A stretch of 64,000 nt of DNA from an uncultured Pelagibacteraceae bacterium (lineage in GTDB: Bacteria; Pseudomonadota; Alphaproteobacteria; Pelagibacterales; Pelagibacteraceae), in NCBI GenBank assembly GCA_902562875.1, contig CACEVB010000005.1, forward strand, positions 1-64,000, given 5' to 3'. The position numbers were made by a program, and so were the translations under genes. The notes beneath the pieces were generated by a model. The model saw nothing but the letters and a program-made list of their open reading frames with translations, was not told the origin of the DNA and did no database searches. This document shows, in pieces, positions 1 to 64,000 of the stretch (its first letter is position 1; each line of letters starts with the position of its first letter).

Positions 1-30
1 TTCATAATATTTTTAATTTAAAGTTTTTTT

Positions 31-1032
31 TTAAAAACCAATAATTTCTTTTAATTTTGCTACTTTTTTTGATGATATTTTTTCAGCTTTTTCCTTACCA
101 TCAGACAAAACCTTGTCTATAAATGAATGGTCATTTCTTAATTTTTCAATTTCATCTGAAATTGGTGAAATTTTTTCTATAATAATTTCCGATAACGAAG
201 TTTTAAATTCAGAAAAATTTTTTCCCTCGAATTGATTTAAAGTTTTTTGCATACTTTGATTAGTTAAGCTTGAAAATATACTTAATAGATTTTCAGCTTC
301 AGGTCTATTTTTAAGATTTTTGCGATCAGATGGAATTGGCAATGAGTCAGTTTTAGCTTTTTTTATTTTATTAGAAATTTGGTCTCTTGTATCATTAAGA
401 TTTATTCTACTTAGATCAGTCAATTCAGATTTACTCATTTTTTTTTTACCATCTTTTAAACTCATTATTCTCGCAAATTCATTTTGAATAATCGGTTCAG
501 GAATTGTAAAAAAATTTTTTTTATTGTATTCTTGATTAAATTTTTGGGCAATGTCTCTTGTTAATTCGAGATGTTGTTTTTGGTCTTCCCCCACTGGAAC
601 ATGTGTTGTGTCATAAAGCAATATATCTGAGGCCATTAGCACTGGATAAATGTACAATCCAATGCTTGCTCTCTCCTTATCTTTTCCAACTTTTTCCTTA
701 AATTGTGTCATCCTATTAAGCCAACCCATCTTAGTATAACAACCGAGAAGCCAAGAGCATTCACTGTGTGCAGCGATTGAAGATTGCTTAAATAGAATAG
801 ATTTTTCATGATTCAATCCACTTGCTATGAAAGTGGCTGTTGTCTCTCTAATATTATTTTTGAGCTCAGATGGGTCTTGTTTTATTGTAACTGCGTGTAA
901 ATCAACAACACAATAAATACATTTTGTATTTTCTTGATTTTGGAAACTGACAAAATTTTGAATAGCTCCTAAATAGTTTCCTAAATGAAGATTCCCTGTA
1001 GGCTGAACTCCTGAAAATATTTTTTTTTCCAT
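31..1032 (-). CDS. trpS: tryptophanyl-tRNA synthetase
   Basis: N-term FSGVQPTGNLHLGNYLGAI and KMSKS motif (KKKMSKS). Confidence 0.97.
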   Translation of the reverse strand: MEKKIFSGVQPTGNLHLGNYLGAIQNFVSFQNQENTKCIYCVVDLHAVTIKQDPSELKNNIRETTATFIASGLNHEKSILFKQSSIAAHSECSWLLGCYTKMGWLNRMTQFKEKVGKDKERASIGLYIYPVLMASDILLYDTTHVPVGEDQKQHLELTRDIAQKFNQEYNKKNFFTIPEPIIQNEFARIMSLKDGKKKMSKSELTDLSRINLNDTRDQISNKIKKAKTDSLPIPSDRKNLKNRPEAENLLSIFSSLTNQSMQKTLNQFEGKNFSEFKTSLSEIIIEKISPISDEIEKLRNDHSFIDKVLSDGKEKAEKISSKKVAKLKEIIGF

Positions 1033-1035
1033 TTA

Positions 1036-2565
1036 TTAATATTTTAAATTAATATCAGATAATTTAAAAGCTTTAGTCAATATGGACGTTGCAAGATATA
1101 TAATAATTGCTAATAAAACTGCAAATATCATATATAAAAATTTATAATCACTGTTATATGCAAATAAATTCGAAAACTCATTTAAAATTAAATAAAACGA
1201 ATATATTGAAACAGAAGACGCACATAAAGTTTTTAATGATGAGAATAACATTGTATTATTTAGAACAAAATAATTTTTTGAATTTAAAAACAAAAATAGT
1301 AATATTACATTTATCCAGGAAGAAATACTTGTTGCAATTGGAATAATAATAAAACCAATTTTACCAAAAAAAGTAACACTAATAATAATATTTAATAATA
1401 CTGATATTACTGAAAAATAAAAAGGAGTTTTGGTATCTTGTCTAGCAAATAAAAAAGCAGAAAATATTTTTATAAAAGCGAATGCTGGAACACCAAATGC
1501 AAAAAAAAATAAAGCTTTTGAGGAATTTTTAACACTTAAGATATCAAAAGATCCATATCCAAATAAACTTGAGGTTATTTGTTCGGATCCTACGAGTAAT
1601 GCAAACATAGCTGGCATACTTAAAAATAGACTTAACTCAAGTGATTTTTGTTGTATAAAATTAATTTTAGCTAAATTATTTGTTGATATATATTTGCTTA
1701 AACTTGGAAGTAAAATTGTTCCAATTGCTATACCAGCAATTGCAAGATTTATCTGATAAATTCTGTCGGCATAATAAAGGTAAGACACAGCATTTGCCTG
1801 GAGCGAAGCGATTATGGTTCCAACTAAAATATTAATTTGGGTGACACCTGATGAAAATATACTTGGGACAAGTTTTTTAAAAAAAAATTTAATTTTATTA
1901 TTAAACTTAAATTTAAATGAGATTTTTGGACTAAAATATTTTTTTACAAAATAGAATAATACAAGTAATTGTAATAATCCTGACACGGAAACACCATATG
2001 ATAAATAAATAACAATTTTATCTTCAAGGCTTAAATCAATTAAAAGAATAATAATTAAAATTAAATTTAATATTATTGGAGCAGCTGCAGATACTGCAAA
2101 TTTATTATGTGAATTTAAAATTGCAGCAAAGAATGATGCTATACTGATAAAAAATAAAAAAGGAAAAGTTATTCTTGTTAAAAGAATTGCTAATTCAAAT
2201 TTAGGATCACTATCTGTAAAACCAGGAGCAATCAATTTAATAAACAAAGGCATAAAAATTTCAATGATCAAAACTACAATTAATAATACTATAACTAAAA
2301 AATTGAATATTTGATTTGAGAAGTCCTCGGCTTTTTTATTTGATTTTCTTAGCTCCGATGCATAACTTGGCACAAATGCAGCATTGAATGTTCCCTCTGA
2401 AAACAATCTTCGAAAAGTGTTTGGAATTCTAAAAGCAACAAAGAATGCATCAGATAATGGGCCAGAACCTAATGAAATTGCTATCAAAAAGTCCCTAAAG
2501 TATCCCAGAAACCTACTCAAAAAGGTAAAGATACTAAACGTGCTGGTTGACTTAATTAGATTCAT
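1036..2565 (-). CDS. murJ: lipid II flippase MurJ/MviN
   Basis: multi-TM protein with MviN N-term (FLGYFRDFLIAISLGSGPLSDAFFVAFRIPNTFRRLFSEGTFNAAFVPSY). Confidence 0.96.
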   Translation of the reverse strand: MNLIKSTSTFSIFTFLSRFLGYFRDFLIAISLGSGPLSDAFFVAFRIPNTFRRLFSEGTFNAAFVPSYASELRKSNKKAEDFSNQIFNFLVIVLLIVVLIIEIFMPLFIKLIAPGFTDSDPKFELAILLTRITFPFLFFISIASFFAAILNSHNKFAVSAAAPIILNLILIIILLIDLSLEDKIVIYLSYGVSVSGLLQLLVLFYFVKKYFSPKISFKFKFNNKIKFFFKKLVPSIFSSGVTQINILVGTIIASLQANAVSYLYYADRIYQINLAIAGIAIGTILLPSLSKYISTNNLAKINFIQQKSLELSLFLSMPAMFALLVGSEQITSSLFGYGSFDILSVKNSSKALFFFAFGVPAFAFIKIFSAFLFARQDTKTPFYFSVISVLLNIIISVTFFGKIGFIIIPIATSISSWINVILLFLFLNSKNYFVLNNTMLFSSLKTLCASSVSIYSFYLILNEFSNLFAYNSDYKFLYMIFAVLLAIIIYLATSILTKAFKLSDINLKY

Positions 2566-2614
2566 AAATCATATTAGTCATAACTTAGTTCTAATTTTAT
2601 ATCTAATTAAAAAA

Positions 2615-4903
2615 ATGAAAAAAAAAAAAATTGAACATTATTCTGATAAGGAGGCATTAGAATTTCATAATAGCAACAAATCTGGCAAGATTGAGATAGT
2701 GTCTTCAAAACCAATGGTTACTAAGCGAGATCTAGCTTTAGCATATTCTCCAGGTGTAGCTGCGCCAGTTAAAGCTATCTCGACAAATCCAGAGTTAGCA
2801 TATGATTATACAACAAAAGGAAATTTAGTTGCTGTAATTAGCAATGGTTCTGCAATACTTGGGCTTGGTAATTTAGGTGCTATTGCATCAAAACCAGTTA
2901 TGGAGGGAAAGGCAGTACTTTTTAAAAGATTTGCAGATATCGATGCTATTGATCTAGAAATCGATTCTAATAATTCAGAGGAAATTATTAATTCTATCAA
3001 AAGCTTCTCTAAAAGTTTTGGAGGCATAAATTTGGAAGATATCGCAGCACCAGATTGTTTTATAATAGAGGACAAATTAAAAAAATTATTAGATATACCA
3101 GTATTTCACGATGATCAGCATGGAACTGCTATCATTACATATGCAGCCCTTATGAATGCGATAGATATATCAAAAAAAAATATTAAAAAAGTTAAAATTG
3201 TAGTTAACGGCGCTGGTGCATCGGCTATGGCTTGTTCAAATCTTTTTGTTAAAGCAGGAGTTAATAAATCAAATATTATTATGCTTGACAGTAAAGGAGT
3301 AATTAAAAAAGAGAGAAAAAATTTAAATAAATGGAAACTTAAGTATGCGACTAACAATAAAGCAAAAAATCTTTCTGATGCTATTAAAGGTGCCGATGTT
3401 TTTTTAGGTCTTTCATCTGCAGGAGTATTAAGTAAAGCGAATGTGAAAAGTATGGCAAAAAATCCAATAATTTTTGCATGTGCTAACCCTGACCCTGAAA
3501 TTACTCCTGAAGAGATAGAAGAAGTAAGAGATGACGCAATAATTGCAACTGGAAGATCGGATTATCCAAACCAAGTAAATAATCTTTTGGGATTTCCATA
3601 TATTTTTAGAGGTGCACTCGATGTTAGAGCAAAGACTATAAACGATGAAATGAAAATAGCAGCCGCTAATGCAATCGCATATCTTGCTAGAGAAAGAGTT
3701 CCAGATGAAGTTGTTGCAGCGATGGGTGGAGATAGACCAAAGTATGGAAAAGATTATATTATTCCATCAACATTTGATCCTAGATTGATCAATGTGATTC
3801 CAGTGGCTGTTGCTAAAGCAGCAATAAAAACCGGTGTGGCTAGAAAAAAAATTTTTGATTTCGATTTTTACTCTGAACAATTAAAGCAAAGGCTCGATCC
3901 ATCGGTTACAATAATGCAAGGTATAAATTCACAAATTAAGAAAACACAAAAAAAAGTAGTTTTTGCAGACGGCGAGGATGAAAATACTTTAAAGGCTGCA
4001 ATTGCTTTTAAAAATAGCGGTTTTGGAATACCTATTCTGGTTGCAAAAGATAAGCTTGTAAAACAACGACTTAAAGAAATTGGATACAGTGAAAATTTCA
4101 ATATTGAAATAGTTAATTCTAATAAAAAAAAGTTGAGAGATAAATATGCAAAATATATATTTGAGAAATTACATAAATCACAAGGATTATTAGAAAGAGA
4201 TTGCGACAGACTAATTAGAAATGATAGGGTTATTTGGGGATCTTGTATGGTTGCCTGTGGAGATGCTGATGCTATGGTAACCGGTAATACCCGAAGATAT
4301 GGTCAATCGCTTCAGAAAATTACAAAAGTTGTACCTGCTAGGTCTGGTGAAATAATGTTTGGTTTAAATATGGTGGTTAATAAAGGTAAAACTGTTTTTA
4401 TTGGAGATACAAGTGTTCACGAATACCCAACTTCAAGTCAGTTAGCTGAGATAGCAATATCTTCTGCAAGAGTTGTCAGATTGTTTGGTTTCACTCCAAA
4501 AGTCGCTTTTTTATCTCATTCAACATTTGGACAACCGATGACAAGTAGGACAAAACATATTAGGGATGCTGTTGAAATATTAAAGCAAAAGAAAGTAGAT
4601 TTTAAATTTGATGGAGATATGCAGCCCGATGTAGCATTAAGCGAAGAATTTAAAGAACTTTATCCAATGTCAGAAATAGTAGGTAACGCAAATGTACTGA
4701 TAATGCCAGGCCAGCATAGTGCAGCAATTTCTTATAAAATTATGAAAACTATGAGTAGTTCAAAAGTTATAGGCCCTTTACTCATAGGATTGGGGGCTGC
4801 AATAGAAATAGCGCCATTAAGATGTTCTACATCTGAAATATTAAATTTAGCATCTGTTGCTGCCTACTCTGCAGGCATAATAAATTATGGAAAAAAAAAT
4901 TAA
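2615..4903 (+). CDS. maeB: NADP-dependent malic enzyme with C-terminal phosphotransacetylase-like domain
   Basis: SPGVAAPVKAI, FHDDQHGTAI and PTA-like C-term; ATG at 2615 chosen because the longer ORF from 2384 overlaps murJ antisense. Confidence 0.94.
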   Translation: MKKKKIEHYSDKEALEFHNSNKSGKIEIVSSKPMVTKRDLALAYSPGVAAPVKAISTNPELAYDYTTKGNLVAVISNGSAILGLGNLGAIASKPVMEGKAVLFKRFADIDAIDLEIDSNNSEEIINSIKSFSKSFGGINLEDIAAPDCFIIEDKLKKLLDIPVFHDDQHGTAIITYAALMNAIDISKKNIKKVKIVVNGAGASAMACSNLFVKAGVNKSNIIMLDSKGVIKKERKNLNKWKLKYATNNKAKNLSDAIKGADVFLGLSSAGVLSKANVKSMAKNPIIFACANPDPEITPEEIEEVRDDAIIATGRSDYPNQVNNLLGFPYIFRGALDVRAKTINDEMKIAAANAIAYLARERVPDEVVAAMGGDRPKYGKDYIIPSTFDPRLINVIPVAVAKAAIKTGVARKKIFDFDFYSEQLKQRLDPSVTIMQGINSQIKKTQKKVVFADGEDENTLKAAIAFKNSGFGIPILVAKDKLVKQRLKEIGYSENFNIEIVNSNKKKLRDKYAKYIFEKLHKSQGLLERDCDRLIRNDRVIWGSCMVACGDADAMVTGNTRRYGQSLQKITKVVPARSGEIMFGLNMVVNKGKTVFIGDTSVHEYPTSSQLAEIAISSARVVRLFGFTPKVAFLSHSTFGQPMTSRTKHIRDAVEILKQKKVDFKFDGDMQPDVALSEEFKELYPMSEIVGNANVLIMPGQHSAAISYKIMKTMSSSKVIGPLLIGLGAAIEIAPLRCSTSEILNLASVAAYSAGIINYGKKN

Positions 4904-5493
4904 TCTTTCTTAACTCTCAAGTCACTAACCATTAGTATACTTGTAATAACATCTTCAACGTCTAAAATTTCCTTGGCCTCTTTAATTATCTCATCTCGTT
5001 CCTCTTCATTTTGGGATATGCCATAAACGTAAATAGTTTTCTTATAGGTATCTATTTGATAATTAACAGCTATTATTTTTTTGTTGAAAATCATCGCTGA
5101 TCTAAGTTGAGATGTTATTAAAATATCTTTTGCAGATTGTTGGAAATTAAAATCTTCTTTTATCTTAATGTCGTTTTTCACTGATCTTGCTCCTTTAGTT
5201 TCCCAAGCTAATTTAGTTATTTTTAGCTTTTCTTCGGGGGCGTTTACTTTTCCTGTAATAAATATTCTGCCATCTAAAATTTTAGTTTTTACATCTAGTA
5301 AGTAGCTTTTGTTTAAACTAATTAATCTAGCATCCAAACTTTTATCCATTATAGAATCATCAATTTGAGTTCCTAAAGATCTTGGATCAATTGCAACAGT
5401 TACGCCTGTTCCAAATAAACCTGTTGAAGAAGCCCCTATACATCCAGATAAAAATAATAAAACAAATAATTTAAATAGACTTTTTATTTTCAT
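4900..5493 (-). CDS. BON-domain lipoprotein
   Basis: lipobox LFLSGCIG; two BON-like repeats; start at internal Met preferred. Confidence 0.8.
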   Translation of the reverse strand: MKIKSLFKLFVLLFLSGCIGASSTGLFGTGVTVAIDPRSLGTQIDDSIMDKSLDARLISLNKSYLLDVKTKILDGRIFITGKVNAPEEKLKITKLAWETKGARSVKNDIKIKEDFNFQQSAKDILITSQLRSAMIFNKKIIAVNYQIDTYKKTIYVYGISQNEEERDEIIKEAKEILDVEDVITSILMVSDLRVKKD

Positions 5494-6341
5494 TTTTTTA
5501 AATTTAAACAATAACTGTAAATTATAGATTTTTTAATTTCATTATCTTTATTAATAATTTTACAAATATCTTTAACACTTAATTTATTAATTAACTTCTG
5601 TATTATATATTTATCTGATTCGCTTAATATTGATGTGCTTTTTTTTGAGTGATCTTTATTTGATATTACTACAGTAATTTCACCTTTCAAATTTTCAGGG
5701 AATTTTTTTACATCATTTATATTTAACCTTATAAATTCTTCATAAAATTTTGTGATTTCTCGACACAAAACTATCTTCCTATCAATAAAATATTTTCTGA
5801 GTGATGGAATAATTCTATTTAACTTTTTTGGTGAAATAAAGAATACAATAGATGAATTTAGTTTAGATAAACTATTAAATTCTTTATCTATTTGTGAATT
5901 TTTATCTGAAATAAAACCTAAAAAATAAAATTTATCTGAAAACCCACTAACAGAAATTGCTGCTGTAACAGCAGATGGTCCAGGAATTGGAATAATGTTT
6001 ATATCTTTTTTAATACATTCTTTTATTAAAATTAGACCCGGGTCTGATATTGCTGGTGTACCAGCGTCAGATATTAAAGATACTATATTTTTTGAATTTA
6101 TTAATTTGTTTATTTTTTTTATATTGCTTTTTTCATTAAATTTATGATTTGATATTAAATTAGTATTTATGTTGTAGTGATTTAAAATTTTTTTTGCTAC
6201 TCTTGTATCTTCACACAATATATAGTCTGAATTTTTGAGTATTTCTAAAGCTCTAAGTGTGATATCTCCAAGATTACCAATAGGAGTAGTTACAAGATAT
6301 AATCCTTTCCTTATCTTATTTTTGTCTAGTTCTAGGTGCAT
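5490..6341 (-). CDS. rsmI: 16S rRNA (cytidine1402-2'-O)-methyltransferase
   Basis: GLYLVTTPIGNLGDITLRALEILK, CEDTRV, SDAGTPAISDPG. Confidence 0.97.
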   Translation of the reverse strand: MHLELDKNKIRKGLYLVTTPIGNLGDITLRALEILKNSDYILCEDTRVAKKILNHYNINTNLISNHKFNEKSNIKKINKLINSKNIVSLISDAGTPAISDPGLILIKECIKKDINIIPIPGPSAVTAAISVSGFSDKFYFLGFISDKNSQIDKEFNSLSKLNSSIVFFISPKKLNRIIPSLRKYFIDRKIVLCREITKFYEEFIRLNINDVKKFPENLKGEITVVISNKDHSKKSTSILSESDKYIIQKLINKLSVKDICKIINKDNEIKKSIIYSYCLNLKK

Positions 6342-6371
6342 AATTTAGCAGTTTATAATATTAACATATCA

Positions 6372-7523
6372 ATGAAAATTTTTTTTAAATATTATTTTTT
6401 AATTTTTATTATTTTAAGTTTTTATACTAAAGCTATTGGTCAAAACGAAATTAAAATTGGGTTAATAGTTCCTTTATCTGGCGAAAATAAAGAGATTGGT
6501 GAAAGCATAGTAAATACAACTAGGATGGCACTGAACTCAATAAAAGATAGTAAAATTCAATTATTTCCAAAAGACTCTAACTCAAATCCTGACCAAACTC
6601 TGAAAGTATCAAAACAACTTTATGAAGAACAGGGCATAGAAATTATTATTGGACCAGTTTTTAACGACTCTATAAAATATTTAGATCAACTTCCTAATAT
6701 TACTTTTTTATCTTTTACTAATAAATTTACGTATAATTATGAAAATGTTATAAATACAGGTGTAAATGCCGTATCGCAAATAAATGCAATAAAAAAATTT
6801 TTAAAATTAAATAATTTTAATAAAACTCTTTTTTTAATTCCTAATAATAATTTTAAAAAAGAAATAGAGGGAGCAATTTCAAATACTAAAATTAAATTTG
6901 TTAAAAAATTTATATATGATACCGACCCGACAATTCTTACTTCGCAAATAGAAAAAGTTACTAAATATAATCAAAGAAAACAAAATTTGATTGACGAAAT
7001 TGAAAGAGTAGAAAAATCAAATGATCCAAACAAAGAGAATAAATTAATAAATTTAAGCAAGAGAGATACGATAGGTAATATAAATTTCGATTCTATAATA
7101 ATGTCTGATTTTGATGAAAGTTTAAAGAGTGTTACAACTTCATTACTTTATACTGATGTTTCTCCTAAAAGAGCTACGTATATAACTTTTAATCAATGGT
7201 TTGATAATTCTTTACTAAATGAGGAATCAATACAGCCAATATATTTTCCTTCAGTTAATAAATCTAATTATGAAAAGTATATTTATGAATATAATTTGAA
7301 TTTCGAAACAAACCCAAATCATGTTTCGTTTTTAAGCTACGATTTAGTTGGTCTAATATATTACTTGCTATTAAATAATGATTTTAAAGTTGATAAAAAT
7401 ATTTTTTCTCAAGAAAGTAGATTTAAAGGGAAAAACGGTATTTTTAAAATTGATAATAATAAAATAACACATGAACTAAATTTTTATTCAGTAGAAAATA
7501 AAAGTTTTAAAAAAATTTTTTAA
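6372..7523 (+). CDS. penicillin-binding protein activator / periplasmic ligand-binding (LpoA-like)
   Basis: signal peptide, then IKIGLIVPLSGENKEIGESI periplasmic-binding fold; start at the Met preceding the signal peptide. Confidence 0.75.
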   Translation: MKIFFKYYFLIFIILSFYTKAIGQNEIKIGLIVPLSGENKEIGESIVNTTRMALNSIKDSKIQLFPKDSNSNPDQTLKVSKQLYEEQGIEIIIGPVFNDSIKYLDQLPNITFLSFTNKFTYNYENVINTGVNAVSQINAIKKFLKLNNFNKTLFLIPNNNFKKEIEGAISNTKIKFVKKFIYDTDPTILTSQIEKVTKYNQRKQNLIDEIERVEKSNDPNKENKLINLSKRDTIGNINFDSIIMSDFDESLKSVTTSLLYTDVSPKRATYITFNQWFDNSLLNEESIQPIYFPSVNKSNYEKYIYEYNLNFETNPNHVSFLSYDLVGLIYYLLLNNDFKVDKNIFSQESRFKGKNGIFKIDNNKITHELNFYSVENKSFKKIF

Positions 7524-8109
7524 TTTTTTTAAATGCTTTAATTCTATGATCAATTTTAAGTTTATCTAGATATCGCATTTGAGAAAAAGTTTTTTTTTTT
7601 CCATTAGGAATAAAAATTGGATCATAACCAAAACCATTATTTCCGAGTTTTTTTTTTGAAATTGTTCCCTTGATTATACCTAAAGATTGAATTGGTTTTT
7701 TTTTTAAACCAAAAATAGTTAAAGCACAGATAAATCTTGCTGTAATTTTCCTTTTTTTCCAATTTTTATCAATTTTAGAAAATTTTGAATAAATCTTTGA
7801 TATTGCTAAATCAAAATTGTTTTCTTTTCCTGCCCATCTTGCTGAATAAATTCCAGGACGACCATTTAACATATCAATCTCAAGACCCGAGTCATCTGCT
7901 ATACAAATTTTTTTTGACTTTTTTGAAAAAAATTTTGCTTTAATTAAAGAATTTTCTAAAAATGTACTACCGTTCTCTTTGGGGCTTTTTATTCCATAGT
8001 TCTTTGGTGAGCTAATAACGCACGATTTTGGTATCAAATCTCTAATTTCTCTTAATTTTCCTGCGTTATTCGTTCCTATAATGATTTCAGTTATTTTTTT
8101 TTTAGACAT
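7507..8109 (-). CDS. rdgB: non-canonical purine NTP pyrophosphatase (RdgB/HAM1)
   Basis: IGTNNAGKLREI, DDSGLEIDMLNGRPGIYSARWAG, GFGYDPIF. Confidence 0.96.
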   Translation of the reverse strand: MSKKKITEIIIGTNNAGKLREIRDLIPKSCVISSPKNYGIKSPKENGSTFLENSLIKAKFFSKKSKKICIADDSGLEIDMLNGRPGIYSARWAGKENNFDLAISKIYSKFSKIDKNWKKRKITARFICALTIFGLKKKPIQSLGIIKGTISKKKLGNNGFGYDPIFIPNGKKKTFSQMRYLDKLKIDHRIKAFKKIKKFF

Positions 8110-8145
8110 CTAGAATTTTTTAATTTTCTTACCATATAGTAATTA

Positions 8146-8781
8146 ATGGAAAAAGAAGAAATTAAACAACAAGAAGAAATCAATAACAATGAAGATAACG
8201 ATGTTGAAGATAACAGTAACCCAGCCTCCGAAGATATAACAGATAAGGAAGAAAAATTAACACCAGAGGAAGAAATTAATCAATTAAAAGATAAAGTAAC
8301 AAGAACTTTTGCTGAAATGGAAAATCAGAGAAGAAGATTTGAAAAAGAAAAAGATGAAGCTTTTGAATATGGCGGTTTTTCTTTTGCAAAAGAAACTCTT
8401 AATCTTTTGGATAATTTAGAGAGATCAAGATCTTCACTTGAAAGTGACGAAACATTAAAAGGTACTGAAGCTTTAAATAAATTGATTGAACATCTCAATA
8501 TTATAACTAAGGATATGCTAACAATATTTAAAAAAAATAATATTGAGCCTATAATTGCTTTAAATCAAAAATTAGATCCAAATATACATCAAGCAATGAT
8601 GGAAATTGAGGATGATGCAAAAGAAATCGGAACAATAGTTCAAGAAATTCAAAAAGGCTTTATGATGAAGGACAGATTGCTTAGGCCCTCATTGGTTGCA
8701 GTATCTAAAAAGAAAGATAGTCAAGTTTCCTCAAATGCTGAAAAAAATGAGGAAAATCGGGAAAAAATAGATGAAAATTAA
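8146..8781 (+). CDS. grpE: nucleotide exchange factor GrpE
   Basis: acidic N-term, RTFAEMENQRRRFEKEK, upstream of dnaK. Confidence 0.96.
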   Translation: MEKEEIKQQEEINNNEDNDVEDNSNPASEDITDKEEKLTPEEEINQLKDKVTRTFAEMENQRRRFEKEKDEAFEYGGFSFAKETLNLLDNLERSRSSLESDETLKGTEALNKLIEHLNIITKDMLTIFKKNNIEPIIALNQKLDPNIHQAMMEIEDDAKEIGTIVQEIQKGFMMKDRLLRPSLVAVSKKKDSQVSSNAEKNEENREKIDEN

Positions 8782-8793
8782 TTTTAGTATGAG

Positions 8794-8821
8794 GTTGTAG
8801 AAGCAGAATTAACACTTATAT
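8794..8821 (+). promoter_or_regulatory. candidate RpoH-type promoter of dnaK
   Basis: GTTG-N17-CTTATAT, close to alphaproteobacterial RpoH consensus CTTG-N17/18-CYTATNT. Confidence 0.45.
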
Positions 8822-8835
8822 AAATATTATAAATT

Positions 8836-10758
8836 ATGAGTAAAGTAATAGGAATAGATTTAGGTACTACAAATTCTTGCGTGGCGATAATGGAAGGTTC
8901 GCAAGCTAAAGTATTAGAAAATGCAGAGGGTGCTAGAACTACTCCATCGGTAGTGGCATTTACAGATGGAGACGAAAAATTAATTGGTCAACCTGCAAAA
9001 AGACAAGCTGTAACTAATCCGGAAAATACTATTTTTGCAGTTAAAAGATTAATTGGAAGAAATTTTAATGATCCGACTGTAAAAAAGGATATTGAAAGTG
9101 CTCCATTTAAAATTGTAAGTTCAGATAAAGGAGATGCCTGGATAGAAGCCAAAGGACAAAAGTACTCTCCCTCTCAAATATCAGCTTTTACGCTTCAAAA
9201 AATGAAAGAAACTGCAGAAAAATATTTAGGCTCTGAAGTCAAACAAGCTGTAATTACAGTTCCAGCTTATTTTAATGATGCGCAAAGACAAGCAACTAAA
9301 GATGCAGGAAAAATTGCAGGTCTTGAAGTTTTGAGAATTATCAATGAGCCGACTGCAGCGTCTTTAGCGTATGGTTTAGAAAAAAAAGCAAGTAAAAAAA
9401 TAGCAGTTTATGATCTTGGTGGTGGAACTTTCGATGTTTCAATATTGGAATTGGGTGATGGCGTTTTTGAGGTTAAGTCGACTAATGGAGATACATTTCT
9501 TGGGGGTGAAGATTTTGATAATTCTATAGTAGATTATCTTTTGTCAGAATTTAAAAAAGAGAATGGTATAGACTTAAAAACAGATAAGCTTGCATTGCAG
9601 AGACTGAAGGAAGCTGCTGAAAAAGCCAAAATAGAGTTATCATCAGCTAATCAAACTGAGATAAACTTGCCATTTATAACAGCTGATAAAACAGGTCCAA
9701 AACATATAAATTTAAAAATGACAAGGGCTAAATTAGAGGCATTAGTTGAGGATTTAATTTCTAGAACCACTTCACCATGTCAAACAGCTTTAAAAGATGC
9801 CGGGTTATCTGCTAGTGAAATAGATGAAATTGTGCTTGTTGGTGGTATGACAAGAATGCCAAAAGTTGTTGATGAAGTAAAAAATTTTTTTGGTAAAGAA
9901 CCAAATAAGTCTGTAAACCCAGATGAGGTTGTAGCTATGGGTGCGGCTATACAAGCTGGTGTTTTACAGGGGGACGTTAAAGATGTGTTGCTGCTTGATG
10001 TTACCCCTCTATCGCTCGGAATAGAGACGTTAGGAGGAGTTTCAACTAAATTAATTGACAAAAATACAACAATACCAACAAAAAAAAGCCAAGTTTTTTC
10101 AACTGCTGAGGACAATCAACCTGCCGTTTCGATAAGAGTTTTACAAGGAGAAAGAGAAATGGCCTCTGATAATAAAGTTCTAGGTAATTTTGAATTAGTT
10201 GGTATAGCCCCGGCCCCCAGAGGAGTACCACAAATTGAGGTGACTTTTGATATAGATGCTAACGGTATTGTTAACGTATCTGCTAAAGACAAAGGTACAG
10301 GCAAAGAACAAAAAATTCAAATTCAAGCTTCAGGTGGTTTAAGCGATGAGGAGATAAGTCAAATGGTAAAAGACGCTGAGTCTAATAAAGAAGCTGACAA
10401 AAAAAAGAGGGAGTCAGTAGATGCTAGAAATCAAGCAGACACATTACTTCACTCAACTGAAAAAAATTTAAAGGAACACGGAAGTAAAGTATCTGATGCA
10501 GATAAAAAAATAATTGAGGATGCATCAGCTAACTTGAGAAATGCCTTAAAAGGCACTGACGTTGAAGAATTAAAAAAGAAAACCCAAGACTTAGTTCAAG
10601 CATCCATGAAGTTGGGTGAGGCTATTTATAAGTCACAACAAAGTGCGAAACCTGAAAACAATCAAAATGATTCTAAGAAAGAGGAAAAGAAAGACGAAAA
10701 CGTTGTTGATGCAGATTTTGAAGAAGTAAAAGACGATAATAAAGAAAAAAGCGCCTAA
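8836..10758 (+). CDS. dnaK: chaperone DnaK
   Basis: [17 protein letters not shown]; full-length Hsp70. Confidence 0.99.
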
Positions 10759-10785
10759 ATAACAACTGTTTGTCTATAACGTGTT

Positions 10786-11913
10786 ATGGCAAAAAGAGAT
10801 TACTACGATGTTTTAGGTGTAAACAAAAGTGCATCCGCAGATCAGATAAAATCAGCATATAGAAAACTAGCAGTTAAATTCCATCCTGATAAAAATAAGG
10901 GGGATAAGAGCGCTGAAGAAAAATTTAAAGAAGCATCCGAAGCTTACCATGTCTTATCTAGCTCTGAAAGAAAACAAAACTATGATAATTTTGGTCACTC
11001 AGCATTTGAAAATGGTTCGGGTGGAAGAGGAGGTTTTGGCAATTTTGACTTTTCAAGCAATTTTTCAGATATTTTTGAGGATTTTTTTGGAGAAGGTTTT
11101 GGTAGTTCAACAAGGAGATCGAGAAGATCTAATAATAGGGGATCTGATCTTAGATATGATTTAACTATTGATTTAGAAGAAGCATTTTTAGGAAAGAAAC
11201 AAGATATCAAATTTAATACATCTGAAAAGTGTAATACTTGTAATGGAAATGGATCTAAACCTGGATACAACGCAGGATCTTGTTCAATGTGTTCTGGCCA
11301 CGGCCAAGTTAGATCAAGTCAAGGTTTTTTTACTGTTCAACAAACATGTCCACAGTGCTCTGGATCAGGAGAGGAAATAACAAATCCCTGCAATTCTTGT
11401 AACGGACAAGGGAAAACTGAGGCTTCTAAAAGACTTTCCGTTACAATTCCAAAAGGTGTAGATGATGGAACCCGAATAAGATTATCTGGAAAAGGAGAAG
11501 CTGGATCAAGAGGTGCAGGAAATGGAGATTTATATTTGTTTATAAATGTTAATTCACATGAACTATTTAAAAGGCAAAATGAACACTTATTTTTTGAGTT
11601 TCCTGTTTCAATAGCAGATGCAGCATTAGGTACAGCAATAGAAATACCTACAATTGATGGAGGTAAAGCAAAAATTAAAATACCAGCTGGTACTCAAAGC
11701 GGAAGACAATTTAGATTAAAAGGTAAAGGAATGCCCCATATGAGAGGCAGTGGATATGGCGATTTATATGTTCAATTAAATACTGAAGTTCCAATATCTT
11801 TGAATCGAGAGCAAAAAGAGTTATTGGAGAAATTTAGAGAAATTGAAAATGAAAAATCTAATCCTAGCATTAAAAAATTTTTTCAAAAAGCCAAAAGTTT
11901 TTGGAAAACCTGA
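10786..11913 (+). CDS. dnaJ: chaperone DnaJ
   Basis: J-domain with HPD, four CxxCxGxG-type zinc motifs. Confidence 0.99.
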   Translation: MAKRDYYDVLGVNKSASADQIKSAYRKLAVKFHPDKNKGDKSAEEKFKEASEAYHVLSSSERKQNYDNFGHSAFENGSGGRGGFGNFDFSSNFSDIFEDFFGEGFGSSTRRSRRSNNRGSDLRYDLTIDLEEAFLGKKQDIKFNTSEKCNTCNGNGSKPGYNAGSCSMCSGHGQVRSSQGFFTVQQTCPQCSGSGEEITNPCNSCNGQGKTEASKRLSVTIPKGVDDGTRIRLSGKGEAGSRGAGNGDLYLFINVNSHELFKRQNEHLFFEFPVSIADAALGTAIEIPTIDGGKAKIKIPAGTQSGRQFRLKGKGMPHMRGSGYGDLYVQLNTEVPISLNREQKELLEKFREIENEKSNPSIKKFFQKAKSFWKT

Positions 11914-11916
11914 TTT

Positions 11917-12084
11917 ATGGGTTTGGAAGAATTAATTCCAGCAATATCATTAATTGCAGTATTAATTTTGGTTCTACCAAGTTTTATCAAATCGAATTCA
12001 AACAAAAAAACACTTATAAAAAACATCAGTATTTGGGGTATTATTATACTAACAGTTATGTTAATTCTTTACATAATCATTTAA
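11917..12084 (+). CDS. 55-aa small membrane protein (MGLEELIPAISLIAVLILVLPSFIKSNSNKKTLIKNISIWGIIILTVMLILYIII)
   Basis: ATG 3 nt after dnaJ stop; stop overlaps dapB ATG (TAATG); two hydrophobic helices; below ORF-track length cutoff. Confidence 0.75.
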   Translation: MGLEELIPAISLIAVLILVLPSFIKSNSNKKTLIKNISIWGIIILTVMLILYIII

Positions 12085-12860
12085 TGAAAAAAATTAACAT
12101 TGCAATTACTGGTTTTAGAGGCCGAATGGGCCAACAATTAATTAAATCTGCACTTAAAGATAAATCACTGAGAATAGTATCAATAACAGAGAAAAAAATG
12201 ATAAAAAAAAGGTTCAAAGGAATTTTACCTAAATTGAACAATGAAAATGCTTTTAAAAAAACAAATGTCATTATAGATTTTACAATTCCAAAATGTACGT
12301 TTGATGTTTTAAAAATTGCAGTTAAACAAAAAAAAAAAGTTGTAATTGGCACAACTGGTTTTACAAAAATAGAGGAAAATTTAATTAAAAAATATTCTAA
12401 AAAAATAGCTATATTAAAAGCGGGTAATATGAGTTTAGGCATAAACTTATTGATGTACCTTACCGAAATAACTTCTAAATCTTTAGGTAATAATTTTTTA
12501 AGCAAAGTATTTGAAATACATCATAAACATAAAAAGGATCATCCATCTGGAACAGCTTTGATGTTAGGTAAAGGTATTGCAATTGGAAAAAATAAAAACT
12601 TTTATAAATTAATTGGAAAAAAATATCTTAATAAAGAAAAATTTCCTTATTCAAAAAAAATTAATTTTAACTCAGTGAGAAGAGGCGAAGTCATAGGAGA
12701 ACATGAAGTTAAATTTTCAAGTGGAAAAGAAATAATAACTTTAAACCACGAAGCTTTTGATAGAGCTTTATATTCTGAAGGTGCTCTAACTGCTGCAAAA
12801 TGGTTAATGAAAAAAAAACCTGGGCTTTATTCAATGAGAAATCTTTTGAATTTTAATTGA
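12084..12860 (+). CDS. dapB: 4-hydroxy-tetrahydrodipicolinate reductase
   Basis: ITGFRGRMGQQLI, EIHHKHKKDHPSGTA; ATG at 12084 preferred over ORF-track start. Confidence 0.96.
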   Translation: MKKINIAITGFRGRMGQQLIKSALKDKSLRIVSITEKKMIKKRFKGILPKLNNENAFKKTNVIIDFTIPKCTFDVLKIAVKQKKKVVIGTTGFTKIEENLIKKYSKKIAILKAGNMSLGINLLMYLTEITSKSLGNNFLSKVFEIHHKHKKDHPSGTALMLGKGIAIGKNKNFYKLIGKKYLNKEKFPYSKKINFNSVRRGEVIGEHEVKFSSGKEIITLNHEAFDRALYSEGALTAAKWLMKKKPGLYSMRNLLNFN

Positions 12861-13513
12861 TGAATGAGACTCAAAGGGCAAAAAAAGTATTAAAGATTCT
12901 AAATAAAATTTACCCCAAAACGCAAGTTCCTTTAAAACACAGAAATATTTTTACATTACTTATATCTGTTCTTTTATCCGCACAGTGCACTGATGTTAAT
13001 GTAAACAATGTAACAAAAAATATTTATCCAAAATATCACAAACCAGAACATTTTCTAAAACTAGGAAGAAAAAAAATCGAAAAATTAATTAGAAGTATTG
13101 GTATTTTTAGAATCAAAGCTAAAAGTGTTTACAATTTATCAAAAACTTTAGTTGAAAAATATAATGGAAAAGTTCCAAAAACCTTTGATCAATTAGAGGA
13201 ATTACCAGGGGTTGGACATAAGACAGCTAGTGTTGTGATGTCTCAAGGATTTGGCTTTCCTGCTTTTCCGGTAGACACTCATATACATAGACTTGCTCAA
13301 AGATGGGGTTTAACTAATGGAAAGAATGTAGTTCAAACTGAAAAAGACCTTAAAAGACTTTTCCCAAAAAAATATTGGAATAAATTACATCTTCAAATAA
13401 TTTACTATGGAAGAGAATACTGCAAAGCAAGAGCATGTTATGGTTTATCTTGTAAAATCTGTACTACTTGTTATCCTAAGAGAAAAAAACCACTTTTAAC
13501 TAAGAAAGCGTAA
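12860..13513 (+). CDS. nth: endonuclease III
   Basis: LPGVGHKTASVV HhH motif; C-terminal 4Fe-4S cysteines. Confidence 0.97.
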   Translation: MNETQRAKKVLKILNKIYPKTQVPLKHRNIFTLLISVLLSAQCTDVNVNNVTKNIYPKYHKPEHFLKLGRKKIEKLIRSIGIFRIKAKSVYNLSKTLVEKYNGKVPKTFDQLEELPGVGHKTASVVMSQGFGFPAFPVDTHIHRLAQRWGLTNGKNVVQTEKDLKRLFPKKYWNKLHLQIIYYGREYCKARACYGLSCKICTTCYPKRKKPLLTKKA

Positions 13514-13516
13514 ATA

Positions 13517-14446
13517 ATGAAAATACTAGGAATTGGTAATGCAATTGTAGATGTAATTTGCAAAGTAGAGGATGACTTTATTACAAAAAATAAATTAACA
13601 AAAAGTACAATGAAATTAATTTTTGATGACAAAGAATTCAAAGAATTGTTATCAAGTCTTAAAATAGAAAAAACTGTTTCTGGAGGCTCTGTTGCTAATT
13701 CGATTGTTGGATTATCTCAACTTGGAAATGAAGTAGGATTTATAGGAAAAGTAAATGATGATGATCTTGGTAGTAAATATGAGGATGGTCTTAAACGGGA
13801 GAAGGTAAAATATTTTTATTCCAAGAAAAGAGAAGAATTGCCTACCGGAACCTGTCTAATATTAGTTACACCTGACTCTGAGAGAACAATGTGTACATTT
13901 TTAGGTACAGCAGGGAAAATAAATGCAAACGATGTTAGCATAGATGCAATTAAAAAAAGTGAAATAATATTTCTTGAAGGATATCTGTGGGATGAAGGAG
14001 AGCCAAAAAAAGCTTTTGAAAAAGCTATTCAAAATTCAAATATGGTTGCTATGTCTTTATCTGATCAGTTTTGTGTTGACAGACATAAACCTCAATTTTT
14101 AAAGTTAGTAAAAGAAAAATTAGATATAACTTTCGCAAATGAACAAGAAATTATGTCATTGATAGATGCAAAATCTTTTGAGGAAGTAGTAAATTTTTCG
14201 AAGTCTCTTGGCAAAATAATCGTACTAACTAGAGGTGAGAAAGGAGCGATTGCTGTTAGTGGAAATGAAGTTGTTGAATGTGGTATTAAACAAGGTTTAA
14301 AAATTGTTGATTTAACTGGGGCTGGTGACCTTTTTGCAGCAGGATTTTTACATGGACATGTAAATAACATGTCTTTGAAAGAAAGCTTAGAAAAAGGAAC
14401 AGAAATGTCCTCTAAAGTCATTCAACAAATAGGGGCTAGACTGTAA
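13517..14446 (+). CDS. PfkB-family sugar kinase / adenosine kinase
   Basis: GNAIVDVI, SGGSVANSI, DLTGAGDLFAAGFLHG. Confidence 0.92.
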   Translation: MKILGIGNAIVDVICKVEDDFITKNKLTKSTMKLIFDDKEFKELLSSLKIEKTVSGGSVANSIVGLSQLGNEVGFIGKVNDDDLGSKYEDGLKREKVKYFYSKKREELPTGTCLILVTPDSERTMCTFLGTAGKINANDVSIDAIKKSEIIFLEGYLWDEGEPKKAFEKAIQNSNMVAMSLSDQFCVDRHKPQFLKLVKEKLDITFANEQEIMSLIDAKSFEEVVNFSKSLGKIIVLTRGEKGAIAVSGNEVVECGIKQGLKIVDLTGAGDLFAAGFLHGHVNNMSLKESLEKGTEMSSKVIQQIGARL

Positions 14447-14450
14447 AATT

Positions 14451-14573
14451 TTATTTTTTCTCTCTTTTAAAGCTACCTTTCCCTTTTTTAGGTTTAATAA
14501 TTTGAGATCTAAACTTTAAGGAAAGCAGATTTTTAGCAATAAAATTTTTTTTTTTTTTAAATTTTGTATCCAT
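14451..14573 (-). CDS. arfA: ArfA-like alternative ribosome-rescue peptide (40 aa: MDTKFKKKKNFIAKNLLSLKFRSQIIKPKKGKGSFKREKK)
   Basis: not in ORF track; LxFRxxxxKxKKGKGSFKR resembles the ArfA core ([19 protein letters not shown] in E. coli). Confidence 0.6.
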   Translation of the reverse strand: MDTKFKKKKNFIAKNLLSLKFRSQIIKPKKGKGSFKREKK

Positions 14574-15126
14574 TTTCTGTGCTCAAAATAAACTTGTCGT
14601 CTTTGAATTTTGTAAAAATCTTTTTTCTTAATCTATAAATATGTGTTTCAACTGTATGCGTTTCTAATTGCGAGTTATAACCCCAAACATCTTTCTCAAG
14701 GTCTGAAATAGTTTTATTTTTTTGGCTATTTTTTAAATAAACTATTATTTCAATTTCTTTTTGTGTAAGTTTTAGAATTAAACCATTTTTACTAAAGATT
14801 CTTGAATTGGTATTTAATTTATATTCTTTTATATGTAAGTCTGATTGTTCAATATATTTGTTTTTCATCAAAGAAATATTTATAAGCTCAATCAGGTTAT
14901 TTAAACTTATTGGTTTTTTGATTAATACTAACTCATTCAAATTATTTATTTCTTGAATGGTTTTTTCACTAATAACGACATGTTGACCTAAAAAATTTTT
15001 TGATAAACTCTTCAATTCAGAGGTTGATTTTATGAATTGCAAATCGTAATCAAATAATTCTTTTAATTCATTGAAAATTTCGAATAAACTTTTATTTTTA
15101 AAAAATATAATTAAAGAATTACTCAT
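14557..15126 (-). CDS. winged-helix (OmpR-type) DNA-binding response regulator with degenerate receiver
   Basis: C-term LTQKEIEIIVYLKN...WGYNSQLETHTVETHIYRLRKKI...TENGYKI; N-term lacks a clear phospho-Asp. Confidence 0.8.
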   Translation of the reverse strand: MSNSLIIFFKNKSLFEIFNELKELFDYDLQFIKSTSELKSLSKNFLGQHVVISEKTIQEINNLNELVLIKKPISLNNLIELINISLMKNKYIEQSDLHIKEYKLNTNSRIFSKNGLILKLTQKEIEIIVYLKNSQKNKTISDLEKDVWGYNSQLETHTVETHIYRLRKKIFTKFKDDKFILSTENGYKI

Positions 15127-15137
15127 TATTAAATAAT

Positions 15138-15629
15138 ATGTTATTAAAATTAAAAAATAAAGATACATTGATAATTGACGACTTTATTTTTAAATGCTGT
15201 ATTGGGAAAAATGGCACTAAGAAGAATAAACTAGAAGGTGATGGTTTTACACCTAAAGGAATATTTAAATTAGGATCAATCTATTGGCGAAAAGACAAGG
15301 TATTAAAATTAAAAAGTAGTTTAAAATCAAAAATAATTTTAAAAAATATGGGATGGTGTAATGATAATAAAAGTAGTTATTATAATAAACCAATAAATAT
15401 TAACAGTAAGTTCCGTTCAGAAAAATTATTTAGAAAAGATTATAAATATGATTACTTGATTGAAATTTTATATAATAGAAAAAAAATAATTAAAAACAAA
15501 GGTAGCGCTATATTCTTACATCTAACAAAAAATTATCAACCTACAGCTGGGTGTATTGCCGTAAAAAAGAAAGACTTTATTATAATTGTTAAATTAATTA
15601 ATAGAAATTCTAAAATTTTGATATCTTAG
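15138..15629 (+). CDS. L,D-transpeptidase (YkuD) family protein
   Basis: GDGFTPKGIFKLG and IFLHLTKNYQPTAGCIAV (catalytic H/C motif). Confidence 0.85.
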   Translation: MLLKLKNKDTLIIDDFIFKCCIGKNGTKKNKLEGDGFTPKGIFKLGSIYWRKDKVLKLKSSLKSKIILKNMGWCNDNKSSYYNKPININSKFRSEKLFRKDYKYDYLIEILYNRKKIIKNKGSAIFLHLTKNYQPTAGCIAVKKKDFIIIVKLINRNSKILIS

Positions 15630-16288
15630 TTTCTTGTACCAAAAATTTTAGAACCAATTCTTAAAAATGTCGATTTATATTTTATCGCATTTATATAGTC
15701 ATTAGACATACCCATACTAACTTCCTTAAAATTAAATTTATCATTTAAACTTTTTAACTTAGAAAAGAAAATACTAGAGTCCTGATCAAACGGTGGTAAA
15801 CACATTAAACCAATTAATTTAAGTTTTTTTGAAATACAAAAATCAACTAATACCTCTAAGTCCTCTTCACCAACGCCAGACTTTTGGGTTTCGTTTCCAA
15901 TATTTACTTGTATAAAAATTTTAACTTCTTTTTTTAAATTCAGTTGTTCACCATATATTTTTTGTGCAAGTCTAATACTGTCTACTGAATGAATATAATC
16001 AAATATTTTTATTGCTTGTTTAACTTTATTAGTTTGAAGTTTGCCAATCATGTGTAAATTTATTTTATTATTTTTTTCTTTTATCGGTGTCCATTTTTCA
16101 GTTGCTTCTTGCACTTTATTTTCACCGAAGTGCAATTGTCCATAATTGACAAGTGGCATTATATTGTCATGTTTGAAGGTTTTTGAAACTGCAATAACCT
16201 GAGGTAAATAATTTTTATAATTTTGTTCTTTAATTATTTGATTAATTTCTTTATTAATTTGATCTAAATTTTTTATAGTTGTATGCAT
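15626..16288 (-). CDS. yggS: YggS/PLPBP family PLP homeostasis protein
   Basis: AVSKTF, HFGENKVQEA, MIGKLQTNK, SMGMSNDY. Confidence 0.95.
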   Translation of the reverse strand: MHTTIKNLDQINKEINQIIKEQNYKNYLPQVIAVSKTFKHDNIMPLVNYGQLHFGENKVQEATEKWTPIKEKNNKINLHMIGKLQTNKVKQAIKIFDYIHSVDSIRLAQKIYGEQLNLKKEVKIFIQVNIGNETQKSGVGEEDLEVLVDFCISKKLKLIGLMCLPPFDQDSSIFFSKLKSLNDKFNFKEVSMGMSNDYINAIKYKSTFLRIGSKIFGTRN

Positions 16289-16831
16289 AATTATTATTTA
16301 AAAAAATATTACTTTATTAATAAATTTGACAAAAATCATTTAGAAAAATTAAATAAAAAAATATCTATAATATACAGAAATTATAAGAAATTCGATGATG
16401 TTAAATTGATTTTAGAATTAAGAAATTTTTTTAGAAAAAGAGGTACAAAATTTTTTCTAGCTAATAATGTAAAGTTAGCAGTAAAACTTAATTTGGATGG
16501 TGTGTATCTACCATCTTTTAACAAAAATTTATTGATAAGGTTATATAAATTTAGGAATAATTTTAGCATCATTGGATCAGCACATAACATTAAAGAATTA
16601 AGAATTAAATTAAATCAAGGTTGTGGAGAAATTTTTCTATCGCCAGTATTTAAAAAAAAATCTTATTACTTAGGTTTATACGGACTAATTAACCTTATGC
16701 AATTTAATACAAAAAAAACAATTGCTTTAGGTGGTATCGACAAAACAAATAGAAAGATTTTAGATCTTACAGGTGTGTTCGGGTTTGCTGCAATCAACTA
16801 TTTTGATAAAAAAAAGGCCCCTAATAAATAG
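16283..16831 (+). CDS. thiamine-phosphate synthase / TenI-like protein
   Basis: TIM-barrel-like; SAHNIKEL, FLSPVFKKKSY, IALGGID. Confidence 0.7.
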   Translation: MHNYYLKKYYFINKFDKNHLEKLNKKISIIYRNYKKFDDVKLILELRNFFRKRGTKFFLANNVKLAVKLNLDGVYLPSFNKNLLIRLYKFRNNFSIIGSAHNIKELRIKLNQGCGEIFLSPVFKKKSYYLGLYGLINLMQFNTKKTIALGGIDKTNRKILDLTGVFGFAAINYFDKKKAPNK

Positions 16832-16836
16832 GGGCC
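16808..16836 (-). terminator. intrinsic terminator of the porin gene
   Basis: stem GGCCCCTA/TAGGGGCC, loop ATAAA, followed on the minus strand by T8. Confidence 0.9.
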
Positions 16837-16862
16837 CTTAAATTTCTAATCGACTTTAATTA

Positions 16863-17762
16863 TTAGAATGCAAAAGTTACATTGATTTCAGTAAATGTAT
16901 CATCATCTGCTGAAGAACCTGCAACATTGTCTGTAGAGTTTGCTACTAAACCAAAAGTCATTCCACCCATTGTATATGAAGCGGAAATACCTGATGACTC
17001 TTCATCAGTTCCAGTTTGCATATCTACATCCCACATACCGTAAGATATTGACATATTTTCGTTTACTGCAAAAGAAACACCAATACCTGTCGCTTCTTCG
17101 TCTGAACTTGAGCCAGATGCATCAATTTCTGATGACTGGTAAGCTGCAGTAATGCTTCCTACTGTGTACTTAGCAAAATATGTTGTTAAGTCAGTAGTTG
17201 CACCGTTTTCACCAATACCATAACCAAGTGTTAAACCGTCCATTAAACCGCTGTACGTAAGTACTTGCGAGTTATCATTTGAACCGTTCGCACCTTTTGT
17301 TAAAGCTGCACTTATTCCAAAGTTACCGAATGAACCTGTGTAATAAACAGCACCAGTATCATTACCTTGAACTAGTCCGTTATCATCTGTGTCTGTGTCA
17401 TCCCATACTTCTTCACCAGCTGAAGGCAATACGTATCTATATGCTCTGATACCTGCACCACTTCTCCCGTTAGCTACTGCGATTTTACCAGTTTCACCCA
17501 TATCTAAAAATGCTTCTGAAGATGTGTGGGCACCAGCTGATAATTTTTGAAGATAACCAGCAGTCATTCCGTTATCCATTTCACCAGATGCAGAGAATAC
17601 TAAACCTCTATCAATTGTGAACGGATTACCTGTTACTTCATCATCATCTTGAGATTTATACTCAATCTTTGCTTTACCAGTAACTGATGCACCAGCGTAA
17701 GCAGATGAAGCAACTAAAGAACCTGCTAAAGTTGCAAGTCCTAGTTTTGTTAGTTTGTTCAT
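16863..17762 (-). CDS. outer-membrane porin
   Basis: signal peptide MNKLTKLGLATLAGSLVASSAYA, alternating beta-strand pattern, C-terminal Phe; strong SD (TTAGGAG). Confidence 0.88.
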   Translation of the reverse strand: MNKLTKLGLATLAGSLVASSAYAGASVTGKAKIEYKSQDDDEVTGNPFTIDRGLVFSASGEMDNGMTAGYLQKLSAGAHTSSEAFLDMGETGKIAVANGRSGAGIRAYRYVLPSAGEEVWDDTDTDDNGLVQGNDTGAVYYTGSFGNFGISAALTKGANGSNDNSQVLTYSGLMDGLTLGYGIGENGATTDLTTYFAKYTVGSITAAYQSSEIDASGSSSDEEATGIGVSFAVNENMSISYGMWDVDMQTGTDEESSGISASYTMGGMTFGLVANSTDNVAGSSADDDTFTEINVTFAF

Positions 17763-17973
17763 AAATTTACTCCTAATGTTAATAATTAATTATAAACATT
17801 GCGTTTTTAGCAAAGAGTCCCTGATTTATGATAATTTTTTTATATTTTAAGCGATTATTTTTACTATTGTTGCAAAAATACATCATATTAAAAATACCTC
17901 AGAAATTAATATTTTCGTGTTTTTTAAATATAATTTGCTAAATATTCTTATCTGAATACAGTATTTTAAAAAC

Positions 17974-18567
17974 ATGGCAAGAAAATCATTTTTAATAATA
18001 AATACAATACTTTTATTGCTACTATCAACGTTAAATTCATGCGGGATTTACAGACCTGTTTCTGCAAAAGATTATCCTCCAGAACCAGAAAAGAGAGTAC
18101 AGAAAAACCTTGAGGAAGGACGTGGAATTACGCTAATGGGCGCTTTACCTGGAGGAAAGAGAGGTGGAGGAACATTTGATTTTGCCAATTCTAACGAGTT
18201 GTGGAGAGCAAGTTTAGATACAATAGATTTTATGCCTCTAGCGTCAGCCAATTATAGCGGTGGTATTATAATTACAGATTGGTTTAGTGACGACAACTCT
18301 GGCGAAGAGTCAATCAAAATTACAATCAGATTCTTGACAAATGAGGTAAGATCGGATGCTTTAAATATTAAGCTATACAGAAAAGATTGTGGAGTATCCC
18401 AAAGCTGCAAAACTTATATAGATGAAAGTAATTTAGCTAATGAAATTAAAAAAAGTATTCTGAAAAAGGCAGCTATTTATAAAAAAGAAAATATTAAAAA
18501 AAATAGAAAGGCTTATCCTGATGCTGGAGGTGATGGTGTAAAAAGTGATATGCCTTCAATACTATAA
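17974..18567 (+). CDS. DUF3576-type lipoprotein
   Basis: lipobox LNSCG; NELWRASLDTIDFMPLASANYSGGIIITDWFS; upstream of leuS. Confidence 0.85.
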   Translation: MARKSFLIINTILLLLLSTLNSCGIYRPVSAKDYPPEPEKRVQKNLEEGRGITLMGALPGGKRGGGTFDFANSNELWRASLDTIDFMPLASANYSGGIIITDWFSDDNSGEESIKITIRFLTNEVRSDALNIKLYRKDCGVSQSCKTYIDESNLANEIKKSILKKAAIYKKENIKKNRKAYPDAGGDGVKSDMPSIL

Positions 18568-18577
18568 ATTTAATTAA

Positions 18578-21124
18578 GTGAGTAGATATAATTTTAAAGT
18601 TGTTGAAGACAAGTGGCAAAATTATTGGAGTAAAAAAAAGATTTTTAAATCAAAATTAGATCCTAATAAAAAAAAATTTTATTGTCTAGAAATGTTTCCT
18701 TACCCATCTGGGAAAATTCATATGGGGCATGTAAGAAATTATACAATAGGTGATGTATTATCGAGACACAAACTACTACAAAATTATAACGTACTTCATC
18801 CCATGGGCTGGGATTCATTTGGTATGCCAGCTGAAAATGCTGCGAGAGAAAATAAACTTAATCCAAAAGATTGGACTGAAAGAAATATTAATGTAATGAA
18901 AAAACAATTAAAAAAACTAGGACTATCTATTGATTGGGATAGAGAAATCTCAACTTGCTCAGAGGAATATTATAAGCATCAACAACTTTTTTTTCTAGAA
19001 ATGTATGAAAAGGGTTTAGTTTACAGAAAAGAAAATTATGTAAATTGGGATCCAGTTGATCAAACTGTTCTTGCTAATGAACAGGTAATAGATGGAAAAG
19101 GATGGAGATCTGGTGCAATAGTTCAAAGAAAAAAATTGAACCAATGGTTTTTTAATATATCGAAATTCTCAGAAGAATTGCTAGATCAGCTCGATAAGTT
19201 AGAAAAATGGCCTAATAAAGTAAAGGTTATGCAAAGAAACTGGATTGGAAAATCTTTTGGATGTGAAATTGATTTTAAGGTACAAGGCAACAAAGAAATT
19301 GACCTAATAAAAGTTTTTACAACTAGGCCTGATACTCTTTTTGGCCTTTCATTCATCGCATTATCAGTAGATCATCCTATATCTAAATATTTTGAAGATA
19401 GCGATGAATTTAAAAAATTTAAAACAGAATGCTCAAAAACCGGCACAACAGAAGAGTCAATTGCTCTAGGTGAAAAAATTGGTTTCAAAACAAATCTAAC
19501 TGCAAAAAATCCTTTTGACGCTAAAAAGGAAGTGCCTGTATATTTTGCAAATTTTGTTTTAATGGATTATGGTTTTGGAGCAGTTTTCGGCTGTCCAGCA
19601 CATGATCAAAGAGATTTTGATTTCGCAAAAAAATATGGTTTAGAAATAAAAACGGTCGTAAAACCGAATGATCAACCGAACGATTACGTTGTGGGTGATG
19701 AGGCTTATACAGAAGATGGCATTATTATAAACTCAGATTTTCTTAATGGTTTGAAGGTACCGGAGGAATCCATTTTAAAAACAATTGACATTTTAGAAAA
19801 TAAAAAATTAGGAACAAAAAAAATTAATTTTAGATTAAAAGATTGGGGTGTATCAAGACAAAGATATTGGGGTTGTCCAATTCCAATTGTCTATGACGAA
19901 CATGGTAAGCCTACACCAGTGCCCAAAGATCTTTTGCCTGTTAGATTGCCAGAAGATATTGACTTAAATACGAAGGGAAATCCACTAGACAATGACGAAA
20001 AATGGAAAAATATTAGTATAAAAGGAAAAAAATTTAAAAGAGAAACTGATACATTAGATACTTTTGTAGACTCGTCTTGGTATTTTTTAAGGTTTTGCTC
20101 ACCTAATGATAATAGATATGGTTTTGATTACGAAAGCATCAACTATTGGATGCCGGTAGATCAATATATAGGAGGAGTAGAACATGCAATTCTTCACTTG
20201 CTTTACTCTCGTTTTTTTATGAAAGCCATAGGATATAAAAATAAAAAATTTAATTTCACCGAACCCTTTAATGGACTTTTTACACAAGGAATGGTTTGTC
20301 ATCAGACTTATAAAAGCAGTGATGGAAAATGGCTTAGTCCAGATGAGGTAGGGAGCGATGATGGTAAGAGTTACTATTTAATTAGTAATAAAAGATCAAA
20401 AGTAACTGTGGGTCCATCTGAGTCAATGTCCAAATCTAAGAAAAACACAATAGATCCAGAGAGTATAATAGAAAAATTTGGAGCGGATGCTGTTAAATTA
20501 TTTATATTATCTGATAGTCCTCCGGAAAAAGATGTACAGTGGTCGGAACAGGGTATGGTGGCCTCATTTAAATTTTTACAAAAGTTGTGGATATTGCATG
20601 AAAAAATAAAATCCAAATTAAATGAAAAAAATTTTACCTCGAGTGCTGATCAAAAAATTGAAAAATTTATAAATGAAACCATTTCTAAATTTAATCACAA
20701 TCTTGAAAAATTTAATTATAACGTTTTAATTGCTAATATATATGAAACGTATAATTTTCTAACGGAAATATTAAAAAATAATGTCAGTAGTAATGTTTTA
20801 TTTAATAATTATAAAAATTTTCTTATCATAATTTCACCAATTATACCTCATTTTGCATCTGAGTGTTTAGAAAATTTGGGCATCAAAGAGAATATTAAAT
20901 GGCCAGAAGTGGATAAAAAAAAATTAAACAAAGAAAAAATAAATTTTGTAATACAATTTAATGGTAAGAAAAAAGCAAATATTGAAGCAAAGGCAAATAT
21001 ACTAGAACAAGATCTTCTTGAAGAGATTTATAGTGATAAAAAAATCAATAAATTCTTAGAAGGAAAAAAAATTATAAAGTGTTTTTTTGTTAAAAATAGA
21101 TTAATTAATATACTTACTAAATGA
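18578..21124 (+). CDS. leuS: leucyl-tRNA synthetase (GTG start)
   Basis: [24 protein letters not shown]. Confidence 0.99.
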
Positions 21125-21561
21125 AAATTTTATCAAAAATATTTTTAATGTTTTTTGTGGTATCATGCGGCTACCAACCACTTTTAATAAACAAAAACTC
21201 CAATTTTAAATTTGGAGACTCAAAATTATTGGGGGATAATAAACTTTCATCAAAAATTTTAAATAACTTATCAAGTTTTAAATCTCAAGATAGCAATTCA
21301 ATTATTGTTATAAAATCTAATTTCAAAAAGAATGTTTCATCAAAAGATGAAAAAGGGAACGCAGAAGTATACAATATTAAAATTGATGTTGAAATTTCCA
21401 CGAAATTAAAAAAAAAAGAATTAGTTAAATCTTTCAGTGAATCGATTAGTTACAATAATAGAACTAGTAGCTTCGAATTAAAAAAATATGAGAACTCAAT
21501 AATTAAAACTATTACAGAAAAGATTTCTCAAGATGCATTCCTATATTTGAGTAGCCTATAA
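21121..21561 (+). CDS. lptE: LPS-assembly lipoprotein LptE-like
   Basis: lipobox [10 protein letters not shown]; position between leuS and holA. Confidence 0.8.
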
Positions 21562-21563
21562 TT

Positions 21564-22568
21564 ATGATTCTTAAAACTTTTGAATTATCAAAAAAAAAAG
21601 AAATAAATGGTAATTTCTTTCTTTTGTATGGAGAAAACGAAGGATATCAAAATGAAATTATTAAAAACATACTCCTTAAAAATAGTAATTTTAAACAAAG
21701 TAAATACGATGAAAAAGAAATTATTGATAATTATGAAGAGATTGTTTCCAGTATCCTAAACAAATCTTTCTTTGAAAATGAGAAAATTTTAATTATTAAC
21801 AGAGTTACAGACAAAATTATTAGTTTTATTGACGAAATATCAAGTCGTAAAATAGATCATGTAAAAATTGTATTAAAGAGTGGTATTTTAGAAAAAAAAT
21901 CGAAATTGAGAAATTTTTTTGAGAAAGACAAAAAATTAATTTGCATTCCTTTTTATTCAGATGATTACCGAACGCTCGCATCCATGGCTAATATTTTCTT
22001 CAAAGAACAAAAAATCTCAATATCTAATGAGTTAGTTAATTTGATTGTAGATCGATGTAATGGAAACAGGGGTTATCTGAAAAATGAGCTAAATAAAATA
22101 AAATTATATCTTAGTAATAAGAAAAATATAAATTTAAAAGAAATATTATATTTGACTAACTTAACTGAGAACTTTTTTATATCAGATTTGGTGGATAATT
22201 GTTTATCACAAAATTTAAAAAAACTAATAAAAATTTTGAACGAAAATAATTATGGCAATGAAGATTGTATTTTAATTATAAGAACCTTTTTAGCTAAAGC
22301 CAAAAGGCTAATGATTTTAAGAAGAGATTATGATGCATATAAGGATATAGAATTAGTAATAAAGAATTATAAACCTCCGATTTTTTGGAAAGATAAACCA
22401 CTGGTGATAGATCAAGTCAAAAAATGGAGTCTGGGTGAAGTAAACAGTTTATTAATTGATATAAATCGTATTGAACTATTAATTAAAAAAAGCTCAAATA
22501 ATTCACTAAATATTTTATATGATTTTGTTTTATGCGTAGCTAAAAAAACTAATAATGAGACTTTATAA
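21564..22568 (+). CDS. holA: DNA polymerase III subunit delta
   Basis: FLLYGENEGYQNEII, leuS-lptE-holA order. Confidence 0.88.
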   Translation: MILKTFELSKKKEINGNFFLLYGENEGYQNEIIKNILLKNSNFKQSKYDEKEIIDNYEEIVSSILNKSFFENEKILIINRVTDKIISFIDEISSRKIDHVKIVLKSGILEKKSKLRNFFEKDKKLICIPFYSDDYRTLASMANIFFKEQKISISNELVNLIVDRCNGNRGYLKNELNKIKLYLSNKKNINLKEILYLTNLTENFFISDLVDNCLSQNLKKLIKILNENNYGNEDCILIIRTFLAKAKRLMILRRDYDAYKDIELVIKNYKPPIFWKDKPLVIDQVKKWSLGEVNSLLIDINRIELLIKKSSNNSLNILYDFVLCVAKKTNNETL

Positions 22569-23400
22569 CCGTTATTATGCGATTAAGTTGATCTAATTCT
22601 TTATACTCGAAAATTATTTGCCCTGAATTATTTTTTTTATTTTTAATATGGACATTAATTCCAATCTTGTTTTTCAGCGTATTCTCTAAAGTAAGAATGT
22701 TAGGATCTTTTGCAAGAATTTTTAAATTCTTTTTAGATTTTAAAGCTCTAATTAAAACTTCGGTTTGTCTTACAGACAATTTTTCACTAATAATTTTTCT
22801 TGCAATAAAACTTGCATTATCAAGACCAACTAAAACTTTAGCATGACCTTGGGATAACTGATTCTTTTCGATAAAAGAGATAACATCATCAGATAAAAAT
22901 AAAAGTCTTAACGTATTTGTTATATGAGATCTACTTTTGCCGATAAACTTTGACACCTTCTCTTGATCATAACTAAACTCATCAATAAGCCGTTGATAAC
23001 CTTTGGCCTCTTCGATTGGATTAAGATCCTTTCTTTGTACGTTTTCAATAATAGCAATTTCTAGGGATTTTAAGTTATCAGCTTCTATCACAACAACTGG
23101 AACCTCATGAAAACCTGCTGATTGTGAAGCTTGCAATCTTCTTTCACCTGCTATTAATTCATATTTATTATCTTGATCATTTGATTTTCTGACAATTAGA
23201 GGCTGGATTATTCCTCTCTCTTTGATGGAATTTGTCAATTCATCCAGACTTTCTTTTTCAAAATATCTTCTCGGTTGATACTTGTTAGGAATAATTGAAC
23301 TAATCGCAATTTTAGTTTTAGTTGATTTAACATCATTATCTCCAATCAAAGACGATAGACCTCTACCTAATCCTTTTTTTTTTTTAAATGGGTTTATCAC
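22549..23400 (-). CDS. parB: chromosome partitioning protein ParB
   Basis: GLGRGLSSLIG, NKYQPRRYF, YELIAGERRLQAS. Confidence 0.98.
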   Translation of the reverse strand: MINPFKKKKGLGRGLSSLIGDNDVKSTKTKIAISSIIPNKYQPRRYFEKESLDELTNSIKERGIIQPLIVRKSNDQDNKYELIAGERRLQASQSAGFHEVPVVVIEADNLKSLEIAIIENVQRKDLNPIEEAKGYQRLIDEFSYDQEKVSKFIGKSRSHITNTLRLLFLSDDVISFIEKNQLSQGHAKVLVGLDNASFIARKIISEKLSVRQTEVLIRALKSKKNLKILAKDPNILTLENTLKNKIGINVHIKNKKNNSGQIIFEYKELDQLNRIITVIKSHY

Positions 23401-24197
23401 GCAGCACTCTCCACAAGTTTATCTTGATTTATAACTTCGTCTGCGAAACTAAAGTATGCTTTACTTCCAGAACATGTTTTATCATAAATTAACACTGGCA
23501 CACCATGAGAAGGTGCTTCCGATAACCTAACATTTCTAGGAACTATAGATGAGTAGACTTTTTCTTTAAAATAATTTCTAGCCTCTTTCTCGACTTCAAC
23601 TGATAATTTATTTCTTCTATCAAACATCGTCAGAAGTATTCCTCGTATACTTAAATTAGGATTAAGGTTCGATTTTATACGTTCAATAGTTTTCATAAGT
23701 TGAGACAAACCCTCCAAAGCAAAAAATTCTGTCTGTAAAGGCACTATCAACGAATCCGACGCGACAAGAGCCATGATGGTTAGTAAACTAAGTGAGGGCG
23801 GACAGTCAATGAGGATATAATCGTATGATGGCCTAGAATCATTTAAAATAGAGGTTAATTCGTCCTTTAGTATGAATGCTCTTTTGCTGTTACCTGCCGT
23901 TTCAACCTCTAAACCTGATAAATCAACATTTGAACTTACTAAGTCGAGCTCTCTAAATTTAGTTTTTTGAACTACATCTGAAATTTTTTTGTTTCCATTC
24001 AATACACTATAAATTGTGTTGTCCGAATTTTCAGTATTTGATAATCCAAGACCAGTAGTTGCATTTCCTTGTGGATCTAGATCTATCACTAAAATTTTTT
24101 TACCTTTCATTGACAATCCAGCCGCAAGATTTATTACTGTTGTTGTTTTACCTACACCGCCTTTTTGATTTATTATTGAAATTATTTTTTTATACAT
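23397..24197 (-). CDS. parA: chromosome partitioning ATPase ParA/Soj
   Basis: NQKGGVGKTTT, LDPQGNATTGLG. Confidence 0.98.
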   Translation of the reverse strand: MYKKIISIINQKGGVGKTTTVINLAAGLSMKGKKILVIDLDPQGNATTGLGLSNTENSDNTIYSVLNGNKKISDVVQKTKFRELDLVSSNVDLSGLEVETAGNSKRAFILKDELTSILNDSRPSYDYILIDCPPSLSLLTIMALVASDSLIVPLQTEFFALEGLSQLMKTIERIKSNLNPNLSIRGILLTMFDRRNKLSVEVEKEARNYFKEKVYSSIVPRNVRLSEAPSHGVPVLIYDKTCSGSKAYFSFADEVINQDKLVESAA

Positions 24198-24832
24198 TTT
24201 TTTTTCAAGTTAGAAATTTTTACAATCATGGACTCTTCATTTGTTAAGCTTTTTTTTTCTTCATAATTGAAGTTCCAAATTTTTAATGCTTCATCTAAAA
24301 TTTTTTTTCCACTTTTACCTAAAAATATAATTATATATTTGAATTTTTTAAAATTTTGATTTGCTATTTCAAAAATTACTGGTAGCGGTTTAAATGCTCT
24401 GGAAATTATTACATCAGTTTCCAAATTTTCTTCTTTAAAAATATTTTTATTATGAATTTGATAATTTAATTTAAATTTTTTTGATACATTGTCTAAAAAT
24501 TTGCTTTTGTGATAACTTTTTTCATAAAATATAATTTTAAATAATGGTTTTTTTGATTTCATTAAAATAGCCAAAACAATACCAGGTAATCCTGCCCCAG
24601 CTCCTATATCAGTACAAGTTTTAATGTCATTTTTATCAATAAAATCAATAGTTTGTGCACTATCAAGTATATGCCTTGATTTTATTGACTTTTCAGTAGA
24701 TTTACTAATTAAATTTATATCCTTATTTTTAAGAATTATTTCTTTTGAATATTCCTCCAGCTCTGCCAACGTTTCACGTGAAACATTGAGGTAATTTATA
24801 ATATCAATTTTAAAATTATTCGAATCAATCAA
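24182..24832 (-). CDS. rsmG: 16S rRNA (guanine527-N7)-methyltransferase
   Basis: [28 protein letters not shown]. Confidence 0.96.
24770..24785. promoter_or_regulatory. parS: parS site (CGTTTCACGTGAAACA) within rsmG
   Basis: one mismatch to consensus TGTTTCACGTGAAACA; next to parAB. Confidence 0.92.
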
Positions 24833-26700
24833 GCTATATGCTTAATAGACTTTCTTTTTACATGAGACAACAAAATATATACTGCTGCAGGAGTTACACC
24901 ATCAATTCTGAGAGCCTGGCCCATAGTTCTTGGTTTCACTTGCTTAAATTTTGACTTAACTTCATTAGAAAAACCAGAAAAACTGTCATAATCAATATTA
25001 TCTGGTATTATTAGGTTTTCATCTCTTTTAAATGCCAAAATATCAGCATTTTGCTTCTTGAGATAACCTCTATAATGCGAATTAATCTCCAATTGATCGT
25101 CAATTTCACGTGAAACATAAGTAATATTAGGCCATATTTCTCTTATTTTACTCATATTTACTGATTTTTGACCTAAAATTTGAGTTGCAGATCTATTTAC
25201 ACCATCTTTCGCTATATTGATAGAATACTCTGATGCTTTGGATGGCGTAATTAATAACTTATCCATTTGTGACTGTATTTTTTTTAGGTATTTTGATTTC
25301 TCGGTAAAGACTTCTTTTCTATAATCTGAAACTAAGCCTAAATTTATACCTTTTTGGGTTAACCTTAAATCTGCGTTATCAGATCTTAATGTAAGTCTAT
25401 ATTCAGCCCTAGATGTAAACATTCTATAAGGTTCGGCTACTCCCTTAGTCACAAGATCGTCTATCATAACTCCTATGTAAGCTTCTGACCTATCTAAGAT
25501 GAATGGTTCTTTGCCTTGAATTGCTAAAGCAGCATTAATGCCAGCTATCAAACCTTGTGCAGCTGCCTCTTCATAACCTGTAGTTCCATTTATTTGACCT
25601 GCAAGATAAAGGCTTTTAATTTTCTTTGTTTCTAGTGTTAAAAAAAGCTCTCTTGGATCAACGTAGTCATATTCAATTGCATATCCAGGTCTTAAAATAG
25701 TAACGTTCTCTAAACCATTGATTTTACTACATATTTCTTGCTGCACTATTGCTGGTAGAGAAGTTGATATACCATTTGGATAAATTGTATTATCATTAAG
25801 ACCCTCTGGTTCTAAAAATATTTGATGTCGATCTTTATCAGAGAATTTTTTTACCTTGTCTTCTATAGAGGGACAGTATCTAGGGCCAACTCCTTTTATG
25901 CTTCCGGAATACATTGCGCTTCGTTTTAAGTTTTTAGAAATAATCCTATGAACTTCAGAATTTGTATATGTCATTCTACATGAAACTTGTTTATTAATTT
26001 TCTTTTTTGTTAGGAATGAAAAAAAATAAGGATCTTCATCTGCGTGTTGAACTTCAAGATTTTGAAAATTAATTGTTCTAGCATCGAGTCTGGGTGGTGT
26101 TCCAGTTTTAAGTCTACCTATTTTAAAAGTATACTTTTTTAATTGCTCGCTAAGACCTGTTGAGGGCTTCTCGTTATATCGACCAGCAGGAGTTTTATTA
26201 TCGCCTATATGTATTAAACCATTCAAAAAAGTGCCAGTAGTTAGAACTACTTTAGAAAATTTAATTTCTTTTCCTGATTGTGTAATAATGCCTTTTATCT
26301 CATTATTTAAGAAGATGAACTTAATTACAGGGTCTGAAAATATGCTTAAATTACAATAGTTTACAAGTTTTTCTTGCATATATTTTTTATATAACGATCT
26401 GTCAGATTGCGTTCGAGGACCTCTGACAGCAGGGCCTCGACTTCTGTTCAACAATCTAAATTGTATGCCAGATTTATCAGCTATTTCACCCATAACACCG
26501 TCTAGAGCATCTATTTCTCTAACTAGATGTCCTTTCCCTAAACCTCCGATTGCTGGATTACATGACATCTCACCAATTGTCTTAAAGTTATGAGTAAATA
26601 AAGCTGTATTGACACCAAGCCTTGCAGATGATGCTGCAGCTTCGCAACCAGCATGGCCCCCTCCAATTACACCTACATCGAAAAATAAATCTTTATTCAT
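24829..26700 (-). CDS. mnmG: tRNA uridine-5-carboxymethylaminomethyl modification enzyme MnmG
   Basis: [15 protein letters not shown], full-length GidA. Confidence 0.99.
25102..25117. promoter_or_regulatory. parS: second parS-like site (AATTTCACGTGAAACA) within mnmG
   Basis: two mismatches to consensus, intact TTTCACGTGAAA core. Confidence 0.75.
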
Positions 26701-26776
26701 AATTGTAATTTATAATTGATATGAAAATTTACAAGTAAACACTTAAACGCGCAAATAATTGTTATAAGTTAAGTAT

Positions 26777-28111
26777 CTACTTACCAATACAAAAATCGTT
26801 AAATATAGACCCCAAAACTTCTTCTACATCTATATTTCCTACAATCATGCCTAATTGTCTTGTGGCTAATCTTAGATCTTCTGCTGCTTTGTCAAAATCC
26901 TTAGTATCATTTTTATTTTCAAAAGACCCCAAGTAATTAATACATTGAATTAAATGTTGTCTATGTCTTTCGCGTGTGATTATTGTATCGGCTGTTGACA
27001 TAAACTTGTGCTTTAATCTGTTTCTAATCTCTGAAATTAATTTATCCAAATTTTTTTCTTCTTTTATTGAGATAATTATTGGATTTAAATTCTTAAAATT
27101 TTCAAGATCCTTTGTAGATACCAAGTCTGACTTATTCAATACCAAAACGGTGCTATCAGAATTTATTAAGCTCTTCAAAACACCTGTAAAATGAACACTT
27201 TTTGGCTCTATAACGACAATATTTAGATCAGCATTTTCTGACTTTTTAAGAGCAAGCTTAATACCTCGTCTTTCTATGTCATCTTTGGCTTCTCTAATAC
27301 CCGCAGTGTCTGATAAGATCACAGGATAGCCATCCAGATTTAAATAAGTCTCAATAACATCTCGAGTAGTACCAGCAATTTCAGAAACAATAGCAACCTC
27401 GCGCCTGGAAAGATAGTTCAATAAAGAGGATTTGCCAGCATTTGTTGGGCCTAGAATTGAAATTTTAAAACCCTCTCTTATTCTCTCTCCTACTTTTTGA
27501 TCTTCTAAAACTTTCATGATTTCATTTTTAACGTCTGTTGTAATAGTTTTTATGTCTGAAAGTATTTCTTTTGGTAAGTCCTCATCTGGAAAATCTATTT
27601 TAGCTTCGATATTTGATAAAGCTTTTAATAGTTTTTTTCTCCATCGTTCGTATTTTTTTCCTTGATAACCAGACATAACATCAATTGCTTGTCTCCTTTG
27701 AATCTCTGTCTCGGAAGATATTAAATCACCTATACCCTCAGCTTGTAATAAATTTATTTTTTGGTTTTGAAATGCAATTTTTGTAAATTCACCAGGCTCA
27801 GCCATTCGGCAATTTTGAATTATAGATAGTGAGTCCATCAAAGCTTTTACTATAGCTCTACCTCCATGGACATGAAATTCCAGCAAATCTTCTCCTGTAT
27901 AACTTTGAGGGCCGGGAAACCAAATGACTATTCCTTCATCTATAATTTCTTTAGTATTAACTTTTTTAATTTTTTTTAAAGTGGCCATTCTTGGTTTTGG
28001 CATATTTCCTTCAATCATAAGCTCGATTACAGCCTTGCAATCTGAACCTGAAACCCTGACTACTGCCAAACCTGACAGCCCAGAACCTGTAGAAAGTGCA
28101 TATATTGTCAT
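26777..28111 (-). CDS. mnmE: tRNA modification GTPase MnmE
   Basis: GPTNAGKSSLLN, DTAGIR, C-terminal CIGK. Confidence 0.98.
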   Translation of the reverse strand: MTIYALSTGSGLSGLAVVRVSGSDCKAVIELMIEGNMPKPRMATLKKIKKVNTKEIIDEGIVIWFPGPQSYTGEDLLEFHVHGGRAIVKALMDSLSIIQNCRMAEPGEFTKIAFQNQKINLLQAEGIGDLISSETEIQRRQAIDVMSGYQGKKYERWRKKLLKALSNIEAKIDFPDEDLPKEILSDIKTITTDVKNEIMKVLEDQKVGERIREGFKISILGPTNAGKSSLLNYLSRREVAIVSEIAGTTRDVIETYLNLDGYPVILSDTAGIREAKDDIERRGIKLALKKSENADLNIVVIEPKSVHFTGVLKSLINSDSTVLVLNKSDLVSTKDLENFKNLNPIIISIKEEKNLDKLISEIRNRLKHKFMSTADTIITRERHRQHLIQCINYLGSFENKNDTKDFDKAAEDLRLATRQLGMIVGNIDVEEVLGSIFNDFCIGK

Positions 28112-28156
28112 TAAATAAGTATATATAAAATAAAAGTTATATTATATTTTTTTTTG

Positions 28157-28984
28157 ATGATTGTTTGGTTAGCATCATATCCTAAAAGTGGAAATACTTG
28201 GATTAGATCTATATTATCTACTCTTATATTTTCAGATAATGAAAATTGTAATTTTGATCATTTAAACAAAGTACCAAGGTACCCTGATAGATCACATTGC
28301 GAAGGACTGGAAGATGATTTATCAGACATAAATAAAATAAAAAAAATATGGCTAATTTCTCAGTCCAAATTAAATTTAGATAATTCAATTAAAATTTTAA
28401 AAACCCATCATGTTAATTGTAAAATAGGCGAATATGAATTTACTAATTCAGAAAATACTCTAGGAGTTATCCATGTTGTACGTGACCCCAGAAATATTAT
28501 TACATCTATAAAAAATCATTATGTATTAAAAAGTTACGAAGAAGCACTAAAGTTTATTATGGACGAAAAAAAGATGATAGGAACAGGAAGAAAAATACCT
28601 CAAATAATTAGTTCATGGAAAACTAATTATATTTCATGGAAAGCAGTAAAAAAAAATTATTTGATTATTAAATACGAAGATCTAATAAAAAATACTGAGT
28701 TAGAAATTAATAAAATATTAAATTATTTATATAAACTTCATGATTTCAAAATAAATCAAGAACAAATATCAAAAGTAATTAGATCTTCATCTTTTAAGGA
28801 TTTCCAGAAACTTGAAAACGAAAATAAATTCAGTGAAAATACCGTAAATTTAGAGACAAATGAGAAAATAAAATTTTTTAATCAAGGGCCGCACAATGAT
28901 TGGAATAAATTGATCAGCAAAGACATAAGGCTTAAAATTGAGACAGAATTTAAATATGAAATGAGTGAATTAGGTTATTTATAA
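28157..28984 (+). CDS. sulfotransferase domain protein
   Basis: 5'-PSB-type loop ASYPKSGNTWIRS and VVRDPRNIITSI. Confidence 0.9.
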   Translation: MIVWLASYPKSGNTWIRSILSTLIFSDNENCNFDHLNKVPRYPDRSHCEGLEDDLSDINKIKKIWLISQSKLNLDNSIKILKTHHVNCKIGEYEFTNSENTLGVIHVVRDPRNIITSIKNHYVLKSYEEALKFIMDEKKMIGTGRKIPQIISSWKTNYISWKAVKKNYLIIKYEDLIKNTELEINKILNYLYKLHDFKINQEQISKVIRSSSFKDFQKLENENKFSENTVNLETNEKIKFFNQGPHNDWNKLISKDIRLKIETEFKYEMSELGYL

Positions 28985-28987
28985 AAA

Positions 28988-30535
28988 TTAACTAATTAAA
29001 TTAAACATTGTTTGCAAATTTTTTTTATAATATTCATTTTTATTTATTGAAGAGGAATATATTTGGCTTCTAGCTTGAGATATACTTACTGTTTTAATGG
29101 GTGTTTTTGTGGATCGATGATGGTTAAAACAATTCTCATCAAAATCTAATTCACAAAAATCCAATAATTTTTTTACTTCTGTATTTTTATTTCTAATTAG
29201 GTTTTCATAATTAATATTGTAAATTGAGTCTTTTAATTTAAATGTCCAAAATTTCATCAAATCTTTATATAATATATAAAAATTTCCTATATCTTCTTCA
29301 GAGTACGACCAATCCATTAAATATGATGAAAAAAGGTTTTTATATATTGATAAACAGATGTCTTTTGGATTTCTTGTGCAATGAATTATCTTAGAATTAT
29401 TAAAAAAAATTTTTATAATTCCCAACCATTTAAAATTCATCACAGCCTTATCAGTTATTATATAATTTTTAAATTTGTGAAATTCTAATAATTTATGATA
29501 ATCATCCTCGATTTTAGAACTCTCCATGTGCATCTCTTCTAGTATTTTCTGTTTATTTAATTTGCCGTCTTCAAATAAATTATCAATCACAGATTTATTT
29601 AGGTAATCTAATTCACCTGCACCATCTACTTTATTATGAGAGGCTATAATCTGTTCAACTAAAGTTGTTCCAGACCTTGGCATACCACAAATGAATATTA
29701 TTTTTTTATTTTTATTATTAAAAATTCTTTTCTCTAAATCTATTTTAGAAAAAAAATCTTTAATTGTTGAAAATTTTTCCTTTTCTTTTTCTAAGTTAAA
29801 CTTAGAAAATTTTTTTTTTATTTGATTAGCATTCCTTACATACATGAAAGATTTTTCATGATCTCCAATATCATCAAAAGCTTTTCCCAAAGCATAAAAT
29901 AAATCTGTTTTCTTTTCGTCTACTAAATTGGAAGACTTAGAAAGATTCAACATTTCATTTAAATGGTTATTTTCAATATTATACTCTGTCATAGTGCTAA
30001 GACCCCTGTGTGCTATAGTATTATTTGGATCTAATAACAAAATTTTTTTTAAATAATCTATAGCTTTATTAAATTTACCTATGCTTTGGTAACAGTGAGC
30101 AGAGCTAAATAATATCATTAAATTATTTGGATCTATCAAAAGAGCCTTTTCAAATAATAAAATGGCACCTTCATTATCTGATAAGGATTGTTTTAAGTTT
30201 GCATAATTGTTTAAACATTTTATATTTTTATTATCATTCTTTAAAATTTCTTCATAGAGTTTGATCGCCATTTCAAATTTACCTATAGTTTTGTATGAGT
30301 TTGCCAGATTGTTTTTTGCAGCATCATTATGAATATCTAACTCTAAAGATTTTCTAAAATAATCTATTGATTTTTTAATCTTTAATCCTCTTTGTAAGAT
30401 CAATCCACCAAGGTTGTATATATAAGAATTTTTAGGAAATTTTTTAATTAAATGATTACAATTTCTCATTGCTTCATTTAATTGATTAGATTGTATATTT
30501 ATATTTATTTTATTTATCTCTTTTTCAAAATTCAT
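28988..30535 (-). CDS. TPR-repeat sulfotransferase
   Basis: N-terminal TPR repeats, then ICGMPRSGTTLVEQIIASH sulfotransferase motif. Confidence 0.92.
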   Translation of the reverse strand: MNFEKEINKININIQSNQLNEAMRNCNHLIKKFPKNSYIYNLGGLILQRGLKIKKSIDYFRKSLELDIHNDAAKNNLANSYKTIGKFEMAIKLYEEILKNDNKNIKCLNNYANLKQSLSDNEGAILLFEKALLIDPNNLMILFSSAHCYQSIGKFNKAIDYLKKILLLDPNNTIAHRGLSTMTEYNIENNHLNEMLNLSKSSNLVDEKKTDLFYALGKAFDDIGDHEKSFMYVRNANQIKKKFSKFNLEKEKEKFSTIKDFFSKIDLEKRIFNNKNKKIIFICGMPRSGTTLVEQIIASHNKVDGAGELDYLNKSVIDNLFEDGKLNKQKILEEMHMESSKIEDDYHKLLEFHKFKNYIITDKAVMNFKWLGIIKIFFNNSKIIHCTRNPKDICLSIYKNLFSSYLMDWSYSEEDIGNFYILYKDLMKFWTFKLKDSIYNINYENLIRNKNTEVKKLLDFCELDFDENCFNHHRSTKTPIKTVSISQARSQIYSSSINKNEYYKKNLQTMFNLIS

Positions 30536-30575
30536 AAATTTAAAAGTACAAAAGACAATATTCTAAAGAGTTATA

Positions 30576-31847
30576 TTATGCGGGTTTATTCATTGAATTA
30601 AAAAATTCAGCGTTATTCTTAGTATTTTTAAGTTTAGAATTTACAAAATCTATAGCGTCCATTGGGCCCATTGGGGCAATAATCCTTCTCAAAACATTCA
30701 TTTTTTGGAGATCGGTTTTATCAAATAAAAGTTCCTCCCTTCTGGTTCCTGATTTTGTAATATCCATTGCAGGAAACATTCTTTTTTCCGAAATTTTTCT
30801 ATCTAAAATTGTTTCACTATTACCTGTTCCTTTAAATTCTTCAAAAATCACCTCATCCATTCTGCTTCCTGTGTCTATTAGTGCGGTTGCTATAATTGTT
30901 AGAGATCCTCCCTCCTCAATATTCCTTGCTGCTCCAAAAAATCTTTTTGGTCTTTGAAGAGCATTTGCATCTACACCTCCAGTTAAAACTTTTCCAGAAC
31001 TTGGTATTACAGCGTTATATGCTCTTCCTAATCGAGTTATCGAGTCTAATAATATTACTACATCTTTTTTGTGTTCTGTAAGTCTTTTAGCTTTTTCGAT
31101 AACCATTTCTGCAACAGCAACGTGTCTTTGTGCAGGCTCGTCAAATGTGGAACTGATTACCTCACCCTTAACGGTACGTTGCATATCTGTAACCTCCTCT
31201 GGCCTTTCGTCAATTAACAGAACCATCAAGTAACACTCTGGATGATTGGCCGTTATTGAGTTTGCAATACTTTGCAGTATCATTGTCTTGCCAGCTTTTG
31301 GTGGTGAAATTATTAAAGATCTTTGCCCTTTCCCAATAGGGCTGACAAGGTCTATTAATCTTGCGGTTAAATCAGGTTTGGTTTCTGTTTTGTTTGTCTC
31401 AACTTCCATCACTAATTGCTTATTTGGATATAGCGGTGTAAGGTTATCAAAGGCTATCTTATGTCTTACATTTTGAGGCTCACCAAAGTTTATATTATTA
31501 ACTTGTAGCATGGCGAAGTATCTTTCTCCTTCTTTGGGAGCTCTAATTGGCCCCTCTACAGTGTCTCCTGTTCGTAATCCAAATCTTCTTATTTGACTTG
31601 GACTTACATATATATCATCAGCACCTGGTAAATAGTTAGATTCCATTGCTCGTAAGAAACCAAATCCATCTTGTAACAATTGTAAAACACCACCACCTGT
31701 AATTTCTTCACCCTTTTCAGCAAGTTTTTTCAATATTGCAAAATAGATTTCTTGTCTTCTTAACGTGCTTGCATTTTCTATACCCAATTTTTCAGCTTCA
31801 GATATGAGATTTTCAGAAGTTTTACTTTTTAGTTCTTGTATATTCAT
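30576..31847 (-). CDS. rho: transcription termination factor Rho
   Basis: [53 protein letters not shown]. Confidence 0.99.
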
Positions 31848-31956
31848 TGTGTGGGATTAATAATTAGATAGCTTTAATATATATGCTCTAAATATAAATT
31901 CAACCCCTGATTATCTTTAAATAAAGAAAAAAAAGGTTAAATTAAGCTATAATAAT

Positions 31957-32364
31957 ATGGAAAACTCAGATACAGAATTTAAGGCTTTTGGGAGAAGCAT
32001 TGAAAGTATATCGCTTTACTATGGGATGTTCCTAATATTATGGGGTGTAATTATAAGCTTTGTTGCTAAAAGCTCGTCTTTTACATCTTATATCCCATCT
32101 TATATAGGTTTAATTATTTTTGTATTTTCGATTTTATCAATTAAATTTCCATCAAAGAAAAAAATATTAATGCATATTGTAGCTCTATTTGGATTAATTG
32201 CTTTTTTGGGTGGTCTAGACTTGATTAGATTGATTGTAAAAAATAACTTATTTGATAATTTATGGGCTGATATATCAAAAATAATGATGTTGATTACAGG
32301 TTTGTGTTTTTTAATTTTATGCTTTAAATCATTTCTGCACGCAAGAAAAGTCAATTCAAACTAG
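31957..32364 (+). CDS. hypothetical four-TM membrane protein
   Basis: 135-aa ORF with four hydrophobic segments. Confidence 0.65.
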   Translation: MENSDTEFKAFGRSIESISLYYGMFLILWGVIISFVAKSSSFTSYIPSYIGLIIFVFSILSIKFPSKKKILMHIVALFGLIAFLGGLDLIRLIVKNNLFDNLWADISKIMMLITGLCFLILCFKSFLHARKVNSN

Positions 32365-32368
32365 AGAA

Positions 32369-32896
32369 TTAATTGAAAGTGTCATTTATTTCTTTAGCAA
32401 AACTTTTTACATTGTCCCAGTTAGTAAACTCATAAATTTTGTTAGTATCGGTAGGTCCTTTAGTTATAAACATAATAAATCTAATAATTTGTTTATTAAA
32501 AAAATTATATTTTGGGTAGTCTACTTTTCCAGCAAAAACGCCTAATTTATCTGGTGTCCATTTAGTTTTTATTAAAAACTTTTGGACATACGGGTTAGTA
32601 TCAGGAGTATCTTTCCCTTGCTTGCGGGCGACAACGTTGACAGAAAAAAAAACATTTTTTTTAGTTTTAAGAAGCTGAGAATTTTTTTTTACGAAACTTA
32701 ATATTTTAGGACTATGTTTTCCGTATCTTATACTTGCACCTATTATTATAAGATCGTAATTTTCTAAATTAACTTCTGAAATATTATCAATTGATACTAT
32801 TTTATGCTCATGTTTATTTTTCAAGTATTCTTTTATTGCTTCGCAAATTTTTCTTGTTTGACCGTCTGTGCTGGAATAAATTATAGCCGATTTCAT
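32369..32896 (-). CDS. hemG: HemG-type (flavodoxin) protoporphyrinogen oxidase
   Basis: flavodoxin fold IIYSSTDGQTRKIC; IIIGASIRYGKHSPKIL; FSVNVVARKQGKDTPDTNPYVQKFL; adjacent to hemH and hemE. Confidence 0.9.
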   Translation of the reverse strand: MKSAIIYSSTDGQTRKICEAIKEYLKNKHEHKIVSIDNISEVNLENYDLIIIGASIRYGKHSPKILSFVKKNSQLLKTKKNVFFSVNVVARKQGKDTPDTNPYVQKFLIKTKWTPDKLGVFAGKVDYPKYNFFNKQIIRFIMFITKGPTDTNKIYEFTNWDNVKSFAKEINDTFN

Positions 32897-32900
32897 TAAA

Positions 32901-33896
32901 TTATATATATTTCGTAATTAGGTACTTAAATAACTGTATGTGGTTATCGTTGTCGTTTAAACAAGGTATAAAATCAAAGTTTACACCACCTGCATCGACA
33001 AAACTAGCTTTGCCCTCCATCGATATTTCTTCTAGTGTTTCTACACAATCCGAAGCGAATCCGGGACATATTACTAAAATATTTTTTTTCCCTTCCTTTG
33101 GTAATTTTTCTAATGTTTTATCAGTATAGGGTTGTAACCACTCCTGAGGCCCAAATCTAGATTGAAACGTTGTCATAATAGGTATTTCAAATTGAAGTTT
33201 TTCATTTATTAATCTGGTGGTTTTATGACAGTAGCAATGATATGGGTCTCCCTTGTCAAAATATTTTTTTGGAATACCGTGATAAGACGCCATTATGATA
33301 TCTGGTTTCCAATTTATTTGACTCAACTTATCTTCTATAGAATTACAAATGGCTTCGATATATAAAGGTTCAGACTCGTAATGTGGTATTATTTGTAAAC
33401 TGGGTTGCCACCTCATTTTTGATAATGTTCTGTAAACCTCGTCGCAAACAGTGGCTGTGGTAGCGGCAGCATATTGTGGATATAATGGAAGAATGACAAG
33501 ATTCTCACAACCTGCATCTTTCAGGTCAATAATTTTACTTTTTATACTAGGCTGTCCATACCTCATTGCATAGTCAATAATTAATCGGTCATTTCCTATT
33601 TCACTGTTTAATTTTTTAGACTGCATTTCGGTATAATATCTTAAGGGTGACATGTTTATATTCTTCATCCAAATTTTTTTATAAGCTTTTGCAGTTTTAG
33701 AGGGTCTAAAAGTTAAAATGAATAAATTGAGTATTATTTGCCAAATAATCGGGTTTACTTCTATCACTCTTCTATCTGATAAAAATTCTTTCAAATATTT
33801 TCTTATATCAAGCCAGTTAGTTGAGTTTGGGGTTCCTAAGTTTATAATTAAAACTCCCGTCTTACCAAATTTCACTGAAGGATGATTTTTATCCAT
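32901..33896 (-). CDS. hemH: ferrochelatase
   Basis: VLIINLGTPNS, ASYHGIPKKY, CPGFASDCVETLEEI. Confidence 0.98.
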   Translation of the reverse strand: MDKNHPSVKFGKTGVLIINLGTPNSTNWLDIRKYLKEFLSDRRVIEVNPIIWQIILNLFILTFRPSKTAKAYKKIWMKNINMSPLRYYTEMQSKKLNSEIGNDRLIIDYAMRYGQPSIKSKIIDLKDAGCENLVILPLYPQYAAATTATVCDEVYRTLSKMRWQPSLQIIPHYESEPLYIEAICNSIEDKLSQINWKPDIIMASYHGIPKKYFDKGDPYHCYCHKTTRLINEKLQFEIPIMTTFQSRFGPQEWLQPYTDKTLEKLPKEGKKNILVICPGFASDCVETLEEISMEGKASFVDAGGVNFDFIPCLNDNDNHIQLFKYLITKYI

Positions 33897-34894
33897 TAAT
33901 AATCTTTCACTAATTTTACTAAATATTCTATCATATTGGGATCTGTTTGTGGGAGAACTCCGTGCCCCAAGTTAAAAATATGAGGATGATCTTTAAAATT
34001 ATCTAAAATAGCTAAAGTATTTTTTTTTATATTGTTGACGTCTGACAATAAGATTTTTGGGTCTAAGTTTCCTTGAGTTGGTATTTTGATTTCTTTAACA
34101 ATTCTTTTAATATCAACATTATAATCAAGACTTATAACACTTGGATTTACCTCATTTATAAACTCAACATAATTTTTTGTTTCTCTTGGAAAGCAGATGA
34201 CAGGAATATTTAGAGACTTAATAAATTCTACTAATTCAGCATTAGGTTTGTAAATCAAATCCCCTACATCTTTTTTATTTACTAATCCTGCCCAACTATC
34301 AAATATCTGAATTATATCTGCTCCGTTTTTAATCTGGTTTTTTATATGAATCTTAAGATATTTAATTATAACTTGAATTAACCTTTTGTTTTCTTTTAAA
34401 TTTTCTAGTTTACTATTAAGTTCTTTTTTTGGAGATTGTTTATTTAACATATAGACCAAAATAGTCCAAGGTGCTCCCACAAAGCCAATAAGGCTTTTAT
34501 TTTGACTAATCAAACTGTGGGATACTTTTTTTATTGATCTATATACCGGTAAAAGTTTTTCTGTAAACTCATTTTCGTCTGTGCTTGAAAAATTTACATT
34601 TTCCAGCTCTCCGAGTATTGGCCCAAAATTTTTTTTAAATTCTACTTCTTGACCAATCCCATAAGGTAACATTAAAATATCCGAAAATATTATTGCAGCA
34701 TCAATATTAAACCTTTTCAATGGTTGTAGAGTAATTTCTGGCACAAGTATTTCATTTAAACATAATTTTATAAAATCTGAATTTTCTTTTCTAATTTTCC
34801 TAAATTCAGGTAGATATCTTCCTGCTTGTCTCATTAACCATATAGGTTTCTGAGTGGTAGACCCTTCATTAACGACTTTCTTTATTAAGTTCAT
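33896..34894 (-). CDS. hemE: uroporphyrinogen decarboxylase
   Basis: PIWLMRQAGRYLPEFR, NLGHGVLPQT. Confidence 0.98.
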   Translation of the reverse strand: MNLIKKVVNEGSTTQKPIWLMRQAGRYLPEFRKIRKENSDFIKLCLNEILVPEITLQPLKRFNIDAAIIFSDILMLPYGIGQEVEFKKNFGPILGELENVNFSSTDENEFTEKLLPVYRSIKKVSHSLISQNKSLIGFVGAPWTILVYMLNKQSPKKELNSKLENLKENKRLIQVIIKYLKIHIKNQIKNGADIIQIFDSWAGLVNKKDVGDLIYKPNAELVEFIKSLNIPVICFPRETKNYVEFINEVNPSVISLDYNVDIKRIVKEIKIPTQGNLDPKILLSDVNNIKKNTLAILDNFKDHPHIFNLGHGVLPQTDPNMIEYLVKLVKDY

Positions 34895-35179
34895 AATATA
34901 TAAATAAATAATTTAAGGTATTATTAGTAGTATAGCCTGTGAATTAAGATAATTATTCGAAATTAACAAGATATAAACTTTTTTTAAAGGTTTAATTTTT
35001 AAAAAAAAGCTTATTAATCAACGCATATTACAATATTTACTATGTTATAAAAAATGATGTATATATTTTTTAACATGTCCAAAAATGTTAATAAATATTA
35101 TAAATATTATTAAATTTGGGATTTTTGGTAAGATTAAACTTTAATTATTAAACAATAATTTTTTTGCACAAAGTTATAC
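34895..35179. other. oriC: putative replication origin (oriC)
   Basis: 285-bp AT-rich gap between hemE and ppsR; near-consensus DnaA boxes at 34938-34946 (minus, TAATTCACA) and 35162-35170 (TTTTGCACA); tandem TAAATATTA x2 at 35092-35109; gene orientation diverges here. Confidence 0.75.
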
Positions 35180-36004
35180 ATGAGAAATAAACATCAAATA
35201 TATCTAGTTTCAGATTCGACTGGTGAAACAATTGACAGAATATTTACGGCTCTTAAAGCTCAGTTTTCGATATTTAAATATAAAAAACATCAATTTTCAT
35301 TTACCAGAACCAAAAATCAAGTTAACGAAATAATTAAAATTTCATCTAAAAATAAAAATTCAGTAATACTTTACACTCTAGTAGATGCACAACTTACTAA
35401 CTTCCTAATCAAAGAAGCAGCAAAGAAAGGTATCCCTTGTTTTGGAGTTCTTGGAGAACTTATTAAAAATTTTTCTGAAATACTTAAACAGGACGCTCTA
35501 AATATTCCTAGCAGACAACATAAAATGAACGAAGAGTATTATGACAGAGTTGAAGCTATACAATTCACCATGAGGCATGATGATGGTAGAGATTTAAAAG
35601 ATATAGAAAATTCAGACATTATAATATTAGGAGTTAGCAGAACGAGCAAGACACCGACATCAATATATTTGGCGAACAGAGGCTTTAAGACATCAAATAT
35701 TCCATTAGTTAATCAAAACTCAATACCAGAAAACTTAAAGAAAAATGAAAAGAACATATGTATTGTGGGTCTTACAACAGATCCTGAAAGGCTGATAGAT
35801 TTAAGAAAGAATAGATTAAGAAGTCTTAAAGAAAATGAAAAATCAAGTTACACAAATTTAAAAAAAATTTCAGAAGAAATTTATGAGGCTCGTAAAGCTT
35901 TTAAAAAATATAAATGGCCTGTTATTGATGTTACAAGAAAATCAGTAGAGGAAACAGCGGCATCTATAATAAAAATATACGAAATTAATAAAAAGAATGT
36001 TTAA
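35180..36004 (+). CDS. ppsR: pyruvate, phosphate dikinase regulatory protein (kinase-pyrophosphorylase, DUF299)
   Basis: IYLVSDSTGETID, GVSRTSKTPTSIYLANRG. Confidence 0.95.
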   Translation: MRNKHQIYLVSDSTGETIDRIFTALKAQFSIFKYKKHQFSFTRTKNQVNEIIKISSKNKNSVILYTLVDAQLTNFLIKEAAKKGIPCFGVLGELIKNFSEILKQDALNIPSRQHKMNEEYYDRVEAIQFTMRHDDGRDLKDIENSDIIILGVSRTSKTPTSIYLANRGFKTSNIPLVNQNSIPENLKKNEKNICIVGLTTDPERLIDLRKNRLRSLKENEKSSYTNLKKISEEIYEARKAFKKYKWPVIDVTRKSVEETAASIIKIYEINKKNV

Positions 36005-36578
36005 TCTAATATTGGCTTCAAAAAGCAAAATAAGACAAAAAATACTCAAAGAAAACGGGCTGAACTTTGAAGTTGTACCATCAAATATAGATGAAGAACC
36101 AGTTAAAGAAAGTCTTATTAGTGAGGGGGCATCTCCAGAATTAATAAGCAAGAATCTTGCAGAGCTAAAAGCTAATAAAGTTAGTCAACTAAATGATGGG
36201 AAAATGGTTTTAGGTGCTGATAGCATAATTGATTTGAATAATGAAGTAATTTCTAAACCAAATGATAGAAATGAAGCCATGAATATTTTAGAAAAATTAA
36301 ATGGTAAATCACATTACTTAATAAGCTCGGTTTGCATTTCAAAAAATGGCACGATGGTTTGGAATCATACTGATAAGGCAAAGCTCAAAATGAAAAATTT
36401 TAAAAAAATTGAACTAGAGAATTATTTATCAAAAATTAGCGATGAAAAACTATACTCTTACAACGTTTATCAAATAGAGGATGAAGGAAAAAACCTTTTT
36501 GAAAAAATAGTTGGCGATAAAAATACCATAATGGGCTTACCAATAAAAAATATAAAGGAATATCTAAAAAATTTATGA
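35997..36578 (+). CDS. maf: Maf-like nucleotide pyrophosphatase
   Basis: LILASKSKIRQKILKENGL, VLGADSII. Confidence 0.93.
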   Translation: MFNLILASKSKIRQKILKENGLNFEVVPSNIDEEPVKESLISEGASPELISKNLAELKANKVSQLNDGKMVLGADSIIDLNNEVISKPNDRNEAMNILEKLNGKSHYLISSVCISKNGTMVWNHTDKAKLKMKNFKKIELENYLSKISDEKLYSYNVYQIEDEGKNLFEKIVGDKNTIMGLPIKNIKEYLKNL

Positions 36579-36730
36579 TGATCTTAGTTTGGTTTGTTGC
36601 GTGTATTATTTTTGCATTTGTTAACAAATTTTTAGGTGATTCAGGACATGCGCTTGAATTGTTTGCTGTTCTAATTGGAATAGCTTTATTCCTAATAAAC
36701 AGATTGAAAAAAAAAAATTATACAAAATGA
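36575..36730 (+). CDS. 51-aa small membrane protein (MMILVWFVACIIFAFVNKFLGDSGHALELFAVLIGIALFLINRLKKKNYTK)
   Basis: start overlaps maf stop (ATGATG); stop overlaps aroE ATG (ATGA); two hydrophobic helices; below ORF-track cutoff. Confidence 0.75.
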   Translation: MMILVWFVACIIFAFVNKFLGDSGHALELFAVLIGIALFLINRLKKKNYTK

Positions 36731-37515
36731 AAAAATATATTGTAATAGGAAATCCAATTGATCATTCACTATCACCAAAACTTCATAACTATTGGTTAAA
36801 AAAAAACAATATTTATGCTGAATACGATAAAAGTTTGATTCAGAAGTCTGATCTGAGTAATATAATAAAGAGTATCAAAAATAAAGATGTAGAAGGTGCA
36901 AACGTTACAGTACCATTTAAGAGCGAAATAATAAATTACCTTGACGAACTAAGCCCAGAAGCAAATAACACAAAATCTGTTAACACTCTGCTAAATGAAA
37001 ACGGTAAAGTTATTGGACACAATACAGATATAGCAGGATTTGAGCTTGCAATCAGACATACAAAATATGATCTTTCAAATAAAAAAATATTAATTTTAGG
37101 TGCAGGCGGTGTTGTTTCATCAGTAATTTGTGCATTAAATAAGTCTAGAGTTAAAAAGATAACAGTTATGAATAGAACATTTTCAAAAGCCGAAACATTA
37201 AAAGAGTTGTTTCAAAACATCGAAATTATAAAATGGGGTTCAGCTGTTCCATTTGACATGATTATAAATGCAACAAGTCTCGGACTTAACGAAAAAGACC
37301 AGATAAACTTAAATTTTGAAAACATCGGTGAAAATAAATTTTTTTACGATATTATATACAATCCTAGACAAACCAATTTTTTAAAAAATGCTAAGAAAAA
37401 TTTTCATAAAACTGAAAATGGTAAAATGATGTTCATTTATCAAGCACACCAAGCATTCACAATTTGGCATAAAATAATGCCTAAAATAAATAAGGAAGTA
37501 ATTGATTTAATATAG
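36727..37515 (+). CDS. aroE: shikimate dehydrogenase
   Basis: VIGNPIDHSLSPKLHNYWL, GANVTVPFK, LGAGGVVSSV. Confidence 0.97.
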   Translation: MKKYIVIGNPIDHSLSPKLHNYWLKKNNIYAEYDKSLIQKSDLSNIIKSIKNKDVEGANVTVPFKSEIINYLDELSPEANNTKSVNTLLNENGKVIGHNTDIAGFELAIRHTKYDLSNKKILILGAGGVVSSVICALNKSRVKKITVMNRTFSKAETLKELFQNIEIIKWGSAVPFDMIINATSLGLNEKDQINLNFENIGENKFFYDIIYNPRQTNFLKNAKKNFHKTENGKMMFIYQAHQAFTIWHKIMPKINKEVIDLI

Positions 37516-37518
37516 AAA

Positions 37519-38088
37519 ATGAGAAGAATTGGTATATTGGGCGATATAGGATCAGGCAAAAGTTATGTTTCGAAATTATTTGGTTTTCCTGTGTTTAACG
37601 CAGATGAAGAAGTAAATAAAATTTATAAAAATGAAAAAAAATGCTTTAATCAATTGAGAAAAAAATTTCCAAAGTTTATATCAAAATTTCCAGTTGATAA
37701 ACTTCAAATTATAAATTTAATTTTAGATAATAAAAAAAATATATATAAATTAGGAAAAGTGGTCCATCCCTTTGTTGGAAGAAGTTTAAAAAAATTTTTA
37801 AAAAAAAACTACAAAAAAAATGTAATTCTAGACATACCATTACTATTAGAAAATAAAATTTTGAGGGAAGACTTATATTTGATATTTGTTGAAGCAAAAC
37901 AGAGCATAATTAAAAAAAAACTTCATAAAAGACCAGGATTTAACAATAAAATTTACAAGATAATGAAAAAAAGTCAGTTCCCTTTGACTTTAAAAAAAAG
38001 AGCAAGTGATATAATTATTAAAAATAACTTCAAAAAAGTAGAAATTTTAAAACAGATATATAAAATTAAAAAAAAATTAAATGAATGA
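37519..38088 (+). CDS. coaE: dephospho-CoA kinase
   Basis: IGILGDIGSGKSYVSKLF, FNADEEV, LDIPLLLE. Confidence 0.93.
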   Translation: MRRIGILGDIGSGKSYVSKLFGFPVFNADEEVNKIYKNEKKCFNQLRKKFPKFISKFPVDKLQIINLILDNKKNIYKLGKVVHPFVGRSLKKFLKKNYKKNVILDIPLLLENKILREDLYLIFVEAKQSIIKKKLHKRPGFNNKIYKIMKKSQFPLTLKKRASDIIIKNNFKKVEILKQIYKIKKKLNE

Positions 38089-38756
38089 TAGAAATTATCC
38101 TTGATACAGAAACAACAGGTTTATCAGTAAAAGATGGTCACAGAATTGTTGAAATAGGCTGTTTAGAATTAGATGATTTGATTCCTACGGGAAAAAAATT
38201 TCATTGCTATTTAAACCCGGAGAGAAAAGTTTCAGAGAGCGCGTTCAAAGTACATGGATATACTGATGAATTCTTATCTAAACAAAAGAAATTCAAAGAT
38301 ATTGCTAGAGAATTCCTTGATTTTTTGAGTGATAAAAAATTAATTATACATAACGCAGAATTTGATATTTCCCATTTGAATAACGAATTGGAAATTGCCG
38401 GACTAGAAAAGATCAGTAAAGAGAATGTTGTGGATACTTTACAAATTGCTAAATCTAAATATCCCGGGTCGAGCTCAAGTTTAGATGCATTATGTAAAAG
38501 GTTTCGCATAGATAACTCCAAAAGAGAAAAACATAATGCCATAATTGACTGTGAATTATTATCTAAAGTATATGTGAATCTTCTGGATCAAAAAGAACCA
38601 TCGCTCAAATTTTTAGAAAATCAGAACAATGTTGAAAACTTTGTAATGGAAAAAAATATAAAATACTCAAAAGTAGTTATTGCACCAACAGAAGATGAAA
38701 AAAGAAAACATACCAATTATCTAAAAAAATTTTTGAAAAAAAATTATTTTAATTAA
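38085..38756 (+). CDS. dnaQ: DNA polymerase III subunit epsilon
   Basis: ILDTETTGLSVKDGHRIVEIGC, HNAEFDISHLN, HNAIIDCELL. Confidence 0.97.
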   Translation: MIEIILDTETTGLSVKDGHRIVEIGCLELDDLIPTGKKFHCYLNPERKVSESAFKVHGYTDEFLSKQKKFKDIAREFLDFLSDKKLIIHNAEFDISHLNNELEIAGLEKISKENVVDTLQIAKSKYPGSSSSLDALCKRFRIDNSKREKHNAIIDCELLSKVYVNLLDQKEPSLKFLENQNNVENFVMEKNIKYSKVVIAPTEDEKRKHTNYLKKFLKKNYFN

Positions 38757-39177
38757 GTCTTTCGTTGTATAGTTTTTCAAAATCAATTTTTTTTTCAAAT
38801 TTAATGTTAGGAAACCCAGAGTCATGTAAGAGATTTATAAATATTCTTTCCAAGTTTTTATATATTTCTTTTTGGACATCGCACAAAATTATTTTTTCTA
38901 AAATTTTTTTATCTTTCAGATCATCATCAATTTTAATAATTGTTGCATAAACCAATGTAAACAACGATTGTTTATCGTTATTATTTTTATCTTTAAATGA
39001 CAATGTTGTACTAACTTCAACCATCTTATTTTTAAGTGCTTTTGAATTTATATCTATTCCTAACTGATAGGATGAGATGCGGTCCTTAACGAATAATAAT
39101 GTTTCTGTATCTTTCGTTTCAACAGATAAATCTTTAATAAAGTTCAATAATATTTTATATGGTTTTTTCATAGTCAT
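38749..39177 (-). CDS. secB: protein-export chaperone SecB
   Basis: SecB-like sequence; position beside fxsA and a Tim44-domain gene. Confidence 0.85.
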   Translation of the reverse strand: MTMKKPYKILLNFIKDLSVETKDTETLLFVKDRISSYQLGIDINSKALKNKMVEVSTTLSFKDKNNNDKQSLFTLVYATIIKIDDDLKDKKILEKIILCDVQKEIYKNLERIFINLLHDSGFPNIKFEKKIDFEKLYNERLN

Positions 39178-39587
39178 TTTTCCTCCTCAATATCCTCGGA
39201 CTCTCCTTCAATAAAATTTTTATTTTTAATATTATTCTTTTTATATTTTTTCGAAATTTTATTGAAAAAAATCTTTCTAGTTGGAGGAAAAATTAATAAA
39301 AGGCCAAAAATATCAGTTGCAAATCCAGGAAAAATTAATAATACAGCAGCAACTGCTAAAGCGGCGCCCGAAATAATTTCGTATAATGGGACTTCGTTTT
39401 TCGTTAATTGAGAAACACCAGATTTTAATGTGTTAAATCCCTCATATCTTGCGTACCAAACACCTAATAAAGCAGTTAACAAAATTAAAGTTATAGTAGT
39501 TATGGCTCCTATTTGAGACCCAATTTTTATAAATAAGTATATTTCTATTAGAGGAATTAGTATAATTAGTAATAAAACTGAGTTCAT
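39174..39587 (-). CDS. fxsA: FxsA family membrane protein
   Basis: LIPLIEIYLFIKIGSQIG, GVWYARYEGFNTL, FPGFATDIFGLLLIFPPTR. Confidence 0.93.
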   Translation of the reverse strand: MNSVLLLIILIPLIEIYLFIKIGSQIGAITTITLILLTALLGVWYARYEGFNTLKSGVSQLTKNEVPLYEIISGAALAVAAVLLIFPGFATDIFGLLLIFPPTRKIFFNKISKKYKKNNIKNKNFIEGESEDIEEEK

Positions 39588-39645
39588 TTGTCTTTAGTGT
39601 AAATTGTCAGTTGAAATTAATCAACATAGTAAATATTATAAGTTT

Positions 39646-40233
39646 ATGAGTTATAGCTTTGAATACATAGATATTATACTTTTAGCAATGATCGCAGGAT
39701 TTATTTTTCTTCGATTGAGAGGTATTTTAGGAAAAAAAACTGGCTATGAGGATGATGTTACGGCAAGTTTTCCTCATGATTTTCCTCAAAAGGCTCCTGA
39801 AAAAAAATTAGATGCAAAATCTTTCGATGTTAAGGAACAAAAAGAATTTCTTAAAGGAGCAAATATTGCTTACGAAACAATAATTACTAGCTTTGCAAGC
39901 GGAGATGTCAAAAAAATTCAGTATCTTCTTGATAATAATGTTTATCAACAATTTAATGAGGCTATTAAAGATAGAAAATCAAAAGGTCATATATCTGAAA
40001 CTACATTCATTGGTATAAGTTCTTCTGAAGTCAAAGAACATAAACAAAACAACAACATGTTAGAAGTAACTGTAAATTTTGTAAGTGAGATAATTTCATC
40101 TATTAAAGACAAAGAAAAAAAAATTATATCTGGAAACCCGGATAAAATAAAAAAAGTTTACGATACGTGGAAGTTTTCTAGGGATACAAATTCAAAAAAT
40201 CCAGACTGGTTATTGGTAGATACCCAAGTTTAA
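39646..40233 (+). CDS. Tim44/TimA domain protein
   Basis: N-terminal TM, FLRLRGILGKKTGYE, Tim44-like C-term (KGANIAYETIITSFASGD). Confidence 0.88.
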   Translation: MSYSFEYIDIILLAMIAGFIFLRLRGILGKKTGYEDDVTASFPHDFPQKAPEKKLDAKSFDVKEQKEFLKGANIAYETIITSFASGDVKKIQYLLDNNVYQQFNEAIKDRKSKGHISETTFIGISSSEVKEHKQNNNMLEVTVNFVSEIISSIKDKEKKIISGNPDKIKKVYDTWKFSRDTNSKNPDWLLVDTQV

Positions 40234-40629
40234 TTGATTAAGAAAATTTCAAAAAAAGATAAAATAGTTTGGGAGAAGTTTCTCAGAGGTAATGAAAAAT
40301 TATATAATAAAGATGTTACAAACGAAATTAGATACGAGGATGAAATTAAAACAATAGATTTGCATGGATATACACTTAGAGATGCAAATATTGCAGTTAA
40401 AAATTTAATAATTAAATCATATAATAAAAAAGTTAATAAGATCGTTGTGATTACAGGAAAAGGAATGAGATCAAAAAATCAAGAGGATCCATACAAATCT
40501 AGCAAATTAAGTATATTAAAATACTCAGTGCCGGAATTTATACAGAATGATGATGAACTACTGAATAAGATAAAAAAATTAGATTTAAATAGTGGTGATT
40601 TTACAATTTATCTAAAAAGAAAAAAATGA
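40234..40629 (+). CDS. Smr/MutS2-type endonuclease domain protein (TTG start)
   Basis: IDLHGYTLRDANIAVKNLI, VVITGKGMRS. Confidence 0.9.
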   Translation: MIKKISKKDKIVWEKFLRGNEKLYNKDVTNEIRYEDEIKTIDLHGYTLRDANIAVKNLIIKSYNKKVNKIVVITGKGMRSKNQEDPYKSSKLSILKYSVPEFIQNDDELLNKIKKLDLNSGDFTIYLKRKK

Positions 40630-41225
40630 AAATAAATATTAAAGAAAAAACAAAATCATTAAATGAAAAATTAAAAAAAAATTTTTCAAAGAACAGAGAT
40701 AATATCTCAAAAGTAAAAAAAAACCTGAAAATTAAGATTAAAAACTTTTATGATTGGGTTAAAGGTGCTGAATTAATTGAGTTGGAAATGTGCGATACAA
40801 GTGATGATCCAGTTAGACCTGAATTATCAAATGATTTCAGAACAAGCTATGGAAGAAAAATTTTTGGTGTAAAATATCAAAATGAAATTCATGCAGTAAT
40901 GTGTTTTGCATTTACAAATGATATACCCAAAACAGTGGATGAACTTGATAGATTTAGTAAAGATGCTTTTTTACAAAGCACACATAGAGATCAAAATGTT
41001 GGACAAATAGCAATTGCATACACAGTTTGGTCAAAGAAAAAGGGAGGTGGAAAACTGATTGTTGAAGAAGTTTACAAAATGATAAAAAAATCCAATCATC
41101 TAAATAGATTAGTAACACTCTCTCCTTTAACAGAAATGGCTAGAAAATTTCACCTAAGAAATGGGGCTGTGGAGCTTCAAGTGAATGAAGAGACTCAAAA
41201 CTTTGAATATGAAGTTATAAAATAA
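40626..41225 (+). CDS. conserved hypothetical, GNAT-like fold
   Basis: [26 protein letters not shown] and [15 protein letters not shown] resemble GNAT core. Confidence 0.55.
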
Positions 41226-42582
41226 ATTTTGATAGATCTGAGTCTTTAGTTAACTCGCCTAAATTTTCTTTTATATAGGTAGAATCTACCACAATTTTTT
41301 CACCAGCTTTATCAGTTGCGGTAAAACTAATTTCATCTAATACTCTTTCAATAATAGTATGTAATCTTCTTGCACCTATATTCTCCACTGTTGAGTTTAC
41401 TTCCATAGCAATATCCGCAATAGTATTTATCCCATCTTCTGTAAACTCCAAATCTACTTTTTCAGTTTGAAGAAGTGCTTTATATTGCTTTATTAAACTA
41501 TTATCTGGTTCTTTAAGTATTCTTTTGAAATCTTCACTAGTCAATGGATCAAGCTCGACTCGAATAGGTAGTCTTCCTTGTAATTCTGGTAATAGATCTG
41601 AGGGTTTTGCTAGTTGAAAAGCACCAGATGCTATAAACAAAATATGATCCGTTTTTACAGGCCCATATTTAGTACTAACAGTCGTACCTTCTATTAATGG
41701 TAATAAATCTCTTTGCACACCCTCTCTTGAAACGTCGCCACCAACTCTATCTGTTCTTGCAGAAATTTTGTCTATCTCGTCAAGAAAAACAATTCCATTA
41801 TTCTCTGTAGTATTTTTTGCAGATTTTATTATTTTATCTTGCTCTATAAGTTTATCAGACTCCTCATTCATTAAAATTTCATAAGACTCTTTTACTGACA
41901 TTTTTTTTCTTTTTGGCTTACTACCCATAGATTTTCCAAGCATATCGGAAATATTAATCATCCCAATATTTGCCCCGGGCATTCCTGGGATTTCAAATGA
42001 AGGCATACCTCCACTTTCACTCACAGCAATCTCAATCTCATTTTCATCTAAATCACCACTTCGCAAACGTTTACGGAAACTCTCTCTTGTGGCAACGCTT
42101 GCTTTTGGGCCAACTAATGCATCTAGAACTCTCTCTTCGGCTAATTTTTGGACTTGAGCTTTAACCTCTTTTCTCTTTTTTACTTTTTCCATAGAGATTG
42201 CTATTTCTAATAAATCTCTAACGATTTGTTCAACATCTCTACCAACGTAACCTACTTCAGTAAATCTTGTAGCCTCAACTTTTACAAAAGGAGCCTCAGC
42301 GAGTTTTGATAGTCTTCTTGAAATCTCTGTCTTACCTACACCAGTTGGACCTATCATTAAGATATTTTTAGGTAAAACCTCATCTTTCATATCTCCAGTT
42401 AATGCTTGTCTTCTCCATCTATTTCTTAAAGCTATTGCAACTGCTCTTTTGGCTTTATTTTGTCCGACCACAAATCTATCTAATTCTGATACGATCTCTC
42501 TTGGGGAAAGAGAAGTGGTTAAATTTTCTTTTTCCTCTTTTTTATCTTTAGGTTTTAAAGTTGTTACGTTTGATTTTTCCAT
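41215..42582 (-). CDS. hslU: HslU ATPase
   Basis: [29 protein letters not shown]. Confidence 0.99.
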
Positions 42583-43097
42583 TATACTTTTTCAATATTT
42601 AAATTATTATTTGTGAATACACATATATCAGAAGCTACTTTAATTGCTTTTTTTGCAACTTCTTCTGCGGACATATCGGTATCCATTAAAACCTTTGCAG
42701 CCGCTAATGCATAATTTCCACCCGAACCTATTCCAATAACATCACCTTCTGGCTCTAAAACATCTCCTGTACCAGAGATTATAAAACTTTTTTCTTTATC
42801 AGCCACAGCCATTAAAGCCTCTAATCTTCTCAAATATTTATCAGTTCTCCAATCTTTTGCTAACTCCACAGCAGATCTTGAAAGATTACCTGCATGTTTT
42901 TCTAATTTTGATTCTAATCTCTCAAATAAAGTTAGAGCGTCTGCGGTTGATCCTGCAAATCCAGCTACGACATCTCTTTTTTCAATTCTTCTAACTTTCT
43001 TAGCTGTGCTTTTGATAACAGTGTTTCCCATGCTAACTTGTCCGTCTCCTGCCACAACTACGTCATTTTTTTTTCTTACTAATACAATTGTTGTCAT
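42582..43097 (-). CDS. hslV: HslV protease
   Basis: N-terminal TTIVLVRKK after Met removal; start at 43097 gives mature catalytic Thr. Confidence 0.97.
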
Positions 43098-43104
43098 AAT
43101 CATT

Positions 43105-43132
43105 AGATGGAGATTATTTTTTATACTTCAAG
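43105..43132 (-). promoter_or_regulatory. candidate RpoH (sigma32)-type promoter of hslVU
   Basis: CTTGAAG-N13-CTCCATCT on minus strand vs CTTGAAA-N11-16-CCCCATNT. Confidence 0.65.
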
Positions 43133-43150
43133 AGGATGAGACTATTATTG

Positions 43151-43173
43151 ATATAGCGAGATAATCGCTATAT
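43151..43173. promoter_or_regulatory. perfect 9-bp inverted repeat ATATAGCGA-GATAA-TCGCTATAT in hslV/hisB divergent region
   Basis: direct reading; 13 nt before hisB ATG. Confidence 0.6.
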
Positions 43174-43186
43174 ATGTTGTTTAAAA

Positions 43187-43777
43187 ATGAAGAGAAAAGC
43201 TAAAATAAATAGGAAAACAAAAGAAACCAGCATATCTGTTGATATGAATATTGATGGTAAGGGTAAATATAAAATTGATACAGGGATTGGTTTTCTTAAT
43301 CACATGCTTGAACAATTATCAAAACACTCTTCAATTGATATGAATATAAAAGCTAAAGGAGATACTCACATTGATCTTCATCATACAACAGAAGATTCTG
43401 GCATCGCAATTGGCGAATGTTTAAAAAAAGCATCTAATAAATTTAAGGGAATTAGACGTTACTCTCACGCATTAATCCCTATGGATGAAGCTTTAACAAG
43501 AGTAGTAATAGATGTTTCAAATAGACCTTACTTAATATGGAACGTAAAATTAAAGGTTGAGAAATTAGGAGAAATGGATACAGAGCTTTTTAAAGAGTGG
43601 TTTCAGGCATTCTCTCAGTCCGCAGGAATTACTTTACATGTAGAAAATATCTATGGTGATAATAGTCACCACATTATAGAATCATGCTTTAAAGGCCTAG
43701 CCAGATCATTAAGAACTGCAATGGAGATAGATCCAAGAAATAAAAAAACTATTCCATCCACAAAAGGTTCTTTATAA
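43187..43777 (+). CDS. hisB: imidazoleglycerol-phosphate dehydratase
   Basis: [33 protein letters not shown]. Confidence 0.98.
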
Positions 43778-43790
43778 AATTAAAGAATTG

Positions 43791-44417
43791 ATGAAACTAT
43801 CTATTGTTGATTACAAATCAGGTAACATAAGTTCTGTTATCAATTCGTTTAAAGAGGTAGCAAAAGATAAAGTAAATATTGAAGTCACATCTGACATTAA
43901 AAAAATAGGCTCAAGTGATAAAGTAGTTTTGCCAGGACAGGGCTCTTTTAAAAGTTGTATTGAGGCTTTAAATAATATTAGCGGTCTAGTGGATGAACTG
44001 AATGAATTTGCAATTAATAAAAAAAAACCATTACTAGGTATTTGTGTAGGTTTACAAATGTTTGCCGATGTTGGCTACGAAGAAACAGAAACAAATGGTT
44101 TAGGCTGGATATCAGGAAAAGTTTCAAAAATCGATAATCAGAACGGAAAATATAAACTCCCTCATATTGGTTGGAATGAAATTAATATTGTCAAAGATAG
44201 TCAGATTTTTAAAAATATAGAAAACAATTCTCATATGTACTTTGTTCATAGTTATGAGTTTATACCTAATGATAATAAAGTTATTTCAGCAACTACTGAT
44301 TATTCAACAAAAGTAGTTTGTTCAGTTGAAAAAGAAAATATTTTTGGAACACAATTTCACCCAGAAAAAAGTGATAAAGCTGGTCTAAAATTAGTTAATA
44401 ATTTTATAAATTTGTAA
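43791..44417 (+). CDS. hisH: imidazole glycerol phosphate synthase subunit HisH
   Basis: VDYKSGNISSV, LLGICVGLQMF, GTQFHPEKS. Confidence 0.97.
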   Translation: MKLSIVDYKSGNISSVINSFKEVAKDKVNIEVTSDIKKIGSSDKVVLPGQGSFKSCIEALNNISGLVDELNEFAINKKKPLLGICVGLQMFADVGYEETETNGLGWISGKVSKIDNQNGKYKLPHIGWNEINIVKDSQIFKNIENNSHMYFVHSYEFIPNDNKVISATTDYSTKVVCSVEKENIFGTQFHPEKSDKAGLKLVNNFINL

Positions 44418-45143
44418 ATGAAAATTTTTCCCGCGATAGATATTAAAGACAAAAAATGTGTAAGATTAGTTAAAGGAAACTTTGATAATAAAACTGAGTA
44501 TGAAATGTCCCCTGTTGAACAAGCCCGCAAGTATAAAGATAGTGGTTTTAAAAATTTACATATTATAGATCTAGATGGAGCTCTAACTGGTGAAACTGTA
44601 AATTTAGAAATTATTGAAGATATAGTTAAAAAATTTGATATTAATATAGAAGTGGGTGGTGGTGTAAGAAACTTCGATAGTATTCAAAAATATACCGATG
44701 CTGGTGTTGAAAAAGTTATACTAGGAAGTGCTGCAATCAATGATAAGGAATTTTTAGAGAATGCCTGCAACAAATTTCCAAATAAAATTGCTTTAGGCTT
44801 AGATGCTAAAGACGGATATTTGGCTGTTTCTGGGTGGAAAAAAAATTCTAATTTTAAAACTTTAGATTTTTTAAAAGAAGTAAACGAATATGGAGTATCA
44901 AGATTAATTTATACAGATATTAATAAAGATGGAATGAAAACAAGCCCGAATTTTGAAGGGACTGAAAAAATAGCCAATACTTCAAACTTTCCTGTAATAA
45001 TTTCAGGAGGCGTTTCATCAATAGAAGATATAAAAAAAGCAAAGGAGCTAAACAACAAGAACATAGAGGGCATAATAGTGGGAAAAGCAATTTATGATGG
45101 AGACATAAAACTAGAAGATTTAGCAAAGGAGATTGATGCTTAA
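44418..45143 (+). CDS. hisA: ProFAR isomerase HisA
   Basis: [28 protein letters not shown]. Confidence 0.98.
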
Positions 45144-45891
45144 AAATAGAATAATACCTTGCTTAGATGTCAAGAATGGCAGGGTTGTTAAAGGAATAAA
45201 TTTTGTTGATTTACAGGATGCTGGAGATCCTGTTGAGCAAGCTAAAATTTATAGTGATGGTGGTGCAGATGAAATTTGTTTCTTAGATATAACTGCTTCT
45301 AATGAAAATCGAGATACAATCTACGAGGTTGTGAAAGAAACTTCAAAAAAATGCTTTGTGCCTTTAACGGTAGGGGGCGGTGTAAGAAATGTTGAAGATA
45401 TAAATAAACTACTAAACTGTGGTGCAGATAAGGTATCTATAAATACCGCAGCAGTACAAGATGCAAATGTAGTGGTTGAAAGTTCAAAAAAATTTGGATC
45501 GCAATGTATTGTTGTTGCTATTGATGCTAAAAAAAATGGAGACAAATGGGATGTATACACTCATGGTGGAAGAAATAATTCAGGATTAGATGCTTTAGAG
45601 TTTGCCAAAAAAATGGAAGTTAGTGGAGCAGGAGAACTATTAGTTACTTCTATGGATAGAGACGGAACTCAAATTGGGTATGATATTGAACTAATGAAAA
45701 AGATATCAAAGAAGGTTAATATTCCATTAATAGCATCGGGAGGTGTAGGTATTCTTGATCATATGGTTGAAGGCATAAAAGAAGGAAACGCCAGCGCTGT
45801 TCTTGCAGCTTCAATATTTCATTATGGAACGCATTCTGTTATAGAAGCAAAAGAATATTTAAATAGCAAAGGAATACCAGTAAGAATTTGA
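45136..45891 (+). CDS. hisF: imidazole glycerol phosphate synthase subunit HisF
   Basis: [19 protein letters not shown]. Confidence 0.98.
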
Positions 45892-46163
45892 TGTTAAAAA
45901 CTTTAGAGGAATTGATAGAATTAATTAGAGAGAGAAAAAAAAGCTCTGATGAGAGTTCATACACTAAAAAACTACTTCATGATAAAAATCTTAGCTTAGA
46001 GAAAGTTAAAGAAGAAGTTGGTGAACTTATAGAGGCAGTTGATAAAAATACTAATACTGTTCACGAGGCTGCAGATGTTTTATACCATCTGATGGTATAT
46101 CTAGAGGCAAATAACATAAATATAGAAGATGTTATGGCCGAATTAGAAAAACGTAAGAAATAA
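45891..46163 (+). CDS. hisE: phosphoribosyl-ATP pyrophosphatase
   Basis: SYTKKLLHDK, KEEVGELIEAV, HEAADVLYHLMV. Confidence 0.95.
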   Translation: MLKTLEELIELIRERKKSSDESSYTKKLLHDKNLSLEKVKEEVGELIEAVDKNTNTVHEAADVLYHLMVYLEANNINIEDVMAELEKRKK

Positions 46164-46251
46164 CTTCATTAATTTAATATTATTTGCTACAAATCTAATA
46201 AAAATTAGGTTTATTGCGGATTGCCTGATTAAATAAATCTATAATTAAATT

Positions 46252-47190
46252 ATGAGTCATAAATATTATAAACCCGCAAAGTCAAGATTACATAGAAGTG
46301 AATTAGCAGTGCCAGGCTCTGCTCCTAAAATGTTTGAAAAAGCACTTAATTCAGATGCTGATTACGTTTTTTTAGATTTAGAGGATGCTGTCTCACCAAA
46401 TGATAAAATAGCTGCAAGAGAAAATACGATTAAAGCTCTAAAAGAGATTAATTGGAGAGAAAAAGGAAAAACAATATCAGTGAGAATAAATGGATTAGAT
46501 ACTCACTATATGTATCGTGATGTAATAGACATTGTAGAACAAGTTGGAGATAAAGTAGACACAATATTAATTCCTAAAGCAGGAACTGCTAGCGATGTTT
46601 ATATGGTTGATTGTTTGTTGACGCAGATTGAAGAGAGTAAAAAAATTAAAAATAAAATCGGTTTAGAGTGCCTGATAGAAACAGCACTCGGAATGTCTAA
46701 CATAAAAGAAATTGCAACTTCTAGCGAAAGATTAGAAGCACTTCATTTTGGTGTTGCAGATTATGCGGCAAGTTTGAGAGCAAGAACAGTAGTTATTGGA
46801 GGACTAAATCCAGATTATCCTGGAGATCAATGGCATCACGGTTTATCTCAAATGGTTATGACTTGTAGAGCTTATGGATTAAGAGCTATAGACGGACCGT
46901 TTGGAGATTTTAATGATCCCGATGGATATATTCTTTCTGCAAAAAGGGCTGCAGCAATTGGAATCGAGGGAAAATGGGCAATTCATCCTTCTCAAATCGA
47001 ATTAGCAAACCAAGTTTTCACACCTCCAGAGGCAGAAGTAAAAAAAGCAAAAAGAATTATAGATGAACTCGATAAAGCTGCTAAGGAAGGCAAAGGTGCT
47101 GCTCAATTAGATGGTAGAATGATAGATGCTGCGTCAGCTCGTATGGCTGAAAATATTGTTAACATAGATAAACTAATTCAAAAAAAGTAA
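46252..47190 (+). CDS. mcl: L-malyl-CoA/beta-methylmalyl-CoA lyase (CitE-like)
   Basis: RSELAVPGSAPKMFEKAL, FLDLEDAVSP, WAIHPSQIELAN; followed by mtkAB. Confidence 0.88.
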   Translation: MSHKYYKPAKSRLHRSELAVPGSAPKMFEKALNSDADYVFLDLEDAVSPNDKIAARENTIKALKEINWREKGKTISVRINGLDTHYMYRDVIDIVEQVGDKVDTILIPKAGTASDVYMVDCLLTQIEESKKIKNKIGLECLIETALGMSNIKEIATSSERLEALHFGVADYAASLRARTVVIGGLNPDYPGDQWHHGLSQMVMTCRAYGLRAIDGPFGDFNDPDGYILSAKRAAAIGIEGKWAIHPSQIELANQVFTPPEAEVKKAKRIIDELDKAAKEGKGAAQLDGRMIDAASARMAENIVNIDKLIQKK

Positions 47191-47191
47191 T

Positions 47192-48355
47192 ATGGATATT
47201 CACGAATACCAAGCAAAAAAACTATTAGCTGAATTTGGAGTTGTTATTCCAAGAGGTGGAATTGCCTATAGTCCAGAAAACGCTGAAAATAAAGCTCGAG
47301 AAATCGGTGGATCTAAATGGGTTGTTAAAGCACAAATACATTCGGGAGCAAGAGGTAAGGCTGGCGGAATTATTTTATGCAACTCTCCTTTAGAGGTAGC
47401 ACAAGCAACTGATAAGCTTTTAGGAAAAAAATTAGTTACAAATCAGACAGGACCTCAAGGAAAAATAGTAAATAGAATTTATGTTGAAGAGGCAACAGAT
47501 ATCAAAAAAGAGTTTTATTTAGGCTTAGTTTTTGACAGAAGTTCTGAGAGCATTATGGTTGTAGCTTCCACTGAAGGGGGTATGAGTGTTGAAGAAATAT
47601 CAAAAGAAAAGCCAGAGAGTATTATAAGATCAAAAATTGAAGTTGCAGTTGGTATGCAAAAATTTCAAGCTAGAGAAATAGCTTTTGGTTTAGGGGTTGC
47701 TCCAGAATTAATAAATCGAACAGCAGATACGATTATAAGTTGTTACAGGGCATTTAGTGAGCTAGATGCAACCATGGTTGAGATTAATCCTTTAGCAGTT
47801 TCTGGCCAAGGACAAATACTTGCATTAGATTGTAAGATGAGTTTTGATAATAATGCTTTATTTAGAAGAAACCAAATATCTGAACTTAGAGATAAAACAC
47901 AAGAAAATCCTAGCGAGGTTTACGCATCAGATAGAGGTCTAAATTATGTTAGCTTAGAGGGAAACATTGGAAATATAATCAACGGTGCTGGTCTGGCCAT
48001 GGCATCAATGGATATGATTCAATTAGCTGGTGGAGAACCCGCAAACTTCTTAGATGTAGGAGGAGGAGCGACACCAGAAAAAATAGTAAAAGCATTTAAA
48101 TTAATTTCAATGGACAAAAAAGTTAAAGTTATATTGGTTAATATATTTGCTGGCATCAATAGATGTGATTGGGTAGCTGAAGGGATAGTTCAAGCTTTAG
48201 ACAAAATTGAAATAAATGTTCCACTTGTAATAAGATTAGCAGGTACAAATGTCGACAAAGGAAATAAAATTTTAAGAGATAGCAAAATTAAATATATTGA
48301 GGCAAAATCTCTTGAGGATGCAGCGAACAAAGCTGTAAAAACTTTAAAGTTATAA
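47192..48355 (+). CDS. mtkA: malate-CoA ligase (malate thiokinase) beta subunit, SucC-like
   Basis: MDIHEYQAKKLLAEFGVVIPRG; SucC fold; operonic with mcl. Confidence 0.83.
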   Translation: MDIHEYQAKKLLAEFGVVIPRGGIAYSPENAENKAREIGGSKWVVKAQIHSGARGKAGGIILCNSPLEVAQATDKLLGKKLVTNQTGPQGKIVNRIYVEEATDIKKEFYLGLVFDRSSESIMVVASTEGGMSVEEISKEKPESIIRSKIEVAVGMQKFQAREIAFGLGVAPELINRTADTIISCYRAFSELDATMVEINPLAVSGQGQILALDCKMSFDNNALFRRNQISELRDKTQENPSEVYASDRGLNYVSLEGNIGNIINGAGLAMASMDMIQLAGGEPANFLDVGGGATPEKIVKAFKLISMDKKVKVILVNIFAGINRCDWVAEGIVQALDKIEINVPLVIRLAGTNVDKGNKILRDSKIKYIEAKSLEDAANKAVKTLKL

Positions 48356-48357
48356 TT

Positions 48358-49239
48358 ATGGCAGTTTTGATAGATAAAAACACAAAAATAATAATTCAGG
48401 GTTTTACAGGAAAAATGGGTACATTCCACGCTGAGGAGATGATTAAATATGGTTCAAATGTTGTCGGAGGAGTAACCCCAGGAAAGGGAGGGACAAAACA
48501 TCTAGATCTTCCAGTTTTCAACACAGTAAAAGAAGCTGTAGATAGTACAAATGCTACAGCCTCTATTTTGTTTGTGCCACCTGCTTTTGCTGCAGACTCT
48601 GCTATGGAAGCGGCTGACGCTGGTATAAGGACATGTGTGGCAATAGTAGATGGAATACCATCACATGACATGATCAAAATTAAAAGATATATGAGAAGAT
48701 ATTCTAAATCAGAAAAAATGAGTTTAGTTGGACCAAATTGTGCTGGAATAATAAGCCCTGGCAAATCTATGTTAGGAATTATGCCTGGACATATTTACAA
48801 AGAAGGTAGAGTTGGAATAATTAGTCGATCAGGAACATTAGGTTATGAAGCAGCACAACAATTAAAAGATCTTAATATTGGAATATCAACAAGTGTTGGA
48901 ATTGGTGGAGATCCTATAAATGGTAGTTCATTTAAAGATATTATAGGAAAGTTTGAGGAGGATGATGAGACCGATGCTATTTTGATGATCGGTGAAATTG
49001 GAGGACCACAAGAAGTAGCAGCTGGCGAGTTTGTAAAAAATAATATGAAGAAACCCGTAATAGCTTATATTGCTGGATTAACAGCACCAAAGGGTAGAGT
49101 AATGGGACATGCGGGAGCTATTGTATCTGCATACGGTGAGAGTGCTATCGAAAAAGTTGAGATTCTAAAACAATGTGGTGTTACAATTTCAAAAAATCCT
49201 TCTGTAATGGGAGAGACTGTTAAAAAAGTTTTAAGTTAG
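48358..49239 (+). CDS. mtkB: malate-CoA ligase (malate thiokinase) alpha subunit, SucD-like
   Basis: IIQGFTGKMGTFHAEEMIKYGSNVVGGVTPGKGG; SucD fold. Confidence 0.83.
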   Translation: MAVLIDKNTKIIIQGFTGKMGTFHAEEMIKYGSNVVGGVTPGKGGTKHLDLPVFNTVKEAVDSTNATASILFVPPAFAADSAMEAADAGIRTCVAIVDGIPSHDMIKIKRYMRRYSKSEKMSLVGPNCAGIISPGKSMLGIMPGHIYKEGRVGIISRSGTLGYEAAQQLKDLNIGISTSVGIGGDPINGSSFKDIIGKFEEDDETDAILMIGEIGGPQEVAAGEFVKNNMKKPVIAYIAGLTAPKGRVMGHAGAIVSAYGESAIEKVEILKQCGVTISKNPSVMGETVKKVLS

Positions 49240-49251
49240 TAAAATTTTTTG

Positions 49252-49593
49252 ATGTCAAAGATTAAAATTCTATTTGTATTAATTATTATTTTTGTTGTTT
49301 ATAAAGGTTTTGTAGCAATAAAAAATTTTGAAATTGGTGTTGAAAATAGAGTTGCTAAAATAGGTGATATCGAAGGATTTGAGAGACCAAAAAAAGTTAT
49401 AGCATTAATAATGTATATTGGAGAACCTTTAGAGATAAACGAGCATTTACTAGTTTCATCCGAGGAAAAATGCCTTAAATTAAAAGAAAATGCGGAGTCA
49501 AATTCTAACGCGTACTATGAATGTGCTGTGGTAGATGCTATAATAAATGAAAATAAAATTTTAGAAATAATAAAAGAAATTGAAGTTTTATAA
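49252..49593 (+). CDS. hypothetical membrane-anchored protein
   Basis: single N-terminal TM, 113 aa. Confidence 0.6.
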   Translation: MSKIKILFVLIIIFVVYKGFVAIKNFEIGVENRVAKIGDIEGFERPKKVIALIMYIGEPLEINEHLLVSSEEKCLKLKENAESNSNAYYECAVVDAIINENKILEIIKEIEVL

Positions 49594-49599
49594 CAATAT

Positions 49600-49746
49600 A
49601 TGATTCAAAATTATATAAATTGGGAAAAAAGACAAATTAATTGGTGGAAGAAAAAACTTAGAATTTCTGAACATGGAATTGCTTGGATATCTTTTATTAA
49701 AGGTATCTTGGTAGGTTTATTATTTTATCATTTGCTCTTTAATTAA
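49600..49746 (+). CDS. 48-aa small membrane protein (MIQNYINWEKRQINWWKKKLRISEHGIAWISFIKGILVGLLFYHLLFN)
   Basis: fills gap between neighbouring + strand CDS; amphipathic/basic N-term and one TM; below ORF-track cutoff. Confidence 0.65.
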   Translation: MIQNYINWEKRQINWWKKKLRISEHGIAWISFIKGILVGLLFYHLLFN

Positions 49747-49749
49747 TTT

Positions 49750-50118
49750 ATGAGTTACGACGATAATAACATTTTTGCAAAAATTTTAAGAGGAGAAATT
49801 CCTTGTGATAAAATCTATGAGGACAAATATGTATTATCATTTTATGATGTTAATCCTCAAAAAAAAATTCATGCTTTAATAATACCAAAAGGAAAATATG
49901 TTGATCTTGATGATTTTAACGAGAATGCATCGAAGGAAGAAATCTATGGTCTAATGAAAGGAATTTCTTTAGTTTCAAATAGACTAAATATTTCATCTAA
50001 AAATGGAAAAGGATATAGAGCCATTTCAAACATAAGTGAAAATGGTGGACAAGAGGTTCTACACCTTCATTTTCACCTAATTGGTGGTGAAAAAGTAGGT
50101 AAAATGGTTGAAAAATGA
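49750..50118 (+). CDS. HIT-family hydrolase
   Basis: FAKILRGEIPCDKIYED; HLHFHLIGG HIT motif. Confidence 0.96.
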   Translation: MSYDDNNIFAKILRGEIPCDKIYEDKYVLSFYDVNPQKKIHALIIPKGKYVDLDDFNENASKEEIYGLMKGISLVSNRLNISSKNGKGYRAISNISENGGQEVLHLHFHLIGGEKVGKMVEK

Positions 50119-50621
50119 AAGAGATATTAAGATATTATTTAGAGTTGAAGAGCTTAAAAAATTTAAAAAAAGTAAAAGCTCCTAACGACAATTTAAAATT
50201 TGAATTAGTAATAAAACCAGACTTTAATTTAAACAAATTTTTTTACAAACAAATTGGAAAAAGTCACAGATGGATTGATAGATTATCATGGACCGATAAC
50301 ATATGGGCAAACTATATTAGTAACAAATCCGTTAAAACATATATTCTTAAAGAAGGAGAAGATTTAGCTGGATACTTTGAACAAATTTTTAATAAAGAAA
50401 ATAATGAGTACGAAATTGCATATTTTGGAATTCTAAAAAAATATAGAAACAAAAAATATGGTGCATATTTGCTCTCAAAAGCTATAGAGAAGTCTTTAGA
50501 TGGAAATAGTAAAAGAGTTTGGGTGCATACCTGCACCCTAGATCACAAAAATGCAATTAAAAATTATTTATCAAGGGGTATGAAAATTTTTAGAGAAGAA
50601 AAAGTTAAGATATCTGCTTAA
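50115..50621 (+). CDS. GNAT-family acetyltransferase
   Basis: AYFGILKKYRNKKYGAYLLSKAIE acetyl-CoA loop. Confidence 0.85.
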   Translation: MKEILRYYLELKSLKNLKKVKAPNDNLKFELVIKPDFNLNKFFYKQIGKSHRWIDRLSWTDNIWANYISNKSVKTYILKEGEDLAGYFEQIFNKENNEYEIAYFGILKKYRNKKYGAYLLSKAIEKSLDGNSKRVWVHTCTLDHKNAIKNYLSRGMKIFREEKVKISA

Positions 50622-50626
50622 AAATT

Positions 50627-51175
50627 TTATTGAGGAAGTTTAAATAAGTTATAATTAACTTTCTTATTTTTTTTTATATCAAAAATATACGTTACAGATA
50701 AATTTTGATATATATCTTCGGTTTGCCAACCAACTAGTTGTAAATTTGATTTATTAAAAAATATATTTATCAATTGATTGCTCTCTTTAATTGATATCAT
50801 ATAGTATTTATTATCTATTAATTTAGAATTAGAAGTAATAATTTTTTTAATCAAAAAATCTTTGTCTAATAAAAAAAATAATGGTGTGCTTTTTAATGGG
50901 TATCTAAAATAATGATTATTTTTTTTTGATTTAATTACTAACGATCTACCATTTGATACTAAAATTTTGTTATATTTAGAGTCGTATTTGCAGTATATTT
51001 TTTTTGGATAAGAAATAATACAATTACCTTTTTCTTCTTTTTCATCTACCGTCTGTATAAAACTAAATTCTAAATTATTAATTTCATTTAGTTTATTTAT
51101 TATTTTTTCAGAAATTGAAGCATAAGTATTACTTGAATATAAAATTATTATAAAAGTTAAAAAAAATCTAATCAC
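50627..51175 (-). CDS. lolA: outer-membrane lipoprotein carrier protein LolA-like
   Basis: signal peptide; LEFSFIQTVDEKEEKGNCIISYPKKIYCKYD; adjacent to ftsK. Confidence 0.85.
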   Translation of the reverse strand: MIRFFLTFIIILYSSNTYASISEKIINKLNEINNLEFSFIQTVDEKEEKGNCIISYPKKIYCKYDSKYNKILVSNGRSLVIKSKKNNHYFRYPLKSTPLFFLLDKDFLIKKIITSNSKLIDNKYYMISIKESNQLINIFFNKSNLQLVGWQTEDIYQNLSVTYIFDIKKNKKVNYNLFKLPQ

Positions 51176-53298
51176 TTTATTATATCTCTTTTACCCACAT
51201 GATTAGCCTTACTAACCTCACCTCGCTCTTCCATCATATCTATAATCCTTGCGGCCCTATTATAGCCTATTTGCAATTTTCTTTGTAAAAAAGAGGTTGA
51301 TGCCTTTCCTTCTAATTTAATTAAATTGAGCGCTTCATTATATAATTCATCCTCATTTGTTCCTGCCTCACCTTTTAAGTTGGTTTCTTGTTCATCGGCA
51401 TAGTTCAAAATTTCATCAACATAATTTGGCTCTGCTTGATTCCTTACGAAGTTGTTTACTTTTTCAATTTCCTCATCTGAAACAAAAGGCGCGTGTATTC
51501 TCACAATTCGATTTGCAGAAGACATATAAAGCATGTCTCCCTTACCAAGAAGTTGTTCAGCACCTTGTTCGCCTAGAATCGTTCTGCTATCAATTTTAGA
51601 ACTTACTTGAAAAGAAATTCTGGTTGGAAAATTTGCTTTAATGGTACCAGTTATGACGTCTACACTAGGCCTTTGAGTGGCCATTATTATATGTATTCCA
51701 GATGCTCTAGCCATTTGAGACAACTTTTGTATATATCCCTCAATTTCTTTCCCTGCCACATGCATTAAATCGGACATCTCATCAACAACAACTATAATAT
51801 ATGGCATTGGTAACTTATGTTTTGAATTATAGCCATCTATATTCCTCACTCCCTCTTTTGTCATTAGTTTGTATCTATTTTCCATTTCTTTAACAACCCA
51901 GCCTAAAACTGATGTAGCTTTTTTTGCTTCTGTTATAACTGGACATAGCAAATGAGGGATACCTTCATAAGTCGACAACTCAAGCATTTTCGGATCAATT
52001 AAAATAAATTTACACTTCTGAGGTGGGTGTTTATAAAGTAGTGACAAAATAATTGTATTTATACATACTGATTTTCCTGATCCAGTAGTACCAGCAATTA
52101 GCAAATGTGGCATCGAGCTGAGATCGCCAACTATTGGAATGCCTGAAATACTTTTTCCTAATGCAATAGGTAATTTGTTTTCCTTAGATAAAAAATTTTT
52201 ATTTGAAATTATCTCTCTTAAATAAACATATTCCCTCTCTAAATTAGGCAACTCGATACCGACTGTACTACTTCCAGGTATCGACGAAATTCTAGCAGAC
52301 TCTGATTTAGTATTTCTCGCTATGTCCTCCGATAAATTAATTATTTTAGAAACTTTTACGCCTGCCGCTGGTTCAAACTCATTTAATGTAACAACAGGTC
52401 CATAATTTACTTTCTTTATTTTCCCTTCGACGCCAAAATCTAATAAAATTTTTTCCAAAAATTCTTCATTTACATGTTCATTATTTTTTCTATTTTGATT
52501 TGTCTCATTAGATTTATTTAAAAAACTAATTTTAGGTTGTTCAAATATTTTTTTATTCAATGTATCAGATTTAATTTTATTAAAAGGAAGATCTGCCTGA
52601 GTTCTATTTTCTATATTTTCTTTAATATCTGTTGATACATTAAAATTATCATTAATTTTTTTACTATTTAAAACTTCATTGTTTTTTAGGACAATTTTTT
52701 TAAAAGATAAAAAAATATATTTAATATTAGATATTTTAAAATTAATTGAAATTAAAAAGAACATTAATATTAATAATATTAATGAAAAGTATAATATTTT
52801 ATTTTTTTCATTATTAAATCCTAATAATAAATTGTTAGAAAAATATGTACCAACAAAACCTCCATTTCCATTAATTGTCAAATTAAATGACTCACTGTAA
52901 AAAATAGAAAAAAAATATGCTCCGATAACTAAGTAGATAATCATGTAGAATAAGTTTCTAAAAAATAATAAAAATTTTTTTGATTTAATTGTATTGATGC
53001 CTGTAAATAACATTGTGAAGGGTATTAAAAAACAAATTAAACCAAAAGTTTGAAAGAGAGCATCTGAAGTATAGCTACCTTTTAAACCTAAAAGGTTTTT
53101 GATTTCTGTCCTTTCGCTAAAAATAAAATTTGGATCCTCTGGAGAAAAACTAATTAGCGAAATCAATAATAGAATCGACATTATTAAAAATAAAAAACCA
53201 AATAATTCGATAAGTCTTTTTACAACAAAATTAACACTATTATTTAATATTTTTTTCATATTTATATTTTTCGACTCAGAATTGTCACTTTGTATCAT
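51172..53298 (-). CDS. ftsK: DNA translocase FtsK
   Basis: N-terminal TMs; IAGTTGSGKSVCIN; C-terminal gamma winged helix (GYNRAARIIDMMEERG). Confidence 0.98.
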   Translation of the reverse strand: MIQSDNSESKNINMKKILNNSVNFVVKRLIELFGFLFLIMSILLLISLISFSPEDPNFIFSERTEIKNLLGLKGSYTSDALFQTFGLICFLIPFTMLFTGINTIKSKKFLLFFRNLFYMIIYLVIGAYFFSIFYSESFNLTINGNGGFVGTYFSNNLLLGFNNEKNKILYFSLILLILMFFLISINFKISNIKYIFLSFKKIVLKNNEVLNSKKINDNFNVSTDIKENIENRTQADLPFNKIKSDTLNKKIFEQPKISFLNKSNETNQNRKNNEHVNEEFLEKILLDFGVEGKIKKVNYGPVVTLNEFEPAAGVKVSKIINLSEDIARNTKSESARISSIPGSSTVGIELPNLEREYVYLREIISNKNFLSKENKLPIALGKSISGIPIVGDLSSMPHLLIAGTTGSGKSVCINTIILSLLYKHPPQKCKFILIDPKMLELSTYEGIPHLLCPVITEAKKATSVLGWVVKEMENRYKLMTKEGVRNIDGYNSKHKLPMPYIIVVVDEMSDLMHVAGKEIEGYIQKLSQMARASGIHIIMATQRPSVDVITGTIKANFPTRISFQVSSKIDSRTILGEQGAEQLLGKGDMLYMSSANRIVRIHAPFVSDEEIEKVNNFVRNQAEPNYVDEILNYADEQETNLKGEAGTNEDELYNEALNLIKLEGKASTSFLQRKLQIGYNRAARIIDMMEERGEVSKANHVGKRDIIK

Positions 53299-53324
53299 TT
53301 AATGTTTGCTGATAAAATTATTTT

Positions 53325-54410
53325 ATGAAATTTTGTATTATTGGAAATGGCCTATCATCTTTAATTTTGGCAAAAAACCTTGCTGATAAAAAAATTTATA
53401 TAGATTTATTTTTTACATCGAATAAAACTAATAAGCCATCGTCGAGAACAATTGGTATAACCGAAAATAATTTAAAAATTTTAGAAGATTGGTTTCCACG
53501 AATATCTAAAAAGGGTTTTAAAATTAATAAAATAAATATCTTTACCGAAAGAAATTTAAAAAATGAAATTTTATCATTTAAATCAGATAAGTATTATCAA
53601 TTCTCAGTATTTGAATATTCAAAATTATATAAATTCTTGTTATCTGAAGTATTAAAAAATAGTTTTATCAAAAAAATTTCTCTAGATCACAAAATCAAAA
53701 TCTATTCAGAAAAATTTATTAAAAAATATGATATCATTGTAGACACAGAGATTAAAAATAAATTTATAAAACATAAATTTTCAAAAAAAGTCTATAAAGA
53801 TTATGACAGCAAAGCATTTGTTACTATTTTCAGCCATCAACGAATTAATAATAACGTTGCTGATCAGATATTTACAAATATCGGGCCTTTAGCATTTTTA
53901 CCGATTAGTGATACGAAAACTTCAGTTGTTTTTTCTATTTATAACAAAGCTGAAATAGACAAAAATAAATTTAAAAAAATTCTGTTTAAATATAATTTAA
54001 AGTACAAAATAAAAAAAATTAATAAAGTTGAAAATTTTAGTCTTAAATTATCTTTACTAAGAAGCTATATTTATAAAAATATCTTAGTTTTTGGAGATAA
54101 ATTACACACTATTCATCCACTAGCTGGTCAAGGTTTTAATATGACTATTAGAGATGTAAAAATTCTATCTAATATAATCGACGAAAAACTTTTATTAGGA
54201 TATCCAATTCAAAACGGTTTGCTGAATGAATTTGAAATAAAAGCAAGGTATAAAAACATTATATTTTCAAACACTATTGATTTAGTTAATGAAATTTTTA
54301 AATTTGAAAAAAAATTACCTGACAAAATTTCATCAAATTTATTTAAAGTATTTAGAGACAGTAAAATATTGCCTAAATATTTATCTCACTTTGCAAACAA
54401 GGGAATGTAA
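53325..54410 (+). CDS. FAD-dependent ubiquinone biosynthesis hydroxylase (UbiH/UbiF family)
   Basis: FCIIGNGLSSLILAKNLA; FGDKLHTIHPLAGQGFNMTIRD. Confidence 0.88.
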   Translation: MKFCIIGNGLSSLILAKNLADKKIYIDLFFTSNKTNKPSSRTIGITENNLKILEDWFPRISKKGFKINKINIFTERNLKNEILSFKSDKYYQFSVFEYSKLYKFLLSEVLKNSFIKKISLDHKIKIYSEKFIKKYDIIVDTEIKNKFIKHKFSKKVYKDYDSKAFVTIFSHQRINNNVADQIFTNIGPLAFLPISDTKTSVVFSIYNKAEIDKNKFKKILFKYNLKYKIKKINKVENFSLKLSLLRSYIYKNILVFGDKLHTIHPLAGQGFNMTIRDVKILSNIIDEKLLLGYPIQNGLLNEFEIKARYKNIIFSNTIDLVNEIFKFEKKLPDKISSNLFKVFRDSKILPKYLSHFANKGM

Positions 54411-55049
54411 TTACTGAATTGTAGTATTTCTAAAATTATCTAACAGATAAGTTTTCAAAATTTCCTCTAATCGCTCTCTTCTATTTACGAGATTTGGAGT
54501 TTCTAATAATATTTGTTTTTCTTCTAGTGAAAAAGGAGACGCCATGGATAGAGTATTAATTGTTTGATCTAAACTTTGTTTTTCTAAATCTTTCCAATTG
54601 ATAACATAACCTTGTTTTTTAAATAAAGATTTTAGATTTTTAAAAATTAGTTCTAGATCAGAAAATTTTATGTCCTCCTTTTCAAGACTAAGATCTTGTT
54701 TAAAATTTTCATAATTTACCTTGCATATCCTATATAATTTTTCGCTTTCTATTTCGTCCATCAAATTAAATCTACTCACCCCACTTAATGCAATTAAATA
54801 TCTCCCATCGTCTGTCTCATTAAAACTTGTAATTTTACCAACGCAACCGACTTCATATAATATCGGTTTTCCTTGGGGTTCAGATTTTTTTGGTTGTACC
54901 ATGCCTATCATTCTATGTGTTTTCATACTATCATCAATCATTTGTAAGTATCTAGGTTCAAAAATGTTCAATGGAACAGTTGTATCTGGAAAAATTATGA
55001 AATTTGATAATGGAAAAACCGGTATCTCTTTTGGTAATGTTTTAATCAT
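54411..55049 (-). CDS. stand-alone Lon N-terminal (substrate-binding) domain protein
   Basis: IPVFPLSNFIIFPDTTVPLNIFEPRYLQMIDD; no ATPase domain. Confidence 0.92.
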   Translation of the reverse strand: MIKTLPKEIPVFPLSNFIIFPDTTVPLNIFEPRYLQMIDDSMKTHRMIGMVQPKKSEPQGKPILYEVGCVGKITSFNETDDGRYLIALSGVSRFNLMDEIESEKLYRICKVNYENFKQDLSLEKEDIKFSDLELIFKNLKSLFKKQGYVINWKDLEKQSLDQTINTLSMASPFSLEEKQILLETPNLVNRRERLEEILKTYLLDNFRNTTIQ

Positions 55050-55100
55050 AATTAAATAATATCAAATTTATATTCAATTCCAAGATGTTTAATACATAAT

Positions 55101-55934
55101 TTAATAATTTAAATATTTTAAATCATCTGCAAATTTATCATTTACTTTAGATTTAATTTTATCAGGCAGAATTTTTTGCCATTTATTTTCAAAACCTAAA
55201 TTAAAAAATTTTACTTTTTTATTAGTCTTTAAAGAAATCACACTTTCTTTAAACTCGCCTAATTCCTCTTTTTTTCTAAGATTTTTAAAATTTGTTGATT
55301 TTATAGCGTTATAAAGTTTTTCTTCATTAATCACATCTGAATTTTTAAGTAACTTATTTATAAAAATTACCAAATCTTTAAAAATTTTATTACAGTCAGT
55401 TTCTAAATCTTCATATTTAATAACCATAGTTTTTATATTATTATCAGAAGTCCATGATTTATAATGTGTTGACCATGAACTAATAAAATGAGTTGCATCA
55501 TAATCCCCTGAAGATGTATCATATAATATTGTGTCCTCATTACACATAAACCTCAAAGCCTCATCATATGTTATATCTGTATGATCTTTTAAAGACGTAA
55601 TCAAATTTCTTGGATCTCTCAAAATATATACCGCACCTAAAGAGTATTTAGGTAAAGTGAACTTTGTTTTATTAAATGAAATTAATGCATTATGAGTTTT
55701 AAGCATCTTAATTTTTTTATTTTCCATTAATCTATCTTGAATAGAATGCCAATAATTTACAATTTCGCCTGGATCACTAAGTTTCATATTTATAAAATCT
55801 TTGCTAGGAAATTGTTTAAAATTATCAAGCAAATCAAAATTAAACATACCATCATCTGTAAAATAGTATGCAGATAAGAAGGATCTAACCCATGTATTTC
55901 CACTTTTAGGATATGATGCCAACCAAATTATCAT
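55101..55934 (-). CDS. sulfotransferase domain protein (paralogue of 28157-28984)
   Basis: IIWLASYPKSGNTWVRSFLS; ILRDPRNLITSL. Confidence 0.9.
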   Translation of the reverse strand: MIIWLASYPKSGNTWVRSFLSAYYFTDDGMFNFDLLDNFKQFPSKDFINMKLSDPGEIVNYWHSIQDRLMENKKIKMLKTHNALISFNKTKFTLPKYSLGAVYILRDPRNLITSLKDHTDITYDEALRFMCNEDTILYDTSSGDYDATHFISSWSTHYKSWTSDNNIKTMVIKYEDLETDCNKIFKDLVIFINKLLKNSDVINEEKLYNAIKSTNFKNLRKKEELGEFKESVISLKTNKKVKFFNLGFENKWQKILPDKIKSKVNDKFADDLKYLNY

Positions 55935-55988
55935 TTAAAATAATATATCTTGCATTCATAAAAACTGCTAATTATAATTAAATTTATG

Positions 55989-56063
55989 CGGGCGTAGCTC
56001 AGCGGTAGAGCGTCTCGTTGCCAACGAGAAGGTCGTGGGTTCAAGTCCCATTGCCCGCTCCAA
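55989..56063 (+). tRNA. tRNA-Gly (anticodon GCC), CCA encoded
   Basis: GCGGGCG/TGCCCGC acceptor, TCTCG-TTGCCAA-CGAGA anticodon arm, GTGGGTTCAAGTCCCAT T-arm, CCA. Confidence 0.98.
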
Positions 56064-56078
56064 TTATAAGGAAAACGT

Positions 56079-56417
56079 ATGAGTGATTTAGCTGAAAAGA
56101 AATGTATTCCCTGCGAGGGTGGAATCCCAAGTTTTGATATTAATGAAATTCATAAATATTTAAAAAAGGTAGATGGCTGGGATGTAAAGTCTGACGATAA
56201 TAAGAATTACTATCTGTTAAAAGGTTTCAAATTTGATAACTTTTTAGATAGTCAAAAATTCGTAAACAAAATAGGAGACTTGGCAGAAATTGAGGGACAT
56301 CACCCAGATATTTGGTTTGGTTGGGGTTATGCTAAAGTAAAAATTTTTACTCATGCAATTAATGGACTTCATGAAAGCGACTTTGTTCTTGCAGCAAAAA
56401 TTGATAAAATAGTTTAA
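56079..56417 (+). CDS. pterin-4a-carbinolamine dehydratase
   Basis: KGFKFDNFLDSQKFVNKIGDLAEIEGHHPDIWFGWGYAKVKIFTHAINGL. Confidence 0.95.
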   Translation: MSDLAEKKCIPCEGGIPSFDINEIHKYLKKVDGWDVKSDDNKNYYLLKGFKFDNFLDSQKFVNKIGDLAEIEGHHPDIWFGWGYAKVKIFTHAINGLHESDFVLAAKIDKIV

Positions 56418-57955
56418 TGATTAAAATGTCTTGTTTTTGAAAATACTAAAATTAAATCTAGTTTATTTGCAAGTTTCACCACTTCTTTATCACGTATTGA
56501 TCCTGAAGGTTGAATTATCGCATTAACGCCAGCTATTGCTAACTTTTCAACACCATCGGTAAAAGGAAAAAAAGCATCGGAAGCTGCATAAATATCCTCA
56601 TATTTTTTATTCAATCTAAATTTTCTCATTTTATTAACTGCTATATCACAACTATCTAGTCTGCTTGTTTGACCTGATCCTATTCCAATAGTTGAAAAAT
56701 TTTGAGATATTACAATTGCATTTGATTTTACAAATCGGCAAATATTAAATGCAAATATAAGGTTCTCAAGCATATTTTTGCCTGGTTTCCTCTTTGAAAC
56801 TACTTTAAAATTTTTTTTATCTAACAATAATGTGTCCGGCTCCTGTAATAGAAAATTATTAAAATTAGATTTGATACTAAGTTTATTTTCATAATTTAAA
56901 TTTTTTGTTTCGATTATTCTCAGGTTCTTTTTTTTTTTTAAAATTTTTATAGCTTTTTTCGTGAAACTTTTTCCGATTACGATTTCTAGAAAGATTTTAC
57001 TTAGTTCCTTTGCAATCTTATCATTTATTTTAAAATTACACGAAATAATTCCTCCAAAAGCACTTATAGGATCACACTTTATAGCAGATCTCAAACTGAT
57101 TATTTTATTTTTATTAATTGAGACTCCGCATGGATTTAAATGTTTTAATACAACACATCCTATATTTTTCGGCAAAGTATTTGTTATTTTGATCGCGGCA
57201 AACATATCGCTATAATTATTAAAGCTTAGTTTTTTTCCAGATATTTGTTTAAAAACCGAGTCTCCATTAGAATAAATTGCTGCTTGTTGATGTGGATTCT
57301 CGCCATATCTTAACACTTCCATTTTCTTACCATAAATAATTTCTTTTGATGGAAATTTTTCATACGACAAATTTGTGAAATATTTTGAAATCACAGCATC
57401 ATAGTATGCTGTTTCCAAAAAAGCATCCTTTGATAATTTTTGTCTAAATTCTTTAGTTGTTTTACCTTTGTTATTTTTTAATTCACTTTTTAACTCATTA
57501 TACTGATCTAATGATGTGATTATTGTTTTATATTCAAAATTTTTAGCAGCTGCTCTTACCATAGCTGGTCCACCAATATCTATATTTTCTATTATTTCAC
57601 TTTGATGCTTGTCTGAATTGATTGACTTCTCAAACGGGTAAAAATTTACAATGATTAGATCAATGTTACCATAATTTAAATTTTTCATTTGTTTAAAATG
57701 ATTTTTATTATCTATTTTATTAAGAATGCCAGCGTGTATTTTTGGATGTAATGTTTTTACTCTCCCATCTAAAATTTCAGGTGAACCCGTGTACTCTGAA
57801 ATTTCTTTGCATTCAAACCCAAGTTCGTTAATTTTTTTATAAGTTCCACCAGAACTAATAATATTCACTTTGTATTTTTTCAATATAGACAAAATTTCTT
57901 TTAAATTATTTTTATTATGAACAGATATCAAAGCCGTTTTAATTTTAATTTTCAT
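56414..57955 (-). CDS. purH: AICAR transformylase / IMP cyclohydrolase
   Basis: ISSGGTYKKINELG, DGRVKTLHPKIHAGIL. Confidence 0.98.
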   Translation of the reverse strand: MKIKIKTALISVHNKNNLKEILSILKKYKVNIISSGGTYKKINELGFECKEISEYTGSPEILDGRVKTLHPKIHAGILNKIDNKNHFKQMKNLNYGNIDLIIVNFYPFEKSINSDKHQSEIIENIDIGGPAMVRAAAKNFEYKTIITSLDQYNELKSELKNNKGKTTKEFRQKLSKDAFLETAYYDAVISKYFTNLSYEKFPSKEIIYGKKMEVLRYGENPHQQAAIYSNGDSVFKQISGKKLSFNNYSDMFAAIKITNTLPKNIGCVVLKHLNPCGVSINKNKIISLRSAIKCDPISAFGGIISCNFKINDKIAKELSKIFLEIVIGKSFTKKAIKILKKKKNLRIIETKNLNYENKLSIKSNFNNFLLQEPDTLLLDKKNFKVVSKRKPGKNMLENLIFAFNICRFVKSNAIVISQNFSTIGIGSGQTSRLDSCDIAVNKMRKFRLNKKYEDIYAASDAFFPFTDGVEKLAIAGVNAIIQPSGSIRDKEVVKLANKLDLILVFSKTRHFNH

Positions 57956-59580
57956 ATTTTTTCCAATTTCCAGAATATTTTTTGCTCATTATTATTTGTA
58001 AAACCTGAAATAAAAATACTTCGATTTTCTATATATGTATTTTTCCTTCCAAAGTATAGTCCTGTCTCAACATCTATACTATAATTCAAACAACTAAATT
58101 TCCATCCTGTATTTTCGGTTTCAATCAAAATATTTTTCTGATCAATTGTTTTTGTAACTTTCGTTCCAGGGGTTAAATGAAATCTGATCTCAAAATTTGT
58201 TTTTTTAAAATTATTTTTTTTAAATAAAGTATCTGTTCCACTTAAAATAAATTTTTTACATGAAAATTCTATTTTTCTATTATGTATAACACCATACATT
58301 TTCTGATACCCATCATGAGATGCCTCAATCATCCATTTGTCTTTTTCTGCAAAATATTTCTTATTAAAAACTCTAAAATTACCATCGGAAAAATCTTTTC
58401 CTAAACTATTTCTTCTAAATTTAGTTATAGAACTATTATCCAATATTAAAGTAGAATGAGATGCAGAAGATCTAGAAATAGTATTTAGTTGATGTCTTTT
58501 TTTTTGGTAATAACCTGAATTTGTAATTATTTTGGTATCTAAATAAAGAAATTCAAATGAAAAGATACCCGACTGATAGTCTTGTGAGTATATTTTTTCA
58601 GGAGGAGAGCCAACATCAATTATTATCGAGCTTTTTTGATTTTTTAAATAAATATAACCTGAAATTTCATTGTTTTGAAATTTAAAGTTATATCCATTTA
58701 ATTTTAAATAACTATTGAACTCATCATTATTAATTTCATGGTTTCCATTAAATAAAAATGATTTACTCGAATTTTGAAAAAATAAATTATATGCCTGCCC
58801 TAAATAATAAATATTTTCTTCAAGATAATCTGGTATTTCTTTTTGAGAGTCTTTTAAAAGTTCTCTAATTAAAACTAAATATTTTAAATAAAATACTAGT
58901 TGTCTTAAACTTCTTGATTTTGGAAATCCTTCAGTATCTAAAGAATGATTAGAAATTTTTTTCAGTAAATTAAAACCAAATAGCAAAAAAATTTTATCTT
59001 GATAAGCAAGGCCGGCCAAAATAATAGCAGTGCATCCAATTAATTTATCATCAAATGACTTGGATCGATTTATCTCATTTTTTAAATGGTTTACCTGTTT
59101 TCTAATAATAAAATTAAATTTTTTTTTGTAATCATCTTTACCATCGTTATATGTAAGATGAGAATTGCTAATCCAAGAAATAACTCTTTTTGAAAGTAAA
59201 TCCATTTCCCAACTTCGGCTATTATAGTCTTTATTATTATCAATCCATTTTTCAATGATTGATTGGGTTATCTCATTAGATGACTTTAAGTCAATAGAGT
59301 ACAGCCAATAAAAATTATGAAGATATTTTACTTCATTAAATTTCTTACTATTTAAACTCCACATATTTTTAGTTTGATAATTGTCTATATTATGTTTTTT
59401 TTTTTTATACTTTACCAAACAATCGAATATACTGGGGTTTGGTTTATAAACTAAACTCAAACCATCTAGTTTTGATATCTTTTTGTTATATAACGAGGAG
59501 TTTAAATAAATATCTCTTATTTTATTTGAAAAAATAAATTTAAATTTATTTATTAAATTTAAAGTATTTATTATTGACAT
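57952..59580 (-). CDS. heparinase II/III family protein
   Basis: NGNHEINNDEFNSYLKLNGYNFKFQNNEISGY; SSASHSTLILDN; next to purH and rpe. Confidence 0.85.
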   Translation of the reverse strand: MSIINTLNLINKFKFIFSNKIRDIYLNSSLYNKKISKLDGLSLVYKPNPSIFDCLVKYKKKKHNIDNYQTKNMWSLNSKKFNEVKYLHNFYWLYSIDLKSSNEITQSIIEKWIDNNKDYNSRSWEMDLLSKRVISWISNSHLTYNDGKDDYKKKFNFIIRKQVNHLKNEINRSKSFDDKLIGCTAIILAGLAYQDKIFLLFGFNLLKKISNHSLDTEGFPKSRSLRQLVFYLKYLVLIRELLKDSQKEIPDYLEENIYYLGQAYNLFFQNSSKSFLFNGNHEINNDEFNSYLKLNGYNFKFQNNEISGYIYLKNQKSSIIIDVGSPPEKIYSQDYQSGIFSFEFLYLDTKIITNSGYYQKKRHQLNTISRSSASHSTLILDNSSITKFRRNSLGKDFSDGNFRVFNKKYFAEKDKWMIEASHDGYQKMYGVIHNRKIEFSCKKFILSGTDTLFKKNNFKKTNFEIRFHLTPGTKVTKTIDQKNILIETENTGWKFSCLNYSIDVETGLYFGRKNTYIENRSIFISGFTNNNEQKIFWKLEKI

Positions 59581-59581
59581 C

Positions 59582-60241
59582 TCAAAAGGTTTTTAAAATT
59601 TCAATGTTTTTTTTTATATTCCCTTCATTTTCACTAAATATAGTAGTTCCAGAAACTAATATATCAGCACCAGCATCAATAACTAATTTTGAATTTTCAA
59701 AATTAATACCCCCGTCAACTTCAATATTAAAATCTAATTTTTTATCAATTTTAATTTTATTTAAATCTTTTATTTTATTTAATACTTCGGGCATAAACTT
59801 TTGTCCTCCAAATCCAGGAAAAACACTCATTATTAGAACCAGATGTATTTTTGACAAAATATCTTCAATTGCTTTAATTGGTGTATCAGGATTTAATGAT
59901 ACTCCAATTTTTTTATTTAAAGATTCTATTAGTTCAATTGAATCAATTAAATTTTCTGTGGCTTCTGGATGTATAGTAATTATGTCTGCACCTGCATCTG
60001 CATAATTCTTAATATATTTATGAACAGGGTCGATCATCAAATGTACATCAAATGGAAGATTTGTATATTTTCTCAATGATTTTATTATTGGTGGTCCAAT
60101 TGTTAAATTTGGAACAAAATGTCCATCCATTACGTCCACATGTATCATGTCTGCCCCTCCTTTTTCTAGTTTTATAATTTCGTTACCAAGTTGGCTAAAA
60201 TCTGCTGACAAAATTGACGGAGATATTTGTATTTTTTTCAT
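59582..60241 (-). CDS. rpe: ribulose-phosphate 3-epimerase
   Basis: ISPSILSADFSQLGNEI, HVDVMDGHFVPNLTIGP. Confidence 0.98.
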   Translation of the reverse strand: MKKIQISPSILSADFSQLGNEIIKLEKGGADMIHVDVMDGHFVPNLTIGPPIIKSLRKYTNLPFDVHLMIDPVHKYIKNYADAGADIITIHPEATENLIDSIELIESLNKKIGVSLNPDTPIKAIEDILSKIHLVLIMSVFPGFGGQKFMPEVLNKIKDLNKIKIDKKLDFNIEVDGGINFENSKLVIDAGADILVSGTTIFSENEGNIKKNIEILKTF

Positions 60242-60283
60242 TGATTACTTTACACTAGTATCAATTTTTGTTTTTATTTTGAA

Positions 60284-60634
60284 TTAATTTTTACCAAAAA
60301 TTTGGTATATTTGAGCCGCTATCTCACTTTCGAGTGGAAAAGACAACATACCCATTACAGAATATCCCATCAAGTAAGGCATTAAATAGAAACGGAACAT
60401 ATAGAAAAACCATGCAACATACAGTGGAACTAACGGAGCAACAATAAATGATGGTGTTATGAAACGGAACATTTTAATAAATGGATCTGTCATTTTTACA
60501 AATACTTTCATAAAAAAAAATTCAGAATCTTGTCTTTGAAAGATATTCATTGCCACTCTACCAATTAGAGTCCACATTATTACTCCAAGAACATAATCGA
60601 TTAAATAAATTATTGGATGAAAATTAGCACTCAT
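60284..60634 (-). CDS. conserved membrane protein (YggT-like)
   Basis: hydrophobic 116-aa ORF, FFMKVFVKMTDPFIKMFRFITPSFI. Confidence 0.6.
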   Translation of the reverse strand: MSANFHPIIYLIDYVLGVIMWTLIGRVAMNIFQRQDSEFFFMKVFVKMTDPFIKMFRFITPSFIVAPLVPLYVAWFFYMFRFYLMPYLMGYSVMGMLSFPLESEIAAQIYQIFGKN

Positions 60635-60644
60635 TCGTCTTTTT

Positions 60645-60673
60645 AAAAGGGGCGATATAAATTCGCCCCTTTT
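60645..60673 (-). terminator. intrinsic (possibly bidirectional) terminator after actP-like gene
   Basis: stem AAAAGGGGCGA/TCGCCCCTTTT, loop TATAAAT. Confidence 0.8.
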
Positions 60674-60686
60674 TATACTATATAAT

Positions 60687-62501
60687 TTAGTGTTGTTTTC
60701 CTAGTACAGTTTTACCACTAGGTATTCTAACTTCGTCAACCATTTTCTGAGTAGCAGAATCTGGTGCTTTTGTAAGTAAGCTTACTACAATCATTGAAAT
60801 TAAACTTACAAGTGATCCAACTATACCGAAAGTCAATTGTGTAACTCCCCAGAAGCCAGCTCCACCATTTCTTACCCAAACAAGGTAAGCAGTTCCAGAT
60901 GCCAATCCAAGTAACATACCTGCAACAGCACCTTGTGCATTCGCTCTCTTCCACCATACCCCAAGTACTAGTGGGAAGAACAATCCTGACATAGCAAAGT
61001 CAAATGCCCAAATTACCGAACCAAGAATACCTTGAATTTCAAGAGCCGCAATTGTTGCTCCAGCAAAACCAATTATCACAAGCAATACCCTTGCTACAAT
61101 TAATCTTTTAGCTGTCTCGGCTTTAGGATTAATTATTTTGTAGTAAATGTCATGCGATAAAGCATTTGAAATCGCAAGTACTAATCCGTCTGCTGTTGAC
61201 ATGGCAGCTGCCATTCCTCCAGCAGCAACTAGACCTGAAATTACGTATGGTAATCCAGCAACCTCTGGTGTTGCTAATACTACGGCTTTACCACCCATGA
61301 AAAACTCGTTTAATTCAAGAGTTCCATTACCGTTAAAGTCACTAACAAACATAAGATTAGCTTGGTTCCAATTTTGATACCAGTCTATAGCTTGAACATC
61401 AGCAATTGATTTACCAATAATCCCTGTTGGTAGATTTGGATCCATCAACGAAAGTTTTGATAAAGTCGCTAACATAGGTGCAGAAGAGTACAGTAGGAAG
61501 ATAAAGAATAAAGACCAACCTACAGATCTTCTAGCTGCCTTCACACTTGGAGTTGTAAAATATCTCATCATTACGTGAGGTAATGAGGCTGTTCCAGCCA
61601 TCATACATACAGCTAATGAAATAAATTTCCAAGGTGTAGTATTTACATCAGAGTGAGCTTTAGTAATACCTGCTAAGCCTTTTGGCACTGTAGCTAAGTC
61701 GCTAGCAGAATTTTTTACAAAGCCAAATTGACCTTCTAGTTCTGCAATTCTAGCCACTTCATCCGCCAACATAAAGTGCGGGAAGAAACCAGCGCCTATC
61801 TTGTTACTAATCCAGAATACAGGTATTAAGTATGCTATAATTAACACAATGTACTGTGCAACTTGAGTCCAAGTTACTGCTCTCATTCCACCAAGCATTG
61901 AACACATCAATATACTTGCTAGACCAACATAAACTGCAATATTAAATGGAATATCTAATGCAACTGATGCAATAGTTCCTGTAGCATTAATTTGCGCTGT
62001 CACGTAAGTGAATGAAGCAACCGTTAAAACGATCACAGCAGATAACCTTGCTAAGTTTCCACCATATCTTGTTCCTATAAAATCTGGAACAGTGTAACAT
62101 CCAAATTTTCTTAGATATGGCGCTAATAAAGATGCAACTAACACATATCCACCAGTCCATCCAACTAGTAGTGCCATATATCCATAGCCTTTAAAATAAA
62201 TTCCCCCTGCCATTGCAACAAACGATGCACCAGACATCCAGTCTGCTGCTGTCGCCATTCCATTAAATACAGTTGGAACTTGTCTTCCTGCTACGTAATA
62301 TGCATCTACCTGAAGTGTTCTTGATAAATAACCAATTAGTGCATAAATAAAAACTGTAAATGCAACAAAGAATATACCAATCATCTTTGCAGACATCCCA
62401 GCTCCTTCAGCAATTGCCATAAGAATTATGAAACCAAGGAAACCTCCTGTATAAATTCCATAAATTTTAGGCAAGTTGTCGATAAATTTACCTTTTATCA
62501 T
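60687..62501 (-). CDS. actP: cation/acetate (SSS family) symporter
   Basis: AATAADWMSGASFVAMAGGIYFKGYGYMALLVGWTGGYVLVA; large subunit next to DUF4212 gene. Confidence 0.9.
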   Translation of the reverse strand: MIKGKFIDNLPKIYGIYTGGFLGFIILMAIAEGAGMSAKMIGIFFVAFTVFIYALIGYLSRTLQVDAYYVAGRQVPTVFNGMATAADWMSGASFVAMAGGIYFKGYGYMALLVGWTGGYVLVASLLAPYLRKFGCYTVPDFIGTRYGGNLARLSAVIVLTVASFTYVTAQINATGTIASVALDIPFNIAVYVGLASILMCSMLGGMRAVTWTQVAQYIVLIIAYLIPVFWISNKIGAGFFPHFMLADEVARIAELEGQFGFVKNSASDLATVPKGLAGITKAHSDVNTTPWKFISLAVCMMAGTASLPHVMMRYFTTPSVKAARRSVGWSLFFIFLLYSSAPMLATLSKLSLMDPNLPTGIIGKSIADVQAIDWYQNWNQANLMFVSDFNGNGTLELNEFFMGGKAVVLATPEVAGLPYVISGLVAAGGMAAAMSTADGLVLAISNALSHDIYYKIINPKAETAKRLIVARVLLVIIGFAGATIAALEIQGILGSVIWAFDFAMSGLFFPLVLGVWWKRANAQGAVAGMLLGLASGTAYLVWVRNGGAGFWGVTQLTFGIVGSLVSLISMIVVSLLTKAPDSATQKMVDEVRIPSGKTVLGKQH

Positions 62502-62764
62502 TAGTCATCCTCTCTTTCGGTGAAACCAAACTCTTCATCGATCTTCTCTTGTCTCCCTGCAAACCAGAAAATTAGAATTACAAATATTCCGAGAGAACCT
62601 TGGCAAGTAAACCAGTAAGTTAATGGATATCCAAATGGTTTAATGCTAGAAGCGTTCATTTCAGTTGCGAAGAAAAAGATGCCAATTGAGAAAACAAACC
62701 AAATTGCTAATGTAATAAAAAGCAAGTTTCTGGTTTTTTCCCAGTGTTGTTCTTGTTTTGACAT
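62501..62764 (-). CDS. DUF4212 small symporter-associated subunit
   Basis: HWEKTRNLLFITLAIWFVFSIG...FGYPLTYWFTCQGSLGIFVILIFWF. Confidence 0.93.
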   Translation of the reverse strand: MSKQEQHWEKTRNLLFITLAIWFVFSIGIFFFATEMNASSIKPFGYPLTYWFTCQGSLGIFVILIFWFAGRQEKIDEEFGFTEREDD

Positions 62765-62884
62765 TTTTTTTCCCTCCCTATAGGTTAAAAGATAGAACCA
62801 TACCCATAATCAAATTTAATGGAACCCCTAAAAATGCTACTATTTAGCTAATTTTTGGAATATATAACAACTTAGAGTGGTTAA

Positions 62885-63511
62885 ATGGCACTAAAATATA
62901 GATTCAATCTAAAAGACATCAAGCTTGAGGATTTTAAAGTTTATTTATTTGCTTTGTTCAAGGCTATTTTACCAAAAAAAAAAATAAAGAATTTAAAGGA
63001 TTTAGAGGAATTTATTCAAAAGAAATCTGCTTGGGTTTCACAAGTTACTTTGTATGGATATTTAAAAACAAGGATGGGCACTAAATATGTTCTCCATTTT
63101 GATAATGAAAAATTATTAAGCTCAATAAATAATGCAAAGTGGAATATTTATTCTGTCTCATTACAAGACTTAACATTTTATACTTTTTCTTTTCTGAATC
63201 TGGTAAATAATTATCAAGAAGTTAATCATGCCAAAATAATTTTCAGATCAATTCTAGACCAAGAGATACATAATGGCATGCCTATGGATGTAATAGACAA
63301 AGCAATTAAAGAATTCGATCAAAGGTATGAAAATATAGACTGGAAAAAATATTGTAAAGATTTACCTTTTAATAAAAGTGCTTTAGCTCTTTACGAATGG
63401 GCCCCAATAGGAGAGGAATTAAAAACTTTAGATAGAAAAATAGTTTTAAATTCTATGATACTAAAATGGGACAACATTAAAGATGAATTTCAAAAACTTA
63501 TCAACTTCTAA
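62885..63511 (+). CDS. conserved hypothetical protein
   Basis: 208-aa ORF with [22 protein letters not shown]. Confidence 0.7.
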
Positions 63512-64000
63512 ATATTTTTTCTTTCACTAACTAGGCTTTTTACCACTGTAGGATCTGCAAGTGTAGTTGTATCACCGAGTTGATCATGTTCGTTCGCAGC
63601 AATTTTTCTTAATATCCTTCTCATTATTTTGCCGGACCTTGTTTTTGGAAGTCCAGGTGAAAAATGAATTAGATCTGGAGTGGCTATAGGTCCAATTTGC
63701 TTACGAACCCACAATTTTAAATCTCTTTCAAGTTCTCCATTGGGTTCCTCACCTACATTTAATGTTACATAACAATATAACCCGTTACCTTTAATATCAT
63801 GAGGATATCCGACAACTGCAGCCTCGGCTACTTTCGGATGTGCCACAAATGCGCTTTCTATTTCAGCTGTACCTAAATTATGTCCTGAAACAATGATAAC
63901 ATCATCCACTCTCCCAGTTATCCAATAGTAACCGTCTTTGTCTCTTCTGCAACCGTCTCCGGTAAAATACTTTCCATCAAACTGAGAAAAATAAGTATCA
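63508..64000 (-). CDS. acs: acetyl-CoA synthetase, C-terminal part (gene continues past window end)
   Basis: open frame to 64000: [64 protein letters not shown]...[17 protein letters not shown]. Confidence 0.96.

Follow-up and report, generated by a model that had tools for sequence, protein, structure and literature searches.

A probable chromosomal origin of replication in the hemE-ppsR intergenic region of a SAR11 (Pelagibacteraceae) bacterium

Origins beside hemE and the gap in the window

The replication origins of Caulobacter crescentus (Cori) and Rickettsia prowazekii are both flanked by hemE and a COG1806 gene, and the gap between these two genes is AT-richer and contains DnaA boxes (PMC1914354). 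Caulobacter relies on weak boxes, the G- and W-boxes (PMC4468827), and Cori also contains five CtrA sites and one IHF site (PMC1914354). In the hemE-COG1253 origins of Wolbachia, Ehrlichia and Anaplasma the hemE side is kept while the other neighbour has changed, and some have few or no CtrA sites (PMC1914354). A further point of comparison is the basal unwinding system (BUS) of the Bacillus subtilis type, in which a DnaA box, a spacer of about 4 bp and in-phase NAT trinucleotides adjoin an AT-rich stretch (PMC8287927). We found no paper describing a SAR11 origin in the literature searched (origin databases and most subscription papers were outside its scope), and make no claim of priority.

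The DNA analysed here, a stretch of 64,000 nucleotides that we will refer to as the window, is part of a 1.07-Mb draft assembly in 27 contigs, and its PpsR is closest, among named loci, to those of Pelagibacteraceae (SAR11) single-cell genomes (78% identity). A 285-bp gap at 34895–35179 separates hemE (33896–34894, minus strand; TIGR01464, scoring above the cut-off) from ppsR (35180–36004, plus strand; DUF299/COG1806, PF03618/PRK05339), so that its flanks are those of the Caulobacter and Rickettsia origins. Its GC content is 16% as against 29% for the window (84% and 71% AT respectively). An earlier note, made from the letters of the window, had proposed this gap as a probable origin; the coordinates and AT-richness that it gave are correct, and the gap is, as it said, the longest intergenic stretch among the listed open reading frames of at least 80 amino acids. 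The gene order that it recognised as that of alphaproteobacterial origins is also present, with parB (22549–23400, minus strand), parA (23397–24197, minus strand), rsmG, mnmG, mnmE and rho on one side and maf, aroE, coaE, a dnaQ-type exonuclease gene and secB on the other.

We propose that the gap is very probably the chromosomal origin (oriC) of this bacterium. The basis for this is the conservation of the gap and of its box positions, together with skew minima, genome-wide box maxima, the proximity of parS and the periodicity of a trinucleotide block. The window origin is a known kind of object, and an unusually degenerate example of it.

Not every property of the region contributes to this assignment. 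The switch in gene strand that the note took as a sign of an origin is real locally, but gene orientation and GC skew reverse again at about 22 kb and about 50 kb, and by itself the switch is therefore no chromosome-scale signal. In 50-bp windows the softest DNA of the gap is among the least stable 0.5%, yet a softer place exists elsewhere in the window, so that stability does not single out the gap and we do not use it as a marker. No RNA element was found in the gap by Rfam matches up to E = 1.

The gap is kept in all 110 related loci compared, with a length of 261–296 bp and a GC content of 12–20%, and is thus shorter than that of R. prowazekii (384 bp; PMC1914354). It also outlasts its neighbours. 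None of 24 genomes from family f2, which belongs to the same order, yielded a ppsR, and at the eight loci examined hemE faces maf across roughly 270–300 bp containing box-like sites, together with a TAG-rich block at most of these loci. In G143, a closed genome from another genus of Pelagibacteraceae, hemE is absent from the site, its best match lying 578 kb off at 31% identity. Here rho is the gene that faces ppsR, about 350 bp from it, with four TTATNAACA sites inside this gap and at the ppsR edge. The changed neighbours in Pelagibacterales are therefore maf or rho, where in Wolbachia and its relatives the new neighbour is COG1253.

Several genes of the surrounding region deserve mention in their own right. 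At 32369–33896, the ferrochelatase adjoining hemE shares only 29% identity with its positional equivalent in G012, a closed genome from the same genus, and a Flavodoxin_5 (HemG-like) gene comes after it; the family f2 loci have two different ferrochelatase types beside hemE, some with a HemJ-like reading frame. These differences suggest that heme genes beside the origin have been replaced. Two sulfotransferase genes, one with TPR repeats, lie between mnmE and rho at 28154–30535 (4–7 kb from oriC), and no collinear G012 counterpart was seen for the larger; a third is at 55101–55934. An HpcH/HpaI lyase and two succinyl/malate-CoA ligase-type subunits are encoded at 46252–49239, and in G012 the ligase pair is best matched elsewhere, at 16–18 kb.

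DnaA boxes in the gap and in related gaps

Two one-mismatch DnaA boxes had been pointed out in the gap, and both are present at positions conserved in relatives. The first, which we call box 1 (34938–34946, minus strand), is TAATTCACA in the window and TTATTCACA in most relatives, with position and strand conserved. The second, proximal to ppsR (35162–35170, plus strand), is TTTTGCACA; 66 of the 110 gaps have a site here, mostly TTATTAACA or TTATAAACA. A third one-mismatch box, TTATTAACA at 35086–35094 on the minus strand, had been overlooked. It is opposed by TTAACATG at 35070–35077, and a site is found at its position in 75 of 110 gaps, again mostly as TTATTAACA. Between box 1 and this third box, at 34960–34979 on the plus strand, AAATTAACA and ATATAAACT are the degenerate remains of an array of weak boxes at 11-bp steps, where relatives have TTATNAACA. 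The TTATACATG reported at 35174 is present on the plus strand over the ppsR start codon (35174–35182) and is strongly conserved in alignments; it may be a weak box or a translation signal.

The three one-mismatch boxes of the window gap compare with 0.64 expected from shuffles (P = 0.03), and the gap has one TTATNMACA; over the whole window there are fewer one-mismatch boxes than by chance (76 against 103). The perfect 9-bp tandem repeat at 35092–35109, TAAATATTA twice over, exists as described, but is not a conserved element and arises in 2.4% of shuffles, and we do not regard it as an iteron. Given these two chance levels, the motifs are weak evidence within the window genome taken alone, and the significance of the box positions comes from their conservation across relatives, where the excess of boxes is strong.

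Over the 110 loci, perfect boxes number 0.81 per gap as against 0.036 in shuffles, and one-mismatch boxes 4.5 as against 0.86. As many of the loci are closely related, the test was repeated on 30 species-level genomes, in which TTATNAACA occurs 2.07 times per gap (0.15 in shuffles) and TTATNCACA 0.77 times (0.03 in shuffles), whereas forms with G or T as the sixth base show little or no excess (0.07 against 0.02 and 0.17 against 0.15 respectively). This sixth-base specificity is what a protein reading TTATN(A/C)ACA would be expected to leave. Since shuffling leaves shared ancestry in, the figures for both sets are ratios and not probabilities. The consensus in SAR11 gaps is shifted to TTATN(A/C)ACA, with TTATNAACA distinguishing them from the Caulobacter and Rickettsia origins, and reliance on weak boxes is a feature shared with Caulobacter. 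The low number of good boxes that had seemed unusual is real in that the window boxes are few and degenerate, but in part it results from applying the E. coli consensus, since the SAR11 family mostly uses TTATNAACA.

The boxes also keep fixed places, and the conserved boxes that the origin proposal anticipated among relatives are therefore found. At the hemE end a minus-strand box lies 30–50 from hemE and plus-strand boxes lie at 60–90 in 11-bp steps, 11 bp being the dominant box spacing in relatives (47 pairs); at the ppsR end there is a minus-strand box about 90 from ppsR and a plus-strand box 10–20 from it. The two boxes pointed out earlier are the first and last of these places.

The dnaA gene is present, and its product has an intact domain IV that can be aligned with the E. 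coli structure 1J1V. In the four genomes of the genus checked (including L111 and L112, the dnaA loci of the window assembly and of G012) this domain reads FSNRDHTT, not FGGRDHTT, and in G143 it reads FTGRDHTT. The change from FGGRDHTT to FSNRDHTT does not simply explain why the boxes have shifted, as G143 has the same shift.

A predicted unwinding module at the hemE end

The DnaA-trio system has the consensus 3'-GAT-5', and the published rule for a BUS is a DnaA box, a spacer of up to 16 bp and then at least three trios with a central A (PMC8287927). In the window, box 1 is a one-mismatch box separated by the 4-bp spacer AGCC (34934–34937, plus strand), as in the basal unwinding system (PMC8287927), from five in-phase TAN trinucleotides, TAT TAT TAG TAG TAT (34919–34933, plus strand), which read 3'-NAT-5' away from the box and mark where the strands are predicted to open. 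AT-rich DNA satisfies this rule easily, and the weight of the argument therefore rests on conserved phase. On the hemE side of box 1, T is found at -16, -13, -10 and -7 in 87–93% of the 30 species-level genomes, with A beside it in 67–87%, and in-phase TA occurs at 2.97 of the four places as against 1.05 in shuffles. The window run of five trios is the longest among these genomes, 13 of which have a longest run of only 2.

Box 1, spacer and trios together fit the published system and are a predicted unwinding module. This DnaA-trio block, rather than the tandem repeat, is the conserved element of the hemE end. There are differences from the B. subtilis-type BUS, in which the box is a tandem pair and the first trio base is mostly G; the predicted SAR11 trios have one box, and their first base is T, G or A. 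A point against the assignment is that a hemE promoter could overlap the trio block.

De novo motif discovery in the hemE-ppsR gaps of 25 alphaproteobacteria, almost every one from a separate family, returned CCTGTGGATAAC-GGGGATT following TAG/TTG/GTG triplets, on the plus strand and on the hemE side in most gaps. The SAR11 element, including its downstream ATTA, is apparently an AT-shifted form of this class-wide element, the two having been equated by eye. A model of the SAR11 element scores P <= 0.05 in 37% of the class gaps and in one of the eight family f2 gaps, where a trio-like block is discernible by eye; this SAR11-only ungapped model is too AT-biased to decide the matter class-wide, and de novo discovery did better.

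Chromosomal position, alternatives and control

Two closed relatives allow the gap to be placed on whole chromosomes: G012 (1,343,202 bp, 5,000 bases masked), in which 1,230–1,284 kb is collinear with most of the window, and G143, of which 1,210,000 of 1,211,322 bp were read. GC skew resolves an origin only to tens of kb, the minimum being a broad plateau. In G012 cumulative skew has its maximum at 616 kb, a low plateau at 1.23–1.31 Mb and a raw minimum at 1,290,841; a two-segment fit gives 1,231 kb (95% bootstrap range about 1,135–1,300 kb), and the collinear gap is at 1,262 kb. The G143 fit gives 160 kb (95% about 123–192 kb); the gap, at 141 kb, is about 19 kb away. The skew minimum, which the earlier note had named as a check on its proposal, thus falls at the site within error in both relatives.

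The boxes point to the same place. Among all 275-bp windows of G012 the gap ranks first for TTATN(A/C)ACA and is the sole top-ranked window with two perfect TTATNCACA, and the G143 gap is the top box cluster of its genome, with 4 of 162 sites. In the window, parS sites CGTTTCACGTGAAACA (24770–24785) and AATTTCACGTGAAACA (25102–25117) lie about 10 kb from the gap; they contain the only two copies of the parS core TTTCACGTGAAA in the draft assembly, and the single copies in G012 and G143 lie 7.5 kb and 20 kb from the gap respectively. On its own contig, the count of TTATNMACA alone points to 17756–17798 and not to the gap. This densest such cluster of the contig consists of three TTATNAACA sites where a porin-like gene begins; as it lies upstream of that gene, and the collinear place in G012 is outside the top clusters there, we do not take it for an origin.

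Divergent genes require promoters, and the gap might do no more than drive hemE and ppsR in the two directions, with DnaA at most a regulator of transcription. Such a reading could draw on a -10-like TATACT that overlaps the trios on the hemE strand and on the TTATACATG adjoining the ppsR start. A simple promoter shared by the two genes would hardly be expected to outlast the loss of either, but the gap and its box-like sites persist both where hemE faces maf and where rho faces ppsR; as the gap also has the densest boxes of the whole genome in both closed relatives, and lies there at or close to the skew minimum, we consider this explanation very unlikely. We give as little credence to an origin elsewhere in the 100-kb zone of the skew minimum, either near dnaA (1,198 kb in G012) or at the divergent start of tsaD and hemC, where the raw G012 minimum (1,290,841) coincides with the second-ranked box window. 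The tsaD-hemC boxes lie mostly within coding sequence, with an intergenic space of 53 bp, and on this account we reject that site; the 95% range of the change-point, about 165 kb wide, includes the gap, and parS and the class-wide element point to hemE-ppsR.

With the hemE-ppsR gap as the origin, a plausible course of initiation can be outlined. DnaA-ATP would bind box 1 (34938–34946), the weak boxes at 35086–35094 and 35162–35170 and the degenerate 11-bp-phased array at 34960–34979, and a DnaA filament would extend from box 1 across the 4-bp spacer onto the trios (34919–34933). This filament may open the AT-rich stretch toward hemE (34895–34918), where the helicase would load; forks would then leave both ways, and parS with ParAB, 10 kb away, would segregate the copies.

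CtrA, IHF and GANTC sites are all absent from the window gap. Across related gaps CtrA and IHF sites are at most slightly commoner than in shuffles, in contrast to Cori, and GANTC sites are fewer than expected. No CtrA was recognised among the three full-length OmpR-type regulators scanned in G012, nor does the receiver-less one in the window score as CtrA, a further difference from Caulobacter. The latter protein (14557–15168, about 20 kb from oriC) is an OmpR-type DNA-binding protein lacking a recognisable receiver domain; it has a collinear G012 counterpart (39% identity), and a similar protein is found in G037. On the site counts and regulator scores we reject control of the gap by CtrA or IHF. 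A ctrA ortholog is absent from Pelagibacter (PMC2877005) and CtrA sites are sparse or absent in some Rickettsiales origins (PMC1914354), so that the lack of clear enrichment, in a feature of the Caulobacter subtype that the wider oriC family need not have, bars only Caulobacter-type control. What is left is control probably by DnaA level and nucleotide state alone.

A broader proposal, to which we give an even chance of being right, is that SAR11 origins have shifted as a group to a DnaA box of weak affinity (TTATNAACA), with a single trio module as their sole strong element and no CtrA layer, so that DnaA occupancy alone sets initiation, and that the trio element on the hemE side represents an ancestral core of origins in the alphaproteobacteria, one that has outlasted both neighbouring genes.

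SAR11 bacteria rank with the most abundant cell groups of the ocean. A base-level map of their origin would allow growth measures from read depth to be anchored at the true origin and not at dnaA, which lies 64 kb from the gap in G012 and about 73 kb from it in G143. It would also provide a testable model for the start of replication in a streamlined cell without recognisable CtrA, and the class-wide hemE-side element may mark alphaproteobacterial origins independently of the genes beside them.
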